NCBI RefSeq assembly: GCF_000194135.1 | Contig: NC_015318.1 | Location: forward strand, 820,501 to 884,500 | Direction of reading: 5' to 3' | From: Hippea maritima DSM 10411 | GTDB lineage: Bacteria; Campylobacterota_A; Desulfurellia; Desulfurellales; Hippeaceae | Length of the DNA: 64,000 bases | Program-made: the position numbers and the translations under genes | Shown here: positions 1-64,000 of the stretch, one piece after another | Position numbering within the stretch: position 1 is the stretch's first letter | Layout: every line of letters begins with the position of its first letter | Notes under the pieces: generated by a model | What the model saw: only the letters and a program-made list of their open reading frames with translations | What the model was told of the DNA's origin: nothing | The model's database searches: none

Positions 1-561
1 TCCAGTTGCGTATAATTCAAACGCTTTTCTGATAAGCGGTGCTTTCTCTGGATCAATATCTATGCCTTTTGTCTTATGGTTGTTAAGATATCCAAGAGGG
101 GCAAAGCTGGGCCAAATGCCTTTTCGTAGTTTTGCTCTGTGTCCTCGTTTAATGTTTTCTGAAAGATTATCTATGTAATATTTGCTTTGCCCAAAGGCAA
201 TGTTCAACATAAACTTGCCTTGTGGCGTATTATCAAACCAAAAAGTAGGGAATTTTAAATCTTTAAGTTTTCCTGTGTCCAGCAGATAGATAATCCTTCC
301 GCCATCAATGGAATTTCTTGCCAATCTATCAGGATGCCAAGCCAAAATTCCTTGGGCTTCGCCCTTTTCAATTCTGTCTAACATTTCGCCGAACACAGTT
401 CGGCCAGGTTCTTTGGCAGTTTTTGCCTCGCAAAGCGAGGCGACGATTTCAAGTTTTTCTTTGGCGGCAAATTCTTTTAGCTCAGCAAGCTGAGCTTCAA
501 TTGATAAAACCTGTCTTTCTTCGCTGTCTGTTGATTTTCTGGCATAAATGAAATATTTCAT
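1..561 (-). CDS. Large serine recombinase, N-terminal part (3' end outside window)
   Basis: Site-specific DNA recombinase of the serine family; 187 codons are visible and the frame is still open at base 1. The N-terminus carries the YARKS motif (probable nucleophile Ser10), followed by a resolvase fold ending in a LAWHPDRLARN segment. A Recombinase-domain segment around residue 145 on (RGHRAKLRKGIWPSFAPLGY) marks it as a large recombinase, not a small resolvase. The ATG at 561 gives the YARKS start typical of the family. It probably mobilises the adjacent island. The style strongly resembles recombinases I associate with Patescibacteria/CPR genomes (recollection, not a search). Two 17-nt palindromes (388-404 and 425-441) lie inside the coding sequence. 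Confidence 0.9.
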   Translation of the reverse strand, partial: MKYFIYARKSTDSEERQVLSIEAQLAELKEFAAKEKLEIVASLCEAKTAKEPGRTVFGEMLDRIEKGEAQGILAWHPDRLARNSIDGGRIIYLLDTGKLKDLKFPTFWFDNTPQGKFMLNIAFGQSKYYIDNLSENIKRGHRAKLRKGIWPSFAPLGYLNNHKTKGIDIDPEKAPLIRKAFELYATG

Positions 562-622
562 AGTTTTACCTTAAGAATAGATTTCGGAAAAGCCCGCTTT
601 TGGCCTGCGTGCTTCGCACGCA
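388..622. repeat. Three 17-nt palindromes (7-bp stem, 3-nt loop)
   Basis: 388-404 (GCCGAAC-aca-GTTCGGC), 425-441 (GCCTCGC-aaa-GCGAGGC) and 606-622 (TGCGTGC-ttc-GCACGCA) share one design: a perfect 7-bp GC-rich stem with a 3-nt loop. Two lie inside the recombinase gene and one just upstream of it. A fourth of the same design is at 5598-5614 (GCTCGGC-gaa-GCCGAGC). The stem sequences differ, so these are a structural class and not copies of one sequence. Confidence 0.7.
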
Positions 623-690
623 AAGGTAAAAAATATTTGAAGGGAAAATCGGCTGGCGTGCCCTTTTAAATTCCCCCCAGAATACCAATT

Positions 691-810
691 GGCGGAGTCT
701 GTTCGAAAAAATTCGAACCGATTTCGCCCAAAACCGATAAAACTCGCGGGGCGGGCGGCATTCCCCTTGAGACCTCGCCCTTTAAGCCCGCCCCGCGGAA
801 GGCGACCTTT
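691..810 (+). repeat. Left arm of a ~120-bp inverted repeat flanking the R-M cassette
   Basis: The sequence is nearly identical to the reverse complement of 5659-5780: two mismatches and a 2-nt indel over about 120 bp. The arm contains two internal palindromes: GTTCGAA-aaaa-TTCGAAC, and a perfect 12-bp GC stem (745-756 with 786-797). It is far more GC-rich than the flanking sequence. It encloses the controller, R-M, specificity and nuclease genes and may be the terminus of a mobile unit. The bases next to the outer ends are ATT on both sides, a possible 3-bp duplication, though that is weak. Confidence 0.85.
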
Positions 811-908
811 TCGGATTGAAAAACTGCCAAAGAACCTGAAAAAATATCGGCTCGAACTTTATTTTGGCCAAAAGCGGGCTTTTTCTCATCTTTGACTTGT
901 AAAAATTT

Positions 909-946
909 GCTTGCTTTCATTATATTTGTTAGTATAATAATGAAAG
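909..946 (+). promoter_or_regulatory. Promoter and inverted-repeat operator of the Xre controller
   Basis: A perfect 10-bp inverted repeat, CTTTCATTAT (914-923) and ATAATGAAAG (937-946) with a 13-bp spacer, overlaps a TATAAT -10 box (933-938). TTGCTT is 16 bp upstream as a -35. This is the arrangement expected for an autoregulated R-M controller operator; binding by the 980-1198 protein is inferred. Confidence 0.6.
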
Positions 947-979
947 AAGAAAATATCAACAATTTTATGGTGGCAAAAT

Positions 980-1198
980 ATGGAAAATAATCAAGGCAAT
1001 AAATTAGGGAAGAAGATCAAAAAATTAAGAACTGGTCTTGGGTTATCTCAAGACGAACTTGCCCGTAAAGCTGATGTGCCTTATACGACTTTAACAAAAA
1101 TCGAAACAGGCGTTATTAAAAAGCCCTCGGTGTATGTGGTAGCGAAAATTGCGAAGGCGTTAAATATAACAATCGAGGAATTAATAAATTCAAAATAA
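980..1198 (+). CDS. Xre-family HTH regulator (R-M controller-like)
   Basis: This 72-residue protein is almost entirely one helix-turn-helix domain: LSQDELARKADVPYTTLTKI is the helix-turn-helix, followed by the usual IAKALNITIEELI helices. It ends 5 bp before the methylase gene. Size, position and the inverted repeat over its own promoter match restriction-modification controller (C) proteins, which delay nuclease expression when the system enters a new host. Target and autoregulation are inferred; a non-controller Xre repressor is possible. Confidence 0.8.
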   Translation: MENNQGNKLGKKIKKLRTGLGLSQDELARKADVPYTTLTKIETGVIKKPSVYVVAKIAKALNITIEELINSK

Positions 1199-1203
1199 GC
1201 AAT

Positions 1204-3348
1204 ATGAATATCGCACACAAAATAATGTCATCATTTTTAGATAAAAAAGAAGAATTTAATAATAAATTCGCAAATAAAGACACATTTACCTCATTCATAC
1301 CTGTACATCTTGAATTTAATAAAGAGTTTCCAATTAAAAACTCGAAAGGAGAACCTAATGAAGAATTTTATAAATGGCAGTTCTTTTATGCATTAGTTAA
1401 TTCTGGTCTTTATTCGAAGGATTATTTAGGTTGTGAAGTTTACTTGCCTAAAGGAAATAAAAATTCTGCACCAATTAAATTAGATGGCGCTATTTTTGAT
1501 GATAAAAATTGGTTTGAGATATACAAAAGATTTTGGGACGAAAGAAAACAGGACGATTTAGATTGGTTAAGAAAACACTTAGTAGGAGTAATAGAATTCA
1601 AGAAAGAGAATAGTAAAGATATTGAAACTGTTTTTAACCAACAATTAAAAGCGTATATGAAAGAGTCTGAAGCCGATTTCTGTATAGGGTTTTTATATGA
1701 TACAGAAAGGCTTTATATTTTCCAAAAGAAGAATGGTAAAATACTGAGATATGATGAATCTTATAATCAAAAAGGTGAAAAAAGTACAACTAAAGATTTA
1801 TCGTTACATTTGACTGACCCATATTCTAATATTCCTTCGTTTGAAGAGCTTATTAATCAAGTCAATAAACCATTAGAAATAGACAGAACAAGTAGAACTA
1901 TAAATGATCTTGGAAAGATTTCTGGCGTGCATTCTACCCAGCTTAATGATGCAATGTCCAACATTTTGAGAACAATGGACAAAGTAAGCATGGTTAATCA
2001 AAAAGGTTACGAGTTACTTATACAGATTCTTGCTTTAAAGATATTTGATGAAAAAAGAAATGAAAAAAATAACAGGGAAAAATTAAAATTCTACATAACA
2101 AATAAGGAAGCTAATTATTCAAATCTAAATGATGAAAAAATAGAACCCTTCTTAAAAAGAATGCAAAAATTATTCGAAGATGCCCAAAGCACATACTACA
2201 CTATTTTAAAAGAACAGAAAATAAATCTTAGAAATAATGCACATGTGAAAATATTAGTAGAAACCGTAAAGCAATTTCAGGATTTCTCTTTTGTAAAATC
2301 ACATAAAACAGATTTATATCAATTAATATTTTATCGTTTTGCAAGCGCCTTTTCAAAAGAACAAAAAGGGCAATTTATCACACCTTTACCTTTAATTGAT
2401 TTTTTAGTTGAGATAGTAAATCCAAGAAACGGGGAAACCGTAATCGATCCTACTGCAGGAGTTGCAGACTTTTTATCGGTTTCTTATGTGAATTCAAATA
2501 GTAAATTGGATGATAATAACATTTATGGAGTCGATAATGATGAACAAATGGTTATGCTTGCTCAGTTGAATATGCTTCTTAATGGAGACGGAAACGCTAA
2601 GTTATATTATATTCCTGATAAAGGTTCAATAACCCATAAAATATCCATTAAAAATGAGCCAGTAGAATTGATTCCTGATTTACATAGTAAGGGGAATTGG
2701 GATAATTGGAGAGATGATACTAAGTTGCTGAAGTTTGATGTTGTGTTAACAAATCCTCCATTTGGAGAAGATAGGAAATGGGAACCAAAAACAACAGAAG
2801 AAAAAAAATTAGCTGAACTTTATGAATTATGGCATATTGCAAGAGCCGGGAATTGGATAGACTTAGGGCTTGTCTTTTTGGAGAATGCATACAGAATCTT
2901 AAAAGAAAATGGAAGGTTGGGAATCGTTTTATCAAATTCTATTGCTTCTATTGACAGATGGGAAAAAGCAAGAAAATGGTTAATTGATAAAATGAGAATT
3001 GTTGCTTTGTTTGATTTACCCGCAAATGTTTTTGCAGATACAGGAGTTAATACTACTTTGATAGTTGCTTATAAACCAAATCCTAAAGAACTAAAAAGAT
3101 TGAAAGAACAAAATTATGAGGTTTTTGTTAAAGATATTCAAAAAGTAGGTTATGAAGTAAAAACAAAAAAAAGAGTAAAATACTTTGAGCCAATTTACAA
3201 AATAGATAAAGAAACTTTTGAAGTTGTACAAGATGAGGAAGGAAGGCCTGTTTTAGATGAGGAATTTACACAAACCATTAAGGAATTTAGAGAATGGGCT
3301 CTTACTCAAGAGGAAACATTAAAAGATTTGTTTCTAAAAGAGAAGTAA
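1204..3348 (+). CDS. Restriction-modification fusion: N-terminal nuclease domain plus N6-adenine methylase
   Basis: A 714-residue protein. Residues ~1-190 look like a PD-(D/E)XK/HsdR_N-type nuclease: the Asp in IKLDGAIFD and IEFKKE (the E-x-K) are candidate catalytic residues. Residues ~230-640 are a type I HsdM-like gamma-class N6-adenine methylase with a SAM-binding DPTAGVADFL segment and a catalytic NPPF motif near residue 518. One protein that cuts and methylates, paired with a separate specificity subunit and no HsdR, resembles BcgI-type (type IIB/IIG) systems. The next gene starts 1 bp after the stop. The coding sequence is noticeably AT-rich compared with the core genes. Confidence 0.85.
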   Translation: MNIAHKIMSSFLDKKEEFNNKFANKDTFTSFIPVHLEFNKEFPIKNSKGEPNEEFYKWQFFYALVNSGLYSKDYLGCEVYLPKGNKNSAPIKLDGAIFDDKNWFEIYKRFWDERKQDDLDWLRKHLVGVIEFKKENSKDIETVFNQQLKAYMKESEADFCIGFLYDTERLYIFQKKNGKILRYDESYNQKGEKSTTKDLSLHLTDPYSNIPSFEELINQVNKPLEIDRTSRTINDLGKISGVHSTQLNDAMSNILRTMDKVSMVNQKGYELLIQILALKIFDEKRNEKNNREKLKFYITNKEANYSNLNDEKIEPFLKRMQKLFEDAQSTYYTILKEQKINLRNNAHVKILVETVKQFQDFSFVKSHKTDLYQLIFYRFASAFSKEQKGQFITPLPLIDFLVEIVNPRNGETVIDPTAGVADFLSVSYVNSNSKLDDNNIYGVDNDEQMVMLAQLNMLLNGDGNAKLYYIPDKGSITHKISIKNEPVELIPDLHSKGNWDNWRDDTKLLKFDVVLTNPPFGEDRKWEPKTTEEKKLAELYELWHIARAGNWIDLGLVFLENAYRILKENGRLGIVLSNSIASIDRWEKARKWLIDKMRIVALFDLPANVFADTGVNTTLIVAYKPNPKELKRLKEQNYEVFVKDIQKVGYEVKTKKRVKYFEPIYKIDKETFEVVQDEEGRPVLDEEFTQTIKEFREWALTQEETLKDLFLKEK

Positions 3349-3349
3349 C

Positions 3350-4855
3350 ATGACATCCTATGTTGTTGTTCCAAAAACTTTAAACATAAGTGAAATTGAA
3401 AATAAAGGTTTTGCGTTATCTCCCTCATTGTTTAGAAGAGTGGAGATTAAGAATCAAAATGTTAAAACGGTAAGCGGATTACTAACGCAAGAACCAATAG
3501 CAGGTAAAGAAGTTGGTTCAAATTCTTATATTGATATTGAAACAGGGTATAAGTTTATTAGAACAAAAGCTTTTACACCGTATAGTTTCTTGCCAGATTT
3601 AAGTATTAATGGAAGTTTTGAATATTTAAGACCTAAAGATTTTGAAAATGCTAAAGGCAAAAATAGTCAAAGAATTATTAAAGAAGGAGATATTTTATTT
3701 GTTACAGGAGGCAATGTCGGTGAAGTTGTTATTGCGGATGAAATTTTAGATAATTCAATACCATCATCACATATTCTCAAATTATTTTTTGACAACAAAA
3801 TTAAATACTATATCTTGGCATTTTTAAAAAATGAATTTTGTAAAATTCAATCTAATTTCGGACCTATAGGTGCAATAGGAGGTTTAGATACTTTTGACAA
3901 AGACACTTTACTAAGTATTTCTATTCCCTTTCCAAATCAAAAAAATTCAGACGAAGTAATAGAGTATGTAGAACTTTTAACAAAAGCAATCATAAACAAA
4001 GAAAAAGAAATCAGAAGAAAGCATAAATTAATTCTTGAAAAGATAGAAAAAGAACTTTTAGAAAATCAAAAGCCAAATAAATTTGAGTATAAATTGCCAG
4101 ATATCCTAGAGATTGAAAAAGTAGGAAGATTAGATACGAAGCTTTATAAAAGGAATTTTAAATATTACGAGTTTTTAATTCAAAATTATAAAGGTGGTTT
4201 TTTCTATTTAGAAGAATCGGATCTAAGAGGTGGCTCAACACCTAAGCAAAATGAGAGGATTTTTGGTAAAGGCGAGTTTACTTGGGTAACTCCAACATTC
4301 ATATCTAAATATGGTTATTTAGATAATATAGAAAAAATAGCTATAAAAAGTAAAAAAAACAACATCAAAAGAAATTGTTTAATATTAATAAATAGAGGAA
4401 ACAAAGAAGATTTGATAAGAGGTTTTTATTATGATTATAAAGATTTAGGAGAGGGTCACCATAATCAAGGATGTTACAGGATAGAAAATGGGAATTATAA
4501 TTTGATTTTTTTGACAGCTTTGCTTAATTCTCAATTTTATAGAAATTTTGTTTCTAATTTATCTGTTGGTTCTAAAATGCCAGAAATCAAAATATCTCAA
4601 ATTATTAACATTCCTTTCCCAAACTTCCCAGAATCAAAACAAAAAGAAATTGCTGAGCTTTATTATAATCCTGTTGATTATCCTACTGACTTAAATCTTA
4701 ATAATTTCTTGGAAGAAGATTCTAAATGGAATGAAAAAGCAGGGATTTTACAACTTGATTTGTCCGCTAAGAAATTAAAAGAAAGATTAAATGAAGTAAT
4801 ATATCAAATTGTAATGGATGAAGAGATTAGTATTCATTTTAACTTTACACTTTAA
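3350..4855 (+). CDS. Restriction-modification specificity (S) subunit
   Basis: DNA-recognition subunit of the cassette, 501 residues. Two target-recognition modules of the HsdS type are visible, one in residues ~1-210 (ending DKDTLLSISIPFPNQ) and one in ~255-450 (ending ISQIINIPFPNFPESKQKEI). They are separated by a charged helix (~210-245) that should set the distance between the half-sites, so a bipartite site is expected. The start lies 1 bp after the methylase stop, implying translational coupling. The recognition sequence cannot be read from the protein. Confidence 0.85.
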   Translation: MTSYVVVPKTLNISEIENKGFALSPSLFRRVEIKNQNVKTVSGLLTQEPIAGKEVGSNSYIDIETGYKFIRTKAFTPYSFLPDLSINGSFEYLRPKDFENAKGKNSQRIIKEGDILFVTGGNVGEVVIADEILDNSIPSSHILKLFFDNKIKYYILAFLKNEFCKIQSNFGPIGAIGGLDTFDKDTLLSISIPFPNQKNSDEVIEYVELLTKAIINKEKEIRRKHKLILEKIEKELLENQKPNKFEYKLPDILEIEKVGRLDTKLYKRNFKYYEFLIQNYKGGFFYLEESDLRGGSTPKQNERIFGKGEFTWVTPTFISKYGYLDNIEKIAIKSKKNNIKRNCLILINRGNKEDLIRGFYYDYKDLGEGHHNQGCYRIENGNYNLIFLTALLNSQFYRNFVSNLSVGSKMPEIKISQIINIPFPNFPESKQKEIAELYYNPVDYPTDLNLNNFLEEDSKWNEKAGILQLDLSAKKLKERLNEVIYQIVMDEEISIHFNFTL

Positions 4856-4858
4856 CCT

Positions 4859-5583
4859 ATGAAAACCTTTAAAGATTTAGCTTACGAAATATTAAAGGAA
4901 GCTGGAAAGCCCTTGCACAGCCGAGAGATTACTAGACGAGCTTTAAAGCTGGGGCTTGCCCGCCTGTTGTTGATATTAACCGCTTAGGCGAAAAATCTCC
5001 TTTTATTAAAGCAGCACCCTCTACTTTTGCCATAAACCCAAACTACAAAGAGCCGCAAACGAAAAAAGGAGCTAAAGAAGAAAAAGAAAACAAAATTACT
5101 ATTTCGCCCAATGTTTCTACTAAACAAAAAGGCGATATTGCCGAAGCGCGTATTGCCGAGCTTGTTAGTTTGTATGGAGAAACGACCCTTTCTTGTTATA
5201 AGCCAATTTCTGATGATGAAGGGATTGATTTGATCGTTAAAGAAAAAGGAAGCTTAAAAACAATGTTTTTGCAAATAAAAAGCCGCTTTGGCGATGATCC
5301 AAAAAGCATTTACACCGCAACCGTGAAGGCGAGCACTGTTTTTGAACATTATTCTATGGCATTAGTTTTTTGCTTTTTTGATACTTCAGAGGGCGATTTG
5401 TGGGATTATCTTTGGTTTGTGCCGGCGCCGGATTTTATAAAACTTGCCAATAGGCTGGAAGGGGGCAAGCGGTTTGGTTTTGTAGCCGGCAGGGGCAAAA
5501 AAGACAGCAACAAATGGGATGAATACTTAATAGACAAAAAAGAATTATCCAATGCTATTTTAAAACAAATGCAAAGAATCTAA
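4859..5583 (+). pseudogene. Frameshifted HARE-HTH / PD-(D/E)XK nuclease gene
   Basis: The ATG at 4859 opens 42 codons with a HARE-HTH start (FKDLAYEILKEAGKPLHSRE), the DNA-binding domain often attached to nucleases, then a stop at 4985-4987. The neighbouring frame continues from about 4966 (VVDINRLGEKSPFIKAAPST) to 5583 and contains DDEGIDLIVKEKG...FLQIKSR, a D-(Q)xK nuclease core. A +1 frame change near 4950-4965, probably with loss of a few residues between the domains, separates the two halves. The C-terminal half could still be made from an ATG at 5170. It is probably a decayed accessory nuclease; programmed frameshifting is less likely. Confidence 0.7.
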
Positions 5584-5597
5584 GAATTTGTCGCCAA

Positions 5598-5614
5598 GCT
5601 CGGCGAAGCCGAGC
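5598..5614. repeat. 17-nt palindrome (7-bp stem, GAA loop)
   Basis: GCTCGGC-gaa-GCCGAGC is the same 7-3-7 design as the three palindromes around the recombinase. Flanking bases 5584-5597 and 5631-5646 match successive stretches of the recombinase 5' coding sequence (for example GAAAAACTTGAAATCG), suggesting a decayed recombinase fragment interrupted by the palindrome. Confidence 0.6.
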
Positions 5615-5658
5615 AATACGCCCTTGGCGGATTAGAAAAACTTGAAATCGGGAAGTCC

Positions 5659-5780
5659 AAAGGTCGCGCCTTCCTCGGGGCGGGCTTAAAGGGCGAGGTC
5701 TCAAGGGGAATGCCTCCCGCCCCGCGAGTTTTATCGGTTTTGGGCGAAATCGGTTCGAATTTTTTCGAACAGACTCCGCC
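5659..5780 (-). repeat. Right arm of the ~120-bp inverted repeat
   Basis: Reverse complement of 691-810 with two substitutions and an extra CG. The outer end, CCGCC, mirrors GGCGG at 691. It marks the right boundary of the foreign cassette; the core-genome promoter for the next gene starts 12 bp later. Confidence 0.85.
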
Positions 5781-5792
5781 ATTCAACCCTTC

Positions 5793-5821
5793 TTGAATTA
5801 ATAAAAGGCTTCTGATAGAAT
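5793..5821 (+). promoter_or_regulatory. Sigma-70-type promoter of the DUF808 gene
   Basis: TTGAAT (5793-5798), a 17-bp spacer and TAGAAT (5816-5821), just outside the inverted repeat and 27 bp before the 5849 start codon. Confidence 0.55.
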
Positions 5822-5848
5822 TCAACCAATAACCATCAAGGAAAAAAT

Positions 5849-6712
5849 ATGGCAAGTGGTTTCTTTGCTCTGCTTGATGATATATCCACACTTATGGACG
5901 ATATTGCATCAGCCACAAAAATAGCAACAAAGAACACCGTCAGTCTGCTGGGTGATGATGTGGCTGTAAATGCCAAAAAGGCTTCAGGTTTTGATTCCTC
6001 AAAAGAAATACCCATTCTTATTGCTATAATAAAAGGTTCTTTGATAAATAAGGCAATACTTTTGCCGATAGTTTTTATTTTAGAAATTCTGGCAGAATGG
6101 CTTATAGTTCCTATACTTCTATTGGGCGGGATTTATATATCCTATGAGGCGTTTGAGAAGGTTTATGAGTTTGTTTTCACAAAAAAACACAAAAAAGAAC
6201 AAAATAAAGAGCTTACGGATAAGGAGAAAATAAGGTCTGCTATAAAAACCGATTTTATTTTATCTATTGAAATTGTTGTTATGGCTATAAGCAGCGTTTT
6301 AGGAAAGCCGCTGTATATCCAAATACCTACCGTTGCTGTAGTTTCAGTTGTTGCCACTGCTGGTGTATATGGTTTTGTGGCTTTGATAGTTAGAATGGAC
6401 GACATCGGCATAAAACTGATACAGTTAAGCGATAAAAAGGGTAGGTTTCTAAGAAGTATAGGTATTGCCCTTATAGAGGCTATGCCGTATGTTGTAAAAA
6501 TACTATCGGTAGTTGGAACGCTGGCTATGTTTTTGGTCTGCGGCGGTATATATATGCATAAACTTGAGTTTATTCACCATTTATTGGATATGTTTGAAAT
6601 AAATATACCCATCCTTATAATCGAGATGATGGTGGGTTTTATTGTGGGCGGTTTTTCATTCATGATAAAGGAAGGACTTGTAAAATTTGCAGGCCTGATT
6701 TTGAAAAGCTAA
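5849..6712 (+). CDS. DUF808 (YedI-like) inner-membrane protein
   Basis: A 287-residue polytopic membrane protein matching the DUF808/YedI family throughout: the start ASGFFALLDDISTLMDDIA, the conserved LLGDDVAVNAKKASGF, and then several hydrophobic segments (roughly residues 68-100, 145-180, 200-230, 245-280). Length is normal. Family function is unknown. A GGAAAA stretch precedes the ATG. It ends 10 bp before the AOR ferredoxin gene, so the oxidoreductase genes may be read from its promoter. Confidence 0.85.
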   Translation: MASGFFALLDDISTLMDDIASATKIATKNTVSLLGDDVAVNAKKASGFDSSKEIPILIAIIKGSLINKAILLPIVFILEILAEWLIVPILLLGGIYISYEAFEKVYEFVFTKKHKKEQNKELTDKEKIRSAIKTDFILSIEIVVMAISSVLGKPLYIQIPTVAVVSVVATAGVYGFVALIVRMDDIGIKLIQLSDKKGRFLRSIGIALIEAMPYVVKILSVVGTLAMFLVCGGIYMHKLEFIHHLLDMFEINIPILIIEMMVGFIVGGFSFMIKEGLVKFAGLILKS

Positions 6713-6722
6713 AGGGGGTTTT

Positions 6723-7196
6723 ATGAAGGTTTTAATGGTTGACATTGACAAATGCACGGGTTGTAGGGCTTGTGAGTATGCGTGCTCTTTTGCCCACAAT
6801 GGAGATTTTAACCCCTTAAATTCAAGGATTCATATCAGCGAGTTTTTAGATGATTTTGTCTTCGTTCCTACCTATTGCACCCAGTGTAATGAGGCCTATT
6901 GTGTGGATGTGTGCCCAACCAAAGCCTTAGGCAGATCTCAAAGTGGCATTGTTGAACTTGATTATAATAAATGCATAGGCTGTAAGCAGTGCGTGATAGC
7001 CTGTCCGTGGGGCAACATTAAGTTAAGCAGCGATTCAAAGAGGGTTATCAAATGCGATCTATGCGGGGGCGATCCTAAATGTGTAAAGGTTTGTCATGCG
7101 GGAGCGCTTGAATTTGTGGATGTGGAGGATGCCGTTTTGGATAAACAGATAAGGGCTGCAGCAAACCTTAAAAGAACAGCCATGGTGGGGGTGTGA
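6723..7196 (+). CDS. Four-cluster ferredoxin subunit of an AOR complex
   Basis: A 157-residue iron-sulfur protein with four Cys groups: CTGCRACEYAC, CTQCNEAYCVDVC, CIGCKQCVIAC and CDLCGGDPKCVKVC, the layout of DMSO-reductase-B-like proteins carrying up to four [4Fe-4S] clusters. It should pass electrons between the aldehyde oxidoreductase encoded next (1 bp gap) and the flavoprotein after that, as AorA does in AorABC-type complexes. No signal peptide; cytoplasmic. Confidence 0.88.
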   Translation: MKVLMVDIDKCTGCRACEYACSFAHNGDFNPLNSRIHISEFLDDFVFVPTYCTQCNEAYCVDVCPTKALGRSQSGIVELDYNKCIGCKQCVIACPWGNIKLSSDSKRVIKCDLCGGDPKCVKVCHAGALEFVDVEDAVLDKQIRAAANLKRTAMVGV

Positions 7197-7197
7197 T

Positions 7198-9009
7198 ATG
7201 GTCGGCGGATATGCAGGCAAGATTTTAAGGGTTAATCTAACGGAGCAGACAATATCGACCGAGGATATAAATTTAAAATGGGCTGAGGATTTTATAGGCG
7301 GAAGGGGTTATGGTGAAAGGCTTTTATTTGAAGAGATAGACCCAACAATCGACCCGTTAAGTGAAGAAAACAAGCTAATTATAGCCACAGGACCTTTGGG
7401 CTCCACCTATGCTCCATCATCTGGCAGGGTTATGGTGATTACAAAAGGCGCTTTAAATGGGACTATAGCATGCTCAAACTCCGGTGGTCATTTTGCAGGA
7501 GAGCTAAAGCGGGCTGGCTATGATATGATCGTTATTGAAGGTAAGGCTGAAAAACCTGTCTATCTGTGGATATACAAAGGAAGGGCTGAAATAAGGGATG
7601 CCTCAAAGCTTTTAGGCAAAAACACGAAGGAGACAGATAAATTACTTAAAAGGTTTACCCATCCTGAGGCCTCCACTCTTCAGATAGGCCCTGCTGCAGA
7701 GAAACTCTCGCTTATCTCCAATATAACATTCGATGGTCGCAGGATGGCTGGAAGAACCGGTATCGGTGCTGTTATGGGCAGTAAAAACTTAAAAGGTGTG
7801 GCTGTTAAAGGCCATATATCCATAAAGGTTGCAGATAAAGAGAGGTTTGCAAAGGCTGTGTTTGAGGCAAGGGATATCTTAAGCAAGGATGCCTTCTCAG
7901 GCAAGGGTGGGGCAAAATACGGGACAGCTGTGCTTGTAAATGTTATAAACAGTGCAGGCGGACTGCCTACGAGAAACGCCCATGATGCCTACTTTGAAGG
8001 TACAGCTTCGATTAGCGGTGAGAGATTGACAAAAGAATACCTAATAAAGGCTGAGGCTTGCGATAGCTGCTCCATAGCCTGCGGTAGGATAACCCAGATA
8101 AGCAAGGGTAAATATACAGGAAACAAAGGGGTTGGGCCTGAGTATGAGACGATCTGGGCACTTGGTGCTGCATGCGGAGTGGATGATTTAGATGCCATTG
8201 TTATGGCAAACTATCTGTGCAACGAATACGGTTTGGATACGATATCTGCTGGTGCCACCGTGGCATGTGCTATGGATCTGTTTGAGGCTGGATATATACC
8301 CAAAAGCGATGTGGGATTTGAGCTGAGGTTTGGTGATGCTGAGGCTATGGTTGAAGCTATCAAGTCGATGTGCGAGCAGAATACAGATTTTGGAAAACTA
8401 TTGGCCAAGGGTTCATATAGGCTTGCAGAACATTACGGCCATCCGGAGTTTTCGATGAGTGTTAAGAAGCAGGAGTTTCCCGCATACGACCCAAGGGCTA
8501 TCAAGGGTATAGGTCTTGAGTATGCCACAAGCAACAGGGGAGCCTGCCATGTTAGGGGTTATACAATAGGCGCTGAGGTGTTGGGTGGATTGGATAAGAG
8601 CAGTTATGAGGGTAAGGCAAAGCTGACCAAAAAACTCCAGGATATAACAGCTGCTTTGGATTCTGCAGGGATCTGTTTGTTTACAACATTCGGTTTGAAA
8701 GCCAAAGAGATTGCCGAATTATTCGCCTCGGCTACGGGTTTTGAGTGTGATAAGGATGAGTTTGTTAAAAAGGGTGAAAGAATCTGGAACTTAGAAAGGA
8801 TTTTCAACATAAAAGCCGGTTTTTCATCCAATGATGATAGGCTTCCAGAGCGTATGGAGAAAGAACCTATAAAAACAGGGCCAGCAAAGGGTGAAACAAC
8901 CGATATCTCTAAGATGTTGCCTGAGTATTACAGGTTAAGAGGCTGGGATGAAAACGGCTTTCCAACGCAGGAGAAACTAAAAGAGTTGGGGCTTGAGGGG
9001 TTGTTATGA
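7198..9009 (+). CDS. aor: Aldehyde:ferredoxin oxidoreductase (tungsten cofactor)
   Basis: Oxidises aldehydes to carboxylic acids, or with low-potential electrons reduces acids, using a bis-pterin tungsten (or molybdenum) cofactor and one [4Fe-4S] cluster. 603 residues, the normal family length. The N-terminus shows GGYAGKILRVNLTEQTI; cluster ligands are CDSCSIAC (~residue 288 on) plus the distal Cys in LDSAGICLFTTF. The pterin-binding regions around GPLGSTYAPSSGRVMV and NRGACHVRGYT are intact. It sits between a ferredoxin and a flavoprotein, suggesting an NAD(P)-linked complex. Substrate range cannot be inferred. Confidence 0.93.
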   Translation: MVGGYAGKILRVNLTEQTISTEDINLKWAEDFIGGRGYGERLLFEEIDPTIDPLSEENKLIIATGPLGSTYAPSSGRVMVITKGALNGTIACSNSGGHFAGELKRAGYDMIVIEGKAEKPVYLWIYKGRAEIRDASKLLGKNTKETDKLLKRFTHPEASTLQIGPAAEKLSLISNITFDGRRMAGRTGIGAVMGSKNLKGVAVKGHISIKVADKERFAKAVFEARDILSKDAFSGKGGAKYGTAVLVNVINSAGGLPTRNAHDAYFEGTASISGERLTKEYLIKAEACDSCSIACGRITQISKGKYTGNKGVGPEYETIWALGAACGVDDLDAIVMANYLCNEYGLDTISAGATVACAMDLFEAGYIPKSDVGFELRFGDAEAMVEAIKSMCEQNTDFGKLLAKGSYRLAEHYGHPEFSMSVKKQEFPAYDPRAIKGIGLEYATSNRGACHVRGYTIGAEVLGGLDKSSYEGKAKLTKKLQDITAALDSAGICLFTTFGLKAKEIAELFASATGFECDKDEFVKKGERIWNLERIFNIKAGFSSNDDRLPERMEKEPIKTGPAKGETTDISKMLPEYYRLRGWDENGFPTQEKLKELGLEGLL

Positions 9010-10169
9010 TAGCTATAATAGGCGGCAGTATAGCCGCTTTTTATGCCTATAAGACGATTAAGGATATAGATAAAACGATAGAGGTTAAGGTTTTCTCCAA
9101 AGAGGATAGACAGCCCTATGCCAAGATGATGCTTCCATATATGCTCTATAATCAGACGGAATCGTCTTTTGAGATAAACCCCGATGATATTGTCCTAAAT
9201 TGCGAGGTAAAAGTAATAGATACAACAAGTAAAACCATAAAGACCCATAATTACACATATTCGTTTGATAAGGCGATCATAGCTGCAGGGGCTGATGCTT
9301 ATATACCTGAATATAAAGGCGATTACGATGGTGGGTTGTTTGGCGTTAGGTATGCTTCAGATATAAAGGCGATAGGTGAAAAGCTGAAAAAAGCCAGGTT
9401 TAGGCATATTGTTGTTTTAGGGGCTGGGCTTGTAAGCCTTGAGATGGCCTTTGCCTTTGTTAAGTTAGGCTTTTCTGTTAGCGTTGTTGTATCATCCAGC
9501 AGGATCCTATCACAGATTTTACCAGATAGGGCAGCTAAACTTGTTCAAAACCACATAGAGTCTTTGTATCCTGTTAAATTCTATACATCAAACGATGTGG
9601 AATTTATGCAAAAAATGGATAACGGTATTTATGTAAAACTAAAAGACGGTGAGGAGTTAAATTCAGATTTTGTTGTTGTTGGAAAGGGTGTAAGACCCAA
9701 TACTCACTTTATAGATAAAACGGTAAAAATAAACACAGGTGTGATTGTTGATGAATTTTTGAAGGCCAAAGAGGATGTTTTTGCCGCTGGCGATATAGCA
9801 GAAAGCGAGGATGCCATATGGAACGATAAAAGGCTCCATGCGATCTGGCCTGTGGCTATTGCTCAGGCAAAGATAGCAGCCAAGAATGCTGTTGGACTAA
9901 ACATAAAAGCAGAACCTGAAATCTCAAGAAATATCCTGCCCATCTTTGGTATTGACATATTCACAGGCGGTGATAGTATTGGGTTTGATGGTGATGTGGT
10001 TGAATCAGAAAGTGATGGTTTTAGGATGGTTGTAATCAAGGATGGACTCCTAAGAGGCTTTTGTATGGTTGGCCAGGTTAGAAATTATGGCGGATTGGTG
10101 CGACTTGTTAAGGATAGAACAGGCATACGAAAATACGAGCTCAACTATCTGTTGTTTGGTAATGTATAG
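9006..10169 (+). CDS. FAD-dependent NAD(P)H oxidoreductase subunit of the AOR complex
   Basis: A 387-residue pyridine-nucleotide-disulfide-type flavoprotein without the redox disulfide. It has an N-terminal FAD site (IIGGSIAAFYA), an NAD(P) site (VVLGAGLVSLEMAFAFVKLG, ~residues 138-157) and a second FAD motif (DVFAAGDIAES, ~257). The start overlaps the AOR stop as ATGA, implying tight coupling. It probably exchanges electrons between the AOR/ferredoxin pair and NAD(H), like AorC. A stand-alone NADH oxidase or rubredoxin reductase is the alternative. Confidence 0.85.
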   Translation: MIAIIGGSIAAFYAYKTIKDIDKTIEVKVFSKEDRQPYAKMMLPYMLYNQTESSFEINPDDIVLNCEVKVIDTTSKTIKTHNYTYSFDKAIIAAGADAYIPEYKGDYDGGLFGVRYASDIKAIGEKLKKARFRHIVVLGAGLVSLEMAFAFVKLGFSVSVVVSSSRILSQILPDRAAKLVQNHIESLYPVKFYTSNDVEFMQKMDNGIYVKLKDGEELNSDFVVVGKGVRPNTHFIDKTVKINTGVIVDEFLKAKEDVFAAGDIAESEDAIWNDKRLHAIWPVAIAQAKIAAKNAVGLNIKAEPEISRNILPIFGIDIFTGGDSIGFDGDVVESESDGFRMVVIKDGLLRGFCMVGQVRNYGGLVRLVKDRTGIRKYELNYLLFGNV

Positions 10170-10177
10170 GAGAGGGT

Positions 10178-10780
10178 ATGAGTTTTATTGAGTTGTCTGT
10201 TATCGGTTTTATAGCTGCTCTAACGCCAGGGCCTGATATACTGTTTATCGTTCAGACCACCATAAACCATTCATTTAAGGAGGGTCTTAAGGCGCTAAGC
10301 GGGATTTTAACAGGGAATTTCATAGTTATTGCTATCTTGATTATTGGCCTTTCATCTGTGGGCAGGAGCGCATATTTTCAAATGCTCATATCGTTTTTTG
10401 GGGGCATCTATCTGTTCTATGTGGCCCATGAGATATTCAAGCACAGAAAGGATGAGGTAAGGGTAAGACAACCAAAGGCCAAGACATTTTACCTTAAAGG
10501 GTTAACGGTCAATCTATCAAATCCCAAAGCCATAATCTTTTTTAGCGCCATCATAGCGCCGTTTCTTGAGAGGGGAAAGCTTATATCAACACTTATGTTT
10601 CTATTTGGTGGGATCGTTTTAGCCTTTATTTTAACCATAGCCTTAACAGAGATGTTGAGAAAGAACTTTTTAAACCCCAAGGTTGCAACTATCATAAATA
10701 CAGTATCATCCCTGATCTTCTTCTTCTTTTCAGTTGAGCTTTTGCATTATTCATACAGCAAGCTTATGCTTATCCTATAA
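10178..10780 (+). CDS. LysE/RhtB-family amino-acid exporter
   Basis: A 200-residue membrane protein with about six hydrophobic helices and the family's N-terminal proline-rich motif (AALTPGPDILFIVQT). Members export amino acids or derivatives; substrate unknown here. It follows the AOR flavoprotein by 8 bp and is probably co-transcribed. Its last 6 bp overlap the 3' end of the convergent ATPase gene. Confidence 0.85.
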   Translation: MSFIELSVIGFIAALTPGPDILFIVQTTINHSFKEGLKALSGILTGNFIVIAILIIGLSSVGRSAYFQMLISFFGGIYLFYVAHEIFKHRKDEVRVRQPKAKTFYLKGLTVNLSNPKAIIFFSAIIAPFLERGKLISTLMFLFGGIVLAFILTIALTEMLRKNFLNPKVATIINTVSSLIFFFFSVELLHYSYSKLMLIL

Positions 10781-11494
10781 TCCTAAAAGGTGAGAGATAA
10801 CGAACTGCTTTGCAATGCGGCCGTTCCTTGTACCTTTTGATGTGGCAAAGGCGCAGGCCTGCTTTTCCCAGTCTTTAAACTCATTAACCTCGTATTTTTC
10901 CATATAAAACCTGACGATTTTTAGATATGTTTCCCTATCGGGCGAACGGAATGATACAACAAGACCGAACCTGCCATACAGCGACATCTGCTCATTTATC
11001 TCATCAACATCATAGATCGTATCGGTTTTAGCCACACTATCTTTAATCAGATGCCTTTTGTTTGATGTGGCAACAAACATCACATTGTCGGGTTTTTCTT
11101 CAAGTCCACCCTCAAGCATCGATTTAAACTGCCTATAGTTGTTGTCCCTGTGGTCAAAGGATATGTCATCGAAAAACAGAATAAACCTGTATGGCTCTTT
11201 TGAGACATAATCATACAGGTCGTATAGATCGCTGTTGTCATAGTTTACCTGGATGATCTTTAATCCCTTTTTGTGATACTCGTTGGCAAAAGCCTTAATT
11301 AGCGAGGATTTGCCGCAACCCCTTTCACCCCAAAGAAGCATATTCAAAAACGGCTTTTTGCTTATAAACGCTTCGATATTTTTTCTAATTAACAGGATCT
11401 GTGCATCAAGTCCTATAAGCTGGGATGTGTTTATGTTGCTAAAGTTTATGACAGGTTTGAGTTTGCCACTTTTGTAAATGAAAGCCCATTTCAT
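10775..11494 (-). CDS. DUF815 AAA-type ATPase
   Basis: A 239-residue ATPase with Walker A GERGCGKSS and Walker B FILFFDDISF, followed by the arginine-containing sensor region (FVATSNKRHLIKD) typical of DUF815. Role is unknown; the family resembles DnaA/clamp-loader-like AAA modules. The ATG at 11494 is preferred over an upstream in-frame codon because it overlaps the preceding gene's stop as ATGA and gives the usual family N-terminus. Last gene of a gpmA-LUD-DUF815 operon. Confidence 0.85.
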   Translation of the reverse strand: MKWAFIYKSGKLKPVINFSNINTSQLIGLDAQILLIRKNIEAFISKKPFLNMLLWGERGCGKSSLIKAFANEYHKKGLKIIQVNYDNSDLYDLYDYVSKEPYRFILFFDDISFDHRDNNYRQFKSMLEGGLEEKPDNVMFVATSNKRHLIKDSVAKTDTIYDVDEINEQMSLYGRFGLVVSFRSPDRETYLKIVRFYMEKYEVNEFKDWEKQACAFATSKGTRNGRIAKQFVISHLLGL

Positions 11495-11904
11495 CTTAAA
11501 ACAAACACGACCCTTTCTGCTGCCTGAACGCCGCTTACAAGCTGTTTTTCTATATCTGCTGTTTTGCTTTCTGCTCCGATGAACATAAGATAATTCCACT
11601 GAATAACACTGGATTTTTTGTATGCCTCATACATCGAGGGATAGATATCGTCTTTGTTTATGATTATATACAGCTCTTTGTTGTCTATCAGGCAGGACAG
11701 CTCCTGCTCTGTGTTTGAGCTAACCAAGGCATTACCCTCACTTGCAGCAGCCGAAATAGCCAAAACAACCCCAACCCCATCCTTTGAAAAGTGGGTTTTA
11801 CCATCATAGCCTAATTCGGATAGTTTTGGCTCTATTTCTTCAAAATTTATAACCTCAACACCGTTTAGGCTTGCCGTTTTTTTGAACTGTTCAATCGTTT
11901 TCAT
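11491..11904 (-). CDS. LUD-domain (LutC/YkgG-like) protein
   Basis: A 137-residue protein whose C-terminus (SKTADIEKQLVSGVQAAERV) matches the LutC signature in lactate-utilisation LUD proteins. It is shorter than LutC (~200 residues or more) and no lutAB genes are adjacent, so a role in lactate oxidation is not supported here. It overlaps gpmA by 14 bp and the ATPase by 4 bp. Confidence 0.65.
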   Translation of the reverse strand: MKTIEQFKKTASLNGVEVINFEEIEPKLSELGYDGKTHFSKDGVGVVLAISAAASEGNALVSSNTEQELSCLIDNKELYIIINKDDIYPSMYEAYKKSSVIQWNYLMFIGAESKTADIEKQLVSGVQAAERVVFVLR

Positions 11905-12571
11905 CGTCCGATTTCTTTATAAAACCCCCGTTTTTGTAATCATAAATCAGAGGTTTTCCCGTGGGAATTTCGAATTTTGGTATGTCATTGTCCGATATGT
12001 TCTCTATAAACTTTACTATAGCCCTCAGGCTATTCCCGTGCGCACTTATGAGTATATTTTTACCCTCCTGAAGCTTTGGAATTATAGTGGATTTAAAAAA
12101 CGGTATCGTTCTTTCATAATTGTCCTTTAGGGATTCACCCCCCGGAGGGTTGATGTCATAGCTTCTTCTCCATCTGTGAACCATCTCTGCACCGAATTTC
12201 TCTGCCATCTCCTGCTTGTTCAACCCCTGCAGGTTTCCATAATACCTCTCGTTGAGTTCCTCAATCTCATATACCGGTAAAACAGGTATGTTTTCTGGCA
12301 TGTTAGCCCAATCTTTCATTTTACCTTCGTTGTGTTGTATTATAGGAATTTTCCCGCATTTATTTTTTGATAATGATATCATGGCTGTTTGAATTGAGCG
12401 AATTAACACAGAAGTATAGACCTCATCAAAGCAACAATTCTTAAGCCTTTCGCCAGCTTTTAGTGCCTCATCAATTCCTTCTTCAGCTAAAGGCACATCA
12501 ACCCATCCAGTAAAGAGATTTAACTTATTCCACATAGATTTACCATGCCTTAAAAGTACTAACACAGCCAT
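11891..12571 (-). CDS. gpmA: 2,3-bisphosphoglycerate-dependent phosphoglycerate mutase
   Basis: Interconverts 3- and 2-phosphoglycerate in glycolysis and gluconeogenesis. 226 residues with the phosphohistidine motif LLRHGKSMWN, FTGWVDVPL, the conserved ELNERYYGNLQGLNK and HGNSLRAI near residue 180. These are the dPGM-specific features that separate it from general histidine phosphatases. First gene of the minus-strand operon; a good RBS precedes the ATG. Confidence 0.93.
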   Translation of the reverse strand: MAVLVLLRHGKSMWNKLNLFTGWVDVPLAEEGIDEALKAGERLKNCCFDEVYTSVLIRSIQTAMISLSKNKCGKIPIIQHNEGKMKDWANMPENIPVLPVYEIEELNERYYGNLQGLNKQEMAEKFGAEMVHRWRRSYDINPPGGESLKDNYERTIPFFKSTIIPKLQEGKNILISAHGNSLRAIVKFIENISDNDIPKFEIPTGKPLIYDYKNGGFIKKSDDEND

Positions 12572-12639
12572 ATCATTTCTCCTTTTTTGTTTTACTTGTT
12601 GCTAAAGCTTTTACAAGAGGTTATAATTTAAAAATAAAA

Positions 12640-12714
12640 TGGAGCCAGCGATAGGATTCGAACCTACGACCTGCTGATTACGAATCAGCTGCTCTACCCC
12701 TGAGCTACGCTGGC
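12640..12714 (-). tRNA. tRNA-Thr (anticodon CGT)
   Basis: Reading the minus strand: 7-bp acceptor stem GCCAGCG/CGCTGGC, D arm GCTC...GAGC, anticodon arm GCTGA-TTCGTAA-TCAGC (anticodon CGT), T arm with TTCGAAT loop, discriminator T and encoded CCA. 75 nt including CCA. Confidence 0.96.
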
Positions 12715-12726
12715 CATGCATAGGGG

Positions 12727-12754
12727 ATTTTATTTAAAGGGGATTATTTGTCAA
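12727..12754 (-). promoter_or_regulatory. Promoter of tRNA-Thr
   Basis: On the minus strand, TTGACA (12754-12749), a 16-bp spacer and TAAAAT (12732-12727), ending 12 bp before the mature 5' end. Confidence 0.65.
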
Positions 12755-12759
12755 GCCTA

Positions 12760-12788
12760 TTGAAAAATTACGCGCAATGTTGTATAAG
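12760..12788 (+). promoter_or_regulatory. Promoter of the CBS/DRTGG-hppA operon
   Basis: TTGAAA (12760-12765), a 17-bp spacer and TATAAG (12783-12788). The start codon at 12812 follows a GGAGGGG ribosome-binding site, giving a short leader. Confidence 0.6.
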
Positions 12789-12811
12789 TTGCTCACTTTT
12801 GGAGGGGTGAG

Positions 12812-14116
12812 ATGAGAGAAATAAAAAATATTTATGTGGTTGGCAGAAAAAACCCTGATTTAGACAGCGTTGCATGCAGTATAACATACGCCGAGCTGAA
12901 AAATACAATAGATAAAGAGACAAATTACGTCCCGGCTGTCTGCGGCAGAATAGATGTGGCAACTCAAAAACTGTTTGGACATTTCAATATACCCTTCCCT
13001 AAATACATCGCTGATTTAAGCCTAAGGGTAGAGGATGTGATGACGTCCCAAACAATAACTGTTAACAAAAACGACCCGGTGACGGAAATTTTTAAGTTAA
13101 TGTTAAAAAACGATTTGATGGTTGTCCCTGTAGTTGATGATAGTGGTAAGTTTATTGGATATCTTGGCATGATAGATATTGCAAGGAAGAGTATCTCGTC
13201 AGTTATGCCAGACATATTTAGAAAGATAAAAACAAGTATATCTATAATAAAAAAAGCTGTAAACGGTGAGGTCATTGTTAAGATAGATGAGGATGAAACA
13301 AAACAGTTTGTTGCTACTACAATTATGGGCGTAATGGATGTAGATTGCTTATTCGAAATAATAGATAGAATTGACCCGGAAAATACTATAATAGTCATTG
13401 GAAACAGAAAAGACTTGCAAAAAGCGGCAATAGAATTGGGTGTTAAATGCGTTATTTTATCTTATGGTTGCAACTTAGATAATGAATTGGCATCTCTTGC
13501 AAAACAAAAAGGGGTTTTTGTAATAAGGTCTGAATACGACGCCTTTGCTACGGTAGGATTGATAGAGTGGGGTACACCTGTTGAGAGTGTGTGTGAAAAA
13601 AGTAGTGTGTTTGTAAATCTATCAGATCTTGTAAACGAGATAAAAGAAAAGGTTTATCAATCAAGTAATAGGGCTGTAGCAGTAGTTGATAAAAGCAATA
13701 AGGTTAGAGGAATCATAACAAGAACTGATATAATTAAATACAACAAAAGAAACGTTATACTAGTAGATCACTCATCGAGCGCAAATGCCCCTGATGGAAT
13801 ATTTGAATGCAATGTTCTTGAAATAATAGACCACCACAGGATTGGTGATATACAAACGGGTTATAGGACACGATATAGAATTGAACCTTGGGGCTCAACA
13901 GCTGCTATAATAGCCGATGAATTTGCAAAACATAAGGTAAAGCCATCGAAAACAACGGCCATGTTGCTTGCGAGTGCTATAATAGTTAATACGGAGTTCT
14001 TAAAAGAGGAGAAAGCTACAGACTACGATATAGAGGCACTCCAATGGGTTTGCTCATTATGGGATATAGATATTGAAGAATTTAGCGAAGAAATAAAAAG
14101 TGTATTAAATTCTTGA
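12812..14116 (+). CDS. Degenerate CBS-DRTGG family II pyrophosphatase homologue lacking DHHA2
   Basis: 434 residues. The order is the first half of a DHH domain (GRKNPDLDS, residues 11-19), a CBS domain (~70-130), a DRTGG domain (~185-265), a second CBS (~270-312) and the second half of DHH (VDH at 318-320, DHH at 340-342). This is the plan of nucleotide-regulated CBS-PPases. Two of the six usual metal ligands are changed (His to Arg12, Asp to Asn393), and the protein ends before the DHHA2 domain that carries the catalytic Arg/Lys residues. Soluble pyrophosphatase activity is therefore unlikely. The hppA gene follows after 18 bp, so a sensor or regulator role is plausible but inferred. Confidence 0.85.
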   Translation: MREIKNIYVVGRKNPDLDSVACSITYAELKNTIDKETNYVPAVCGRIDVATQKLFGHFNIPFPKYIADLSLRVEDVMTSQTITVNKNDPVTEIFKLMLKNDLMVVPVVDDSGKFIGYLGMIDIARKSISSVMPDIFRKIKTSISIIKKAVNGEVIVKIDEDETKQFVATTIMGVMDVDCLFEIIDRIDPENTIIVIGNRKDLQKAAIELGVKCVILSYGCNLDNELASLAKQKGVFVIRSEYDAFATVGLIEWGTPVESVCEKSSVFVNLSDLVNEIKEKVYQSSNRAVAVVDKSNKVRGIITRTDIIKYNKRNVILVDHSSSANAPDGIFECNVLEIIDHHRIGDIQTGYRTRYRIEPWGSTAAIIADEFAKHKVKPSKTTAMLLASAIIVNTEFLKEEKATDYDIEALQWVCSLWDIDIEEFSEEIKSVLNS

Positions 14117-14134
14117 GGGAAGAGGAGGTTTTCT

Positions 14135-16201
14135 ATGATCAGATCAACCACAGCGTTGTATCTTACATTTTTAGCGTCCTTCTTATCGATTGGCTATGCA
14201 TTGTTCGCAGCCTATTATGTATTGTCAAAACAAGATGGCAACGAGAGGATGCGTGAAATTGCAAAAGCCATTCAGGAAGGCGCATATGCATTCCTGTCAA
14301 GGGAATACAAAAGCATAGCCATTGTGGCTGTTATAGTATTTGCAATCCTGTGGGCATTAGGCGCCAAAAGTGAACATTTTGGTCTTTTAACAGCTCTGGG
14401 TTATTTGACAGGAGCAGTCCTATCTGGATTGGCAGGCTATATTGGCATGGTTGTAGCCGTTAAAACAAACGTAAAAACGGCTGAAATGGCAAAAAATGGT
14501 CTCGCAAAAGCCTTAAATTTGGCTTTTAGGGGAGGTTCAGTCACCGGATTTTTGGTTACAGGCTTTGGTCTTTTGGCTATAGCCGGATTTTACTACATCT
14601 CAGTTTATATATTTAAACAACCTGTTGAACACACAATTAAGGCCTTAATCGGTCTTGCTTTTGGAACAAGTTTAATTAGTGTTTTTGCTCGTCTTGGTGG
14701 TGGAATCTACACAAAGGCTGCAGATGTTGGTGCAGACCTTGTCGGTAAGGTAGAGGCTGGAATTCCTGAGGATGACCCAAGAAACCCAGCAGTTATTGCC
14801 GATAACGTGGGTGATAATGTAGGAGACTGCGCTGGAATGGCAGCCGATGTATTCGAAACATTTACAGTTACAACTGTTGCTTCTATGGTTTTGGGACATA
14901 CTCTTTTTGACAAAGCTGGTACGGTTGGTATAGCCGCTATGTTCCCATTACTTATTGGGGCTATAGCCTCTGTTTCTGCTATTATCGGAACATTTTTTGT
15001 AAAACTTGGAAAATCAAACAACATCATGGGTGCATTCTATAAGGGTATGGTAGCAACAGCTATTATAGCTTTGGTAATAATCTACTTTGCGTCTAAAAAA
15101 TTCTTTGCGGGTGGTGTAAATTACTCCTGGGGAGTAGTAACTCCTAACAGTATTTTCTTGTCGGCTGTTATTGGTATGGCTATCACAGCATTGCTCATGT
15201 TTATAACAGAGTATTACACATCATATGAATACCCACCTGTTAAATCGATAGCAAAATCGTCTGTTACTGGACATGCTACAAACATTATTCAAGGTATGGC
15301 TGTAATGTTAAAAGCTCCGGCTGCTCCGGCCATAGTCATTGCTCTGGGTATCTTCTTCTCATATAAGCTTGCAGGACTCTACGGTATTGCTATAGCTGCG
15401 GCTTCAATGCTTTCTTTAACCGGTATGGTTATATCCATAGACTCATATGGGCCTATCACTGATAATGCAGGTGGTATTGCAGAGATGGCCGAGCTTGATG
15501 AGTCTGTAAGGGCTGTTACAGACCCTCTGGATGCTGTTGGAAATACAACAAAGGCTGTCACGAAGGGATTTGCTATAGGCTCTGCCGCTTTGGCTGCTCT
15601 GGTTTTGTTTGCTGAATACACAAGAGCAATAGGAGCTGGAGCGCATTCATTTGATTTAAGCAACCATCTTGTTTTGGTCGGTTTATTGTTCGGAGGTCTA
15701 CTACCGTTCTATTTCGGGGCAATGAGCATGGAGGCAGTAGGTGTTGCTGGCGGTATGATGGTTGAGGAAGTTAGAAGACAGTTTAAAACAATTAAAGGTA
15801 TACTTGAAGGTAAGGCAAAACCTGACTATGCTTCCTGCGTTGATATAGTTACAAGAGAATCCTTAAAGAAAATGATAGCTCCAGGATTGATACCAGTATT
15901 GGGCCCTATTATTGCCTATATTCTATTTGGCAAAATAGCTTTGGGTGCCCTTTCTATAGGTTCAATTATAACAGGTTTCTTTTTAGCCGTTGCAATGACA
16001 AGTGGTGGCGGCGCTTGGGATAACGCTAAAAAATACATCGAGGATGGAAATTACGGCGGTAAGGGTTCTGAAGCTCACAAAGCAGCTGTAACAGGTGATA
16101 CTGTTGGTGATCCGCTTAAAGATACTGCAGGTCCAGCTATAAATCCAATGATTAAGATAATAAATATCATAGCTATTTTGATAGTTCTAACCAACTTATA
16201 A
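14135..16201 (+). CDS. hppA: Membrane-bound ion-translocating pyrophosphatase (K+-independent type)
   Basis: Hydrolyses pyrophosphate to pump H+ across the membrane. 688 residues, about 16 membrane helices, with the substrate loop DVGADLVGKVEAGIPEDDP and DNVGDNVGDCAGMAADVFE. The segment GNTTKAVTKGFAIGSAAL has Lys and Thr at the positions that are Ala and Gly/Ala in K+-dependent enzymes, so it should be K+-independent and hence H+-pumping. It lies 18 bp after the degenerate soluble homologue and has a GAGGAGG ribosome-binding site. Confidence 0.95.
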   Translation: MIRSTTALYLTFLASFLSIGYALFAAYYVLSKQDGNERMREIAKAIQEGAYAFLSREYKSIAIVAVIVFAILWALGAKSEHFGLLTALGYLTGAVLSGLAGYIGMVVAVKTNVKTAEMAKNGLAKALNLAFRGGSVTGFLVTGFGLLAIAGFYYISVYIFKQPVEHTIKALIGLAFGTSLISVFARLGGGIYTKAADVGADLVGKVEAGIPEDDPRNPAVIADNVGDNVGDCAGMAADVFETFTVTTVASMVLGHTLFDKAGTVGIAAMFPLLIGAIASVSAIIGTFFVKLGKSNNIMGAFYKGMVATAIIALVIIYFASKKFFAGGVNYSWGVVTPNSIFLSAVIGMAITALLMFITEYYTSYEYPPVKSIAKSSVTGHATNIIQGMAVMLKAPAAPAIVIALGIFFSYKLAGLYGIAIAAASMLSLTGMVISIDSYGPITDNAGGIAEMAELDESVRAVTDPLDAVGNTTKAVTKGFAIGSAALAALVLFAEYTRAIGAGAHSFDLSNHLVLVGLLFGGLLPFYFGAMSMEAVGVAGGMMVEEVRRQFKTIKGILEGKAKPDYASCVDIVTRESLKKMIAPGLIPVLGPIIAYILFGKIALGALSIGSIITGFFLAVAMTSGGGAWDNAKKYIEDGNYGGKGSEAHKAAVTGDTVGDPLKDTAGPAINPMIKIINIIAILIVLTNL

Positions 16202-16208
16202 AATATTA

Positions 16209-16227
16209 GGGGGAGCAACCCCCTTTT
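16209..16227 (+). terminator. Terminator of the hppA operon
   Basis: GGGGG-agcaa-CCCCC followed by TTTT, 8 bp after the hppA stop. Confidence 0.65.
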
Positions 16228-16264
16228 CTGCTATATTCCTCAGAATTTGAGGAATATAGCAGAA
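16226..16264. repeat. Perfect 17-bp-stem hairpin between hppA and purC
   Basis: 16226-16242 and 16248-16264 are exact reverse complements around a 5-nt loop (gaatt). It is followed by A residues on the plus strand, so it is not a canonical terminator for either direction. It begins in the T-run of the preceding terminator and ends 27 bp before purC. Confidence 0.75.
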
Positions 16265-16290
16265 AAAATTCCTAGAAGAGAGGTGTAAGA

Positions 16291-17004
16291 ATGGTTGAAG
16301 AGACAAATCTTTTGTATGAGGGCAAGGCTAAAAAGGTATATGAAACAAATGACCCTAATCTTTTGATAATATACTTTAAAGACGATGCTACTGCATTTAA
16401 TGGAAAAAAACACGCTGTTATAGATGAGAAAGGAGCCTTAAATAAAGCTATAACAGTTAAGGCTTTTGGCTGGATGAATGAGTGTGGCATACCTAATCAC
16501 TTCGTTGAGGAGAATTCAGGTAGGGAAATTGTGGTAAAAAGACTTAAGATGGTTCCTGTTGAAGTTGTCGTAAGAAATATCGCTGCAGGCTCCATTGCAA
16601 AGAGGCTTGGACTTAAGCAGGGAGAAAAACTTCCAAGACCTGTAATTGAATTTTACTACAAAAGCGATGAGCTGGATGACCCCATGATTAACGAAGACCA
16701 CATTACGGCATTTGGTTGGGCAAATGAGGATACAATTAAAAAGATAAAAGATATGGCTTTAAAGGTCAACGATTGCTTAAAAGAAAAGTTCGACAAAGCA
16801 GGAATAGAGCTTGTTGATTTCAAACTTGAGTTTGGTTTTGATAACGACGGCAATCTGCTTGTTGGGGATGAGTTTACACCGGATGGCTCAAGGTTGTGGG
16901 ATAAGGAAACAGGCGAGGTTCTGGATAAGGACAGATTCAGAAAGGATTTAGGCGATCTTATTGAAGGGTATGAGAAAATAATGATGAAGATATCAAGGGT
17001 TTAG
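16291..17004 (+). CDS. purC: SAICAR synthetase (purine biosynthesis)
   Basis: Phosphoribosylaminoimidazole-succinocarboxamide synthase: ATP-dependent joining of aspartate to CAIR. 237 residues, normal length. Family motifs LLYEGKAKKVYET, IIYFKDDATAFNG, VVRNIAAGSIAKRLG and the metal-binding DEFTPDGSRLWD are all present. It is followed by purS after 2 bp, then purQ, as a pur operon. Confidence 0.96.
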   Translation: MVEETNLLYEGKAKKVYETNDPNLLIIYFKDDATAFNGKKHAVIDEKGALNKAITVKAFGWMNECGIPNHFVEENSGREIVVKRLKMVPVEVVVRNIAAGSIAKRLGLKQGEKLPRPVIEFYYKSDELDDPMINEDHITAFGWANEDTIKKIKDMALKVNDCLKEKFDKAGIELVDFKLEFGFDNDGNLLVGDEFTPDGSRLWDKETGEVLDKDRFRKDLGDLIEGYEKIMMKISRV

Positions 17005-17006
17005 GT

Positions 17007-17234
17007 ATGAAATACATCGTTATAGTCAAACCAAAGAAGGCTATTTTAGACCCACAGGGTAAAGCTATAAAAAAGGTGGCGGAAAACTATCTGCAGAGTG
17101 AAATTAAGGATATAAGGGTGGGAAAATACTTTGAGATTGAAATAGAGAAAGAGGATGATGGGCTAATAAATAAGCTGGCAAAAAACATACTCTCCAACGA
17201 TGTAATTGAGGATTACGAGGTAAGAAAGGCGTGA
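17007..17234 (+). CDS. purS: FGAM synthase, PurS subunit
   Basis: 75-residue small subunit of the three-part formylglycinamidine synthase (PurS/PurQ/PurL), which bridges the glutaminase and synthase. It has the PurS pattern: VKPKKAILDPQGKAI near the start and IEDYEVRKA at the end. The last 4 bp overlap purQ. purL is not in the window. Confidence 0.93.
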   Translation: MKYIVIVKPKKAILDPQGKAIKKVAENYLQSEIKDIRVGKYFEIEIEKEDDGLINKLAKNILSNDVIEDYEVRKA

Positions 17235-17902
17235 GGGTTGGAATAGTAAGATTTTTGGGTACAAACTGTGATTTTGACTGTAGGTATGCTTGCGATACTC
17301 TGGGTATAGACTCAGATTTCATCTGGCATGAACAGACTCATATAGAAGGTTTCGATGCTGTAATTTTGCCCGGTGGTTTCTCGTATGGGGATTATCTGAG
17401 ATGTGGGGCTTTGGCAAAGTTTTCCCCCATTATGAAGGCTATAGGTGAGTTTGCAAAAAAGGGCGGCTATGTCATGGGTATCTGCAACGGTTTTCAGATA
17501 CTCTTAGAAAGCGGGCTCTTGAAGGGCTCGCTTCTTAAAAATAAAAATCTCAGATTTATCCATAAAGATGTGTATCTAAGGGTTGAGGATAGCAGATGCT
17601 ATTTTACCGATGGGCTTGCAGGCAAAACTTTAAAAATGCCTATAGCTCATGGTGATGGTAATTATTTTTGCAGTGAGGATTATTTAAAATACCTGCAGGA
17701 CAACGAAATGATAGTCTTAAGATATGCATCAAAACAGGGTGATGTCTCTGATGAGTGCAACCCAAATGGATCAATATACAACATAGCTGGTATTTGTAAT
17801 GAGGATGGCAATGTATTTGGACTGATGCCCCACCCTGAAAGGGCAGTAGGGGATTTGGGAAATGATGGTGAGTATATCTGGGAAAGACTCCTTGGGGGTT
17901 AG
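17231..17902 (+). CDS. purQ: FGAM synthase, glutaminase subunit PurQ
   Basis: Class I glutamine amidotransferase that supplies ammonia to PurL. 223 residues with the nucleophile Cys in GICNGFQILLESGLL and the catalytic His/Glu pair in MPHPERAVGD. The GTG start overlaps the purS TGA, showing coupling. Confidence 0.95.
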   Translation: MRVGIVRFLGTNCDFDCRYACDTLGIDSDFIWHEQTHIEGFDAVILPGGFSYGDYLRCGALAKFSPIMKAIGEFAKKGGYVMGICNGFQILLESGLLKGSLLKNKNLRFIHKDVYLRVEDSRCYFTDGLAGKTLKMPIAHGDGNYFCSEDYLKYLQDNEMIVLRYASKQGDVSDECNPNGSIYNIAGICNEDGNVFGLMPHPERAVGDLGNDGEYIWERLLGG

Positions 17903-17904
17903 AT

Positions 17905-19206
17905 ATGTTTGATAAAAGCAGGGAACTTTTCGAAGAGGCCAAAAAATATATAGCTGGTGGTGTAAATAGTCCCGTTAGGGCCTTCAAAAATGTAGGAAGA
18001 CACCCACTTTTTATTAAAAAGGCAAAGGGATCCAAGATTTACGATGAGGATGGAAATGAGTTTATTGATTATGTGAACAGCTGGGGACCTGCAATCTTGG
18101 GTCATGCTGATGACGAGGTTATAAACAAAACAAAGGATGCACTGGATAACGGATTTAGCTTTGGTGCACCTACAATTCTTGAAACTGAACTTGCCAAAAG
18201 AATAGTAAGAGCGTTTGACTCTATAGAGATTGTAAGGTTTGTAAACTCTGGCACAGAAGCGGCTATGAGCGCAATTAGGCTTGCTAGGGGTTTTACAAGC
18301 AGAGATAATATACTCAAATTTAACGGTTGCTATCATGGCCATTCTGATAGCTTATTAGTTGGAGCAGGCTCAGGCTCAAGTACTTTCGGTATACCATCGA
18401 GTAAAGGTGTACCTGTAGATTTTGCAAAACACACAATTTTGGCCGAATTTAACGATCTTGATGGTGTCGAAGAGATATTTAAAAAGCATGGTGATACTAT
18501 AGCCGCAGTAATAATAGAACCTGTAGCCGGAAACATGGGTGTAATTAAACCCAAAGACGGTTTTCTGAAAGGCCTAAGAAGTATATGTGATAAACACGGA
18601 AGCCTTCTAATATTTGATGAGGTAATGACCGGTTTTAGGCTAACCTACGGTGGAGCTCAACACATTTACAATATAACACCCGACATAACGGTATTAGGTA
18701 AAGTTGTTGGAGGAGGTTTCCCTGTAGCCTGCTTTGGAGCAAAAAGGGAAATTATGAAATATTTAGCCCCCGAAGGGGATGTTTATCAGGCAGGGACTTT
18801 AAGTGGAAATCCTGTTGCAATGGCTTGTGGCATAGCTACCCTGGATATACTAAAGAGAAAAAATCCCTACAAAGACTTAGAGAAAAACACAAGCAAAATA
18901 GTGTCAAGGATCATGGGACTTGCCAATCAATATGGAATACCGGCAAGTGGTGAGTCTATAGGTTCGATGTTTAGCGTGTTTTTCATGGAAAACAAGCCAT
19001 CAAACTACAGGGATGTTCAAAAGAGTAACTTAAGACTCTTTACAAATTATTTTATAGGGTTGTTAGAAAGGGGGATTTACATACCCCCATCCCAATTTGA
19101 ATCCAACTTTATAACAATAAAACACTCACTTGAGGATATAGAGAATACCCTTGTTGCCGTAGAGGACATATTTAAAGAGATAGCAAGTGGCAAATTTTAC
19201 GTATGA
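17905..19206 (+). CDS. hemL: Glutamate-1-semialdehyde 2,1-aminomutase
   Basis: PLP enzyme of the C5 tetrapyrrole pathway forming 5-aminolevulinate. 433 residues with GGVNSPVRAFKNVG near the N-terminus, NSGTEAAMSAIRLARG, the DEVMTGFRL metal/PLP site and the Schiff-base Lys in TVLGKVVGGGFPV. It starts 2 bp after purQ. Tetrapyrrole supply matches the cell's B12-dependent ribonucleotide reductase elsewhere in the window. Confidence 0.96.
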   Translation: MFDKSRELFEEAKKYIAGGVNSPVRAFKNVGRHPLFIKKAKGSKIYDEDGNEFIDYVNSWGPAILGHADDEVINKTKDALDNGFSFGAPTILETELAKRIVRAFDSIEIVRFVNSGTEAAMSAIRLARGFTSRDNILKFNGCYHGHSDSLLVGAGSGSSTFGIPSSKGVPVDFAKHTILAEFNDLDGVEEIFKKHGDTIAAVIIEPVAGNMGVIKPKDGFLKGLRSICDKHGSLLIFDEVMTGFRLTYGGAQHIYNITPDITVLGKVVGGGFPVACFGAKREIMKYLAPEGDVYQAGTLSGNPVAMACGIATLDILKRKNPYKDLEKNTSKIVSRIMGLANQYGIPASGESIGSMFSVFFMENKPSNYRDVQKSNLRLFTNYFIGLLERGIYIPPSQFESNFITIKHSLEDIENTLVAVEDIFKEIASGKFYV

Positions 19207-19466
19207 ATGATCGCAAAAAAAGGCGAGAAAAGGCAAAATTCTATTTAGAGCTATATGATGCCACTACTATAGGTTTTAGTGTTGTTCTTTCCATTCTTTT
19301 TGGTGGTGCTTTAGGGTATTGGCTGGATAGAAAATTCCACTCATCTTACCATTGGTTGTTCTTTCTTTTTTTAGCATTTGGTATAATAGCAGGTTTTAAA
19401 AACATGTTCTACGGAATAAAAAAAATCAATAAAGGCTCTAATGAAGATAACAATAAAAAAACTTGA
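19203..19466 (+). CDS. AtpZ/AtpI-type F0-associated small membrane protein
   Basis: 87 residues, with two predicted helices (~25-42 and ~48-70) and a charged start. Matches the AtpZ-like proteins upstream of atpB in many bacteria, thought to help c-ring assembly or carry Mg2+. It overlaps hemL (ATGA) and the next gene by 26 bp. Confidence 0.75.
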   Translation: MNDRKKRREKAKFYLELYDATTIGFSVVLSILFGGALGYWLDRKFHSSYHWLFFLFLAFGIIAGFKNMFYGIKKINKGSNEDNNKKT

Positions 19467-19794
19467 AATAACCTTCGTAATAATGTATTTTTTAGCAGCA
19501 CTTTTATGTTTTTTCTTATTCAGAAGCAAGAGCTGCCTTTTGGGTAGTTTGGTTGGTTGGTTGGTCTCGATAGGAGACTGGTATCTTTTAAAATTTATGG
19601 CTAAAAGATGGCTTAAAAGGGGTGGATATTCGTTTGTGGATTACGGCTTAAGGTTTGCCATCGTAGCTGTGAGTATTTTGCTTTTGCTTAAGTCTGGATT
19701 TAGCCCAGTAGGTATAATCATTGGAGTGTCGGTAATTCCAGTATCTCTGATGATGCTGGCTGTGCTGAGTTTGTTTAGAAAAATCACGGTTTGA
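19441..19794 (+). CDS. ATP synthase subunit I-like membrane protein
   Basis: 117 residues with about four hydrophobic segments and a basic loop (KFMAKRWLKRGG). Position directly before atpB and its size suggest an AtpI-like assembly factor. Sequence identity within this family is low, so the name rests mostly on context. Confidence 0.65.
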   Translation: MKITIKKLEITFVIMYFLAALLCFFLFRSKSCLLGSLVGWLVSIGDWYLLKFMAKRWLKRGGYSFVDYGLRFAIVAVSILLLLKSGFSPVGIIIGVSVIPVSLMMLAVLSLFRKITV

Positions 19795-19803
19795 GGGGGT
19801 AGC

Positions 19804-20472
19804 ATGGAAGCACCAAGTTTCTTAGATTTTATAATTCATGTCACTGGTTTACCAGGTTATCTTGTTTTTAGTTGGTTTATGATTTTGGTTATCATTAGTC
19901 TGGCTTTAATTGTCAGGTCATCCTTGAAACTGATGCCAGAGGGTATTCAAAATGTAGCAGAAAGCGTTGTTTATGGGATTTACAGCTTTGTGGAAGATAT
20001 ATTGGGCAAAGAAGAAACTCCAAAGCATTTTCCTTTGCTTGCAACCTTGGCTATAGTTATCTTTTTCTATAACATAGTAGAATTAATACCAGGTTTTATA
20101 CCACCTACATCCAATTTGAATACAACGCTGTCTATGGCTTTAATTGTTTTCCTTTATTATCAATTTTTAGGTTTCAAAAGGCATGGCATAAAATACATAA
20201 AACATTTTATGGGCCCTGTATGGTGGCTTGTGCCGTTAATTCTACCAATAGAGATAATAGGACATTTCGCAAGAATAGTATCGCTCTCCGTCAGGTTATT
20301 CGGTAATATTTTTGGTGATGATTTACTCTTAGCTGTTGTTTTCTTCTTAGCACCATGGCTTGTTCCTCTGCCCGTTATGGCTTTGGTTTTACTTGCGGCA
20401 AGTATTCAGGCGTTTATATTCTTCTTGCTTAGCACGCTGTATATAGCAGATGCCATAAACGAGGCACATTAA
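19804..20472 (+). CDS. atpB: F-type ATP synthase subunit a
   Basis: Membrane stator subunit forming the ion half-channels. 222 residues, 5-6 helices, and the essential Arg in SLSVRLFGNIFGDDLLLAV, the family's best-conserved stretch. It is followed by atpE. The F1 genes and subunit b are not next to it, so the operon is split. Confidence 0.93.
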   Translation: MEAPSFLDFIIHVTGLPGYLVFSWFMILVIISLALIVRSSLKLMPEGIQNVAESVVYGIYSFVEDILGKEETPKHFPLLATLAIVIFFYNIVELIPGFIPPTSNLNTTLSMALIVFLYYQFLGFKRHGIKYIKHFMGPVWWLVPLILPIEIIGHFARIVSLSVRLFGNIFGDDLLLAVVFFLAPWLVPLPVMALVLLAASIQAFIFFLLSTLYIADAINEAH

Positions 20473-20516
20473 AAAAAATTTGAATGTTTTTAGATTTATT
20501 GTGAGGAGGTGGAGTT

Positions 20517-20867
20517 ATGAGGGGTAAGGTTATCTTGTTAGCACTCTTGGCTTTGGCAGTTGGATTACCAGCATTGGCTGCAGGTGATGCCCAGAGCGCC
20601 GAGGCGGCTGCAAATCTGGTATTAAAGAAGTACTACATGTTTGTTGCAATGGGCGGCGCAATTGGTTTGGGCTTGGCAGCTTTAGGTGGTGGAATTGGTC
20701 AAGGGCATGCAGTCAACGGAACTGCTTTAGGAACAGCAAGGAACCCCAGCATGTCTGGTAAGCTTCTTACTGTTATGATGATCGGTCTTGCTATGATCGA
20801 ATCCTTGGTCATTTACATGCTTGTTATTGTTCTGATTATTCTTTACACAAATCCATTCCACATCTAA
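20517..20867 (+). CDS. atpE: F-type ATP synthase subunit c with N-terminal signal-like extension
   Basis: c-ring subunit, 116 residues, longer than the usual ~80 because of a cleavable-looking leader (VILLALLALAVGLPALAAGD). Helix 1 carries GGGIGQG, the loop is ARNPSMSG and helix 2 has the ion-binding Glu in GLAMIESLVIY. A Gln in helix 1 with Glu-Ser in helix 2 are residues also seen in Na+-binding rings, but many proton rings share them. A strong GAGGAGGTGG ribosome-binding site fits high expression. Confidence 0.92.
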   Translation: MRGKVILLALLALAVGLPALAAGDAQSAEAAANLVLKKYYMFVAMGGAIGLGLAALGGGIGQGHAVNGTALGTARNPSMSGKLLTVMMIGLAMIESLVIYMLVIVLIILYTNPFHI

Positions 20868-20896
20868 GCAATACAAGACAGCCAGAGAAACAGGTT

Positions 20897-20920
20897 GGGA
20901 GCCTTATGGCTCCCTTTTTT
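20897..20920. terminator. Bidirectional terminator between atpE and topA
   Basis: GGGAGCC-ttat-GGCTCCC followed by TTTTTT on the plus strand, placed between two convergent genes and ending 2 bp before the topA stop. Confidence 0.75.
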
Positions 20921-20921
20921 A

Positions 20922-23084
20922 TTATTCACAGTAATTACACTTTTTATTCGCACAACACCATTTATCCTTCTTTTTAACAAACAAACTATAGCCACATTTT
21001 GGGCATTTCTGGTTTTTTAGCTCACCCTTTATAGTGAATTTGCACTCTGGATAGTTGGAGCAGCCGTAAAATCTGCCCCGTTTGGATGAGTATTCTATGA
21101 GATCACCGCCACATTCAGAGCACTTTAGACCTGTGGGATAGGGCTTTGTGTTCTTGCATTTTGGATAATTGGAGCAGGCTAGAAATTTACTCCCCTTTCT
21201 TGAGTATTTAACCACCATTGGAGCCCCACATTTGTCGCATTTGATCTCTGTAATCTCTTCCTGCAATGGTTTTGTGTATTTGCATTTAGGATAATTGGAA
21301 CAGGCCAGAAACTTACCAAACCTGCCATGCCTTATAACAAGGTTTGCACCACACAGAGGACATACCTCATCTGTAGGCTCATCCTCTGGTTTTATCCTTT
21401 CCATATTTTCGTAGGCGTTTTCCAAAAGCACCTTGAACTTATCGTAAAACCTTTTTAAAAGCTCAAGTTTTGTCAACTCCCTATTTGCTATCTTGTCCAG
21501 GCCATCCTCCATCTGGGCTGTGAATTTAACATTTATGATGTCTGAGAAGAATTTATCGAGCATTCTGCTTGTTATTATGCCTATTTCCTCTGGATAGAAT
21601 CTTTTGTCCTTCAGGACAACATAACCCCGCTTGATTATAGTATCGATAATTGTTGCATAGGTGGACGGCCTTCCGATACCGTGTTTTTCAAGCTCTTTTA
21701 TAAGGCTCGCCTCTGTGTATCGTGGTGGGGGTTCAGTGAAGTGCTGTTTGGGCTTTACCTCGGTTAACTCAACAGATTGATTTTTCTTTAGGATGGGTAT
21801 TTTATCTTCATTTAGCTTTGAGAATGTCCATATTCTTAAGAAACCATCAAATACTAGCTCTTTGTATGAAGCCTTGGCCTCAAAGTTATATGAAGTAAAT
21901 GTTATTTTGGTATTCCTAAACTCTGCTGGTTTCATCTGTGATGCAACAAACCTGCGCCAGATCAAATCGTAAAGCTTAAACTGATCCTCCGTTAGATATG
22001 GCTTAACCATATCAGGCAGCAGGGCAGGGTCTGTAGGCCTTATAGCCTCATGTGCTTCTTGCGCTAACTTTGACTTCGTTTTGTAGGTAACAGGTTTGCT
22101 TGGAAGATACTCATCCCCTAAAAGCTCCTTAATCGTCCTTCTAACCTTAGTTAGAGCCTCTTTGGCTATATTAACTGAATCTGTTCTCATGTATGTTATA
22201 AGACCTATGCGCTCCTTGCCAATATCCACACCTTCATACAAACTTTGGGCTATCCTCATGGTTCTTTGAGCTGAAAAGCCTAAGTATGTGGATGCTGCCA
22301 TTTGCATGGTGCTTGTTATAAATGGTGGTTCTGGTTTTCTTAAAGATTTGGTCTTTGTGATTGAATATACATTAAAGGATTCCTTTTCTATTTCCTCTTT
22401 TAGCTTGGATACCCTTGCTTTATCATCTTCCTTTTTAATAAACAATTTATCAAATTTCTCCCCATAGGCTTTGGTTAAATCGGCCTGAATGGAGTTTTCA
22501 AATATAAGGTGTATAGTCCAATACTCCTCCGGTTTGAAGCTTTGAATCTCCTCTTCCCTATCAACTATGAGCTTTAAAGCCACCGATTGAACCCTACCTG
22601 CCGATAAACCCTTTCTTATCTTTTTAGCAAGCAGGGGAGATAGCTTATAACCGACGATCCTATCAAGTATTCTTCTGGCTTCTTGTGAGTTGACCATATC
22701 CATATCTATTGAACGAGGGGATTTAATGGCATCCAATATTGCCTTTTTGGTTATTTCATGAAAGGCTATACGCTTTAGTTTGGTCTCATCAAGCTTTGTT
22801 GCCTGGGTTATATGCCATCCTATGGCTTCACCCTCCCTATCCTCATCTGTGGCAATATACACAAGATCTGAGTCCTTTGTTAATTTCTTTAACTCCCTAA
22901 CTATGGGTTGTTTGTCCTTTGGTATAACATACTTTGGTTTGAAACCATCCTCTATGTCAACCCCGAAGGAGCTTTTTGGCAGATCCCTTATATGCCCATA
23001 TGATGCCACAACACTGTAATTCTTGCCTAAGAATTTACTTATAGTTTTTGCCTTAGCTGGAGATTCAACCACAACAAGATTCAT
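20922..23084 (-). CDS. topA: DNA topoisomerase I
   Basis: Type IA topoisomerase relaxing negative supercoils. 720 residues: N-terminal TOPRIM (VVESPAKAKTI, DEDREGEAI), active-site Tyr in GLITYMRTDS (~residue 297) and GRPSTYATII. The C-terminal tail has four zinc ribbons (CPLC/CSNYPKC, CDKC/CSNYPKC, CSEC/CSNYPEC, CPKC/CC). First-frame ATG with a GGTGAG RBS, 15 bp after dprA; the pair is a common arrangement. Confidence 0.97.
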   Translation of the reverse strand: MNLVVVESPAKAKTISKFLGKNYSVVASYGHIRDLPKSSFGVDIEDGFKPKYVIPKDKQPIVRELKKLTKDSDLVYIATDEDREGEAIGWHITQATKLDETKLKRIAFHEITKKAILDAIKSPRSIDMDMVNSQEARRILDRIVGYKLSPLLAKKIRKGLSAGRVQSVALKLIVDREEEIQSFKPEEYWTIHLIFENSIQADLTKAYGEKFDKLFIKKEDDKARVSKLKEEIEKESFNVYSITKTKSLRKPEPPFITSTMQMAASTYLGFSAQRTMRIAQSLYEGVDIGKERIGLITYMRTDSVNIAKEALTKVRRTIKELLGDEYLPSKPVTYKTKSKLAQEAHEAIRPTDPALLPDMVKPYLTEDQFKLYDLIWRRFVASQMKPAEFRNTKITFTSYNFEAKASYKELVFDGFLRIWTFSKLNEDKIPILKKNQSVELTEVKPKQHFTEPPPRYTEASLIKELEKHGIGRPSTYATIIDTIIKRGYVVLKDKRFYPEEIGIITSRMLDKFFSDIINVKFTAQMEDGLDKIANRELTKLELLKRFYDKFKVLLENAYENMERIKPEDEPTDEVCPLCGANLVIRHGRFGKFLACSNYPKCKYTKPLQEEITEIKCDKCGAPMVVKYSRKGSKFLACSNYPKCKNTKPYPTGLKCSECGGDLIEYSSKRGRFYGCSNYPECKFTIKGELKNQKCPKCGYSLFVKKKDKWCCANKKCNYCE

Positions 23085-23099
23085 TCATCTCACCCCACA

Positions 23100-24101
23100 T
23101 TAGTTTTTCTGATAGCTTCCGTTTGGCATAAGCCTAACAACACCCTTTAGATGCAGATCAAACAAAACCTCACTAACCTCACCGATATCCCTATTGATTT
23201 TTAAGGCTATCTCATCCTCTGTGATATCACCCTCCATAGCATTCAACACCTCTTTTTCTAACGGGCTCAGTTCAACTTCAGACTCTGTCTTTTCTGCCTC
23301 TTCTTTTAACTTTAAATAAAAATGACCAAGAATTGTGTTCACATCCAGCACGGGTATAGCCCCCTCGCTGATCAGTTTGTTTGTGCCCATACTCCTTTTT
23401 GAGAATATCTCGCCGGGAACGGCAAATACCGTCTTGGATTGCTCAGCGGCAAGCCTTGCTGTAATTAGAGAACCGCTTTTGATGTCAGCCTCAACGACCA
23501 AAACAGCCTCAGATAAGCCGACTATGATCCTGTTTCTTGCAGGAAAATTGTATTTTGCAGGTGGTGTACCCAAAGGAAACTCAGTGATTATGCAGCCCTC
23601 CTGAGACATCTTATCAAATAAAGGTTTATTCTCTTTGGGGTATATGATATCGATCCCACACCCCAAAACACCCACAGTATATCCACCACAACCAAGCGTG
23701 ATCTTATGTGATAGGGCATCTATGCCCCTTGCAAGTCCGCTTACAACCTCAAAACCGCTCTCTATAAGCTGAGGCACAATGTGTTTTACAACCCTTTCAC
23801 CATAACCGGATGGATACCTGCTTCCTACAATCGCTATAGGCAGGATCATATCCTTTAGGTTGCCTTTCACATATAAAATCACAGGTGGATATTCGATTTC
23901 CTTTAATCTTTCAGGATAATTATCGTCAAATACACTGATAACCTGTATCTTGTTTCTCTCTAAATAGGCAAGCTCTTTTGATAGATTTCTTGGCTTCAGC
24001 CTTGATTTTAGCTTGTCATACAAAGCTTCAAGGCTTCCGAAACTTAACGGGTCTTTTATGTTTGTTCCGCTTAAAAGAATCTTTAGTTCATTTTTCTCCA
24101 A
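23100..24101 (-). CDS. dprA: DNA-processing protein A
   Basis: Loads RecA on incoming single-stranded DNA during transformation. 333 residues with a Rossmann fold (GSRYPSGYGERV, SGLARGIDALSH, GVLGCGIDIIYP, EFPLGTPP) and a C-terminal winged-helix-like domain (~265-333). The start is a TTG overlapping the methyltransferase gene by 14 bp, preceded by weak RBS sequence, so the exact start is uncertain by a few codons. Confidence 0.94.
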   Translation of the reverse strand: MEKNELKILLSGTNIKDPLSFGSLEALYDKLKSRLKPRNLSKELAYLERNKIQVISVFDDNYPERLKEIEYPPVILYVKGNLKDMILPIAIVGSRYPSGYGERVVKHIVPQLIESGFEVVSGLARGIDALSHKITLGCGGYTVGVLGCGIDIIYPKENKPLFDKMSQEGCIITEFPLGTPPAKYNFPARNRIIVGLSEAVLVVEADIKSGSLITARLAAEQSKTVFAVPGEIFSKRSMGTNKLISEGAIPVLDVNTILGHFYLKLKEEAEKTESEVELSPLEKEVLNAMEGDITEDEIALKINRDIGEVSEVLFDLHLKGVVRLMPNGSYQKN

Positions 24102-24720
24102 TCAGCAACCTCACATAACCCGAATAGTAATAATGTTCTTCAAAATTATCAAAACCAAACAAAGAAAGCTTGTCTTTTAGGTTTAAGCCTATAAACTCAC
24201 TGGCTAAAGGGCATTCCCCATATTTAAAAACAGCTTTTACAAACGGATTCTGGCTTTTTAGATCAAATTCGTTGTAATCCAATACACAGAACCTGCCACC
24301 CTTTTTAAGGCTGTTGTATGCGTTTTTTATTATTAAATCCCTTTCTCTGTCAATAAAGCCATGCAGAACAAATGAGATAAACACCACATCAAACATATCA
24401 TAAAACGGATGCGGTTTTCTTATGTCTTGATAGAATATCTTGACATTCCTATCTTTACAGCGTTTTTTGGCCTGCCTTATCATGTTTCTGCTTGTGTCAA
24501 ACCCAACACACAGAGCGGTTGTATATTTTGCAATAAGACATAAGTTTTTAGCTGTCCCGCAACCCAGATCCAATACGGCATCGTTAGGTTTTATATTCAA
24601 ATCATCCACAACCTTGCCGATAAACCTATCATAGCTAAAACCACTTATCAGCTTCATTATGCTATCGTAAGCCAAAGCTTCCCATCCATCAATTTCAACC
24701 TTGCTTAGTTGTTTGGACAT
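24088..24720 (-). CDS. Class I SAM-dependent methyltransferase
   Basis: 210 residues with SAM motif I VLDLGCGTAKNLCLIAKY and an acidic motif II (CVGFDTSRNMI), as in UbiE-like small-molecule methyltransferases. Substrate is not predictable. Strong RBS (AGGAGG) before the ATG. It heads the minus-strand methyltransferase-dprA-topA unit. Confidence 0.8.
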   Translation of the reverse strand: MSKQLSKVEIDGWEALAYDSIMKLISGFSYDRFIGKVVDDLNIKPNDAVLDLGCGTAKNLCLIAKYTTALCVGFDTSRNMIRQAKKRCKDRNVKIFYQDIRKPHPFYDMFDVVFISFVLHGFIDRERDLIIKNAYNSLKKGGRFCVLDYNEFDLKSQNPFVKAVFKYGECPLASEFIGLNLKDKLSLFGFDNFEEHYYYSGYVRLLIGEK

Positions 24721-24800
24721 TTTAACCTCCTGTTAGGCTTTATTGTTATAACTATTTTTCTCTTTTTTTCAAGAAAAAGTAAAAAATGGACAGATAGGCA

Positions 24801-24826
24801 AAAAAAGTGGGGGGAGGAAGCCCCCG
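24801..24826 (-). terminator. Terminator of the feo operon
   Basis: On the minus strand, GGGGG-cttcct-CCCCC then ACTTTTTTT, immediately after the feoB stop. Confidence 0.75.
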
Positions 24827-24834
24827 ATGAGATC

Positions 24835-26976
24835 TTAGTCGAAACCCAACAGCTTTCCTCCCTGATATATGATAACAGAGATAATGTATGGCACTATGGC
24901 GAGCAAGCCGATTTCAAACACCATAAGCCCCCATCCGAACTCCTGTTTTATAGCCGCAAGTGTGACTATGCACGGAATGAACAGAAGCATAAAAACCATA
25001 AACGAAAAGGATGAAAGAGGCGTCATAATTTTTGAAAGCTTGTCTTTATAGCTATTTTTGAATGATTCAAGTTCAAATGTATCTTGAGAGAAGCTTAAAA
25101 ACATAGATTTAAAGGAAGAGCCTATAGCCTGAAAAAAGCCTGCAATTTGCTCTTTTGTATCCTGTAAAAAGTTTGAGCTTTGCTTATTATCCTCGCTGTC
25201 TTGATGTATCTTGAGTGTTTGGGATAAAGCCCCAACAACGGTTTCTTTTGCTATAACGCCCGGTATTATAGATGCTACGATGCGCCAGTCATCAAAACCG
25301 GCGGGCTTAAACACAAAAGAGACAGCTTTAGCCGTTTTCCCCAAAATAGAGTTTTCCAAACTTGAGTTAGCAGGCAGATAGATAACGCCCCAGAGCAACA
25401 CCATAGCCAAAGCTATGACCGTCCCGGCCTTTACAATAAATGCCTTTGTCCTTGCCCATACAGAAGCCCAAATCATACTGAGCGTGGGTAATCTATAAGG
25501 TGGCAACTCAAGAAGAAGTGGTGCCTTATCCTCTTTAAAATATTCCGTTTTTCTTAATATTAACCCAACCATAAATGCAACAGCAATACCAAGTAAATAC
25601 AAAGACAGAACCACCGTTGCTCTGTGTGTGCTAAAAAAGACAGCTGTAAACAAAGCATAGATGGGCAGCCTTGCGCCGCAGCTCATAAACGGAACCATTA
25701 CGGCCGTCAGCTTTCTGTCGGTTTCCCTCTCAAGTGCCCTTGTCGCATAGATCGCAGGCACATTGCATCCAAAACCCAAAATCATTGGAATGAAGGCCTT
25801 TCCATTTAAACCCAACGAACTCATGACCCTATCCATAAGAAAGGCTGCTCTTGCCATATAACCGCTCTCTTCGAGCAATGCCAGAAAAAAATACAAGAAA
25901 AACATCAATGGAAGAAAGGACAGAACAAGACCTACACCACCTAAAATGCCATCTATAAGAAGCGATTTAAGCCAGTCTGGAGCCTGCGATATACCCAACG
26001 ATATATATTTGGCTATGTAATCATTTACAAAACCATCGAACCAATCTATAAAAGGGGCCGAGCCATCAAATGTAAACTTAAAAGTTAGATACATAAACAG
26101 TAAAAATATGGGAATACCCAAGCTTTTGCTTATAAATATCTTGTCGAGCTTTTCCGTTATTGTGTAATCGTCCTTTTTGGTTTTTTTAAAGACCTTCTTT
26201 AAGATGCCATTTATTATGCCATAACGACTTTCCGCTAAAACGGTTTCTGCATCATCACCGAATCTTTCCTCTATTCTTTTGATGTTTTCATCGGCAAGCT
26301 TTGATATGTCCATACCCAACTCTTTCTTTAGTTTCTCTTTGGCATATTCATCTCTTTCTAATAGTTTTATGGCTATCCAGCGCAAAGGGTATCTTGTGTT
26401 TATTACATGCTGCTTTAGTTTTTTTACAACATCCATAATTTCAGATTCCAAAAACCCATCGTATCTCAATTTGTAATCCAATTTCTTGTGCTCTTTGGGG
26501 CAGGATATAGATATCTCCATAAGCTTCTGCAAACCTTCCCTTTTTATAGCGGATGTCGGCACAACTTTTACACCCAACATCTCAGAGAGGCCTTCTAAAT
26601 CTATCTCATAGCCCAACTTTTTAAACTCATCAAACATGTTCAATGCTATAATTAGCGGTTTTTCCGTTTCCATCAAAAGAAGCGTAAGATACAGGTTTCT
26701 CTCGATATTTGTGGAGTCTATAACATTCACAATACAATCTGGATCCTGCTCAAAAATAAAATCGCGGGTTATTCTTTCCTCGATAGAGTATGGACTTAGG
26801 CTATATACACCAGGCAAGTCGGTTAAGGTTATTGTTTTACCTTTAAACTCAACTTCAGCTTCCTTTTTTTCAACTGTTACACCCGGCCAGTTGCCCACCT
26901 TTAGTTTGGAGCCGGCTATAGCATTGATTATGGCGGTTTTGCCTACATTTGGATTTCCAGCAAATGCTATATTCAT
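24835..26976 (-). CDS. feoB: Ferrous iron transporter FeoB
   Basis: Main Fe(II) uptake pump. 713 residues: an N-terminal G domain (GNPNVGKT, DLPGVYSLSP, NMFD), a helical spacer, then a membrane domain with two Gate repeats, including GYMARAAFLMDRVM and the GCNVPAI motif. The ATG overlaps the stop of the 35-residue peptide gene (ATGA). Last gene of the feo operon, ended by a strong terminator. Probably iron-regulated through operator-like sequences upstream. Confidence 0.97.
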   Translation of the reverse strand: MNIAFAGNPNVGKTAIINAIAGSKLKVGNWPGVTVEKKEAEVEFKGKTITLTDLPGVYSLSPYSIEERITRDFIFEQDPDCIVNVIDSTNIERNLYLTLLLMETEKPLIIALNMFDEFKKLGYEIDLEGLSEMLGVKVVPTSAIKREGLQKLMEISISCPKEHKKLDYKLRYDGFLESEIMDVVKKLKQHVINTRYPLRWIAIKLLERDEYAKEKLKKELGMDISKLADENIKRIEERFGDDAETVLAESRYGIINGILKKVFKKTKKDDYTITEKLDKIFISKSLGIPIFLLFMYLTFKFTFDGSAPFIDWFDGFVNDYIAKYISLGISQAPDWLKSLLIDGILGGVGLVLSFLPLMFFLYFFLALLEESGYMARAAFLMDRVMSSLGLNGKAFIPMILGFGCNVPAIYATRALERETDRKLTAVMVPFMSCGARLPIYALFTAVFFSTHRATVVLSLYLLGIAVAFMVGLILRKTEYFKEDKAPLLLELPPYRLPTLSMIWASVWARTKAFIVKAGTVIALAMVLLWGVIYLPANSSLENSILGKTAKAVSFVFKPAGFDDWRIVASIIPGVIAKETVVGALSQTLKIHQDSEDNKQSSNFLQDTKEQIAGFFQAIGSSFKSMFLSFSQDTFELESFKNSYKDKLSKIMTPLSSFSFMVFMLLFIPCIVTLAAIKQEFGWGLMVFEIGLLAIVPYIISVIIYQGGKLLGFD

Positions 26977-27080
26977 TGTCTTTTTCCCTCCCTTTTAGAG
27001 CAGTATTTATACATCGGACAGAGTTTACAATTGAGTTTAATCAACCTTTTTACGATCGACTCCTTGTTATTCTTTTTCAT
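26973..27080 (-). CDS. 35-residue Cys-containing peptide between feoA and feoB
   Basis: A short gene with a basic N-terminal helix-like stretch and a C-terminal CKLCPMYKYC motif (Cys18, Cys21, Cys27). It overlaps the feoA stop at one end and the feoB start at the other, both as ATGA, a strong sign that it is translated. Its slot is where FeoC lies in some feo operons, but it is much shorter than FeoC and shows no winged helix. Three cysteines suggest metal or Fe-S binding; this is inference. Too short for routine gene calling. Confidence 0.7.
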   Translation of the reverse strand: MKKNNKESIVKRLIKLNCKLCPMYKYCSKREGKRQ

Positions 27081-27307
27081 TGGTAAATCCTTTCAACCTC
27101 TATGTTTTGTGCGTCTTTTCTCCTTAGAGAAAGGTTGTAATTTTTAATCTTAATTTCCAAAGGATCCCCAAGAGGTGCTATGTTTTTGATAACAAACTCC
27201 TCACCTTTAACAATCCCCATATCAAGCAATCTCTTTTTTGTCGTGGCATCGGATTTGATTTTTAATATCCTGCCACTTTCTCCTTTTTTTAGTTGAATCA
27301 ACCTCAT
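27077..27307 (-). CDS. feoA: FeoA, SH3-like iron-transport accessory protein
   Basis: 76 residues forming one FeoA/SH3-like domain: RLIQLKKGESGRILKI, RLLDMGIVKGEEF and a C-terminal YNLSLRRKDAQNI. FeoA assists FeoB. It overlaps the Cys peptide by 4 bp and follows a good RBS (GGGAGG). A TTAG-N6-CTAA palindrome lies 37-50 bp upstream. Confidence 0.92.
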   Translation of the reverse strand: MRLIQLKKGESGRILKIKSDATTKKRLLDMGIVKGEEFVIKNIAPLGDPLEIKIKNYNLSLRRKDAQNIEVERIYQ

Positions 27308-27343
27308 AAAAACCTCCCATTTAATTAATTTAAATAAACAATA

Positions 27344-27357
27344 TTAGTTTTAACTAA
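27344..27357. promoter_or_regulatory. Candidate iron-regulator operator upstream of feoA
   Basis: Perfect inverted repeat TTAGTT-tt-AACTAA, that is TTAG-N6-CTAA. The same pattern occurs at 27964-27977 in the promoter of the second FeoA gene. DtxR-family boxes have TTAGG...CCTAA ends, so a metalloregulator is a reasonable guess, unproven. Confidence 0.5.
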
Positions 27358-27359
27358 CT

Positions 27360-27653
27360 CTAATGGCAAAAAATATATTGCACATCACCTATGCATCTTT
27401 TTAAATGACCCAACGAGTGAGTGTATAAAAAGGGTATCCTTCTTCTGCGTGCAGCTGATTTAATAGTTTTCATGGTATTTTGATTTATGCAATTAATTAA
27501 AACAACAACAAGGTCGATCCCATTGGGTAGGTGCGCTTTTAGCCGATTTAGCTTCTCGGCTGGGTAATGAATCACGGTTTTTGCCTTGAGTGTTTCTTTT
27601 AAAAATGTTCTCAATGGGTCTATTTTGTCTCCGCCGACAACCAAAACTCCCAT
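27360..27653 (-). CDS. DUF2325 small protein
   Basis: 97 residues matching DUF2325: VLVVGGDKIDPLRTFLKE at the start, LVVVLINCINQNTM, then a basic IKSAARRRRIPFLYTHS. Family members often sit beside metal-transport genes; function is unknown. The ATG at 27653 is chosen because GGGAGG lies 7 bp upstream, whereas the in-frame GTG two codons earlier abuts the RBS. Confidence 0.8.
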   Translation of the reverse strand: MGVLVVGGDKIDPLRTFLKETLKAKTVIHYPAEKLNRLKAHLPNGIDLVVVLINCINQNTMKTIKSAARRRRIPFLYTHSLGHLKRCIGDVQYIFCH

Positions 27654-27679
27654 AAACACCTCCCTACCTTGTAAAAAGT

Positions 27680-27904
27680 TTAAATTTGCTCTACCATCAC
27701 CTTATTTGCCATTCCTCGGCCTATACCAATCCTGATTTTGCCTACTGAGATTATCAAAGGCCCTGTATTTCTGTTTATCTCTACCTGAAGGATCGCATTG
27801 GGATGTATGCCCATAGCAAAGAGTCTTTGTTTTGCATTATCCCCACCAGCTATATTGACCACCCTTGCCCTAATTTTCTCTCCAACCATAGCCAACGGGA
27901 GCAT
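27680..27904 (-). CDS. Second FeoA-domain protein
   Basis: 74-residue FeoA-like SH3 domain (RARVVNIAGGDNAKQRLFAMG, then IGIGRGMANKVMV at the end), divergent in sequence from the feoA next to feoB. The ATG at 27904 follows AAGGAGG by 4 bp and is preferred over an upstream TTG. First gene of the iron cluster, preceded by a sigma-70 promoter with overlapping palindromes. Confidence 0.88.
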   Translation of the reverse strand: MLPLAMVGEKIRARVVNIAGGDNAKQRLFAMGIHPNAILQVEINRNTGPLIISVGKIRIGIGRGMANKVMVEQI

Positions 27905-27954
27905 CCCCACCTCCTTGTTCAATAGGAACTTTAAATTAACAAAATTCAGATAAC

Positions 27955-28004
27955 CTAATTAAATTAGATAGGACTAATTTAAAAAATAAAAAACTGGATG
28001 TCAA
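27955..28004 (-). promoter_or_regulatory. Promoter and operator of the feo cluster
   Basis: On the minus strand, TTGACA (28004-27999), a 17-bp spacer and TAAATT (27981-27976). Downstream of the -10 lie TTAG-N6-CTAA (27964-27977) and the perfect palindrome CTAATT-a-AATTAG (27955-27967), covering the predicted start of transcription, as expected for a repressor site. Confidence 0.55.
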
Positions 28005-28016
28005 GAATTTTATGTA

Positions 28017-28045
28017 TTGATTTGTTCTTAAAAACCTGCTATTTT
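28017..28045 (+). promoter_or_regulatory. Promoter of the aldehyde dehydrogenase gene
   Basis: TTGATT (28017-28022), a 17-bp spacer and TATTTT (28040-28045); the gene starts at 28097 with a TTGGAGGTG RBS. Confidence 0.45.
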
Positions 28046-28096
28046 TCAAAAGAACCATGAGTAAATTAAAGAAAAATAGAGTTTTGGAGGTGCCCC

Positions 28097-29521
28097 ATGA
28101 AACATTATAAAACCTATATCGGTGGTGAGTGGATTGAAACAGGTCAAACTATCGATGTCATAGACAAATACACAGGAGAGGTTATAGCAACTGTGCCAAA
28201 GGCGGATAGAAAAACCGTTGATATGGCGGTAAACTCAGCATATGAGGCTTTTGAAACAACCAAGAAGTTGCCTGCCTATAGAAGATCAGAGATATTGGAA
28301 AAGGCTGCAAATCTGATAAAGGATAGAGCAGAGGAGATTGCAACCACCATATGCAGAGAGGCAGGAAAAGCCTGGAAATACTCAATGGGCGAGGTATCAA
28401 GGGGTTATGAGACATTCAAATTTGCAGCAGAGGAGGCAAAACGCATACACGGTGAAACCGTGCCTATGGATGCAAGTGCCGGTGGTGTAGGCAGAATAGG
28501 CTATTACATAAGGGTTCCAATGGGTGTAATAGGAGCTATAACGCCGTTTAACTTCCCATTGAACTTGGTTGCTCACAAGGTCGCACCAGCTATAGCCAGT
28601 GGCAATACGATCGTATTAAAACCAGCCTCATCCACCCCTATAACAGCTTTGATATTAGCCGAGATTTTAGAAGAGGCAGGATTGCCAAAAGGGGCTTTTA
28701 ATGTGGTAATAGGTCCAGGTGGTGAGGTTGGAGAACCGCTTATTACAAACGACAGGGTTAGAAAGATAACATTCACAGGCTCACCAAAGGTAGGAGATAG
28801 AATTACACGCATTGCAGGCATAAAAAGGGTTACACTTGAGCTTGGCAACAACTCTGCAACAATAATAGAAAAAGATGCCGATATAGATAAGGCTATTCCA
28901 AGATGCGTTGATAGCGCCTTTGCAAACTCGGGTCAGGTGTGCATATCCCTTCAAAGGATCTATGTACACAAGGATATAGCTGATGAATTTACAAAGAAGT
29001 TTGCAGAAGCCACAAAGAGGTTAAAGGTGGGCAATCCAGTTGAGAAGGATGTTGACTTAGGTCCTATGATAGATGAAGCTGAAGCAAAAAGGGCAGAGGA
29101 GTGGATAAAGGAAGCTATAAGCCAAGGTGCTCAGCTGATCGTTGGCGGTGAAAGAGAGGGTAGAGTGCTGCGTCCCACGGTTTTGAGAAATACAACAAAA
29201 GAGATGCGTGTTATGTGTATGGAGGTATTTGCCCCTATTGTTTCTATCGTTGAATATGACAGCTTTGAGGAGGCTATTCAGCATGTAAACGACTCAGACT
29301 ATGGCCTGCAGGCTGGTATCTATACAAATGACATCAGAAAGATTCAATACGCCATAGACAATTTGGATGTAGGCGGTGTCATGATAAACGACACCTCTAT
29401 TTTCAGGGTGGATCACATGCCATATGGTGGCAACAAGATGAGTGGTATAGGCAGAGAGGGCGTAAGGTTTGCTATAGAGGAGATGACAAATATCAAGATG
29501 GTGACAATAAACCTGAATTAA
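28097..29521 (+). CDS. NAD(P)-dependent aldehyde dehydrogenase
   Basis: 474-residue ALDH-superfamily enzyme. Catalytic Cys in FANSGQVCISLQRIYV (~residue 281), general base Glu in VTLELGNNSA (~248) and cofactor motif FTGSPKVGDRI. It resembles lactaldehyde / non-phosphorylating glyceraldehyde-type dehydrogenases of thermophiles, but substrate cannot be fixed. It has its own promoter and terminator, so it is a single-gene unit next to the feo cluster and separate from the AOR operon. Confidence 0.92.
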   Translation: MKHYKTYIGGEWIETGQTIDVIDKYTGEVIATVPKADRKTVDMAVNSAYEAFETTKKLPAYRRSEILEKAANLIKDRAEEIATTICREAGKAWKYSMGEVSRGYETFKFAAEEAKRIHGETVPMDASAGGVGRIGYYIRVPMGVIGAITPFNFPLNLVAHKVAPAIASGNTIVLKPASSTPITALILAEILEEAGLPKGAFNVVIGPGGEVGEPLITNDRVRKITFTGSPKVGDRITRIAGIKRVTLELGNNSATIIEKDADIDKAIPRCVDSAFANSGQVCISLQRIYVHKDIADEFTKKFAEATKRLKVGNPVEKDVDLGPMIDEAEAKRAEEWIKEAISQGAQLIVGGEREGRVLRPTVLRNTTKEMRVMCMEVFAPIVSIVEYDSFEEAIQHVNDSDYGLQAGIYTNDIRKIQYAIDNLDVGGVMINDTSIFRVDHMPYGGNKMSGIGREGVRFAIEEMTNIKMVTINLN

Positions 29522-29546
29522 GAGAGGGGGTATCCTCTCTCTTTTA
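29521..29546 (+). terminator. Terminator after the aldehyde dehydrogenase gene
   Basis: AGAGAGG-gggtat-CCTCTCT then CTTTTA, starting at the last base of the stop codon. Confidence 0.6.
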
Positions 29547-29558
29547 TTTGGAGATAGT

Positions 29559-30059
29559 ATGAGGTGGGCTACGACATTTGGCGCAAGTAGGGTAAATAAT
29601 AGTGGATTATACCAAGAAGGTGTGGAATTGGGCAGATTCCTCGTTCAGAAGGGTTATGCTGTTAAATGTGGTGGATATCAAGGACTAATGGAGGCTGTTA
29701 GTAAGGGTGTAAAAGAGGTAGGCGGTGTGGTTGTTGGTATAGGGCTTGAGGCGTTTGAACCTCTAAGGGAAAACAACCCCTATTTAACCAAAAAGATAAT
29801 CGCCAAGGATCTATTTGAAAGATTGAGGCTTTTGGTTAAGGATAGTGAGTTATTTATTGTGCAGCAGGGCAGTATAGGCACGCTAAATGAGTTGTTTTTG
29901 GTTTGGGCGCTTAAATACTCCTTAAAAGAAACATTTAGGGTTTGCTTAATTGGTGAAAAATACTTATCCTTTAAGAATTGTGATTTTATACCTAAGGATA
30001 CCTTAAAGTTTTTAGAGTTATACAAAACACTTGAGGATTTTAAAGGGAGTCTTACCTAA
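29559..30059 (+). CDS. LOG/SLOG-family (TIGR00725-like) protein
   Basis: 166 residues with a Rossmann-like start (ATTFGASRV), CGGYQGLMEAVSKG and a QQGSIGTLNELFLVW segment in place of the PGGxGTxxE motif of LOG phosphoribohydrolases. The degenerate motif makes nucleotide-monophosphate hydrolysis uncertain; nucleotide binding is more likely. It ends 1 bp before the 3' end of the convergent tRNA-Ser. Confidence 0.7.
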   Translation: MRWATTFGASRVNNSGLYQEGVELGRFLVQKGYAVKCGGYQGLMEAVSKGVKEVGGVVVGIGLEAFEPLRENNPYLTKKIIAKDLFERLRLLVKDSELFIVQQGSIGTLNELFLVWALKYSLKETFRVCLIGEKYLSFKNCDFIPKDTLKFLELYKTLEDFKGSLT

Positions 30060-30060
30060 A

Positions 30061-30151
<91 letters not shown>

Positions 30152-30158
30152 GCCTGTT

Positions 30159-30187
30159 TTTATAGCAAAGAGCTGGGGTTAAGTCAA
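30159..30187 (-). promoter_or_regulatory. Promoter of tRNA-Ser
   Basis: TTGACT (30187-30182), a 17-bp spacer and TATAAA (30164-30159) on the minus strand, 7 bp before the mature 5' end. Confidence 0.65.
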
Positions 30188-30216
30188 AGAAATAGAGGGT
30201 GCTTCCCTCTATTTCT
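30188..30216 (-). terminator. Hairpin terminating the CARDB gene, abutting the tRNA promoter
   Basis: Perfect 12-bp stem (30188-30199 with 30205-30216, 5-nt loop), followed on the minus strand by TTG, with the TTGACT -35 box beginning at the next base. The T-run is short. Confidence 0.55.
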
Positions 30217-30255
30217 AGTTTATTAGTATTGTCGTTATCTTTTAGCAAAGATCTT

Positions 30256-31635
30256 CTAAGGCTTTCCTGATCCAGTTATATACCAAAAATTGCCGCCTGA
30301 GCCACCTGGCATTCCGTTCCTATTAGCATCCAAAGAGCGTCCCCAAATATCTTTAATATGATAATCGTAGCCAATATAAACAGTACATGGCTCTTGAGTA
30401 TTACATATATTTCCTGCACTTGATCTCCACTTAATTGTTTTTGAGTTAACTCTACTAACAGAACCTCTAAGCAGGGTATCCTTGACTAAATTGTTTGCTT
30501 CTGATCTCGTAGTGTATATTTTAAGTCCGTCAACTATTGAAAACATATTGGGTGGGAGATTGAAAGATACTTGAATTTCTATATGGCCGCCACTTGATAA
30601 ATGGGTGCTAATATTAGATATCTTGAATACAGTATTAGGGGGCTTGGTATCGGCAGGTATATACTTTACAGAGTTTATAGATTTCTTACCCGGTGCAGGC
30701 TTAGTCTGCCCAGGAAAACACCTAAGTTTTTTTGTCATTTTGTTGTTATTTTCATTTGTTTCCTGAATACGATTCACAAAAGCATCAACAATAACCGTAA
30801 CTTTTTTACTTTGATACAAGGGAATTGTGCCTAAACTACCAGGTGGTGTAATTCTTAGTGTTCCATTTGGTTTGGACAATTTTTTGTTTCTGTCTATATA
30901 AGATAGCCTATATCCGTTGTTTTTAGAACCCACATAAAACTTTATTAATGCCTGTCCTGCTTTAGTGTTGTAATTAGGCAGAGAACCTGGACCATTATTC
31001 TTAATCGTTACCCAAATTCTGCAGTTTTTATCTATAGCAATATCTTTCACGGTTAAGTCAGGAAGTAATTTATATTTGACAAGTTTCGAGTTGGTTTTTG
31101 GATAAGCACCAACAGGCCCTTGTTTAAACTGAGATGTATTTTTCTTACATACGCTTTGGCGTAGAAGTTTTTTAAAGGCTATAATTTTCGAATTATAAAC
31201 AAATTCTACTAAAAAGTCTCTCGTTGTTGGGTTTGAAAAGTGAGTCAAGTTGTTTGTCATCTTATTCTCACAAACAATTTTAAGCGGTAAAGCATCCCCT
31301 GCAATTGAGTCTGGTGCAATTGTTTGCCCAGGTAATGTATGACCATTTAGATAAAGTTTTCTACCATTTTGATACATATACACCTTTATGTAAAGATAGG
31401 AACCTACAAGATTAACTGTCCCTGCATTCTTCCATTTTATATACATAACATAATTGAAAGAGCCTGTTTTGTGCTTTTGTAGCCTCAAAGAGATAATGTC
31501 AACTTTTACTATCTTGTGTATCTTTGGTGAGTTTTTATTAATATTTCCTTTAAATAATATTTTAGCACCATAAGCACTAAAATTAAACAAGACAATAACC
31601 AAAATAACAAAAATCCACCTGCTTTTTAAACGCAT
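30256..31635 (-). CDS. Secreted CARDB-domain protein
   Basis: 459 residues, exported by a clear signal peptide (WIFVILVIVLFNFSAYGA). The middle (~205-315) is a CARDB adhesion-like module: LPDLTVKDIAIDKNCRIW, VTIKNNGPGSLP and the hallmark ETNENNN. The regions before and after it are beta-rich and unassigned. The ATG at 31635 is 6 bp from AGGGAGG; an upstream GTG abuts it. Cell-surface or periplasmic binding role is likely; partner unknown. Single-gene unit. Confidence 0.75.
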   Translation of the reverse strand: MRLKSRWIFVILVIVLFNFSAYGAKILFKGNINKNSPKIHKIVKVDIISLRLQKHKTGSFNYVMYIKWKNAGTVNLVGSYLYIKVYMYQNGRKLYLNGHTLPGQTIAPDSIAGDALPLKIVCENKMTNNLTHFSNPTTRDFLVEFVYNSKIIAFKKLLRQSVCKKNTSQFKQGPVGAYPKTNSKLVKYKLLPDLTVKDIAIDKNCRIWVTIKNNGPGSLPNYNTKAGQALIKFYVGSKNNGYRLSYIDRNKKLSKPNGTLRITPPGSLGTIPLYQSKKVTVIVDAFVNRIQETNENNNKMTKKLRCFPGQTKPAPGKKSINSVKYIPADTKPPNTVFKISNISTHLSSGGHIEIQVSFNLPPNMFSIVDGLKIYTTRSEANNLVKDTLLRGSVSRVNSKTIKWRSSAGNICNTQEPCTVYIGYDYHIKDIWGRSLDANRNGMPGGSGGNFWYITGSGKP

Positions 31636-31709
31636 AAACACCTCCCTTTACAGTAAAGACATGTTAAATTGCTATACTCTAGTTTTACATAACTTTATTA
31701 ATCAGATAT

Positions 31710-31737
31710 ATTATACTAAAGATTTCAAGTTTTTCAA
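31710..31737 (-). promoter_or_regulatory. Promoter of the CARDB gene
   Basis: TTGAAA (31737-31732), a 16-bp spacer and TATAAT (31715-31710) on the minus strand. Confidence 0.55.
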
Positions 31738-31806
31738 ATAATTTGTTAAAGATGCAATTTAAAGATGAAAATCCCTTTATTTTCCTCCGAGTAGAATGGA
31801 AAAAAC

Positions 31807-31835
31807 TTGCAAAATATATTTTTATTTGATATAAG
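31807..31835 (+). promoter_or_regulatory. Promoter of the aromatic leader-aroF unit
   Basis: TTGCAA (31807-31812), a 17-bp spacer and TATAAG (31830-31835). Transcription would begin about 31841-31843, only 2-4 nt before the leader-peptide ATG, so the leader would be translated from a nearly leaderless mRNA; no good Shine-Dalgarno is visible. Confidence 0.55.
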
Positions 31836-31844
31836 AGACTCAAC

Positions 31845-31940
31845 ATGAAAGAAGTAAGTTTAAAAGTTAGCAAGGTTTCTTTTTATTTTATATATTTTAA
31901 CTTTAACTATTATTATTGGTTTTTTGGCGGAGGGGGATAG
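31845..31940 (+). CDS. Aromatic leader peptide (31 residues) of the aroF attenuator
   Basis: A 31-codon gene ending in TAG at 31938-31940. Residues 13-27 read FYFIYFNFNYYYWFF: six Phe, five Tyr and one Trp among 15, followed by GGGG and the stop. Such runs are the hallmark of leader peptides in transcription attenuation, where scarce charged tRNA stalls the ribosome. The stop codon lies at the base of the antiterminator stem, and DAHP synthase, the first step of aromatic biosynthesis, is the next gene. No in-frame alternative start is seen. Confidence 0.88.
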   Translation: MKEVSLKVSKVSFYFIYFNFNYYYWFFGGGG

Positions 31941-32024
31941 TCTATTTAGACGGTGCTGCAGCAAACTTTTAAGCCGTTTGGATAGGCTATCCCAAGAGGA
32001 TGGTCGATTCAAACGGCTTTTTTT
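31934..32024 (+). promoter_or_regulatory. Transcription attenuator: competing antiterminator and terminator
   Basis: Antiterminator: 31934-31953 pairs with 31974-31993 through 20 consecutive pairs (four G-U), with a 20-nt loop. Terminator: 31971-31983 pairs with 32007-32019 (13 bp, one G-U), with a small inner ATCC/GGAT hairpin and a run of seven T (32018-32024). The two share 31974-31983, so only one can form. A ribosome at the leader stop would cover the antiterminator's 5' side and favour termination; a ribosome stalled on the aromatic codons would allow read-through into aroF. Pairing was checked by hand, not by folding software. Confidence 0.85.
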
Positions 32025-32057
32025 ATTGGCCGAAAAATTTTTTATGGAGGTGATTAA

Positions 32058-33089
32058 ATGATTATTATTATGAAGCGATCGGCAACGGATGATGACATCG
32101 AAAGGGTTAACAAAAAAATTGAGAAGATGGGCTTAAAAGCGCATATTTCAAAAGGGAGCAGCAAAACTGTTATAGGAGTTATTGGAGATGTAGACAGTAA
32201 GATAAAGGAATATGACCCTGTAGCTACTCTGTCGTTGGATAAAGCCGTAGAGAGCGTTCAAAGGGTATCCAAGCCGTATAAATTAGCATCGAGGGAAAGT
32301 AGGAATGACGATACAATTATAGACGTTAAAGGTGTAAAGGTTGGTGGTGATACATTTACTCTCATTGCAGGTCCATGCTCTGTTGAAAACAGAGAACAGG
32401 TATTAACTACAGCAAGGGGCATAAAAAAATGCTCAGCACACATGTTAAGAGGAGGAGCCTTCAAGCCGAGAACGTCACCTTATAGTTTTCAAGGGTTAGG
32501 TGAGGAAGGATTAAAACTCCTAAAAGAGGCTTCCGAAGAAACTGGGCTTCCTGTAGTTACAGAGGTTATGAATCCAAAGGATTTGGATGTAGTACTTAAA
32601 TATGCAGATGTTCTTCAAATAGGAGCAAGAAACATTCAAAACTTCTCCTTACTTAAACTTGTCGGGCAAACAGATAAACCAGTACTCTTAAAAAGAGGTA
32701 TGGCAACAACGATTCAGGAATTCTTAATGAGCGCTGAGTATGTAATGAGTGAAGGTAATGCTGATGTAATGTTATGCGAAAGAGGTATAAGAACATTTGA
32801 AACAGCAACGAGGAATACCTTGGACATATCAGCCGTACCTGTACTAAAAAAGGAGACCCACCTGCCTGTTTTAATAGACCCTTCACATGCCGCAGGCAAA
32901 AGGGATTATGTCCCTGCATTATCCAGAGCTGCCATAGCTGCAGGTGCCGACGGTCTTTTGATAGAAGTTCATTACAATCCTCAAATCGCAGTATCCGATG
33001 CAGCCCAACAGCTTACAATTGAGGAATTTTGCCAGCTGGTTGATGAACTAAGGAAAATAGGGGAAGTGGTGGGTAAAATAATCCAGTAA
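32058..33089 (+). CDS. aroF: DAHP synthase (first step of the shikimate pathway)
   Basis: Condenses PEP and erythrose-4-phosphate to DAHP. 343 residues: an N-terminal ferredoxin-like regulatory domain (~1-70), as in the Thermotoga-type enzyme, then the KDO8P-synthase-like barrel with [54 protein letters not shown] and [19 protein letters not shown]. It is thus probably controlled twice: by aromatic attenuation of transcription and by feedback on the N-terminal domain (family knowledge). Confidence 0.95.
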
Positions 33090-33106
33090 TTAGTTTTTAA
33101 TAACTT

Positions 33107-33135
33107 TTGACATAAAAGGCATAGTTTTCTATATT
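33107..33135 (+). promoter_or_regulatory. Consensus sigma-70 promoter before hom
   Basis: TTGACA (33107-33112), exactly 17 bp, then TATATT (33130-33135); start codon at 33168 with GGGATGGGG in front. Confidence 0.7.
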
Positions 33136-33167
33136 AAACTAACTCTTTGTATGTAAGGGATGGGGTT

Positions 33168-34466
33168 ATGGAAAGTGTGAATGTAGGATTGTTGGGTGTT
33201 GGGACTGTTGGAAGCGGCGTTGTAAATATACTTACACACAATGCTGATATAATAAAAAAGAGGCTTGGATTTGAGCTAAACCTAAAAAAGGTATATGCAA
33301 AACATATAAAGGATGAAGTAAAACCTTTACTTGAAGGTAAGATAGCCTCAAGCTATGAGGAACTATTGGCAGAAGATATCGATATAGTGGTTGAGCTTAT
33401 TGGAGGAACGACCTTTGCAAAAGATTTTATCCTAAAGGCGATCCAAGCCAAAAAAAGCGTAGCTACAGCCAATAAAGCGCTGCTTGCAGAATACGGTTAT
33501 GAGATATTCTCAGAAGCCTTCAATAATAAAGTAGATGTGGGCTACGAAGCTGCTGTTGCCGGTGGAATCCCTATAATAAAGGCTATAAAAGAATCTTTAG
33601 CAGCTAATCATATAAAATCCATTAAAGCTATAGTAAACGGTACCTGTAATTACATCCTATCGGAGATGTTTTATAAGGAAATATCCTTTGAAAAGGCCTT
33701 AAAAGATGCCCAAGAAAAGGGTTTTGCCGAGGCAGACCCCACGTTTGACATAGAGGGTATAGATTCAGCCCATAAGATGGCCATATTAAGTTCTATCTCG
33801 TTTGGCGATAATGTAAAGGCTAAAGATGTTTATACAGAAGGTATAACCAACATAGATTTACTGGATATAAAATTCGCAGATGAGTTTGGTTATAGGATAA
33901 AACTCATTGGTATAACCAATTTAGTTGATGGAAAGATAGATGTAAGGGTGCATCCAACATTGATAAAAAAAGACGACATACTCGCAAAAACAGATGGTGA
34001 ATTCAATGCCATCAAAGTAAAGACAGATATGAACGATGAAACCATTTATATTGGTAAAGGTGCGGGAAGCCTACCAACAGCAAGTGCCGTAGTTGCAGAT
34101 GTCATGGATATAGCAAGAAACATTAAAAATAAAACGAATCTCAGGGTGCCACTTATGGCATTTCCGTTCAATTATGTAAAGAAAAGGGATATCGTAAATA
34201 TAGATGATCTGACCATGAGTTATTACTTGAGATTCACGGTAAAAGACCAGGCGGGTGTTTTATCCAAAATCTCAGGCATTCTTGGAGAATACAATATAAG
34301 CATAAAGAGCGTGGTGCAATTAGGGAAAAACGAGGAATGGGTGCCTTTGATTGTTTTTACACACAAGGCAAGAGAGAAAGATATAAAGCAGGCATTAACA
34401 ATCATAGAAAAACTCGATATTATAAAAGAAAATGTTTTATTGGTGAGAGTAGACGATGAAGAATAA
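33168..34466 (+). CDS. hom: Homoserine dehydrogenase
   Basis: Reduces aspartate semialdehyde to homoserine (Thr/Met branch). 432 residues: NAD(P) motif [11 protein letters not shown], catalytic region with [12 protein letters not shown] and [16 protein letters not shown], and a C-terminal ACT domain (~355-432; [20 protein letters not shown]) for feedback control. The ATG at 33168 is preferred over an upstream TTG because of RBS spacing and the family start. It overlaps the next gene by 11 bp. Confidence 0.95.
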
Positions 34467-36282
34467 AAAATTATGGGGCGGTAGGTTCTCCTCCTCAACC
34501 GATAGCGTTATGGAGACATTTTCCGAATCCATTAGTTTTGACAAAAGGCTTTATGAATACGATATAGCAGGCTCAATAGCCCATGCTCAGATGCTTGCCA
34601 AACAAGGCATTATAAAAGATGAGGAAGCCGATAAAATAATTGAGGGTTTACGCAAAATAAAACGCATGATAGAGGAAGGCGAATTTGAATTTAGAATAGA
34701 AGATGAAGATATACACATGAACATAGAACGCAAGCTTATAGAGATTGTTGGTAAGGTCGGAGGTAAACTACATACAGCAAGAAGCAGAAATGACCAGATA
34801 GCATTAGATATAAGGCTGTTCTTAAGAGATGCTACAATTCACATTATAGATAGACTTACAGATATACTTAAACATTTTCTAAGTCTGGCAGAGAAATATA
34901 TAGATGTTGTTATGCCCGGCTTTACACACCTGCAACATGCACAACCTGTTCTGTTTTCCCATTACATACTTGCCTATTATGAAAAATTTAAAAGAGATAG
35001 GGATAGATTTAGGGATACCTTGAAAAGGATCGATGTATTACCTTTGGGTAGTGGTGCTCTTGCAGGCACAAGTTTTCCCATAGATAGAAAATATGTGGCA
35101 GAACAGTTGGGTTTTTCAAAAATCTCAAGAAACTCTATGGATGCTGTATCTGACAGAGATTTTGCTATTGAGTTTTTATCGGATGTTGCCATATGTGCAA
35201 TGCATGCGTCGAGGTTTGCCGAAGAAATGGTTATATTCTCATCGCAAGAGTTTGACTTTATTGAGCTACCCGATGAGTTTTGCACTGGCTCAAGCATAAT
35301 GCCACAGAAGAAAAACCCGGATGCTATGGAGTTGATACGGGGTAAAACAGCAAGAACATACGGAAACCTTATTCAGATGCTAGTTTTAATGAAAGCGCTG
35401 CCTTTAACATACAACAGGGATATGCAAGAAGACAAGGAATCACTTTTTGACTCAATCGATACAATAATTGGTACATTAGATGTGTTAAGTGGGGTTATAC
35501 CCAAAATCAAGCCAAAAATAGAATCACTACAAAAAGCTCTTGATAAGGGTTTTATAACAGCAACAGATTTAGCGGACTATCTGGCAAAGAAAGGTATGCC
35601 TTTTAGGGAAGCCCACAAAGTAGTAGGCCAAATCGTTGCTTATGCAGAAAAAAACAACAAAGAGCTAAACGAGATATCAATAGAAGAGTTGAAGTCGTTT
35701 TCAGATTTAATAGAGAACGATGTTTTGGATGTGTTGCATTACAGAAAGGCTGTAAACTCAAGAACAAGCTACGGGGGAACGGCAAAAGATAATGTATTAA
35801 ATATAATCGAAGAAATTAAAAAGGAGCTTTCGATAAGACAGGATGGCAATACTGTGAAATGTCCACGTTGTGGCTATCCGGTTAAGGTTTACAAAAATCC
35901 TATACCCACCACTGACATAATAATAAAGGTTGATGATAAAATTGTTCTGATAAAGAGAAAGAATCCACCGTATGGGTGGGCAATTCCTGGTGGCTTTATA
36001 GATTACGGTGAATCAGCTGAACAGGCTGCAATCAGGGAAGCAAAAGAGGAGACGGGTTTGGATGTGGAGTTGGAGAGTGTTCTTGGGGTTTACTCAGATC
36101 CAGACAGAGACCCAAGGCAGCATACTATAACAACGGTTTTTATAGCTAAAGCAAAAGGTAGACCAAAGGCTGGGGATGATGCTGAGAGTCTTGGTCTTTT
36201 TGATAAAGATAATTTACCTGAGACAATAGCATTTGACCATAAAAAAATACTTAAGGACTTCTTTGAAAAGCATAATGTCTGA
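34456..36282 (+). CDS. argH: Argininosuccinate lyase fused to a Nudix hydrolase
   Basis: 608 residues in one uninterrupted frame. Residues ~1-462 are a full argininosuccinate lyase ([24 protein letters not shown], the signature [20 protein letters not shown]), which splits argininosuccinate to arginine and fumarate. Residues ~468-485 hold a CPRCGYPV zinc-knuckle-like start, and ~485-608 a Nudix domain with a complete box (GGFIDYGE...[10 protein letters not shown]) and the [16 protein letters not shown] segment of ADP-ribose pyrophosphatases. Stand-alone ArgH is ~460 residues, so the fusion is unusual. It overlaps hom and recJ. Confidence 0.93.
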
Positions 36283-37984
36283 AACCCTTGAATTAAAAAG
36301 TACAGGCGGTGCTAAGAAAAAGCTTACAATAAAAAATAGGTGCTTCTCAAATAATATTGTCAATATAGGCAATGTGAAATTATTTGAGGCCACCCAGAAG
36401 ATATTAGAGAATAGGAATATAAAAACCCAAAGTCAAATAAAGAATTTTTTATACCCATCTTTATCACAACTCTATAACCCTTTCCTGCTTAAAGATATGG
36501 ATATAGCCATAGATAGGATTGCAAGAGCCGTTTATAACTCAGAAAGAATATTCATTGTAGGAGATTACGACACGGACGGTGTAACATCAACGAGTTTGCT
36601 TTTGAGATTTTTTAAAGAAATTGGAGTAAAAGCTGGATTCTATATACCTACAAGGGATGATGGATATGGTTTGAGCCTTGAGGCTATAAAAAAAGCTATA
36701 AACGAGAAAGCTAAGCTGATAATAACAGTAGACAACGGCATTACAAGCATAGATGAAGTAGAGTTTGCAAAAACTGTTGGTATAGACGTTATCATAACAG
36801 ACCATCACGAACCTCAAGATGTACTACCCAAGGCCTTTGCGGTAGTTGACCCAAAAAGAAACGATTCAAAGTTCCCGTTCAAGGAATTATCCGGTGTAGG
36901 TGTGGCATTCAACCTTATAATGGCACTGAGGAATAAACTTAGAAAAGATGGTTTTTTTAGAGGTAAAGGGGAACCGAATCTAAAAAAATATTTAGACTTG
37001 GTAGCTTTAGGAACTCTCGCTGACATCGTTCCTCTACTGGATGAAAATAGGGTTTGTGTAAAAATAGGATTGTTCAATAAAAACCATTCTACTGTTGGTT
37101 TGGAATTACTCAAGAAGGTTTCAGGTATAGAAGGCTGCCTAACATCTAAACATGTTGGCTTTGTCATAGCTCCAAGAATTAACGCAGCAGGGAGATTGTC
37201 GGATGCTTCAATTGTAGTTGACATGTTTTTAAAAGATGATGCTAAAGAAGCAGAAACAATAGCCCTAAAATTAGAAGAAATAAACAATCAAAGAAGGAAA
37301 TTGCAACTAAAGATAATAAACGAAGTAGAAAAATATGCCAGAAATTTAAGTAGTAACGTTATTGTTGCGGCCAAAGAGGGATGGCATAAAGGTGTAATAG
37401 GCATAGTGGCTAATGCTATAGCCTATAAATTTAAAAAACCAACTATAATCATAAGCAAAGAGAATAAAATCAGCATAGGTAGCGGAAGGAGTATTGGAGA
37501 GATAGACTTATTCTCTGCTATAAAAGAGACATCAGATATACTTGAAAGATTCGGCGGGCATAAAATGGCTGTTGGCATTACAATAAAAAATGATAGAATT
37601 GAGGAGTTTTCAGAGAGACTGAATGAAATTATCTCAACTAAGTATTCAGAGGAATCCGCAACAGCAAAATACGAGGCTGATTGCGAGGTGCTTCTATCAA
37701 TATTTAATAGAAGGTTTGTTGAAGAACTATCATTGCTCGAACCTCATGGACCTTTAAATGAGGAACCGTTGTTTTTTGCAAGAAACGTTGTTGTTAAAGA
37801 TGAGGCCATGATACTGGACAAATACCCTAAATATCTTTTAGATGATGGAACTTCAAGCCTATGGATGGTTAGCTTCGAAGGTGTTAAGCTTGATGTTGGG
37901 GGGGTTTATGATGTTTTGTTTTCGGCCTATATAAAAAACGGATATATGTCCTTCAGCCTAAAGGACGCCTTTTATGTAATTTAA
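36275..37984 (+). CDS. recJ: Single-stranded-DNA exonuclease RecJ
   Basis: 5'-3' exonuclease for recombination and mismatch repair. About 569 residues from the ATG at 36275 (8-bp overlap with argH); an in-frame start 14 codons earlier would lie deep in argH. DHH motifs: [35 protein letters not shown]; then the DHHA1 domain with [14 protein letters not shown] and [12 protein letters not shown]...FGGHKMAVG. All catalytic Asp/His positions look intact. Confidence 0.95.
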
Positions 37985-37994
37985 GGAGGGAAAT

Positions 37995-40172
37995 GTGAGA
38001 CTATCGGAAAATGCTCTTATTGTTTTAAAGAGTAGATACTTACAAAAAGATTCTGATGGCAACATAATAGAAACACCGGAGCAGCTTATAGAAAGAGTAG
38101 CAAAAGCTATAGCTAAAGCCGACGAAAATTACTCAGCAACCAAGGAAGAAATAGAAAAAACAACGAATGAGTTTATGGATGTAATGTCTGAACTTAAGTT
38201 TTTACCCAATACACCTACTTTAGTTAACGCAGGACGCCCTTTAGGTCAATTATCCGCATGCTTTGTGCTTCCAATAAATGATAGCATGGATAGCATTTTC
38301 GACGCCGTAAAAGCAACGGCATTGATACATAAATCTGGTGGTGGAACAGGCTTTTCTTTTTCCAGACTTAGACCTAAAAACGACATAGTAAGTTCTACGA
38401 TGGGTGTTTCCAGTGGGCCTGTCTCCTTTATGAAGGTTTTTGACTGTGCAACCGAAGCAATTAAACAAGGCGGCGTAAGACGTGGAGCAAACATGGGCAT
38501 CCTGAGAGTTGACCATCCAGATATACTCGATTTTATACATTGCAAGGATAAAGAAGGGGAGTTTTCAAATTTTAATATATCTGTAGCTATAACAAATAAG
38601 TTTTTAGATGCCTTAAAGAACGATGAAGAGTATGAACTAATAAACCCCAGAAACAAAGAAGTAGTTGGTAAACTAAAAGCTTCGTTTGTTTGGGATGAAA
38701 TAGCCAAAAGCGCCCATAAGAGTGGAGAACCTGGCATAATTTTCATAGACAGAATAAATGAAAAGCACCCGCTATCAAAAGAAGTAGGGGAAATAGAAAG
38801 CACGAATCCATGCGGTGAACAACCACTTCTACCCTTTGAAAGTTGTAATCTTGGTTCAATAAACCTTGGTAAGTTTGTAAAAGGCAAATCTATCGACTGG
38901 GATAACCTAAAAAAGACTGTATTTACGGCTGTCCATTTTCTTGATAACGTTATAGACGTAAACATATACCCATTAAAAAAGATAGAAGAAAATACCAAAA
39001 AGAATAGAAAAGTAGGCCTGGGTGTCATGGGTTTTGCCGACATGCTTATAGATCTCGGCATCCCTTATGATAGCAAAGAAGCCATAAAATTAGCAGAAGA
39101 TGTAATGTGTTTTATACAAAAAATATCCAAAGAGGCATCGAGTGAACTCGCAAAAAAGAGAGGAAACTTCCCTAATTATAAATACAGCATCTATTCAAAA
39201 GAAAACATACCTATGAGGAATGCTACAACAACAACCATTGCACCTACCGGATCAATCTCTATGATAGCAGATGCATCGAGTGGAATAGAGCCTATTTTCG
39301 CCCTTGCTTATTATAAACAGGTTTTAGACGGAAAAAGGCTGCCTTATGTATACGAAAGATTGTTCAATGTATTGAAGGATAGAGGCATATACACAGAGAA
39401 ACTTGCAGAAAGAATAATTGATAACAGGGGCAGCCTAAAGGGTATAGAGGAAATACCGGAAGACATAAGAAAACTCTTTGTTACAGCCATGGATATAACC
39501 TATAAGGCCCATATAGATATTCAGGCAGCATTTCAAAAATACACAGACAATGCTGTATCAAAAACCATTAACATGCCAAATTCAGCTACAGTTGTAGATG
39601 TAAAAGAAGCCTACAACTATGCATACAAAAATGGACTGAAAGGAATAACGGTTTACAGGGATGGCTCAAGACAAGAGCAGGTATTGGTTGTAGCTAAAAA
39701 AGAGGAGAAAAAATTACCAGAAAACTTCACAAGACCCGTTGTGCTCAATGGATTTACAGAAAAGGTGAAGACTTCAAGGGGAACCCTATATGTTACCATA
39801 AACACAGTAAACGATGACCCTATAGAGGTATTTGCCAACATAGGAAAATCAGGCGGAGACATATCTGCATTAAGCGAAGCCATAGGAAGACTAATCTCAA
39901 TAGCACTTCAAAACGGTGTCCACGTTAAAAACATAGTAAACACATTGATAAGCATAACTGGGGCTCAGCCTATTTGGAGTAACGGTAGGCTAATTAAATC
40001 GGTTCCTGATGCAATAGCTCAAGTCTTAAGAGACCATTTTTTAAGAAACGGAAACGAAAAAGAACCACCTAAAGTAATAGCGGGAGAGGAGTGTCCGGAA
40101 TGCGGCTCTCCTCTTGAGATAGTAGAAGGATGCGCCGTTTGCAGAAATTGCGGATATTCAAGATGCGGTTAA
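37995..40172 (+). CDS. nrdJ: Adenosylcobalamin-dependent (class II) ribonucleotide reductase
   Basis: Makes deoxyribonucleotides, oxygen-independent, using coenzyme B12. 725 residues: SACFVLPINDSMDS, HKSGGGTGFSFSRLRP, the active-site NPCGEQPLLPFESCNLGSINL region and PTGSISMIADASSGIEP. A C-terminal TSCPD region (~590-680) and a Cys-rich tail (CPEC...CRNCGYSRCG) should re-reduce the active site. GTG start after AAGGAGG. No N-terminal ATP cone is apparent. Confidence 0.95.
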   Translation: MRLSENALIVLKSRYLQKDSDGNIIETPEQLIERVAKAIAKADENYSATKEEIEKTTNEFMDVMSELKFLPNTPTLVNAGRPLGQLSACFVLPINDSMDSIFDAVKATALIHKSGGGTGFSFSRLRPKNDIVSSTMGVSSGPVSFMKVFDCATEAIKQGGVRRGANMGILRVDHPDILDFIHCKDKEGEFSNFNISVAITNKFLDALKNDEEYELINPRNKEVVGKLKASFVWDEIAKSAHKSGEPGIIFIDRINEKHPLSKEVGEIESTNPCGEQPLLPFESCNLGSINLGKFVKGKSIDWDNLKKTVFTAVHFLDNVIDVNIYPLKKIEENTKKNRKVGLGVMGFADMLIDLGIPYDSKEAIKLAEDVMCFIQKISKEASSELAKKRGNFPNYKYSIYSKENIPMRNATTTTIAPTGSISMIADASSGIEPIFALAYYKQVLDGKRLPYVYERLFNVLKDRGIYTEKLAERIIDNRGSLKGIEEIPEDIRKLFVTAMDITYKAHIDIQAAFQKYTDNAVSKTINMPNSATVVDVKEAYNYAYKNGLKGITVYRDGSRQEQVLVVAKKEEKKLPENFTRPVVLNGFTEKVKTSRGTLYVTINTVNDDPIEVFANIGKSGGDISALSEAIGRLISIALQNGVHVKNIVNTLISITGAQPIWSNGRLIKSVPDAIAQVLRDHFLRNGNEKEPPKVIAGEECPECGSPLEIVEGCAVCRNCGYSRCG

Positions 40173-40181
40173 GGAGGAATG

Positions 40182-41402
40182 ATGGACTTAGAAAAAGAAG
40201 TTCAAAAACAGTTTGATACAATAAAAAGAGGAACAGCTGAAATTATAGATAAAGAAGAATTAAAAGATAAATTAAGGGATAGTATAAAAATGGGCAAACC
40301 TTTAAAAATAAAGGCCGGATTTGACCCAACAGCCCCGGATTTACATTTAGGACATACCGTACTGATACAAAAACTCAAACAGTTTCAAGATTTAGGGCAT
40401 GAAGTATATTTTTTAATTGGTGATTTTACTGGAATGATAGGAGACCCAACAGGAAAAAGCGAGACAAGGAAAGCCTTAAGCAAAGAAGAGGTTGAAAAAA
40501 ATGCACAAACATACAAAGATCAGATATTCAAAATCCTCGATAAGGACAAAACAAAAGTAGTGTATAACTCCCAGTGGTGCTCAAAACTCAATGCAGTCGA
40601 CATGATAAAATTGGCATCCACTATGACCGTGGCAAGAATGCTCGAGAGGGATGATTTCTCAAAAAGATTTAGCTCAAACAAGCCAATATCTATACATGAA
40701 TTTTTATATCCCCTTCTTCAGGGGTATGACTCTGTGGCTTTAGAGGCTGATGTTGAGCTCGGCGGAACAGATCAAAAGTTTAATTTGCTCGTTGGAAGAC
40801 ACCTACAAAAACTCCAAGGCCAAAGGCCACAGACAGTTATTATGATGCCTATATTGGAAGGGCTTGACGGCGTTCAAAAAATGAGTAAGTCATTGGGAAA
40901 TTATGTAGGCATAACCGATGAGCCTAACGATATGTATGGAAAAATTATGTCCATATCCGATGAGTTGATGTGGCGCTATTATGAACTTTTAAGCGATAGA
41001 GATTTGTCCGAAATTAACCAAATGAAAGAGAATGTAGAAACAGGTAAACTACACCCCAAAAAAGCCAAAGAGATGCTTGCCTTTGAGATAACTAAACGCT
41101 TCCACGGAGAAGAGAAAGCAAAAGAGGCAGCTAAGTTTTTTGAAGAAATGTTTAAAAAGAAAGAAATCCCTGACGAAATTGAAGAGATAGCCCTACAGCT
41201 TGAAGATGATGAAGTTTGGATATGTCATCTACTAAAGAATATAGGCTTTGTTAAAAGCTCATCTGAGGCAAGAAGGATGATAAAGTCAAATGCTGTTTCT
41301 ATAGATTCAAATAAAGTAACAGATGACAGTTTGAAATTAAAAAAGGGTAGCTATATAGTAAAAGTAGGAAAAAGAAAAATAGCTAAGGTGAGTCTGAAAT
41401 AA
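40182..41402 (+). CDS. tyrS: Tyrosyl-tRNA synthetase
   Basis: Charges tRNA-Tyr. About 406 residues with a HIGH-type motif (PDLHLGHT), [11 protein letters not shown] (~232) and a C-terminal S4 RNA-binding domain ([18 protein letters not shown], ~343-361). The second of two adjacent in-frame ATGs is chosen because GGAGG is 4 bp away instead of 1. Ends on the first base of coaX. Confidence 0.95.
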
Positions 41403-42160
41403 TGCTTGTTGCAGTTGATATAGGAAATACAAATATTGTAATAGGTGTGTTTCTGAAAGATAGATTCTTAAATTTTCGTCTTAGTACAAACCCTAAACTA
41501 ACACAGGATGAATACTGTATTAACCTTTATAACCTTTTTAATTTATATTCATTAAGAGAAAAAATAACAGGTTCTATTGTATCTTCTGTCGTTCCTCAAA
41601 TCACACCAAGAATCATAAACGCTATAAAGACCGTGTTTGATATAAAACCCATGGAGGTAGGACCAGGAATAAAAACAGGCATGCTCATAAAATATCACAA
41701 TCCTGCCGAGGTTGGGGCAGACAGAATTGTAAATGCTGTTGGAGCGTATGAGGAGTTTAAGGATGCATTAATAGTAATAGACTCAGGTACCGCAATAACA
41801 TTTGATGTAATAAGTAAAAAAGGTGAGTACATTGGTGGAGCTATAGCTCCTGGTATAAATATATCTGCTGATGCCTTGGCTTTGAAAACAGCTAAACTAC
41901 CCCGGGTTCCGCTTCAGATGCCCAAAGAGGTGATAGGAAAAACGACAATGCACAGTATGCAGTCAGGTCTTTTCTATGGCTATTTATCAATGATAGAGGG
42001 CATGATAAATAGAATAAAAGACGAGATGGGTCATGAGTGTGTTGTAGTTATAACAGGCGGAGATAGTGCTTTGTTTTATAAACATCTAAATCAAATAGAC
42101 CACTACAGGCCGTACTTAACCCTGTTTGGTTTGAAGGCTATATATGAGAAAAATATATAA
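41402..42160 (+). CDS. coaX: Type III pantothenate kinase
   Basis: First step of coenzyme A synthesis. 252 residues with the ASKHA phosphate motifs DIGNTNIVIGV and DSGTAITFDVI, plus AEVGADRIVNAVGAY and EYIGGAIAPGI. Overlaps the tyrS stop by 1 bp and gpsA by 17 bp. Confidence 0.95.
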   Translation: MLVAVDIGNTNIVIGVFLKDRFLNFRLSTNPKLTQDEYCINLYNLFNLYSLREKITGSIVSSVVPQITPRIINAIKTVFDIKPMEVGPGIKTGMLIKYHNPAEVGADRIVNAVGAYEEFKDALIVIDSGTAITFDVISKKGEYIGGAIAPGINISADALALKTAKLPRVPLQMPKEVIGKTTMHSMQSGLFYGYLSMIEGMINRIKDEMGHECVVVITGGDSALFYKHLNQIDHYRPYLTLFGLKAIYEKNI

Positions 42161-43154
42161 TATAGGTGTTCTGGGCGCAGGTAGTTGGGGAACGACTATA
42201 GCAAATCTTTTATCCATTAATGGTCACAATGTAGTCTTGTATGTAAGAGAAGATGAACTGTTTAAAGAAATAAAGAAAACACGAATAAACAATATATACT
42301 TAAACGGCATAAAATTGTCCGAACGATTAAAATTTTCCCAGGATGTAAACGAAACTGCAAACAAAAAAGACATAATAGTATCAGCGATACCTGTTAAATT
42401 TTTAAGGGATACACTGAAAAAGATATCATGTAATATAGAAGGTGTAGTTATATCTTTAAGTAAAGGTATAGAAAATGAAACGTTTTGTAGACCATCTCAA
42501 ATTATAGGGAAAACACTTGGCATAGAAATTGATAGAGTGGCAGCTTTAAGCGGGCCAAATTTTGCAAAAGAGGTGGCTTTAAAACTCCCCACTGCAACTG
42601 TTATCGCATCAACAAATAAAGAAACAGCTATATTGACCCAAAATGCTTTCAGTAATAGTTATTTCAGGGTTTACACATCAAATGATATAGCAGGTGTGGA
42701 AATATGTGGAGCTTTAAAAAACATAATGGCTATAGCAAGTGGCGTAAGTGACGGTTTGAATTTGGGTGATAACGCTAGGGCAAGTCTAATAACAAGGGGC
42801 TTGAGTGAAATATCAAGGCTTGGCTTAAAATTGGGTGCAAAACAAGAAACCTTTATGGGGCTTGCAGGAATAGGTGATTTAATGCTTACAGCAACAGGGA
42901 GTTTAAGTAGAAATAGAACAGTAGGGCTAAGAATAGCAAAGGGCGAAAAGATAAAGGTTATATTGGAGAGCATGAAAATGGTCCCAGAAGGTGTAAATAC
43001 AACAAAATCTGTTTACAATCTATCCAAAGAAAAAAATATAGATATGCCTATAACTAATGAAATATACAAAATACTATACGAGGGCAAAAAACCCTTCGAT
43101 GCCCTGAAAGATTTAATGAATAGGCCGCTTAAAGCAGAAAATTATTTACTTTAG
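42144..43154 (+). CDS. gpsA: NAD(P)-dependent glycerol-3-phosphate dehydrogenase
   Basis: Makes sn-glycerol-3-phosphate for phospholipids. 336 residues with GVLGAGSWGTTIANLL, SLSKGIE, ALSGPNFAKEVA, the catalytic Lys in CGALKNIMAIASG and LAGIGDLMLTATG. Last gene of the anabolic run before the flagellar operon. Confidence 0.96.
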   Translation: MRKIYNIGVLGAGSWGTTIANLLSINGHNVVLYVREDELFKEIKKTRINNIYLNGIKLSERLKFSQDVNETANKKDIIVSAIPVKFLRDTLKKISCNIEGVVISLSKGIENETFCRPSQIIGKTLGIEIDRVAALSGPNFAKEVALKLPTATVIASTNKETAILTQNAFSNSYFRVYTSNDIAGVEICGALKNIMAIASGVSDGLNLGDNARASLITRGLSEISRLGLKLGAKQETFMGLAGIGDLMLTATGSLSRNRTVGLRIAKGEKIKVILESMKMVPEGVNTTKSVYNLSKEKNIDMPITNEIYKILYEGKKPFDALKDLMNRPLKAENYLL

Positions 43155-43201
43155 ATAAAATTTGTGTTAGTTATTTAAGTTAAAAAAGCTGGAGGAATAA
43201 A

Positions 43202-43777
43202 ATGGCAAAAGAGAAAGAAGCTCCCGCTGAAAATCAAGAGGCCCCAAAGAAAAAAGGGAAGGGTAAACTTCTAATCATTATAATAGCTGTAGTCATATTA
43301 GCTGTTGCTGGTGTTGCAGTCAAGATGTTTCTTTTTAATGGCACAAAAAAACAGACAACACCAAACCAACACAAAAGCGAAGTAACTCACGAGCAGGCCC
43401 AAGAAGAGGAGCCGGTAGAACCCGCAGAAAGCACTGTGGTTAGCCAATCTCATCTGACACCTGTTGTCATAGGTCCTATAATCGTCAATTTAGCTGATGT
43501 TGGTGGCGATAGGTATTTAAAAATAAAACTAGTCCTCCTTGAGGCTAAAAGAGCTGCCAAAAAAGAAGAAAAAGAGGGTGAAAAAACCGGTATATCTTTA
43601 GAAGATGCTGTTGTTAAAGACACTATAATATCTGTTTTGTCTGCAAAAACATCGGACGATTTACTTTCAGCTTCAGGCAAAGAAGAGCTCAAAAACGAAC
43701 TTATCAGCGCTATAAATCAAGCATTACATATGAATTTAGTTAAAAGAATATACTTTTTATCGTTTATAATACAATGA
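43202..43777 (+). CDS. fliL: Flagellar basal-body protein FliL
   Basis: Inner-membrane protein at the stator-rotor interface. 191 residues: a short charged cytoplasmic start, one membrane helix (LLIIIIAVVILAVAGVAV, ~22-39), a Glu/Pro linker and a periplasmic domain whose end (RIYFLSFIIQ) matches FliL. First gene of the fliL-fliN-fliOPQR-flhB run; GGAGG RBS. Confidence 0.85.
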   Translation: MAKEKEAPAENQEAPKKKGKGKLLIIIIAVVILAVAGVAVKMFLFNGTKKQTTPNQHKSEVTHEQAQEEEPVEPAESTVVSQSHLTPVVIGPIIVNLADVGGDRYLKIKLVLLEAKRAAKKEEKEGEKTGISLEDAVVKDTIISVLSAKTSDDLLSASGKEELKNELISAINQALHMNLVKRIYFLSFIIQ

Positions 43778-44061
43778 ATCCAAATAGAGAAAAGATAAAG
43801 AAAGAATTCGAAAAATATTTTGACATACCTTTAAAAATGGTGTTTGACCTTGCAACCACTCAAGTCAAGGTAAAGGATCTACTTAAATGGAAAGAAGGCG
43901 ATATTATAGAGACAAACAAAATGGCAGGTGAATATATAAACATAAATATAGAAAATAAACCCTTGGGTATGGGAGAGGTTATAGTTCTTGATAACAAATT
44001 TGCAATTAGAATAACAAATATATTTACAAAAGACGATTTAATGGAACTCAATGTAAAATGA
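43774..44061 (+). CDS. fliN: Flagellar switch protein FliN (short form)
   Basis: 95 residues containing just the C-terminal SpoA/FliN domain: WKEGDIIETNKMAGEYININ and MGEVIVLDNKFAIRITNI. C-ring component that binds CheY and export proteins. Shorter than the E. coli protein (~137) because the N-terminal extension is absent. Overlaps fliL and fliO by 4 bp each. fliM is not in the window. Confidence 0.9.
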   Translation: MNPNREKIKKEFEKYFDIPLKMVFDLATTQVKVKDLLKWKEGDIIETNKMAGEYININIENKPLGMGEVIVLDNKFAIRITNIFTKDDLMELNVK

Positions 44062-44381
44062 TAATCTTCATACTTGCGTTACTACTTATCCCATCTATGT
44101 CATTTGCCGCTGGAAATGTTGACTATTGGGGTTATACTTTAAAATCACTCGGAAGCTTAATCCTTGTCCTTGGCATAATAATTTTATTCTTCTACATACT
44201 AAGAAAGCTAAGTTATTCAGGAAAAATAAGTTCATCAAGAATAAAGGTCAAGGGCAAGGTTTATTTAGACAACAAACATTACCTTGCAATTGTAGAGGTT
44301 GACGGCAAAGAAATGTTGTTAGGCATATCAGATACAATAAACACATTAAAGGAACTCAAAACGAATGATGAAGAAAATTAG
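44058..44381 (+). CDS. fliO: Flagellar export protein FliO
   Basis: 107 residues with a signal-like start (IFILALLLIPSMSFA), one membrane helix (~30-52) and a small basic cytoplasmic domain ending GKEMLLGISDTIN, as in FliO. It helps assemble the FliP ring. Starts in the fliN stop (ATGA) and overlaps fliP by 17 bp. Confidence 0.85.
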   Translation: MIIFILALLLIPSMSFAAGNVDYWGYTLKSLGSLILVLGIIILFFYILRKLSYSGKISSSRIKVKGKVYLDNKHYLAIVEVDGKEMLLGISDTINTLKELKTNDEEN

Positions 44382-45114
44382 TTTTTTTACCCTTTTGTTG
44401 TTTTTGTTTTCAATGTCAGCTTTTTCTGCCGATGTTGTAGCACCATCAATAAATATAACTATGCCCACAGCAAACAATCCCACAACCATAGCCGAATCCA
44501 TAAAACTTCTCATACTTTTAACCGTATTAGCACTAGCTCCATCTATTTTAATCATGATGACATCGTTCACACGTATCATAATAGTCTTAGCCATTCTACG
44601 ACAGGCTTTAGGAACTCAACAAATGCCGCCAAATCAAATATTAATAGGTATAGCTCTTTTTTTAACACTTTTTATTATGTCTCCTCAAATAAACACGATA
44701 TATAAAACAGCATACCTACCACTTCAGAAAAATGAAATAACACTTGAGGGTGCCTATAAAAACGCCACAAAACCTCTTAAAACATTTATGCTTAAGCAAA
44801 CACGTCAAAAGGATTTGGCCCTATTTTTAAGAATAGCAAAAAAACCCAACCCAAAAAATCCTCAAGAATTGTCTATGGACATTGTTATACCCGCCTTTAT
44901 AATTAGCGAGCTAAAAACTGCTTTTGAGATGGGTTTTATTATATACATACCTTTTTTAATCATAGACATGGTAGTCTCAAGTATACTAATGAGCATGGGT
45001 ATGATGATGCTGCCCCCAATAATGATATCTTTGCCATTCAAACTGCTTATATTTGTTTTGGCAGATGGTTGGAACCTTGTTGTAATGTCTTTATTTAAAA
45101 GCTTTATGAGGTGA
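44365..45114 (+). CDS. fliP: Flagellar export gate protein FliP
   Basis: 249 residues with a cleavable leader (FFTLLLFLFSMSAFSA) and the family blocks SFTRIIIVLAILRQALGTQQ, PPNQILIGIALFLT, FEMGFIIYIPFLIIDMVVSS and PLKLLIFVLADGW-like end. Forms the core of the export channel with FliQ and FliR. Confidence 0.95.
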   Translation: MMKKISFFTLLLFLFSMSAFSADVVAPSINITMPTANNPTTIAESIKLLILLTVLALAPSILIMMTSFTRIIIVLAILRQALGTQQMPPNQILIGIALFLTLFIMSPQINTIYKTAYLPLQKNEITLEGAYKNATKPLKTFMLKQTRQKDLALFLRIAKKPNPKNPQELSMDIVIPAFIISELKTAFEMGFIIYIPFLIIDMVVSSILMSMGMMMLPPIMISLPFKLLIFVLADGWNLVVMSLFKSFMR

Positions 45115-45117
45115 TTC

Positions 45118-45387
45118 ATGGACATAGCAACAGTTATAGCTATAGGCAAAGAAGCTATGAAGGTAACTATGCTCATAGCTATGCCTATTTTAATAGTAAG
45201 TTTAATAGCAGGTCTTTTAGTTAGTATTTTTCAGGCTGTTACGCAGATTCAAGAGATGACGCTAACATTTATCCCAAAGATAATCGCAACAGCTGTTACT
45301 GTGATTTTTCTGGCTCCATGGATGACAAAGCTGCTGGTAAATTATGTAATACACCTATACTCATCCATTCCAACGTTTATTAAATGA
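45118..45387 (+). CDS. fliQ: Flagellar export gate protein FliQ
   Basis: 89 residues, two membrane helices, with the conserved GLLVSIFQAVTQIQEMTLTF. Follows fliP by 3 bp and overlaps fliR by 4 bp. Confidence 0.93.
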   Translation: MDIATVIAIGKEAMKVTMLIAMPILIVSLIAGLLVSIFQAVTQIQEMTLTFIPKIIATAVTVIFLAPWMTKLLVNYVIHLYSSIPTFIK

Positions 45388-46172
45388 GCGATTTATTGGT
45401 TTATTCTGGGCATTTTTATACAAATTTTTTGGCTTTTCTATTTATTCTTTTAAGAGTCTCAAGTATTATAGTCTTTGCACCCATATTTTCATCTGCATCA
45501 ATACCACCTCAGGTAAAGGTCGCTTTTAGCTTTGTTTTTGCTGTTATCTTATATCCTACCGTTAGAAGTTATATACACATAGAAAGCATAAACACGCTCT
45601 ATATTGTATCCATAACCTTAAGAGAGCTTATGTTTGCTGTATTACTTTCCCTAACCATACATTTTATATGGAGCGGCCTTGAACTTGGTGCTCAACTTGT
45701 CGGCTTTAACATGGGCTTTTCTATAGCTAACGTCATAAGCCCTGAGGAAAATATTCAGATTTCAGTATTGGCTGAGTTTGAAAGCATTTTTGCTATACTT
45801 GTATTTTTGATAATAAATGGCCACTATGTCTTTATACAAGCTATGACATATAGCTTTGAAGTGTTAAAAGTTGGCGGATTTAGCTTAAATCAGAATATAT
45901 TTCATATATTTAACAAATTAACGGCTGTCTTATTTGACGTATCCTTTACCGTTTTAGCGCCTGTTATAATAGCTTTATTTATTACCCAGGTAGTATTTGG
46001 AGTCATTGCAAGAACCATGCCTCAAATGAATATAATGATAGTTGCATTTCCGTTAAGTATCGCTATAGGATTCATTACACTCGGAGCATCATTCGTATTT
46101 GTAGCCGAATCATTAATACACTACTATCATCAAGCTTTTGGCTATATCTATGCAATAATAAGAGGTGGATAA
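45384..46172 (+). CDS. fliR: Flagellar export gate protein FliR
   Basis: 262 residues, about six membrane helices, with FAPIFSSASIPPQVKVAFSF, GAQLVGFNMGFSIANVISPE and ARTMPQMNIMIVAFP, all FliR hallmarks. Its stop is directly followed by the flhB start. Confidence 0.94.
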   Translation: MSDLLVYSGHFYTNFLAFLFILLRVSSIIVFAPIFSSASIPPQVKVAFSFVFAVILYPTVRSYIHIESINTLYIVSITLRELMFAVLLSLTIHFIWSGLELGAQLVGFNMGFSIANVISPEENIQISVLAEFESIFAILVFLIINGHYVFIQAMTYSFEVLKVGGFSLNQNIFHIFNKLTAVLFDVSFTVLAPVIIALFITQVVFGVIARTMPQMNIMIVAFPLSIAIGFITLGASFVFVAESLIHYYHQAFGYIYAIIRGG

Positions 46173-47234
46173 ATGCCCGATGAGGATAAAACCGAACAGG
46201 CGACCCCGAAACGGAGACAAGAAGCAAGGGAAGAGGGTAGGGTAGCAAAATCGGTAGAACTCAACACAGCCTTTCTTATGCTTGCTGCTGTTGTATTTTT
46301 CTATTTTACAGCAAGCAATTTTGGAGAGAAAATAAAGGATGTATTAATTTACTTTTTTACACTTGCTTCAAATTTTGAAATAACATTAGATTCATTTGAC
46401 ATATTGGTCAAAAGGATTAGTGGATTTATGTTTTCTATTCTCCTGCCATTTTTCATTGTCATGGCTACGATAGCATTTCTGATTAACGTCGTACAGGTAG
46501 GTTTCTATATAACACCGAAAGCTATGGAAATAAAGTTTGACAAAATCAATCCTGTAAATGGTTTTAAAAATATGTTTTCTTTAAGATCGTTTGGTGAGCT
46601 TGTAAAATCACTACTCAAAGCCTCTGTTATGGGTTATATTTTATGGATATTTATACAAAAAAATATAAACAGCTGGTCGTCCCTTTCAAAAACAAATCAA
46701 ACAGCAGTGTTTTTGGTTATGATAAAGAGTATGTTTTTGGTTGTGGTGTATATCTTGATTTTTATAATTTTCATGGCTATCTTAGATTACCTATTCCAAA
46801 AATATACATTCGAAAAAAGCATAATGATGACAAAGCAAGAAGTTAAAGATGAATACAAACAAATGGAAGGAGACCCGAAGATTAAACAGAAGATTAGAAG
46901 CATGCAAATGGAAATGACAAGAAAGAGAATGATGGAAGAGGTGAAAAAGGCTGATGTTGTAATTACCAATCCAACACACTACGCTGTGGCTCTAAAGTAC
47001 GATTCAGCAACCATGGCAGCCCCCAAGGTTGTAGCTAAAGGAATTAATCTTATAGCTAAAAAAATAAAAGAAATAGCCAAGGAAAACGATGTTCCTATTG
47101 TAGAAAAACCGGAACTTGCACGATCCCTTTATGAAAAGGTTAAATTAGATAGGGAAATTCCAGAAGAATTGTATCAAGCTGTGGCCGAGATTCTGGCTTA
47201 TGTCTTTAAGCTTAAAAACCACCCTGCAAGCTAA
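46173..47234 (+). CDS. flhB: Flagellar export switch protein FlhB
   Basis: 353 residues. N-terminal DKTEQATPKRRQEAREEGRV, four membrane helices, then a cytoplasmic domain with the self-cleaving NPTH site (VVITNPTHYAVAL, ~residue 267), which switches substrate specificity. No flhA follows; the fliD operon does, and its sigma-28 promoter overlaps the flhB stop. Confidence 0.95.
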   Translation: MPDEDKTEQATPKRRQEAREEGRVAKSVELNTAFLMLAAVVFFYFTASNFGEKIKDVLIYFFTLASNFEITLDSFDILVKRISGFMFSILLPFFIVMATIAFLINVVQVGFYITPKAMEIKFDKINPVNGFKNMFSLRSFGELVKSLLKASVMGYILWIFIQKNINSWSSLSKTNQTAVFLVMIKSMFLVVVYILIFIIFMAILDYLFQKYTFEKSIMMTKQEVKDEYKQMEGDPKIKQKIRSMQMEMTRKRMMEEVKKADVVITNPTHYAVALKYDSATMAAPKVVAKGINLIAKKIKEIAKENDVPIVEKPELARSLYEKVKLDREIPEELYQAVAEILAYVFKLKNHPAS

Positions 47235-47258
47235 AGTTCACTCCCTTTAATCCGATAA
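47232..47258 (+). promoter_or_regulatory. Consensus sigma-28 (FliA) promoter of the fliD operon
   Basis: TAAAGTT (47232-47238), 13 bp, CCGATAA (47252-47258): an almost exact match to the flagellar sigma-28 consensus TAAAGTTT-N11-GCCGATAA (only the last T and the first G differ). The TAA of the -35 is the flhB stop codon. The fliD start is 22 bp downstream. Confidence 0.85.
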
Positions 47259-47279
47259 ATTATACGAAAGGAGGGTGTG

Positions 47280-48653
47280 ATGGACTTAGGCAGTTTTACC
47301 GTATTGGGTTTGGGAAGCGGAATGGACCTTCAAGGTCTTATAGACAAGTTGGTCAAAGCAGACAGCCAGCCCCTTCTTATGGCACAAACAGAAAAACTTC
47401 AATATGAAACATATTATAAAACTTTTGATACCTTTGAGAGCAAACTTCAACAGCTGGCAAACGATACATCAAAAATGATGAGCGACTTTGAGCTCCAAAG
47501 CGCAACAGTAAGCGATGAGAATATAGCTGAGGCTCAAATAAGCGGCAACCCAACATCTGGTGTGCATAATATCACTGTAAATAGCCTAGCCCAAGGACAA
47601 ACTTGGATTTCTAATAATGAATATTCATCGGAATCAGATAGTATAACAACAACTGGCGGTAAGTTTATTTATAAGATAGGTGACACAGAGTATTCCATAG
47701 ATATAGACAACAATACTCTATCCTCTACTCCGACCACACTAACTGAATTTGTAAACGCCATCAACAACAACGATTCTGGCCTTCAGGCAAGTCTTCTCTA
47801 TACAGGTTCTGGATATAAAGTAATACTAAAAACACCTGATGGAACAAGTAATAACTTAACAATAGTTCAGAATGATACTAATATAGATTTTGGTGATGGA
47901 AAAGGTAATACAGGACCAGCTACAGATTCCCAAGATGCGAGCTTAACTATAGATGGCATAGATATTACATCTCAATCTAACACACTCAAGGACTACATAC
48001 CTGGTGTTAGTCTAACGCTTAAAGACACTGGCTCTTTCAGTTTATATATACAAACTGATTATTCTACACTTACAAGCGACATGAACAACATAGTAAACGA
48101 TTACAACGACATAGTAAAATACATAAACGACAATCAAGATTACGATGACAAAACTAATGTGGCAGATGCATTTTTTTGCAATAGCACAATAGAAGGGGCA
48201 GAGAATAAATTGTCCAATTTGCTTCTTGGTAGCTATGGAAGTAGCAGTTCAAACTATACTAGCTTGATTGACTTAGGAATAGAAATGAACAAAGATGGAA
48301 CACTCGAATTTGATTCATCGAAGTTCACGTCAGCACTGGAAGATGATTTTAAAAATATAAAAAAGATGTTAGTTGAAACCTCAACAGGCGCTGAGGATGG
48401 ATTTTTAAGTCAACTACATAACACTATAAATAATATGACTTCCACCAATGGTTCTATTGAGTTGCAAAAAAACTTCATAAACGACAAAATAGATAACTTG
48501 GATGAACAGATAGATATGCTTCAGAAGCAGTTAGATCAAGAAAGAACCATGTTAACTTTGACACTTTCACAAATGGATGAATATATAGGTTCTTTAAAAA
48601 ATCAAGGTGATTATTTACAGAAAATGTTTGACAGCATGAATAATAAAAAATAA
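47280..48653 (+). CDS. fliD: Flagellar filament cap protein FliD
   Basis: 457 residues. Conserved start VLGLGSGMDLQGLIDKLVKA, central variable region, and C-terminal FliD block with coiled coil (IDNLDEQIDMLQKQLDQERT...MDEYIGSLKNQGDYLQKMF). Caps the filament so flagellin can polymerise. ATG at 47280 (5 bp from AGGAGG) is preferred over GTG one codon earlier. First gene of a late (sigma-28) operon with flaG and fliS. Confidence 0.93.
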   Translation: MDLGSFTVLGLGSGMDLQGLIDKLVKADSQPLLMAQTEKLQYETYYKTFDTFESKLQQLANDTSKMMSDFELQSATVSDENIAEAQISGNPTSGVHNITVNSLAQGQTWISNNEYSSESDSITTTGGKFIYKIGDTEYSIDIDNNTLSSTPTTLTEFVNAINNNDSGLQASLLYTGSGYKVILKTPDGTSNNLTIVQNDTNIDFGDGKGNTGPATDSQDASLTIDGIDITSQSNTLKDYIPGVSLTLKDTGSFSLYIQTDYSTLTSDMNNIVNDYNDIVKYINDNQDYDDKTNVADAFFCNSTIEGAENKLSNLLLGSYGSSSSNYTSLIDLGIEMNKDGTLEFDSSKFTSALEDDFKNIKKMLVETSTGAEDGFLSQLHNTINNMTSTNGSIELQKNFINDKIDNLDEQIDMLQKQLDQERTMLTLTLSQMDEYIGSLKNQGDYLQKMFDSMNNKK

Positions 48654-48664
48654 GGAGGCTTAAA

Positions 48665-49060
48665 ATGTCCACCGGCATCAATAAGATTACAAATCCAGAG
48701 GTTGCCCTTCAAAACAAGATACAAACCCAACAGGCGAGCAATCAAACCCAAAGGGCAGCTGAGGTACAAAAGCTCAACCTCAAAGATACGCAACAATCAC
48801 CCAACAGTGGATATAAAAAGCAACTATCGCCTGATGAACTCAAAAGGGTTATAAGTAAAATCAATGATAATGTTAGCAAATTAAATAAGGATGTGAGATT
48901 CACATATAATGACACCCTAAAATCTTTGGTTGTAAAAGTAGTAGACTCAAAAACAGGTAAAGTAATAAGAGAAATACCACCGCAAGAGGTAATAAACCTT
49001 CAAAAAAAACTCTCAGAGGTGGTAGGAATAATATTTGATAGTAAGGAGGTAGAAAAATGA
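48665..49060 (+). CDS. flaG: FlaG family protein
   Basis: 131 residues; the C-terminal half (LNKDVRFTYNDTLKSLVVKV, then IREIPPQEVINLQKKL) is the FlaG domain, linked to filament-length control in other bacteria. The N-terminal half is Gln/Asn-rich and probably disordered. Between fliD (11 bp) and fliS (4-bp overlap). Confidence 0.9.
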   Translation: MSTGINKITNPEVALQNKIQTQQASNQTQRAAEVQKLNLKDTQQSPNSGYKKQLSPDELKRVISKINDNVSKLNKDVRFTYNDTLKSLVVKVVDSKTGKVIREIPPQEVINLQKKLSEVVGIIFDSKEVEK

Positions 49061-49455
49061 CAGCTAACGAGGCATATAACACATATAAAAATATGATGAT
49101 AAACACCACTGTTGATAAACTTCAAATTGTGGCAATGCTGTATGAAGGGGCTTTAGGTTTTGCCAAAAATGCAATAGAATCAGCTAAACAAAAAGATGAA
49201 GAATTATTTATAGACAACATGAACAGGGTTATAGGAATACTCTTGGCCTTAAGGGATTCTTTAGATCCAAATGCCGACAAAGAGACTGTTGATTACCTAA
49301 CAGCCCTGTATAATTTTCTTATTGAAAAATCTATTAATGCTATTGAGTTGTTCTCAGATGATAAGTTTTCAGAGGATGAATTTTCCATTGTAATAAGATA
49401 TTTATCAAAAATGCATGAAATCTGGACGGGTGAAGTTATGGGGCAAACAAAATAA
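49057..49455 (+). CDS. fliS: Flagellin export chaperone FliS
   Basis: 132-residue all-helical chaperone that binds flagellin's C-terminus. Starts NEAYNTYKNMMINTTVDKLQ and includes LQIVAMLYEGALGFAKNAI. Overlaps flaG by 4 bp. Its stop abuts the stop of the convergent unknown gene. Confidence 0.92.
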   Translation: MTANEAYNTYKNMMINTTVDKLQIVAMLYEGALGFAKNAIESAKQKDEELFIDNMNRVIGILLALRDSLDPNADKETVDYLTALYNFLIEKSINAIELFSDDKFSEDEFSIVIRYLSKMHEIWTGEVMGQTK

Positions 49456-50088
49456 TCATCCCGCTTTAAAGTTATCCATAAAGGCATTCTTCTCTTCAAG
49501 TGAAGAGCGGGATGCCATTCCTTCAAAAAAGTTAGAAAAAGCACTTTTTACAAATTCATCATTGGGAACATTAGTAGCTATATCGTTAACGGAGTTGATA
49601 AATTCATCAAAAACATTAGCAGTCTCTTTTGTGTTGTCGTTTTTTAGAATTTCATTGGTTTGTTTTATAAACTGGTCTTCATAGCCATAATTAGTTGCAT
49701 TTACAAAAGCTTTAAGCCAATTATTCATATCATAGCTTCTGCTGTGTATTGTATTAGCTGCTTCAAAGAACTTTTCAAATTCACTACTGTTTTTAAGTTT
49801 ATCTAAAGCCTCAACGGTTTGCATCCAGTCAGTGCCGTTTCCTTGAGATAAATTTACAATCACATTCCTTGCTCCGGCTAATGCTTCATTAGTTACATCA
49901 CTTCTTTGTGTAAGTTCATTGTATATATCATTGAGTTTTTTTCCGTATGCAGATATGGACGCATATTGCTCTGATAAATTTTGCAGGGTCTCTACAATAT
50001 TGTTATTATTTTGGGGATTATTCGAATTATTGCTAAAGAGTTGGTTGACCACATATTTATTTATATAATTATCTACTTTTATTGCCAT
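49456..50088 (-). CDS. Unrecognised 210-residue helical protein next to fliS
   Basis: Not a family I recognise. It has no signal peptide or membrane helix, an Asn-rich stretch at ~20-32, and otherwise looks alpha-helical and acidic. The opening (IKVDNYINKYVVNQLFSN) and general composition are reminiscent of secreted flagellar or hook-associated substrates, and it sits beside the fliD-flaG-fliS operon, but nothing proves a link. Good RBS (AGGAGG) and a plausible promoter upstream support a real gene. Confidence 0.7.
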   Translation of the reverse strand: MAIKVDNYINKYVVNQLFSNNSNNPQNNNNIVETLQNLSEQYASISAYGKKLNDIYNELTQRSDVTNEALAGARNVIVNLSQGNGTDWMQTVEALDKLKNSSEFEKFFEAANTIHSRSYDMNNWLKAFVNATNYGYEDQFIKQTNEILKNDNTKETANVFDEFINSVNDIATNVPNDEFVKSAFSNFFEGMASRSSLEEKNAFMDNFKAG

Positions 50089-50107
50089 AATCCACCTCCT
50101 ATAATAA

Positions 50108-50174
50108 AATATTGCTTAATATAAAGACAAAGTCAAGAACAAATTCTTGAAAAACACTGACAAATAAGTAATAT
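50108..50174. promoter_or_regulatory. Face-to-back divergent promoters sharing a palindrome
   Basis: Minus: TTGACT (50136-50131), 17 bp, AATATT (50113-50108), reading into 49456-50088. Plus: TTGAAA (50147-50152), 16 bp, TAATAT (50169-50174), reading into 50215. The palindrome TCAAGAA-caaa-TTCTTGA (50133-50150) overlaps both -35 boxes. Confidence 0.5.
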
Positions 50175-50214
50175 TTCTCAAGTGCAGGCCCTATGAGGCA
50201 AAAGGAGGAAAAAG

Positions 50215-50529
50215 ATGGCTAAGTCAATGTTAGATTTAATATTTACAGACCCTTTTGAGCAATCAAATGCAGACTACGAGAAGGTAAAAGAGTTCGTAGA
50301 AACAGTATTAGATAAAGCTCCACATTACGCCGTAGTTGAAGAGTTAGAGAATGTAGCAGAGTATGTCGTCTTGCTTGAAAAACTATTAGAGGAAAATGGC
50401 ATAGATTTCAGTGATGAAACTCTACAAATGAAAAAATACGAAAATACAACAGAAATAGACAATCAAAAAAGATTATTTCTACTCCACTTCTCAGGTAAAA
50501 TAGTAAGAAAAGAAGGTGCTGTGGTATGA
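50215..50529 (+). CDS. Unrecognised 104-residue acidic protein upstream of dcd
   Basis: Small soluble helical protein without a motif I recognise; strongly acidic in the middle ([20 protein letters not shown], possibly a coiled coil). Strong AAAGGAGG RBS, and its stop overlaps the dcd start by 4 bp, so it is translated with dcd and yebC. A function in nucleotide metabolism would be a guess. Confidence 0.7.
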
Positions 50530-51077
50530 GCATAAAGAACGATCGTTGGATTATAGAGATGGCAAAAAAAGGCATGATAGAACCCTTTGCCGATAGTCAG
50601 GTAAGAGAAGGTGTTATAAGCTACGGAGTTAGTTCTTACGGTTATGACATGCGAATAGCTGATGAGTTTAAGATATTTACAAATGTAAACAATACGATTG
50701 TTGACCCAAAGAACTTCACAGAAAAGAATTATGTAGATTTCAAAGGTGATGTTTGCATAATTCCACCAAATAGTTTTGTTCTGGCAAGAAGCGTAGAGTA
50801 TTTTAGAATTCCAAGGAGCATTTTAACCGTTTGCGTTGGCAAATCAACATATGCAAGATGCGGTCTTATTGTTAATGTAACGCCGTTTGAACCAGAATGG
50901 GAAGGTTATGTAACAATAGAAATATCAAACTCCACACCGATTCCAGCCAAAGTATATGCTTGGGAAGGTATAGCGCAGGTATTGTTCTTTGAGGCAGACG
51001 AAGAATGCATGGTAAGTTATGCCGATAAAAAGGGTAAATACCAAAAACAAATGGGACTAACACCGCCAAAATTGTAA
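50526..51077 (+). CDS. dcd: dCTP deaminase
   Basis: 183 residues; converts dCTP to dUTP (or directly to dUMP in bifunctional forms). Motifs [15 protein letters not shown], the catalytic-site [20 protein letters not shown] with Arg and the Glu in [16 protein letters not shown]. It complements the B12 ribonucleotide reductase in supplying dTTP. Confidence 0.94.
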
Positions 51078-51089
51078 GAGGAGGTATAA

Positions 51090-51848
51090 ATGTCAGGACA
51101 CAATAAATGGAGCACTATAAAACACAAAAAAGCTAAAGAAGACGCCAAAAGAGGTGCAATATTCACAAAGCTTATAAAAGAGATAACAATAGCCGCCAGA
51201 CTTGGTGGAGGTGATCCTGAGAGCAATCCAAGGCTTAGAATGGCTATAGAAAAGGCCAAAGAGGCTAACATGCCCAAGCAAAACATAGAAAAAGCTATCA
51301 AAAAAGGCACAGGGGAACTCCCAGGAACAACCTATGAAGATATAATCTATGAGGGATACGGACCCGGTGGTGTTGCCATGATAATAGAAGCTACAACAGA
51401 TAATAGGCAGAGAACGACGGCAAGCGTAAGACACTTACTCAATAAATTTGGTGGTAGTTTGGGTGAAAATGGTTGCGTATCCTGGATGTTTGACTATGTG
51501 GGCTATATGACATTTGATAAGGACTCAACAGAGGAAGAAGCCTTATTTGAAGCAGCGTTGGAGGCTGGTGCAAGCGATGTTAGAGAAAATGAAGAAGATG
51601 GCGTTTTTGAAGTAATAACCGAACCAAAAGAATTTATGGCAGTAAAAGAGGCACTTGAAGAGCACGGCTTTAAACCGCAAACAGCTGAGCTTACCAGAAT
51701 ACCACAAAATACAGTAAAACTTGAAGGCGAGAAAGCCATTAGCATGTTAAAACTAATGGAAGCTTTAGAAGAAGATGATGATGTCTCCAATGTGTATGCC
51801 AACTTTGACATCTCGGATGAGGTAATGGAGAAATTTAGTCAGCAATAG
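51090..51848 (+). CDS. yebC: YebC/PmpR (TACO1) family protein
   Basis: 252 residues, full family length, beginning [20 protein letters not shown] with [19 protein letters not shown] in the middle. Family members bind DNA as regulators or act on ribosomes stalled at proline runs. Terminator follows directly. Confidence 0.94.
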
Positions 51849-51880
51849 ACTGCAGGGTATTATGCCCCGCAGTTTCTTTT
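51849..51880 (+). terminator. Terminator of the dcd-yebC unit
   Basis: ACTGC-a-GGG, 7-nt loop, CCCC-GCAGT, then TTTCTTTT. It overlaps the 3' end of the convergent glycosyltransferase gene. Confidence 0.6.
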
Positions 51881-53029
51881 TATTATTTCTTCTATTTTGG
51901 AAAATACATTTGATGACGGGTATCTTTTAATTGAATTTAGTACATTTTCTCTTAACTTTGGCAATTTGTTTCTGTTTTCAAGAACAAACTCCAAAGTCTC
52001 TTCTATTTCATGAACATCGGAGGGTTCATTTATTATAAAACCGTTTTCACCATTTATTACAACCTCACTGGTTCCATTGTATTTACTAACAACAGGAACA
52101 AGCCCGCATGCCATAGCTTCCAACACCACAAGCGCAGCCGCATCATAAAGAGTAGGATAGACAAATACATCACAGCCACTATATACAGTTTCAATGTCAC
52201 TTCTTTTTCCCAAGCATATTACTCTATCTTGCAAGTTATTTCTTGATATTATTGACTTAAAATAGCTTCTATAATTCCCACCTGCTACAACCAACTTAAA
52301 TGAGTAACCCTTATCTTTTAAGTTTTTTAAAGCTTTTAAAAGATAACATAGACCTTTGAGTTTATGATTTGTGGAAACAAAGCAGAACACCAGTTCATCT
52401 TTATCTATTTTCATCTCCTTTTTTAATTTTTGTTGAAAGTCTGGCATAGGCTTGAATCTATCCAAATCAACGCCATTGCTAATTAGAACAATTTTCCTTT
52501 CATCTAATTTAAACTTATCTATAATTTGCTTTTTAGTGAAATTAGACGGAAGTATAAAGGCTTTTTTTGAGTCAGCAAAAATCTTAAAATTTAGTGTTTC
52601 TATACATAAATTTACCCAATGAGATAAAGAAAGGAATTTTCTTAGCCTATATAATAGACGACTCAGTTTGTTGGGGTATTTTAAAACAGCCCTTTTAAAG
52701 TAGTAAGAATGAGCCCCACTGTCTCCCCTGTATATGTCACTATAAAAGCTTTTTCCTACTCCCAGAATACAAACATCTTTATTTTTCTTTTTTATTTTTT
52801 TTCCTTTTATAAAGGAATATAAAGCAAAAAATAACTCTCTTAATCCTCCCCCAACGGGAAAATAAACCTTATTAACAGTTATATTGCTATTCTTGGGTTC
52901 AGCATCAACTTTAAAAGCATAAACATCCACTTTATAGCCCTTATCAGCAAGGTAATGCACTAAGTTGTATATTACCTTCTCCTGTCCACCGTAAGTTCTA
53001 AAGTACTTATAGAAAATTACTATTTTCAT
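51860..53029 (-). CDS. Glycosyltransferase family 4 protein
   Basis: 389 residues, GT-B fold. N-terminal FYKYFRTYGGQEKVIYNLVH with the GGxE-type acceptor loop; donor-side EAMACGLVPVV and LDRFKP after SNGVD. Likely builds cell-surface polysaccharide or LPS core. It stands alone, with no other glycan genes adjacent. Sugar and acceptor cannot be predicted. Confidence 0.88.
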   Translation of the reverse strand: MKIVIFYKYFRTYGGQEKVIYNLVHYLADKGYKVDVYAFKVDAEPKNSNITVNKVYFPVGGGLRELFFALYSFIKGKKIKKKNKDVCILGVGKSFYSDIYRGDSGAHSYYFKRAVLKYPNKLSRLLYRLRKFLSLSHWVNLCIETLNFKIFADSKKAFILPSNFTKKQIIDKFKLDERKIVLISNGVDLDRFKPMPDFQQKLKKEMKIDKDELVFCFVSTNHKLKGLCYLLKALKNLKDKGYSFKLVVAGGNYRSYFKSIISRNNLQDRVICLGKRSDIETVYSGCDVFVYPTLYDAAALVVLEAMACGLVPVVSKYNGTSEVVINGENGFIINEPSDVHEIEETLEFVLENRNKLPKLRENVLNSIKRYPSSNVFSKIEEIIKRNCGA

Positions 53030-53087
53030 GATGAAATTCTATAAAAACACACTTCTAAAAGCAAAAAGTTTATGATAGTTTATTTAT

Positions 53088-53927
53088 ATGAAGTTTGTTG
53101 GTGCCCATGTAAGTATAGCAGGGGGAGTTCAAAACGCCCTTTTGAACGCCAAAAGGATCAACGCTAATGCATTTGCTTTATTTACGAGGAACCAAAGGAG
53201 ATGGGAAGCTAAACCCTATACAGAAAAGAACATCGCATTTTTTAAGAAAAACCTAAAGGACTTCGGGTTTGATGAAAAATACATACTGCCGCATGCGAGT
53301 TATTTGATCAATCTATGTTCTCCCAAAAAGGATACATTGGAAAAATCGCGTAAATCGTTTATAGAGGAGCTAAACAGAGTCAAACAGCTTGGATTGAAGT
53401 ATTTGAATGTCCACCCAGGAGCCCACCTTAACAAACTATCCTTAAAGGAAAGCATATCTCTAATGGCTGAAAGCATAAATTTGGCGTTGGATTCTATTGG
53501 TGATATTACCATCGTGCTTGAGATAACAGCGGGCGAAGGAACCGTTGTTGGCTATAGATTTGAACACCTCGCAGGGATAATCGAGCAGGTTAAAGACAAA
53601 AAAAGGATCGGTGTTTGTCTTGACACATGCCACATGTTTGCTGCGGGTTATGATATTAGGGATGAAGATTCGTATGAAAAAACAATGGCTGAATTTGACA
53701 GTACTGTTGGCTTTAGCTACCTCAAGGGCATGCACTTGAACGACTCAAAGCATCCACTTGGATCACGAAAAGACAGACATGAAAGCATAGGGAAAGGCTT
53801 TATAGGACTCGATGCCTTTAAATTTATAATGAAAGACCCAAGAACCGATAATATCCCCTTGATCCTTGAGACGCCAAACACCTCTCTTTGGAGTAAAGAG
53901 ATAGAGCTTTTAAGATCTTTTGTTTGA
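53088..53927 (+). CDS. nfo: Endonuclease IV (AP endonuclease)
   Basis: Repairs abasic sites. 279 residues, zinc-dependent TIM barrel: GAHVSIAGGVQNAL at the start, the metal ligands in HASYLIN, NVHPGAH, LEITAGEG, CLDTCHMFAAGYD and MHLNDSKHPLGSRKDRH, and final ILETPN. All expected metal-binding residues are present. Confidence 0.95.
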   Translation: MKFVGAHVSIAGGVQNALLNAKRINANAFALFTRNQRRWEAKPYTEKNIAFFKKNLKDFGFDEKYILPHASYLINLCSPKKDTLEKSRKSFIEELNRVKQLGLKYLNVHPGAHLNKLSLKESISLMAESINLALDSIGDITIVLEITAGEGTVVGYRFEHLAGIIEQVKDKKRIGVCLDTCHMFAAGYDIRDEDSYEKTMAEFDSTVGFSYLKGMHLNDSKHPLGSRKDRHESIGKGFIGLDAFKFIMKDPRTDNIPLILETPNTSLWSKEIELLRSFV

Positions 53928-53957
53928 ATTGCGGTTCTGTGTTCAAAAATATACAGT

Positions 53958-55280
53958 TTAAGGTATAGAAAGTATTATAACAAACCTGCTGCCTTCTCCC
54001 TTTTTACTTGAAAGCTCTATTTTACCACCGTACAGGTTTACCGTGTGCTTTACGATAGCAAGCCCAAGACCTGTGCCACTTAACTTTCTATCCCTGCCTG
54101 CTCTTGAAGTATAAAAGCGCTCAAAGATACGCTGTCTATCGGATTCTTCTATCCCGATGCCGCTATCCTCAACGGTTATTGTTAAACTTCTATTGCCGAT
54201 TATTTTGCAATTAACCCTTACAAAGCCTGTCTCTGTGAAGTTTATTGCATTGTCAACTAAATTCCACAGGATCGATTTCAAATGACCGCAGGGTATATTG
54301 ACTTTTGCAGCTTCGCATGAAACTTGAAAATCAAGGCCTTTGTTCTTGGCGATCTGGCCAAAGGCTGCATTTAGTTGTTCTCTCAATTCTCCTATGTGGC
54401 ATTCGCCCTTTTTTGAAACATTTCTGCTTTCAAGTCTGTGTAGGGTTAATATATCCTCGATCAACTCCGTTAGGTGCTGTGCGCTTTCGTATATGTATTT
54501 TAAAAACTTCTCTTGCGTCTTTTTGTCTATGCCTTTTGAGTTTAACAGCGTTTCAGAAAACCCCATGATAGAAGTTATGGGCGTTTTTAGCTCATGGGAT
54601 GCCTCCTCAAAAAATTTAGCCTTCATTCTTTGGTATTTTTCTCTCTGGGATATATCGTTGATCAATATGATTGTTTTTTTGTTGAATGTTTGGCTCTTAA
54701 GTAAAAGGATTTTATCGTTGGATTCTATTAAACTCTCCTTTTTTGTTGTGATCACACTTTGAAGCACCGTTAATATCTTAAAATCCTTACACAGGTCAAA
54801 TAGATTGCCTTTGTTCTCCTTTAACCCTAAAAACTGGATTGCCGCTGGATTTATAAGCTCAATTTCACCTTCATAATTTACGAGTATCAGACCCTCGTTT
54901 AAGGCGTTTATGATGGACTTTAACTTTTCTTTTTCCTGCTCTATTGAGTTTTGTTGTCTTTTGAGTATGTTGTATATGCGCTTTATCGCCGAATAGATCC
55001 TATGCAGGACGATATCATCCGTTTCAGGCAAGATGAGTTTGTTCTCATTCTTCATCTTGTTTATTAAGGATTCTATCGACAAATAGATATCCTCTTCCTT
55101 TTCTGTTATAATGTAAGACGTAAACAGACTCAAAATAAACAAGAATATAAACAGAATCGAAAGCTTGTTTAAAAAAGTGGTTAAATCCATCGTTTTTTTG
55201 AAGAAGAGTAAGCCCACCAACACGGTTGTAATGATTTCAAATATGAGCAAGACCGAAAATATATGAACAAATCTTTTCAT
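53958..55280 (-). CDS. phoR: Phosphate-regulon sensor histidine kinase
   Basis: 440 residues. Two N-terminal membrane helices (~7-28 and ~38-59) with little periplasmic loop, a linker coiled coil, a PAS domain (~115-205), HisKA with phospho-acceptor His in FEEASHELKTPITSIMGFSE and a HATPase with NLVDNAINFT and GTGLGLAIVKH. Last gene of pstCAB-phoU-phoB-phoR; overlaps phoB by 4 bp. Absence of a sensing domain outside the membrane fits PhoR, which listens to Pst/PhoU. Confidence 0.92.
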   Translation of the reverse strand: MKRFVHIFSVLLIFEIITTVLVGLLFFKKTMDLTTFLNKLSILFIFLFILSLFTSYIITEKEEDIYLSIESLINKMKNENKLILPETDDIVLHRIYSAIKRIYNILKRQQNSIEQEKEKLKSIINALNEGLILVNYEGEIELINPAAIQFLGLKENKGNLFDLCKDFKILTVLQSVITTKKESLIESNDKILLLKSQTFNKKTIILINDISQREKYQRMKAKFFEEASHELKTPITSIMGFSETLLNSKGIDKKTQEKFLKYIYESAQHLTELIEDILTLHRLESRNVSKKGECHIGELREQLNAAFGQIAKNKGLDFQVSCEAAKVNIPCGHLKSILWNLVDNAINFTETGFVRVNCKIIGNRSLTITVEDSGIGIEESDRQRIFERFYTSRAGRDRKLSGTGLGLAIVKHTVNLYGGKIELSSKKGEGSRFVIILSIP

Positions 55281-55948
55281 GATTTAAACTTGTATCCAAC
55301 GCGGGGTATGGAGATGATACGGCTTCCCTTTTCCTTTAACTTTTTCCTCAGATTCGATAGGTGAACATCGATGGTTCTGTCGCTTACATTGGCATTGTAG
55401 CCCCAAACGGACTCTAAGATCCTATCGCGCGAGAAAACCTTATTTGGATTTTCCAAAAACAGTTTAAGAATTGAAAACTCTGTCTTGGTTAACTCTATGG
55501 GCTCACTATTAACCAGAATGGAATACTCATCCTCGTTTAATTCAATGCCGCATACAGATATAACACTTGTTCTGTTTTTAAGCCTTCGCAAGATGGCGTT
55601 TACTTTAGCTAATAAAACCTTTGTGCTAAAGGGTTTAACAAGAAAATCATCGGCGCCCTTATTTAGAAGCTGTGCAAAAAGATCATCCTGCGTTTTAGCT
55701 GTGATGATTAGAATTGGGATATCCTTTAATTTTTCCTTTGAGCTTACAAGCTCTATAAAATCCTCACCCTGCAGGCCTGGCAGCATCAGATCTAGGATTA
55801 TCAGATCGGGTAGATCTTGTTTGATGTAAATCAATGCGTCGTTTGCGTTATCAAAGCTTTGCACCTCATAGCCCGCACTTGAGAGTGTAAACTCAATAAG
55901 CTCTGCTATCTTATGATCGTCTTCAATAACGATAACCTTCTCTTTCAC
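55277..55948 (-). CDS. phoB: Phosphate-regulon response regulator
   Basis: 223 residues: receiver domain with phospho-acceptor Asp in LIILDLMLPGLQGEDF and Lys in DDFLVKPFST, then an OmpR-type winged helix (~130-223; TKTEFSILKLFLENP, DRTIDVHLSNLRKKL). It should bind the 11-bp-period repeats between pstC and pstS. 4-bp overlaps with phoU and phoR. Confidence 0.94.
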   Translation of the reverse strand: MKEKVIVIEDDHKIAELIEFTLSSAGYEVQSFDNANDALIYIKQDLPDLIILDLMLPGLQGEDFIELVSSKEKLKDIPILIITAKTQDDLFAQLLNKGADDFLVKPFSTKVLLAKVNAILRRLKNRTSVISVCGIELNEDEYSILVNSEPIELTKTEFSILKLFLENPNKVFSRDRILESVWGYNANVSDRTIDVHLSNLRKKLKEKGSRIISIPRVGYKFKS

Positions 55949-56607
55949 TCCTTTATCCTTTTGTGTTTTACAACCTCGCCCGTTGCAACAAAGGTTGCAA
56001 GTTCTGCTATGTTTGTTGCCTGATCGGCTATCCTTTCAAGAGCCCTTGCAACAAATGTCAACCTCAATGCCGATTTTATATTTGCGCTGTTTAAATAGGA
56101 TAACTTTATGAGCTTCTTCATGATTGCAAGCTCAAGCAGATCAACATCGTCATCTAACTTGATCACCTGCTTGCTTTTTTGTGTATCCCCATCGAAGAAG
56201 GCTTCAAGCGCATTCTCAAACATAAACACTGCCAACTTTTTCATCTGTTTTATGTCGCTATAGTCCACTATCTTTGGTTTGTTTATTATTTTTTGCGCCC
56301 ATTCAGCAATGTTTACCGCATTATCCGCAACGCGTTCAATCGCCACATTTATCTTTAGCGATGCAACGATAAACCTTAAATCGCTTGCCTCTGGGTGTTT
56401 TAGTGCGCAGACTGTAATCACATCCTCATCTATCTCGTTGTCTATCTCATCAACCTCCCTGTCCTTTTCTATCACCCAATCCAACAGAGCCTTATTTTCA
56501 TCGAATAAGCCGTCTAAGGCCTTATTTGTCATATCAAGGGCAAGAGAAGCCATACGCGAAACCTTTAATTTAATCTCTCTAATATCACGCTCTATTCCTG
56601 CAGCCAT
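55945..56607 (-). CDS. phoU: Phosphate-signalling protein PhoU
   Basis: 220 residues, two repeated three-helix bundles, each with the metal-binding E/DxxxD-type pattern (for example EKDREVDEIDNEID and ERVADNAVNIAEWA; ERIADQATNIAELA). It conveys the state of the Pst transporter to PhoR. Located 12 bp after pstB. Confidence 0.94.
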   Translation of the reverse strand: MAAGIERDIREIKLKVSRMASLALDMTNKALDGLFDENKALLDWVIEKDREVDEIDNEIDEDVITVCALKHPEASDLRFIVASLKINVAIERVADNAVNIAEWAQKIINKPKIVDYSDIKQMKKLAVFMFENALEAFFDGDTQKSKQVIKLDDDVDLLELAIMKKLIKLSYLNSANIKSALRLTFVARALERIADQATNIAELATFVATGEVVKHKRIKE

Positions 56608-56619
56608 TCACCACCCCTT

Positions 56620-57375
56620 TCAACCAAATCTACCCGTTATATATTTTTCTGTCAACTCCTGGTCTGGATTTGTAAAGAGTTTCTTTGTTCTGTTAAACTC
56701 AATAAGCTCACCTTTAAACATAAACGCCGTAAAGTCTGAAATCCGCGCCGCCTGTTGCATGTTGTGGGTTACAATAAGCACAGTGGTTATATCTTTCAGT
56801 TGAACAATTAGGTCTTCAATCTTTGCCGTTGCTGTCGGATCCAGGGCGCTTGTTGGCTCATCGAATAGAATAATGTCTGGCTCAACTGCTAAAGTCCTTG
56901 CGATAACAAGCCTCTGTTGCTGGCCGCCAGAAAGCGATGTTGCTGGGCTTTTGAGCTTGTCTTTAACCTCATCCCATAGAGCTGCCTCAACTAAAGACTT
57001 CTCAACTATCTCCTCAATCTGGCTCTTGTTTTTTATGCCTTTAAGTTTTAAACCATAGGCCACATTGTCAAATATGGACATGGGAAACGGCGTTGGCCTT
57101 TGAAAAACCATACCAATCTTGCTCCTGAGTGAGATCAGATCTTTTGTTTTTAGTATGTTTTCACCGTTGTATAGGATTTCGCCTTCGTATCTTGTGCCCT
57201 TGTAAAGGTCGTGCATTCGATTGAAACACCTTAAAAAGGTCGTTTTTCCGCACCCCGATGGTCCTATTAAAGCAGTGATGGAGTTTTTGTATATGTTCAT
57301 ATTGATATTTTTAAGAACCCTCGTTTGACCGTAATAAAAGTTCAAATTTTTAACCTCAATTAGAACCTCATTCAC
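56620..57375 (-). CDS. pstB: Phosphate ABC transporter ATPase
   Basis: 251 residues: Walker [18 protein letters not shown], signature [16 protein letters not shown], Walker [14 protein letters not shown], switch His in [10 protein letters not shown]. Powers PstSCA phosphate import. Overlaps pstA by 4 bp. Confidence 0.97.
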
Positions 57376-58214
57376 AGATCATACCTCCTTGAGATCACCC
57401 ATCTGCCCAAAAGATTAAAGATTAATATGAAGACAACGATAACAAACGATGCGCCCCAGGCTAACCTATGCCAGGATGGATACGGTCCCATTGCGTATTG
57501 ATAAATCGTAACTGTCAAGGATGACATGGGCTGGTTTGGGTTTAAAGTGAGGAACGAGTTGTTGAAGCTTGTAAACAGAAGCGGTGCTGTCTCAACGGAA
57601 ACGCGCGCAATCGAAAGCAAAACACCCGTAAAAAGCCCCTTTAAAGCACCTCTATAGACAACATCTTTGATAACAAGATAATAAGGCGCACCAAGGGCAA
57701 AGGCCGCCTCCCTCATCTCCCACGGGATTAACCTTAATGTTTCCTCAGTCGTTCTAACGATTATCGATATCATGATAATAGCCAAAGCGATTGATCCTGC
57801 AAATCCACTGAAATGACCCATCGGTCTAACAATGATCGTATAAACAAAAACGCCAACAACTATTGATGGAAAGCTCATCATCATATCCGCCAAAGTGCTT
57901 ATCAATGAGCTGATTCTTTTGTCTTTTCCGTATTCGGCAAGGTATGTGCCTCCCAATATGCCAGCAGGAACACCTATAACAACGGCGATTACGGTTATGA
58001 TCGCCTGACCAACAAAGGCGCAGCGCAAACCCCCTCCTGGAATGCCAGGCGGTGCGGGATCGTTTATAAAAAGCGATAGGTTTAAGGCTGACAACCCTTT
58101 TATAAGGACGCTTGCAATGATGAAAACAAGCCAGAAGATCCCCAAAAAGGCGGTAAAAATTGAGACAGATATGGCAATGAGGTTTATGATTTTTCTTTTC
58201 TTTAGATGGTTCAT
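57372..58214 (-). CDS. pstA: Phosphate ABC transporter permease PstA
   Basis: 280 residues, six membrane helices, with the PstA blocks [45 protein letters not shown] (coupling helix) and GRWVISRR near the end. Overlaps both neighbours by 4 bp. Confidence 0.95.
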
Positions 58215-59134
58215 TTTGAATACCGCCTCAATAAGAATTTAGCTATACCAAGTGCAGTAAAGCTCATAACATAGAGTATTAGCGCAAGGTAGAATAGGCT
58301 TGCCAGATACAGTCTAAAGTCTGCCTCTGTAAACTCGTTTGCCAGCGCAACCGATATGGTGGTTGATGATTTTAAGAGTGAAAGATGGATGGTGTGGTCG
58401 TTGCCCAAGACAAATGCCACAGCCATCGTCTCGCCAAGCGCCCTGCCTGTTGCTATTATTATGCCGCTTATTACGCCCACCTTTGAGTAAGGCAGGATTA
58501 CATCCTTGATAACCTCCCACTTCGTCGCACCCATTCCGTATGCTGACTCTATTAGCTCCTTTGGAACTAAATCAAAGGTATCACGAGAGATTGAAGCGAT
58601 AAATGGAATGATCATTATGCTTAAGATCAAGCCCGAAGTTAAAAGATCTATACCTAACGGCGTGCCCCTAAACAGTAATCCAACCACAGGAATGGGCAAA
58701 AATACCCTTTGAAGAAAAGGCTCGATATAATTTCTCATGATTGGTGCAAGTGTAAACAATCCCCACATGCCGTAGATAATGCTGGGTATAGAGGCCAAAA
58801 GCTCAATAGCTAAAGAAAAAGCACGTTTAAGTTTGTCAGGGCAGATTTGGGATAAAAAGATACCTATACCAAGTGATGTGGGAATTGCAAAGATCAAAGC
58901 CAATAGTGTGGTAATAAGCGTTCCATAGATAGCCGTTGCCCCACCGAACACCTTTTTAACGGGATTCCAGGCATCTGAAAAGATAAAGTTTATCACGCCA
59001 AATTTTTGTATAGCAGGATAAGACATAACAAGAAGGACAACTAACATGGCAAGCGAGATAAAGATAACAAGCAGGGCTAATGTGTAACTTAAGTTTTTAA
59101 AGGCCAAATCTTTCTTTTTGTAAGCGCTCCTCAT
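58211..59134 (-). CDS. pstC: Phosphate ABC transporter permease PstC
   Basis: 307 residues, six helices; motifs ATAIYGTLITTLLALIFAIP, SIPSIIYGMWGLF, ESAYGMGATKWEVIKDV (coupling helix) and GRALGETMAVAFVLG. First gene of the Pho operon. The ATG at 59134 would lie about 3 nt after the transcription start predicted from the adjacent -10 (59149-59144), so it may be translated nearly leaderless, or the -10 is slightly misplaced. Confidence 0.94.
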   Translation of the reverse strand: MRSAYKKKDLAFKNLSYTLALLVIFISLAMLVVLLVMSYPAIQKFGVINFIFSDAWNPVKKVFGGATAIYGTLITTLLALIFAIPTSLGIGIFLSQICPDKLKRAFSLAIELLASIPSIIYGMWGLFTLAPIMRNYIEPFLQRVFLPIPVVGLLFRGTPLGIDLLTSGLILSIMIIPFIASISRDTFDLVPKELIESAYGMGATKWEVIKDVILPYSKVGVISGIIIATGRALGETMAVAFVLGNDHTIHLSLLKSSTTISVALANEFTEADFRLYLASLFYLALILYVMSFTALGIAKFLLRRYSK

Positions 59135-59143
59135 AGTGAGGAA

Positions 59144-59203
59144 CTTATAATGGCAATACGTTAAGATTTTGTTAAGAGAGGGTAAAGAAGGTGTGAAAAT
59201 TGT
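59144..59203 (-). promoter_or_regulatory. Pho box array and -10 of the pstC operon
   Basis: Four tandem 11-bp units on the plus strand, 59160-59203, beginning GTTAAGATTTT, GTTAAGAGAGG, GTAAAGAAGGT and GTGAAAATTGT. Then 10 bp (59150-59159) and TATAAG read on the minus strand (59149-59144). No -35 is visible, as usual at PhoB-activated promoters. Read towards pstC the unit is like the TTAACA repeats of Bacillus PhoP sites. Confidence 0.8.
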
Positions 59204-59278
59204 AAATTATCGTAACCTAAAACACAATCCAAGTCTTTAAAAGGAATTAAGGTTAATCAAATCTACTGTAAAAGAACG

Positions 59279-59338
59279 TATATTTTAACGCTTTCTTAAC
59301 ACTCACTAAACGATTTCTTATCGGCTTGCTTGTATCTA
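59279..59338 (+). promoter_or_regulatory. Pho box array and -10 of pstS
   Basis: Four 11-bp units in the opposite orientation (reading the minus strand GATAAGAAATC, GTTTAGTGAGT, GTTAAGAAAGC, GTTAAAATATA; 59322 down to 59279), then 10 bp (59323-59332) and TATCTA (59333-59338). Mirror image of the pstC array, with the same 10-bp spacing. Confidence 0.8.
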
Positions 59339-59369
59339 ATGGTAAAACTTTTTGTGGAGGTATGTGTTT

Positions 59370-60380
59370 ATGGTTAGGTTTCTTGTTGGGCTTTTTGGTT
59401 TGTTCCTGTTGGTAAATGTGTCTTTTGCCAAGTCCTCTTTAGATGGGGCGGGTGCGACCTTTCCCTATCCTGTTTATACTGCCTGGGCTTATTACTATCA
59501 TCAGGCTACGGGGAAAAAGGTTAACTATCAGGGCATAGGCTCAGGCGGCGGTATAAGGCAGATTACCAAGCGAGTGGTTGATTTTGGTGGTTCGGATGAG
59601 ATGTTATCACCAGAGGAGCTTAAAAAACGGGGTCTTTTTCAGTTTCCCGCCGTTGTTGGGTCAATTGTGGTTGTGTATAACCTAAACGGTGTAAAGGACG
59701 GTGAACTTAAGCTTTCAAATAAGGCTGTATGTGATATCTTTCTGGGAAAGGTTAAATACTGGGATAATCCTGAGATAAAACAGCTTAACAAAAACTTAAG
59801 CCTGCCACATGAGGTTATCACCGTTATACACAGATCCGAAGGCTCAGGGACCACATGGAACTTCACCTATTGGCTATCCCATGTGTGCAAGGCTTGGAAC
59901 AAAAGGATAGGCTATGGAAAGGTTGTGGGCTGGCCAACTGGAAAGGGTGCAAAGGGCAATCAGGGCGTAACAAACTATATCAAGCAGATCCCAGGCTCAA
60001 TTGGCTATGTGGAATATGCCTATAAGATTCAAAATCAGCTAAAAGTTGCACAGCTTCAAACCACATCTGGCAACTTCATAAAGCCAAGCGTTGAATCCTT
60101 TGAATCAGCGGCGAAACAGGCCAACTGGTCTGAAAAGGATTCGTTTTACATACCCTCAAATCTGCTTTTATCAAAGGGTAAAAACAGCTGGCCTTTGACC
60201 GTTTCTACGATGATCCTGCTTGCTAACGACAAGCCAAATACAAATAAACAGGTTATAGAGTTCTTTGACTGGGCTTTCAAAAACGGTGATAAAACAGCAA
60301 AACAGCTGGGTTATGTGCCACTGCCAGGCTCTGTAAAATCTATGGTCAGGGATTACTGGAAAAAGTACGTTATCAGGTGA
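59370..60380 (+). CDS. pstS: Phosphate ABC transporter substrate-binding protein
   Basis: About 336 residues, exported: signal peptide FLVGLFGLFLLVNVSFA. Mature part matches PstS (DGAGATFPYPVYTAW, YQGIGSGGGIRQI, DFGGSDEML, VIHRSEGSGTTWNFTYWL, the anion-binding residues). ATG at 59370 chosen for its GGAGG 9 bp upstream and normal signal peptide; an upstream in-frame TTG would add six residues. Divergent from pstC, so it is transcribed alone under its own Pho box and terminator. Confidence 0.95.
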   Translation: MVRFLVGLFGLFLLVNVSFAKSSLDGAGATFPYPVYTAWAYYYHQATGKKVNYQGIGSGGGIRQITKRVVDFGGSDEMLSPEELKKRGLFQFPAVVGSIVVVYNLNGVKDGELKLSNKAVCDIFLGKVKYWDNPEIKQLNKNLSLPHEVITVIHRSEGSGTTWNFTYWLSHVCKAWNKRIGYGKVVGWPTGKGAKGNQGVTNYIKQIPGSIGYVEYAYKIQNQLKVAQLQTTSGNFIKPSVESFESAAKQANWSEKDSFYIPSNLLLSKGKNSWPLTVSTMILLANDKPNTNKQVIEFFDWAFKNGDKTAKQLGYVPLPGSVKSMVRDYWKKYVIR

Positions 60381-60382
60381 TC

Positions 60383-62044
60383 TCAGGGGCTTTCTGCCCC
60401 TTTTTCAATCTCAACCATCACATCGTTAAAGGCAATGCCTCTTTTTGTGTCTGTTGGTATGTTCTTTGAGATAGCGTTCACATCAAGACACCTGCTTTTG
60501 TAGACAAATGCCAGGTTTCCCTTAACAGAATCCACGACTTTTGCCTTAAATGTCCTTTTTGTGTTGCCGTTTTTTAAGCTAACTAAAGAACCTGAATCAA
60601 TCCTGTATTTTTTGGTTATCTCTTGGGATACATAAACGGTTTCTAAATCTATTGGTATGTTTTGTGAGTTTAGATAGCTTAAATGCGGCAGGCTGATTAG
60701 GCGGATCTTATCAAAAGTCTTTTTAGGCAGTATTAACTCATTCAGATCCTCTGGTGATTTTCTTGATCTAACTCTTTCACTTTTAACACCATCAATCGAC
60801 AAATCCAGCTTAACATTCAACCGTTTTGCAATTTCTTTGGCTGCAGTTATGTCGTTGAGTCCATTTACAAGCGCTTCTTTTTTCAGCGTTTTGTTAAACA
60901 GATAGCTGCCCTGTATGTCGCTTTGGGCAAACATACCACCAACCTTTAGAAAATAATTTGCATACTCGGTGGTTTGAGTAAAGTTTGTATCAACAACGAT
61001 AAGGATCGTTTTATCTAAAGCTTCCTGCCACACCTCGTTATCTGGCAAACTCATAACTGGGTTTGCCGCAACGATAAAAATAACATCAAAGTAATCGTTT
61101 TTAAGGTAATCTGTTATATCTGCGATGTAGATGCTTCTTTTTGGTGTTATCTTTGGCTTTTTTAGGCCTTCCTTTGAGGATCGAGAATAGTATAAATAGT
61201 CGATGTTGCCCGTTAGGTATGCAAGTCGGTTGAGCCATTTAATCGAGTTTTTGCCGTTTGAATAGCGCTGAAGCCCATAGCCTTCTATAACGGCTGTCCT
61301 GCCCGATTCAAATACGCTTGCAAATAGGTCTATCTCGTCCTCTTTTAAGCCTGTGAGCTTTATAGGATCATCAGACAAAAGTCTGGATTTGCCCAATCTA
61401 TTCAAGATTGCATTTGCCAATACACCATCCGCTGCTGGCTTGATCCTGAAATACTCATGAGCCAGTTTTGCCGTTTGCGTCTCTATCGGGTCGATATAGA
61501 TAATGCGTTTGTGTTTTTTTAACTCCTTGAGGTATGCATAAAGATGGGGCGAGCAGGTGTTGGCGTTTTTGCCAAAAATTACGATATTATCAACCTCTTC
61601 TAAGTTCGTTATAGGTGGGTTTGTGCATACGCTAAAATCCTCAATATGGGCCTCTATGCCTGTCTCATCACAGGGACTGCCATCAACAAAATAGACATTG
61701 TCAAGCTGGCTAAGCAAGACATCCCAGGCAAACATGCCATAGCCTAAGTTACCTGAGCCCCTAAGATACAAAACCCTCTTATTTTCCTTAAGCGAATCTA
61801 TCAAGAGTTTAGAGATCCTATCGAACAGATCATCCTCTTTTGCTCTTTTGCCATCTAAAAGAGAGTAGGATGTATTATTCTTGATTTCTCTTTCGTAAAA
61901 AAATCTTAACTTTCCGCAGATAAAGGGTTTTTCTAAAAACTCAAAGTCGTTGGCTTTTACCTTTAACTGTCCGTTTTCTAAACCTGCCAAGAATCCGCAT
62001 GTATCGGGGCAATCCTTGGCACAGAAGTGGTTTATCCAATCCAT
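60383..62044 (-). CDS. Molybdopterin-dependent oxidoreductase, short form
   Basis: 553 residues, MopB superfamily. N-terminal [4Fe-4S] site CAKDCPDTCGFL...C (~8-43), the region expected to hold the metal ligand (VDGSPCDETGIEAHI; Cys is a candidate) and a C-terminal molydopterin-dinucleotide-binding fold (~430-550). Shorter than formate dehydrogenases (~700 and up). No Tat signal, so cytoplasmic. No ferredoxin or membrane partner is adjacent; substrate unknown. Overlaps the upstream TOPRIM gene by 13 bp. Confidence 0.82.
   Translation of the reverse strand: MDWINHFCAKDCPDTCGFLAGLENGQLKVKANDFEFLEKPFICGKLRFFYEREIKNNTSYSLLDGKRAKEDDLFDRISKLLIDSLKENKRVLYLRGSGNLGYGMFAWDVLLSQLDNVYFVDGSPCDETGIEAHIEDFSVCTNPPITNLEEVDNIVIFGKNANTCSPHLYAYLKELKKHKRIIYIDPIETQTAKLAHEYFRIKPAADGVLANAILNRLGKSRLLSDDPIKLTGLKEDEIDLFASVFESGRTAVIEGYGLQRYSNGKNSIKWLNRLAYLTGNIDYLYYSRSSKEGLKKPKITPKRSIYIADITDYLKNDYFDVIFIVAANPVMSLPDNEVWQEALDKTILIVVDTNFTQTTEYANYFLKVGGMFAQSDIQGSYLFNKTLKKEALVNGLNDITAAKEIAKRLNVKLDLSIDGVKSERVRSRKSPEDLNELILPKKTFDKIRLISLPHLSYLNSQNIPIDLETVYVSQEITKKYRIDSGSLVSLKNGNTKRTFKAKVVDSVKGNLAFVYKSRCLDVNAISKNIPTDTKRGIAFNDVMVEIEKGAESP
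60385..60405 (+). terminator. Terminator of pstS
   Basis: AGGGGC-tttct-GCCCCT then TTTT, 5 bp after the stop. It lies inside the 3' end of the convergent gene. Confidence 0.65.
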
Positions 62045-62757
62045 TTTGGTTTCTCCAACTTTCCCCTTGCAAATAAAACCTGCAAAAACTCTTGCTCTAT
62101 TCTTTTGCCTGCATCTATCAAAAGCCTATACAGTTCATTCTTTTCGATCCTTTTTGAGTCGCACTCGCTCTTGCTTATCTCCGGTAAAACAGAAGAAAAC
62201 CCCGTATAGATTTCTCTTGCTATAGCCTCGCTTGGATAAAACTCCAAACCTTCAAGGAGCTTCTTTAGGCTTGCGTATATGGAGAGTCCATCGCAATCAA
62301 GGTCACCAAAGAAAACCACTTTTTTATAGGAAAGCCTTTTGATAAATGTTGCTACCTGTTTTGTAAGATGGAAGCCCTTGTTGTATAAAAAAACCGCATT
62401 GTTCGGCTTCATACTCATAAAGAACGATAGGTTTTCGGATATAACCACCGTTAAGTCATCGCTTTGTTCTATGCTTTTCACATCGCCACCAAAAAAGGCT
62501 GCTAAATGGAGTTTATCTGTAAGCTCCTTTATGTTGATGCCGTTGATATACAGGTCTGTGTCTGTTCGGATGTAAATAATATTCGGCCTTTCGACTATGG
62601 CCAAGCTGTTAAAGAGATCTGCAAGCTCTCTATGCTTTTCTATGTATTTTGAACTGCCAAATAGGTAGGCTGAGCAGAAACGAATATCCTCGCCTTTGTA
62701 TTCGTTTTGCATGAAGTCTATAATTTTTTGTCTTGCCTCTATGAGAAAATTATCCAT
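62032..62757 (-). CDS. TOPRIM / DUF2220-like protein
   Basis: 241 residues. The C-terminal half has the layout of DUF2220 (the TOPRIM domain also found in Wadjet JetD): TVVISENLSFFMSM with the acidic Glu, VFLYNKGFHLTKQVATFIKR, then KVVFFGDLDCDGLSIYASL with the D-x-D. The N-terminal half is unassigned. Such domains cleave or bind nucleic acid using Mg2+. Overlaps genes on both sides, so it is co-translated with a molybdoenzyme and a glycosyltransferase, an unexplained set. Confidence 0.6.
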   Translation of the reverse strand: MDNFLIEARQKIIDFMQNEYKGEDIRFCSAYLFGSSKYIEKHRELADLFNSLAIVERPNIIYIRTDTDLYINGINIKELTDKLHLAAFFGGDVKSIEQSDDLTVVISENLSFFMSMKPNNAVFLYNKGFHLTKQVATFIKRLSYKKVVFFGDLDCDGLSIYASLKKLLEGLEFYPSEAIAREIYTGFSSVLPEISKSECDSKRIEKNELYRLLIDAGKRIEQEFLQVLFARGKLEKPKWIG

Positions 62758-64000
62758 TATTCACAAGCAACAAAACTGTCTTTTTGCCCTTATCTTGAAA
62801 CTTGCCCAATATCTTAAAATGCCCCATGAGCTCGTTTAAATGCTTTTCTTTTGTATAGACAAAAAACTTACCCTTTAATGAATTAAAATAACTGGGATCT
62901 CTAACTTCACTTAAACAACGGCGAGTATAGGCAGTTATGGATTGATTGTTTATTTTATATTCAAATAAAGGTAAACTCGTCGATATAACTGTTTTCCAGA
63001 TATGTTTTTCTGGTCTAAACTGCTCAAATTGAAAAAGTAGAACAAAACCAACAACACTAAGCATTAAAGCCTTGTAAAACGCTACGTTTTTTGGCTCTTT
63101 TAATATGTTAGTTAAAGCTACAAAAAAAAGCCCGAAAAATAGCGTCGGCATTAAACTTTCCATACCCTGCTTATAGGAATACAGGCTTAATCCAACACCT
63201 AAAATAAACTCAAAAACAAACATAGAGAAAGCTTTAATTTTACTGTTTCTGGCTTTTTCTATAGCTAACCCAAACAAAACGCTTAAAGGTATAAAGCCAA
63301 AAGCTATGTAATGGGCTAACTTGTTTTTAGAGATCGAAAAAAACAGAAAAACCCACAAAAACCAAACAAATAAAAAGATTACCTTTTTATTTTTAAAATC
63401 CAAAGCCTTATAGAAATCAACCAGAAATGGCCACCATAGATAAACAGCTGCTACAGATATAGGGAAAAAATAGAAAAACGAATGTGGATGCTGATGAGCA
63501 GCGCCTGTAAATCTTTCTATGTTATGATATATTAAAAACTTATTGATAAACTCCATACCATAGAGCTTATAAACAACCACATACCACGGCATGCTTACAA
63601 TCAAAAAAACCAGAAAACCCATACCGTTTCTTAAGGAAAAAAATTCCTTAATGCCGCTGCTTCTTTTTACTATCCATAGATACAAAAAATAGGTAAAACC
63701 CACACTTACAATTCCTATAGGGCCTTTTGTTAGAAATGCCAAAGCTGTAAATAACCATCCCAAGATGTATCTGTTTTCTATAAAGTAATACACCCCGGCA
63801 AGTTCGAATAAGATCAAGCTCATATCAGGATAAACTGCTCTACCCAAATAGAAGAAAAACAGAACAGAAATAAAGCCAACCACAGACAACTTAGCCGATT
63901 GTTCATCACCAAAAAGCCTTTTGCTTAAAAGACATACATAAACGCCGCTTAAAGAAGCAGATATTATGGCAGGCAGTTTTGCAGCATACTCTATCAACCC
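62750..64000 (-). CDS. ArnT/GT39-like glycosyltransferase, 5' end outside window
   Basis: 416 codons visible with the frame open at base 64000. Polytopic: about ten hydrophobic helices, with AAKLPAIISASLSGVYVCLL, YPDMSLILFELAGVYYF and ALAFLTKGPIGIVSVG, as in ArnT and other dolichyl-phosphate-mannose-transferase-like (GT39/PMT) enzymes that move sugars from lipid carriers onto lipid A or proteins. The N-terminal catalytic Asp-Glu loop lies outside the window. Overlaps the TOPRIM gene by 8 bp. Confidence 0.85.
   Translation of the reverse strand, partial: GLIEYAAKLPAIISASLSGVYVCLLSKRLFGDEQSAKLSVVGFISVLFFFYLGRAVYPDMSLILFELAGVYYFIENRYILGWLFTALAFLTKGPIGIVSVGFTYFLYLWIVKRSSGIKEFFSLRNGMGFLVFLIVSMPWYVVVYKLYGMEFINKFLIYHNIERFTGAAHQHPHSFFYFFPISVAAVYLWWPFLVDFYKALDFKNKKVIFLFVWFLWVFLFFSISKNKLAHYIAFGFIPLSVLFGLAIEKARNSKIKAFSMFVFEFILGVGLSLYSYKQGMESLMPTLFFGLFFVALTNILKEPKNVAFYKALMLSVVGFVLLFQFEQFRPEKHIWKTVISTSLPLFEYKINNQSITAYTRRCLSEVRDPSYFNSLKGKFFVYTKEKHLNELMGHFKILGKFQDKGKKTVLLLVNNG

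Follow-up and report, generated by a model that had tools for sequence, protein, structure and literature searches.

A Phe/Tyr/Trp-rich leader ORF and a probable ribosome-mediated attenuator upstream of the DAHP synthase gene aroF in Hippea and other Desulfurellales

The window (the whole stretch of DNA analysed, 64,000 nucleotides) belongs to the complete genome, of 1,694,430 bp, of a heat-loving, Hippea-type bacterium (Desulfurellales), whose close relatives are Hippea and other members of the order; a plasmid search gave no match. The region considered here is intergenic, lying between a divergent gene (30256–31641, minus strand) and aroF (32058–33089), which is on the plus strand like all features described below and is followed by a homoserine dehydrogenase gene and then argH. 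The aroF product scores 415 bits against TIGR01361 (cut-off 268) and also matches PF18152 above cut-off, which identifies it as a type I-beta DAHP synthase, the enzyme named in the original prediction, with an N-terminal ferredoxin-like regulatory domain. The closest solved structure is that of the T. maritima enzyme (1rzm). The gene is preceded by a Shine-Dalgarno sequence, GGAGG, at 32046–32050. The one further PF00793 (DAHP-synthase-like) gene of the genome codes for KDO8P synthase, and a search for class II DAHP synthases across the 19 genomes of the order gave none. No second DAHP synthase gene was thus found besides aroF, which appears to provide the sole entry step of the pathway in this genome. 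Further downstream, the argH ORF (argininosuccinate lyase, 34456–36282) has, in the same reading frame, a Nudix domain at its C-terminus (PF00293, residues 487–602), an unusual fusion.

The ORF upstream of aroF (31845–31940, 31 codons) translates as MKEVSLKVSKVSFYFIYFNFNYYYWFFGGGG, followed by the stop codon, and carries 12 aromatic residues (six Phe, five Tyr and one Trp) within 15 positions. It is the only one among the 1511 small ORFs of the window to have at least 10 aromatics in 15. A promoter is predicted from consensus matches, with a –35 box, TTGCAA (31807–31812), separated by a 17 bp spacer from a –10 box, TATAAG (31830–31835), 9 nt 5' of the leader ATG. All 19 relatives have a –35-like TTG(C/A) box at comparable spacing (16–19 nt 5' of the –10 box), and the distance from the –10 box to the ATG is 9–10 nt in Hippea's family and about 5–7 nt in Desulfurella. 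Considering that transcription typically starts 6–8 nt past the –10 box, the position of the promoter suggests a transcription start at, or a few bases from, the leader ATG. Since the –10 box is so near the ATG, the leader mRNA is probably leaderless, or has at most a few untranslated bases at its 5' end, with no room for a Shine-Dalgarno site. Leaderless leader peptides are known in Streptomyces lividans (PMC8079986), and the C. glutamicum ilvB leader is described as having no ribosome-binding site in the title of a reference listed in PMC4046766.

The 5' arm of an antiterminator (31934–31953), for which folds, covariation and geometry all speak, overlaps the final codons of the leader, including its stop codon (31938–31940); the 3' arm of the antiterminator (31974–31993) is shared with a terminator. 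This 20-pair stem is the minimum-energy fold when the coding part is masked (z = –4.1). When the 5' arm of the antiterminator is masked, the terminator forms, with 21 pairs divided between an outer stem of 13 (31971–31983 with 32007–32019) and an inner stem of 8 (31985–31992 with 31998–32005), and a z of –5.4. Its T run (T7, 32018–32024), which coincides with a terminator-like site returned by a scan, is separated from the aroF ATG (32058) by 33 nt. In the masked folds, a stall at Trp25 gives the antiterminator in the emerging transcript (–33.2 kcal/mol) before the 3' arm of the terminator exists, and a ribosome placed at the stop codon gives the terminator (–31.3 kcal/mol). The complete, unmasked leader adopts the terminator fold at equilibrium, so that antitermination would depend on kinetics, as in other attenuators. 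Masked and stepwise folds of the window sequence show no strong local hairpin of the pause or anti-antiterminator kind in the stretch from the coding part to the arm. The original prediction had described the aromatic-rich ORF and the 20-pair antiterminator across its stop codon, which the translation and the masked fold bear out, and had proposed folding both states as a check, in which each of them forms under the matching mask. It had also placed the terminator and its seven T correctly but had taken the hairpin to be 13 pairs long, missing the inner stem.

Covariation was assessed on a MAFFT alignment of the region between stop codon and T run from 19 genomes, with the structure taken from the window sequence. 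The antiterminator is paired in 80.6% of cells, compared with 35.6–54.7% when the partner is slid by 1–3 columns, a comparison that allows for shared ancestry and in which the tested structure itself came from one of the aligned sequences. Nine of its pairs have changed on both sides, giving 29 double-change cells against a shuffled mean of 10.5, a test which overstates significance as the sequences share ancestry. At the base of the stem, nine pairs (columns 9–17 with 70–78) reach 95.8% pairing, with exchanges of A-U to G-C at columns 14/73 and 15/72. The score for the antiterminator as a whole is lowered by Desulfurella, whose sequences, with a shorter terminator, are in part misaligned. For the terminator, 92.8% of cells are paired and ten pairs have changed on both sides. 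Folded individually, all 19 sequences give both states, the antiterminator of Desulfurella being seen in the full fold, as the pre-terminator cut is too short there.

The leading edge of a ribosome lies about 12 nt past the first base of the A-site codon. With this footprint, a ribosome stalled in the window leader leaves the antiterminator arm free at five of the six Phe codons, at all five Tyr codons and at the one Trp codon, and one that has reached the stop codon overlies 18 nt of it. In the relatives, 14–28 nt of the arm would be covered once the stop codon is in the A site. The arm starts 0–8 nt past the last aromatic codon in 19 of 19 cases, and its distance from the stop codon varies (–1 to –15). 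Most of the Phe and Tyr codons in these relatives leave the arm wholly free; at least one Trp codon does so in 14 of the 19, and in the other five, if the footprint is applied strictly, a ribosome at Trp would still overlap the arm. The spacing of promoter, stall codons, stop codon and arms is kept across the relatives.

A comparison of relatives for an aromatic-rich peptide and covarying, competing stems had likewise been proposed, and all 19 Desulfurellales genomes searched (two families, six genera) have both, with Phe, Tyr and Trp in the leader. The leaders in the order are 23–33 codons long and contain 8 to 14 aromatics, and the T run lies 65–87 nt past the stop codon and 24–33 nt ahead of aroF. 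A model built from the 19 leaders locates the element 5' of aroF in all 19 genomes, and also in three genomes from another family of the class, where the leaders read MKVVCSFSHTYWYYFYFWGGSLPV and a variant, and where a purine-rich stretch resembling a ribosome-binding site stands 5' of the leader start codon. The attenuator is absent from three genomes of a third family of the class (L149–L151), in which aroF abuts the upstream ORF with no intergenic gap; judging from this arrangement, the regulation of aroF must differ there. Each of the 22 related leaders has Phe, Tyr and Trp, with Trp as a single codon in most relatives and as three codons in Desulfurella. These three are kept although the residues around them and the arrangement of the aromatic run differ from leader to leader, which points to selection acting on codon content and not on the peptide.

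The same genomes provide built-in comparisons, with a Trp-only leader before trpE and none found before pheA. The trpE leader ends in Trp-Trp-Trp (..NNWWWGSDM) in all 15 genomes for which the upstream region was available (L087–L101), and in most of them its predicted 5' UTR is very short; an aromatic-rich ORF was found in none of the 20 upstream regions of pheA. Since trpE has this leader and pheA none that was found, the codons indicate a pooled leader for the common step and a Trp-specific one for the Trp branch. The two elements are alike in having a leader ORF, a very short predicted 5' UTR and a terminator; the one before trpE differs in encoding Trp only, in its tandem terminator-like hairpins and in having its own hairpin at the stop codon. 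The model of the aroF leader matches the trpE leader weakly in Desulfurella. In most if not all of the 15 genomes, the trpE leader is separated from trpE by two tandem terminator-like hairpins with T runs; in L100 (G000:C1:1535472-1539752) the leader ends 228 bp 5' of the trpE match, and the same is seen in L087–L101.

Beyond the order, 24 of 30 distant aroF loci, mostly from Desulfuromonadales, have an upstream ORF with at least 8 aromatics in 15, a density that 306 background blocks taken from these contigs never reach. A search with a codon pattern (TWYTWYTWYTGG) was uninformative, with 71 matches against 72 in the reversed control. An RPSARG-like C-terminal motif is common to the Desulfuromonadales aroF leaders (L009–L037, L041, L050). 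In the structures of these outgroups, which were predicted singly, locus by locus, the Desulfuromonadales antiterminator arm usually lies inside the ORF, over the codons reading RPSARG, and pairs with the 5' arm of the terminator, so the conservation of the peptide there probably reflects RNA pairing. Two NC10 aroF loci (L022, L044) have aromatic leader ORFs and terminators, and share a TCTGCCC/GGGCAGA arm pairing that resembles the one in Desulfuromonadales. In four Chloroflexi loci (L045–L048), of which three are named Dehalococcoidia, the leader is of the Tyr/Phe kind, mostly lacking Trp, and is likewise accompanied by a terminator.

The region of the window combines a leader ORF rich in codons for the products of the pathway, an intrinsic terminator, and an exclusive antiterminator that can be masked at the stop codon. 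Together with the conservation in 19 of 19 genomes and the compensatory changes in both stems, this supports the attenuator originally proposed, and the region is very probably a ribosome-mediated transcription attenuator of aroF, of the trp/phe type. We infer from the arrangement that the leader is translated, that ribosomes stall on it, that transcription is terminated in vivo and that each of the three amino acids elicits a response; for Tyr and Trp, sensing is suggested by the position of their codons. In the proposed mechanism, a ribosome would trail the polymerase through the leader. Should charged tRNA-Phe, tRNA-Tyr or tRNA-Trp be scarce, it would stall in the aromatic run, 5' of the arm that begins at 31934. 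The stall would free 31934–31953 to pair with 31974–31993 before the 3' arm of the terminator exists, and aroF would be transcribed. With all three plentiful, the ribosome would reach the stop codon at 31938 and cover most of the arm, 31971–31992 would pair with 31998–32019, and transcription would end at the T run.

The codons TTT and TAT are common in AT-rich sequence, and an aromatic ORF could arise by chance beside a constitutive terminator. The probability of this is negligible, as none of about 89,000 ORFs from 40 random windows (first-order Markov, with the dinucleotide frequencies of the window) has at least 10 aromatics in 15, the ORF is kept in 19 of 19 genomes and in GC-rich Desulfuromonadales, and the upstream gene (30256–31641) is on the other strand, so that the terminator is not its own; on the random controls, the conservation and the covariation, a chance ORF with a constitutive terminator was rejected. 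Pairs of terminators and antiterminators are also found in T-boxes, riboswitches and protein-bound leaders, which would sense amino acids without translation of the ORF. At the gathering score, however, an Rfam scan of the window returned two tRNAs only, with neither a T-box nor a known leader family, and what has been conserved is the aromatic codons, along with the placing of the stop codon with respect to the arm, which makes sensing of this kind extremely unlikely. Peptide-specific arrest by a free amino acid, as opposed to codon starvation, would have a parallel in TnaC, which senses free Trp (PMC8429421), and nascent peptides rich in aromatics are capable of interacting with the exit tunnel. 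The leaders vary in length and sequence, though, with no fixed motif at a fixed distance and with only the aromatic content kept, and induction by excess would have the wrong sign for a biosynthetic gene; we consider arrest very unlikely.

The question of which amino acids count is more finely balanced. The attenuator may in practice answer to just one or two of the aromatics, chiefly Phe or Tyr, with the Trp codon incidental or serving for pacing. Such is the behaviour of the attenuator of C. glutamicum aroF, where the leader AroR (Phe-Tyr-Phe) responds to limitation for Phe and not for Tyr (PMC11802643; PMC4046766); moreover, the lone Trp codon of most relatives may add little, and in the five of 19 mentioned above it is not clear of the arm. 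Against this, Trp, an otherwise rare residue, is kept in all 22 leaders and in nearly all Desulfuromonadales aroF leaders, and two of the three Trp codons of Desulfurella leave the arm free. We take a response limited to one or two aromatics to be a serious possibility, if a somewhat doubtful one. Tentatively, and with a chance we would put not far short of even, we propose that a three-input attenuator of DAHP synthase, answering to any of Phe, Tyr and Trp, is old and widespread, built from different RNA sequences on the same layout in Desulfurellales, Desulfuromonadales and NC10, with a Phe/Tyr-dominated form in Dehalococcoidia.

The mechanism as such is not new. In C. glutamicum, whose aroR leader and aroF attenuator were reportedly described by Neshat et al. 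in 2014, an aromatic leader and attenuation are likewise found directly 5' of a DAHP synthase gene, but that leader has Phe-Tyr-Phe only and a second DAHP synthase is present, whereas the Hippea leader has all three aromatics and one gene was found. The E. coli trpL (trpEDCBA) and pheL (pheA) leaders also carry end-product codons, with a stop codon near exclusive antiterminator and terminator hairpins; each encodes a single amino acid and serves end-branch genes, while in Hippea no separate pause or anti-antiterminator hairpin is evident in the folds of the window sequence and the stop codon lies on the antiterminator arm. Pooling of several end products of a branched pathway occurs in the E. 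coli ilvGMEDA leader, and the ilvL leader of S. lividans pools Ile, Leu and Val (PMC8079986); ilv leaders are similar in this pooling, with branched-chain instead of aromatic amino acids. In Acholeplasma, the uORFC-13-1 motif 5' of aroF is a predicted uORF with Phe codon(s) and a terminator (PMC8632094), which differs from the Hippea leader in having a Phe run only, in structure and lineage, and in being predicted only. Attenuation of E. coli aroF has been hypothesised (PMC8632094), and Leu, Trp and Met leaders are reported from Epsilonproteobacteria (PMC3847290). A literature search found no aroF attenuator for Hippea, Geobacter or delta-proteobacteria, and no Phe/Tyr/Trp leader before a DAHP synthase gene; surveys of proteobacterial attenuation may hold such predictions, and those of Panina (2001) and Vitreschak (2004) may predict an aroF attenuator. 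The apparent novelty lies in a leader composed of all three aromatics, in how strictly it is conserved and in its occurrence across several phyla. The novelty suggested by the original prediction, which knew of no described case with such a composition in the group, apparently stands for the three-aromatic case and is narrower otherwise, DAHP synthase attenuation and pooled leaders being known.

A single leader that stops the ribosome for any aromatic in short supply could match the flux through what is apparently a single DAHP synthase to the demand for three end products. E. coli has three feedback-specific DAHP synthase isoenzymes, along with the repressors TyrR and TrpR. If the three-input reading is true, one translated leader would do what E. 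coli splits among those isoenzymes and repressors. With the aromatic leaders that recur before aroF in other phyla, attenuation of the entry step would also reach far past the few cases described.

Follow-up and report, generated by a model that had tools for sequence, protein, structure and literature searches.

A single reading frame joins argininosuccinate lyase to a Nudix hydrolase

Why should the last enzyme of arginine synthesis share one polypeptide with a Nudix hydrolase? The question was raised by a gene of Hippea maritima, a thermophilic bacterium of hot vents. The gene lies in the window analysed here, a stretch of 64,000 nucleotides to which all coordinates refer. Its ORF (34456..36282, + strand) has 608 codons plus a stop codon and no internal stops, and the 608-aa product has a computed mass of 68,992 Da (69.0 kDa). 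A sequence-only reading of this DNA had described one 608-codon frame holding a full argininosuccinate lyase (ArgH) and an intact Nudix box. Both descriptions were confirmed: the NCBIfam argH model TIGR00838 matched aa 6-458 with 644.1 bits (cut-off, 279.5; profile positions 1-454 of 455), and the Nudix box GX5EX7REUXEEXGU was complete at aa 513-535. Pfam placed Lyase_1 at aa 9-303, ASL_C2 at aa 366-434 and NUDIX (PF00293; 86.9 bits, cut-off 21.1) at aa 487-602; the intact Nudix domain extended over approximately aa 481-605. The features of the locus were as follows.

33147..34466, + strand: homoserine dehydrogenase gene (hom), upstream, from Pfam; overlaps argH by 11 bases
34456..36282, + strand: argH-nudix fusion gene; ORF with Pfam and NCBIfam matches, common to 24 of 25 phylum genomes
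34456..35832, + strand: argininosuccinate lyase half, aa 1-459; TIGR00838, Lyase_1, ASL_C2 and motifs
35833..35895, + strand: variable linker, about aa 460-480, including CPRC at 35860-35871; low pLDDT and poor conservation
35896..36279, + strand: Nudix hydrolase half, about aa 481-608, of predicted ADP-ribose type; PF00293, best solved relative 2yyh
35992..36060, + strand: Nudix box, aa 513-535; catalytic RE..EE invariant
36094..36123, + strand: X-loop, aa 547-556, candidate ADP-ribose specificity loop; SxPxRDxRxH pattern
36233..37984, + strand: recJ-like DHH exonuclease gene, downstream, start codon uncertain; Pfam DHH/DHHA1/RecJ_OB; overlaps the 3' end of the fusion gene

ArgH produces arginine and fumarate, and known ArgH enzymes are tetramers. 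The fusion matched the ArgH model (TIGR00838) over its full length and retained HTARSRNDQ (aa 106-114) and the signature loop GSSxMPxKxN (within aa 278-289), which is conserved in fused and unfused ArgH; it differed in having ~150 extra C-terminal residues, comprising the linker and the Nudix domain. A whole-genome search of H. maritima revealed no second ArgH-grade match; argG was also found. An additional enzyme is likewise attached to the C-terminus of ArgH in the bifunctional ArgH-N-acetylglutamate synthase (PRK12308 / NF008964) of marine gammaproteobacteria. In that protein ArgH is joined to an acetyltransferase from its own pathway, whereas the partner in H. maritima is an unrelated Nudix domain. 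NF008964 was rejected as the identity of our protein: it scored 531 bits against a cut-off of 657, and only its ArgH part was matched (profile positions 3-461 of 624).

The fusion is conserved across the host phylum

The sequence-only reading had proposed a search for the fusion in relatives. The same joined frame was present in 24 of the 25 genomes of the host phylum that were examined, in four families and with full-length identity ranging from 91% to 54%; some of these 24 copies were cut by contig ends or split across two contigs. No split ArgH/Nudix member was seen in the phylum. The one genome without the fusion (G023) had no ArgH-grade match at all. A different stand-alone Nudix, ~40% identical, was observed in G023 and in a second genome of family f3, G019 (L055 and L056, respectively).

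Purifying selection acts on both halves: dN/dS was ~0.04-0.16 in the Nudix portion and 0.01-0.09 in the ArgH portion, with dS saturated in some pairs. Within the Nudix box, the catalytic RE..EE was invariant in the aligned fusions and the final glycine was replaced by S or N in some of them; SxPxRDxRxH was retained in all 24. The same joined frame in 24 separate genomes, spread over four families and identities as low as 54%, and the selection on both halves thus rule out an error of sequencing or assembly that removed a stop codon between two genes. A frame break near position 35820, a possibility raised by the earlier reading, is excluded by the same open junction in the 23 other genomes.

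hom lay directly upstream in 22 of the 24 fusion loci, the remaining two beginning at contig ends. recJ lay downstream in 20, the exceptions being three loci of family f4 and one contig end. Inspection by eye of positions 32058-41402 (+) showed genes for DAHP synthase, hom, argH-nudix, recJ, an adenosylcobalamin-type ribonucleotide reductase and tyrosyl-tRNA synthetase. These genes follow one another on the same strand, with overlaps or near-overlaps between several of them, and likely form one long co-directional cluster. Elsewhere in the window (29559-30059, +), a LOG/lysine-decarboxylase-like protein was noted by eye to have QQGSIGTLNE in place of the usual PGGxGTxxE; judged by this motif, it is possibly altered or inactive.

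The two halves are joined by a variable linker

Between the C-terminal helix of ArgH and the Nudix domain lies a variable linker. Its sequence was poorly conserved among the fusions, and AlphaFold predicted it to be flexible (pLDDT ~44 at aa 461-480, low at 461-468 and 473-480). The "Cys-knuckle" described earlier at this position was overstated: one cysteine pair, CPRC at aa 469-472, does exist, but it is the only CxxC in the H. maritima protein, and family f4 has none. A complete four-ligand zinc knuckle, with two CxxC-type pairs, is therefore unsupported. The linker CxxC was found in 21/24 fusions and also in 23 of 99 stand-alone Nudix relatives; the pair therefore probably came along with the Nudix gene.

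Might the halves be separate in the cell, either because translation also begins internally or because cleavage at the linker releases the Nudix protein? In H. maritima an in-frame GTG at the junction is preceded by an AAGGAG-like sequence, and the predicted flexibility of the linker is consistent with cleavage there. However, only 2 of the 24 members had a junction start codon preceded by an SD-like sequence, and at different places. A conserved internal start was rejected on this basis, and we consider separation of the halves very unlikely.

The Nudix domain has unfused relatives and other fusion partners

A genome contig scan yielded 80 relatives of the Nudix half, including one from Desulfurellales, and the ArgH fusion occurred only in the latter. 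No argH was found beside the Nudix gene in the flanks retrieved for the 79 other loci and for 20 loci from the phylum of G034. The unfused, argH-free relatives came from Nitrospirota, Thermodesulfobacteriota, Cyanobacteriota and others. No ArgH-Nudix fusion was found in other phyla in this survey, which was uneven (two of the phylum searches covered one genome each); most frames had the length of a stand-alone gene, and the two longest Nudix frames checked were upstream read-through of stand-alone genes. The flanks of the stand-alone genes, inspected by eye, revealed no consistent neighbour: malQ-like genes were seen in cyanobacteria, typA-like genes in Desulfobulbaceae and miaA/hfq-like genes in Nitrospirae.

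In a tree of Nudix domains from which three distant paralogues were left out, the fused domains formed one side of a branch with SH-aLRT 100; an earlier tree, distorted by these paralogues, was superseded. Because the fused domains form one group, a single fusion event in the phylum ancestor is likely and is the simplest reading of the tree. argH and nudix would have been adjacent before that event.

The same Nudix subfamily was found C-terminal to macrodomains (L105:3335-4390, L135:1335-2285 and L157:3452-4399; hosts include Omnitrophota) and to an inositol monophosphatase (L106:3188-4405, Thermodesulfobacterium thermophilum). These proteins resemble the ArgH fusion in the position of the Nudix domain and differ from it in their N-terminal domains and phyla. 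Counting ArgH, macrodomain and inositol monophosphatase, the subfamily thus has at least three unrelated fusion partners. It therefore resembles a fusion-tolerant module, and its tie to the sole ArgH needs no metabolic link.

The X-loop and genomic context favour ADP-ribose as substrate

The Nudix half modelled on its own had a mean pLDDT of 88.1. Structure comparison matched this model to Aquifex 2yyh (Z 23.1, rmsd 2.4, 131 aligned), and the third structural match was the NrtR Nudix domain with bound ADP-ribose (Z 19.0, rmsd 1.9, 128 aligned). 2yyh was also the closest solved relative by sequence; "8-oxo-dGTPase domain" appears only in its label. The third-best solved sequence relative was 3I9X from Listeria innocua (E 9.5e-18), which has the PxRDPR loop in common with the fusion. 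This Listeria protein (Q92EH0) hydrolyses ADP-ribose with a kcat/Km of 1.85e6 M-1 s-1 (PMC5158307). The X-loop is the element that gives specificity in Nudix enzymes (PMC5389931), and PxRDPR of the fusion lies approximately at the X-loop position given there. In the ADP-ribose pyrophosphatase NadM of Francisella (2qjt/2r5w), PDRSVRGRTIS was aligned at the X-loop and has the pattern PDRxxR. Thus 3I9X, the NadM Nudix domains (2qjo, 2qjt) and 2yyh have a Nudix box and a PxR..R-type X-loop as in the fusion, and the fold of the fusion's Nudix domain resembles those of 2qjo, 2qjt and 2yyh with Z of 16.5-23.1. None of these proteins carries ArgH; the fusion partner in NadM is NMN adenylyltransferase. 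The description of the loop as ADP-ribose-type in the sequence-only reading is supported by the motif in 24/24 fusions and its likeness to 3I9X and NadM.

Macrodomains bind or process ADP-ribose derivatives. The H. maritima genome contained three SIR2-family matches, one macro gene and just one other detectable PF00293 Nudix. The latter carries the SFPGG motif typical of CoA pyrophosphatases and thus looks like a CoA hydrolase. The X-loop and structural matches, the macrodomain fusions of the subfamily, and the SIR2 and macro genes together with a CoAse-like other Nudix therefore favour ADP-ribose as the predicted substrate of the Nudix half. The inositol monophosphatase protein, one of the four fusions with other partners, gives no pointer to ADP-ribose, and an enzyme outside PF00293 could handle ADP-ribose in H. 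maritima.

The Nudix half may instead clean other nucleotides, such as oxidised (d)NTPs (as in MutT), dinucleoside polyphosphates or NADH. The label of the best PDB match, 2yyh, is in keeping with this possibility, and Nudix enzymes are often promiscuous. We consider it unlikely, however: the PxRDPR X-loop is common to a measured ADP-ribose hydrolase, the subfamily is fused to macrodomains, and the NADH motif SQPWPFPQS (PMC5389931) is absent from the fusion protein.

Discussion

We propose, with a probability of about two in three, that an ancient fusion ties a predicted housekeeping ADP-ribose hydrolase to the cell's sole ArgH, forming two independent enzymes on one 69-kDa chain. The N-terminal half would be the only argininosuccinate lyase of the cell, and the C-terminal pyrophosphohydrolase would cleave ADP-ribose to AMP and ribose-5-phosphate. 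Its role would most likely be the clearing of ADP-ribose from NAD turnover, the sources being sirtuin and macrodomain products and, in a thermophile, NAD broken down by heat. In the phylum ancestor, the stop codon between neighbouring argH and nudix genes may have been lost, and the fusion may have been retained since both activities were needed and mutually tolerated. Known ArgH enzymes being tetramers, four flexibly tethered Nudix domains would be expected per assembly.

The two activities have no intermediate in common, and we do not postulate catalytic coupling. This agrees with the earlier remark that they have no evident metabolic link. Of the three arrangements then suggested, moonlighting and channelling find no support, given the lack of a shared metabolite, the linker predicted to be flexible and the relatives outside the phylum without argH in the flanks retrieved; the third, a fusion fixed without a direct metabolic link, fits best.

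A rival reading is regulatory coupling: the Nudix domain might bind or cleave ADP-ribose, or a different NAD metabolite, and thereby tune the activity or assembly of ArgH, by analogy with NrtR and AraR, in which Nudix domains serve as sensors. Sensor domains of this kind, NrtR included, rank among the nearest structures, and the fusion has persisted for as long as the phylum has existed, no split member having been seen; such long retention could reflect a coupling that is not visible in these data. To our knowledge, a regulatory link of NAD/ADP-ribose status to arginine synthesis is described in no bacterium, and coupling, if true, would establish one. However, every aligned fusion retains an intact catalytic RE..EE, unlike a pure sensor, the linker is variable and predicted to be disordered, and the Nudix domain has no link to argH outside the phylum. 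We therefore regard regulatory coupling as quite unlikely. The fusion itself is real and ancient, and two independent enzymes in a housekeeping arrangement is probably the correct reading.

No published ArgH-Nudix fusion was found in the literature searched, which covers few subscription papers; as far as searched, the architecture is new, and both enzymes are of known kinds. The macrodomain partners lead to a concrete prediction, ADP-ribose as substrate, for a widespread Nudix group that includes the solved Aquifex 2yyh. Nearly every genome examined from one phylum has this ancient two-enzyme fusion, which was found nowhere else in the searches made. It is usable as a marker of the phylum and provides a test case for the idea that a gene fusion necessarily implies a metabolic link.
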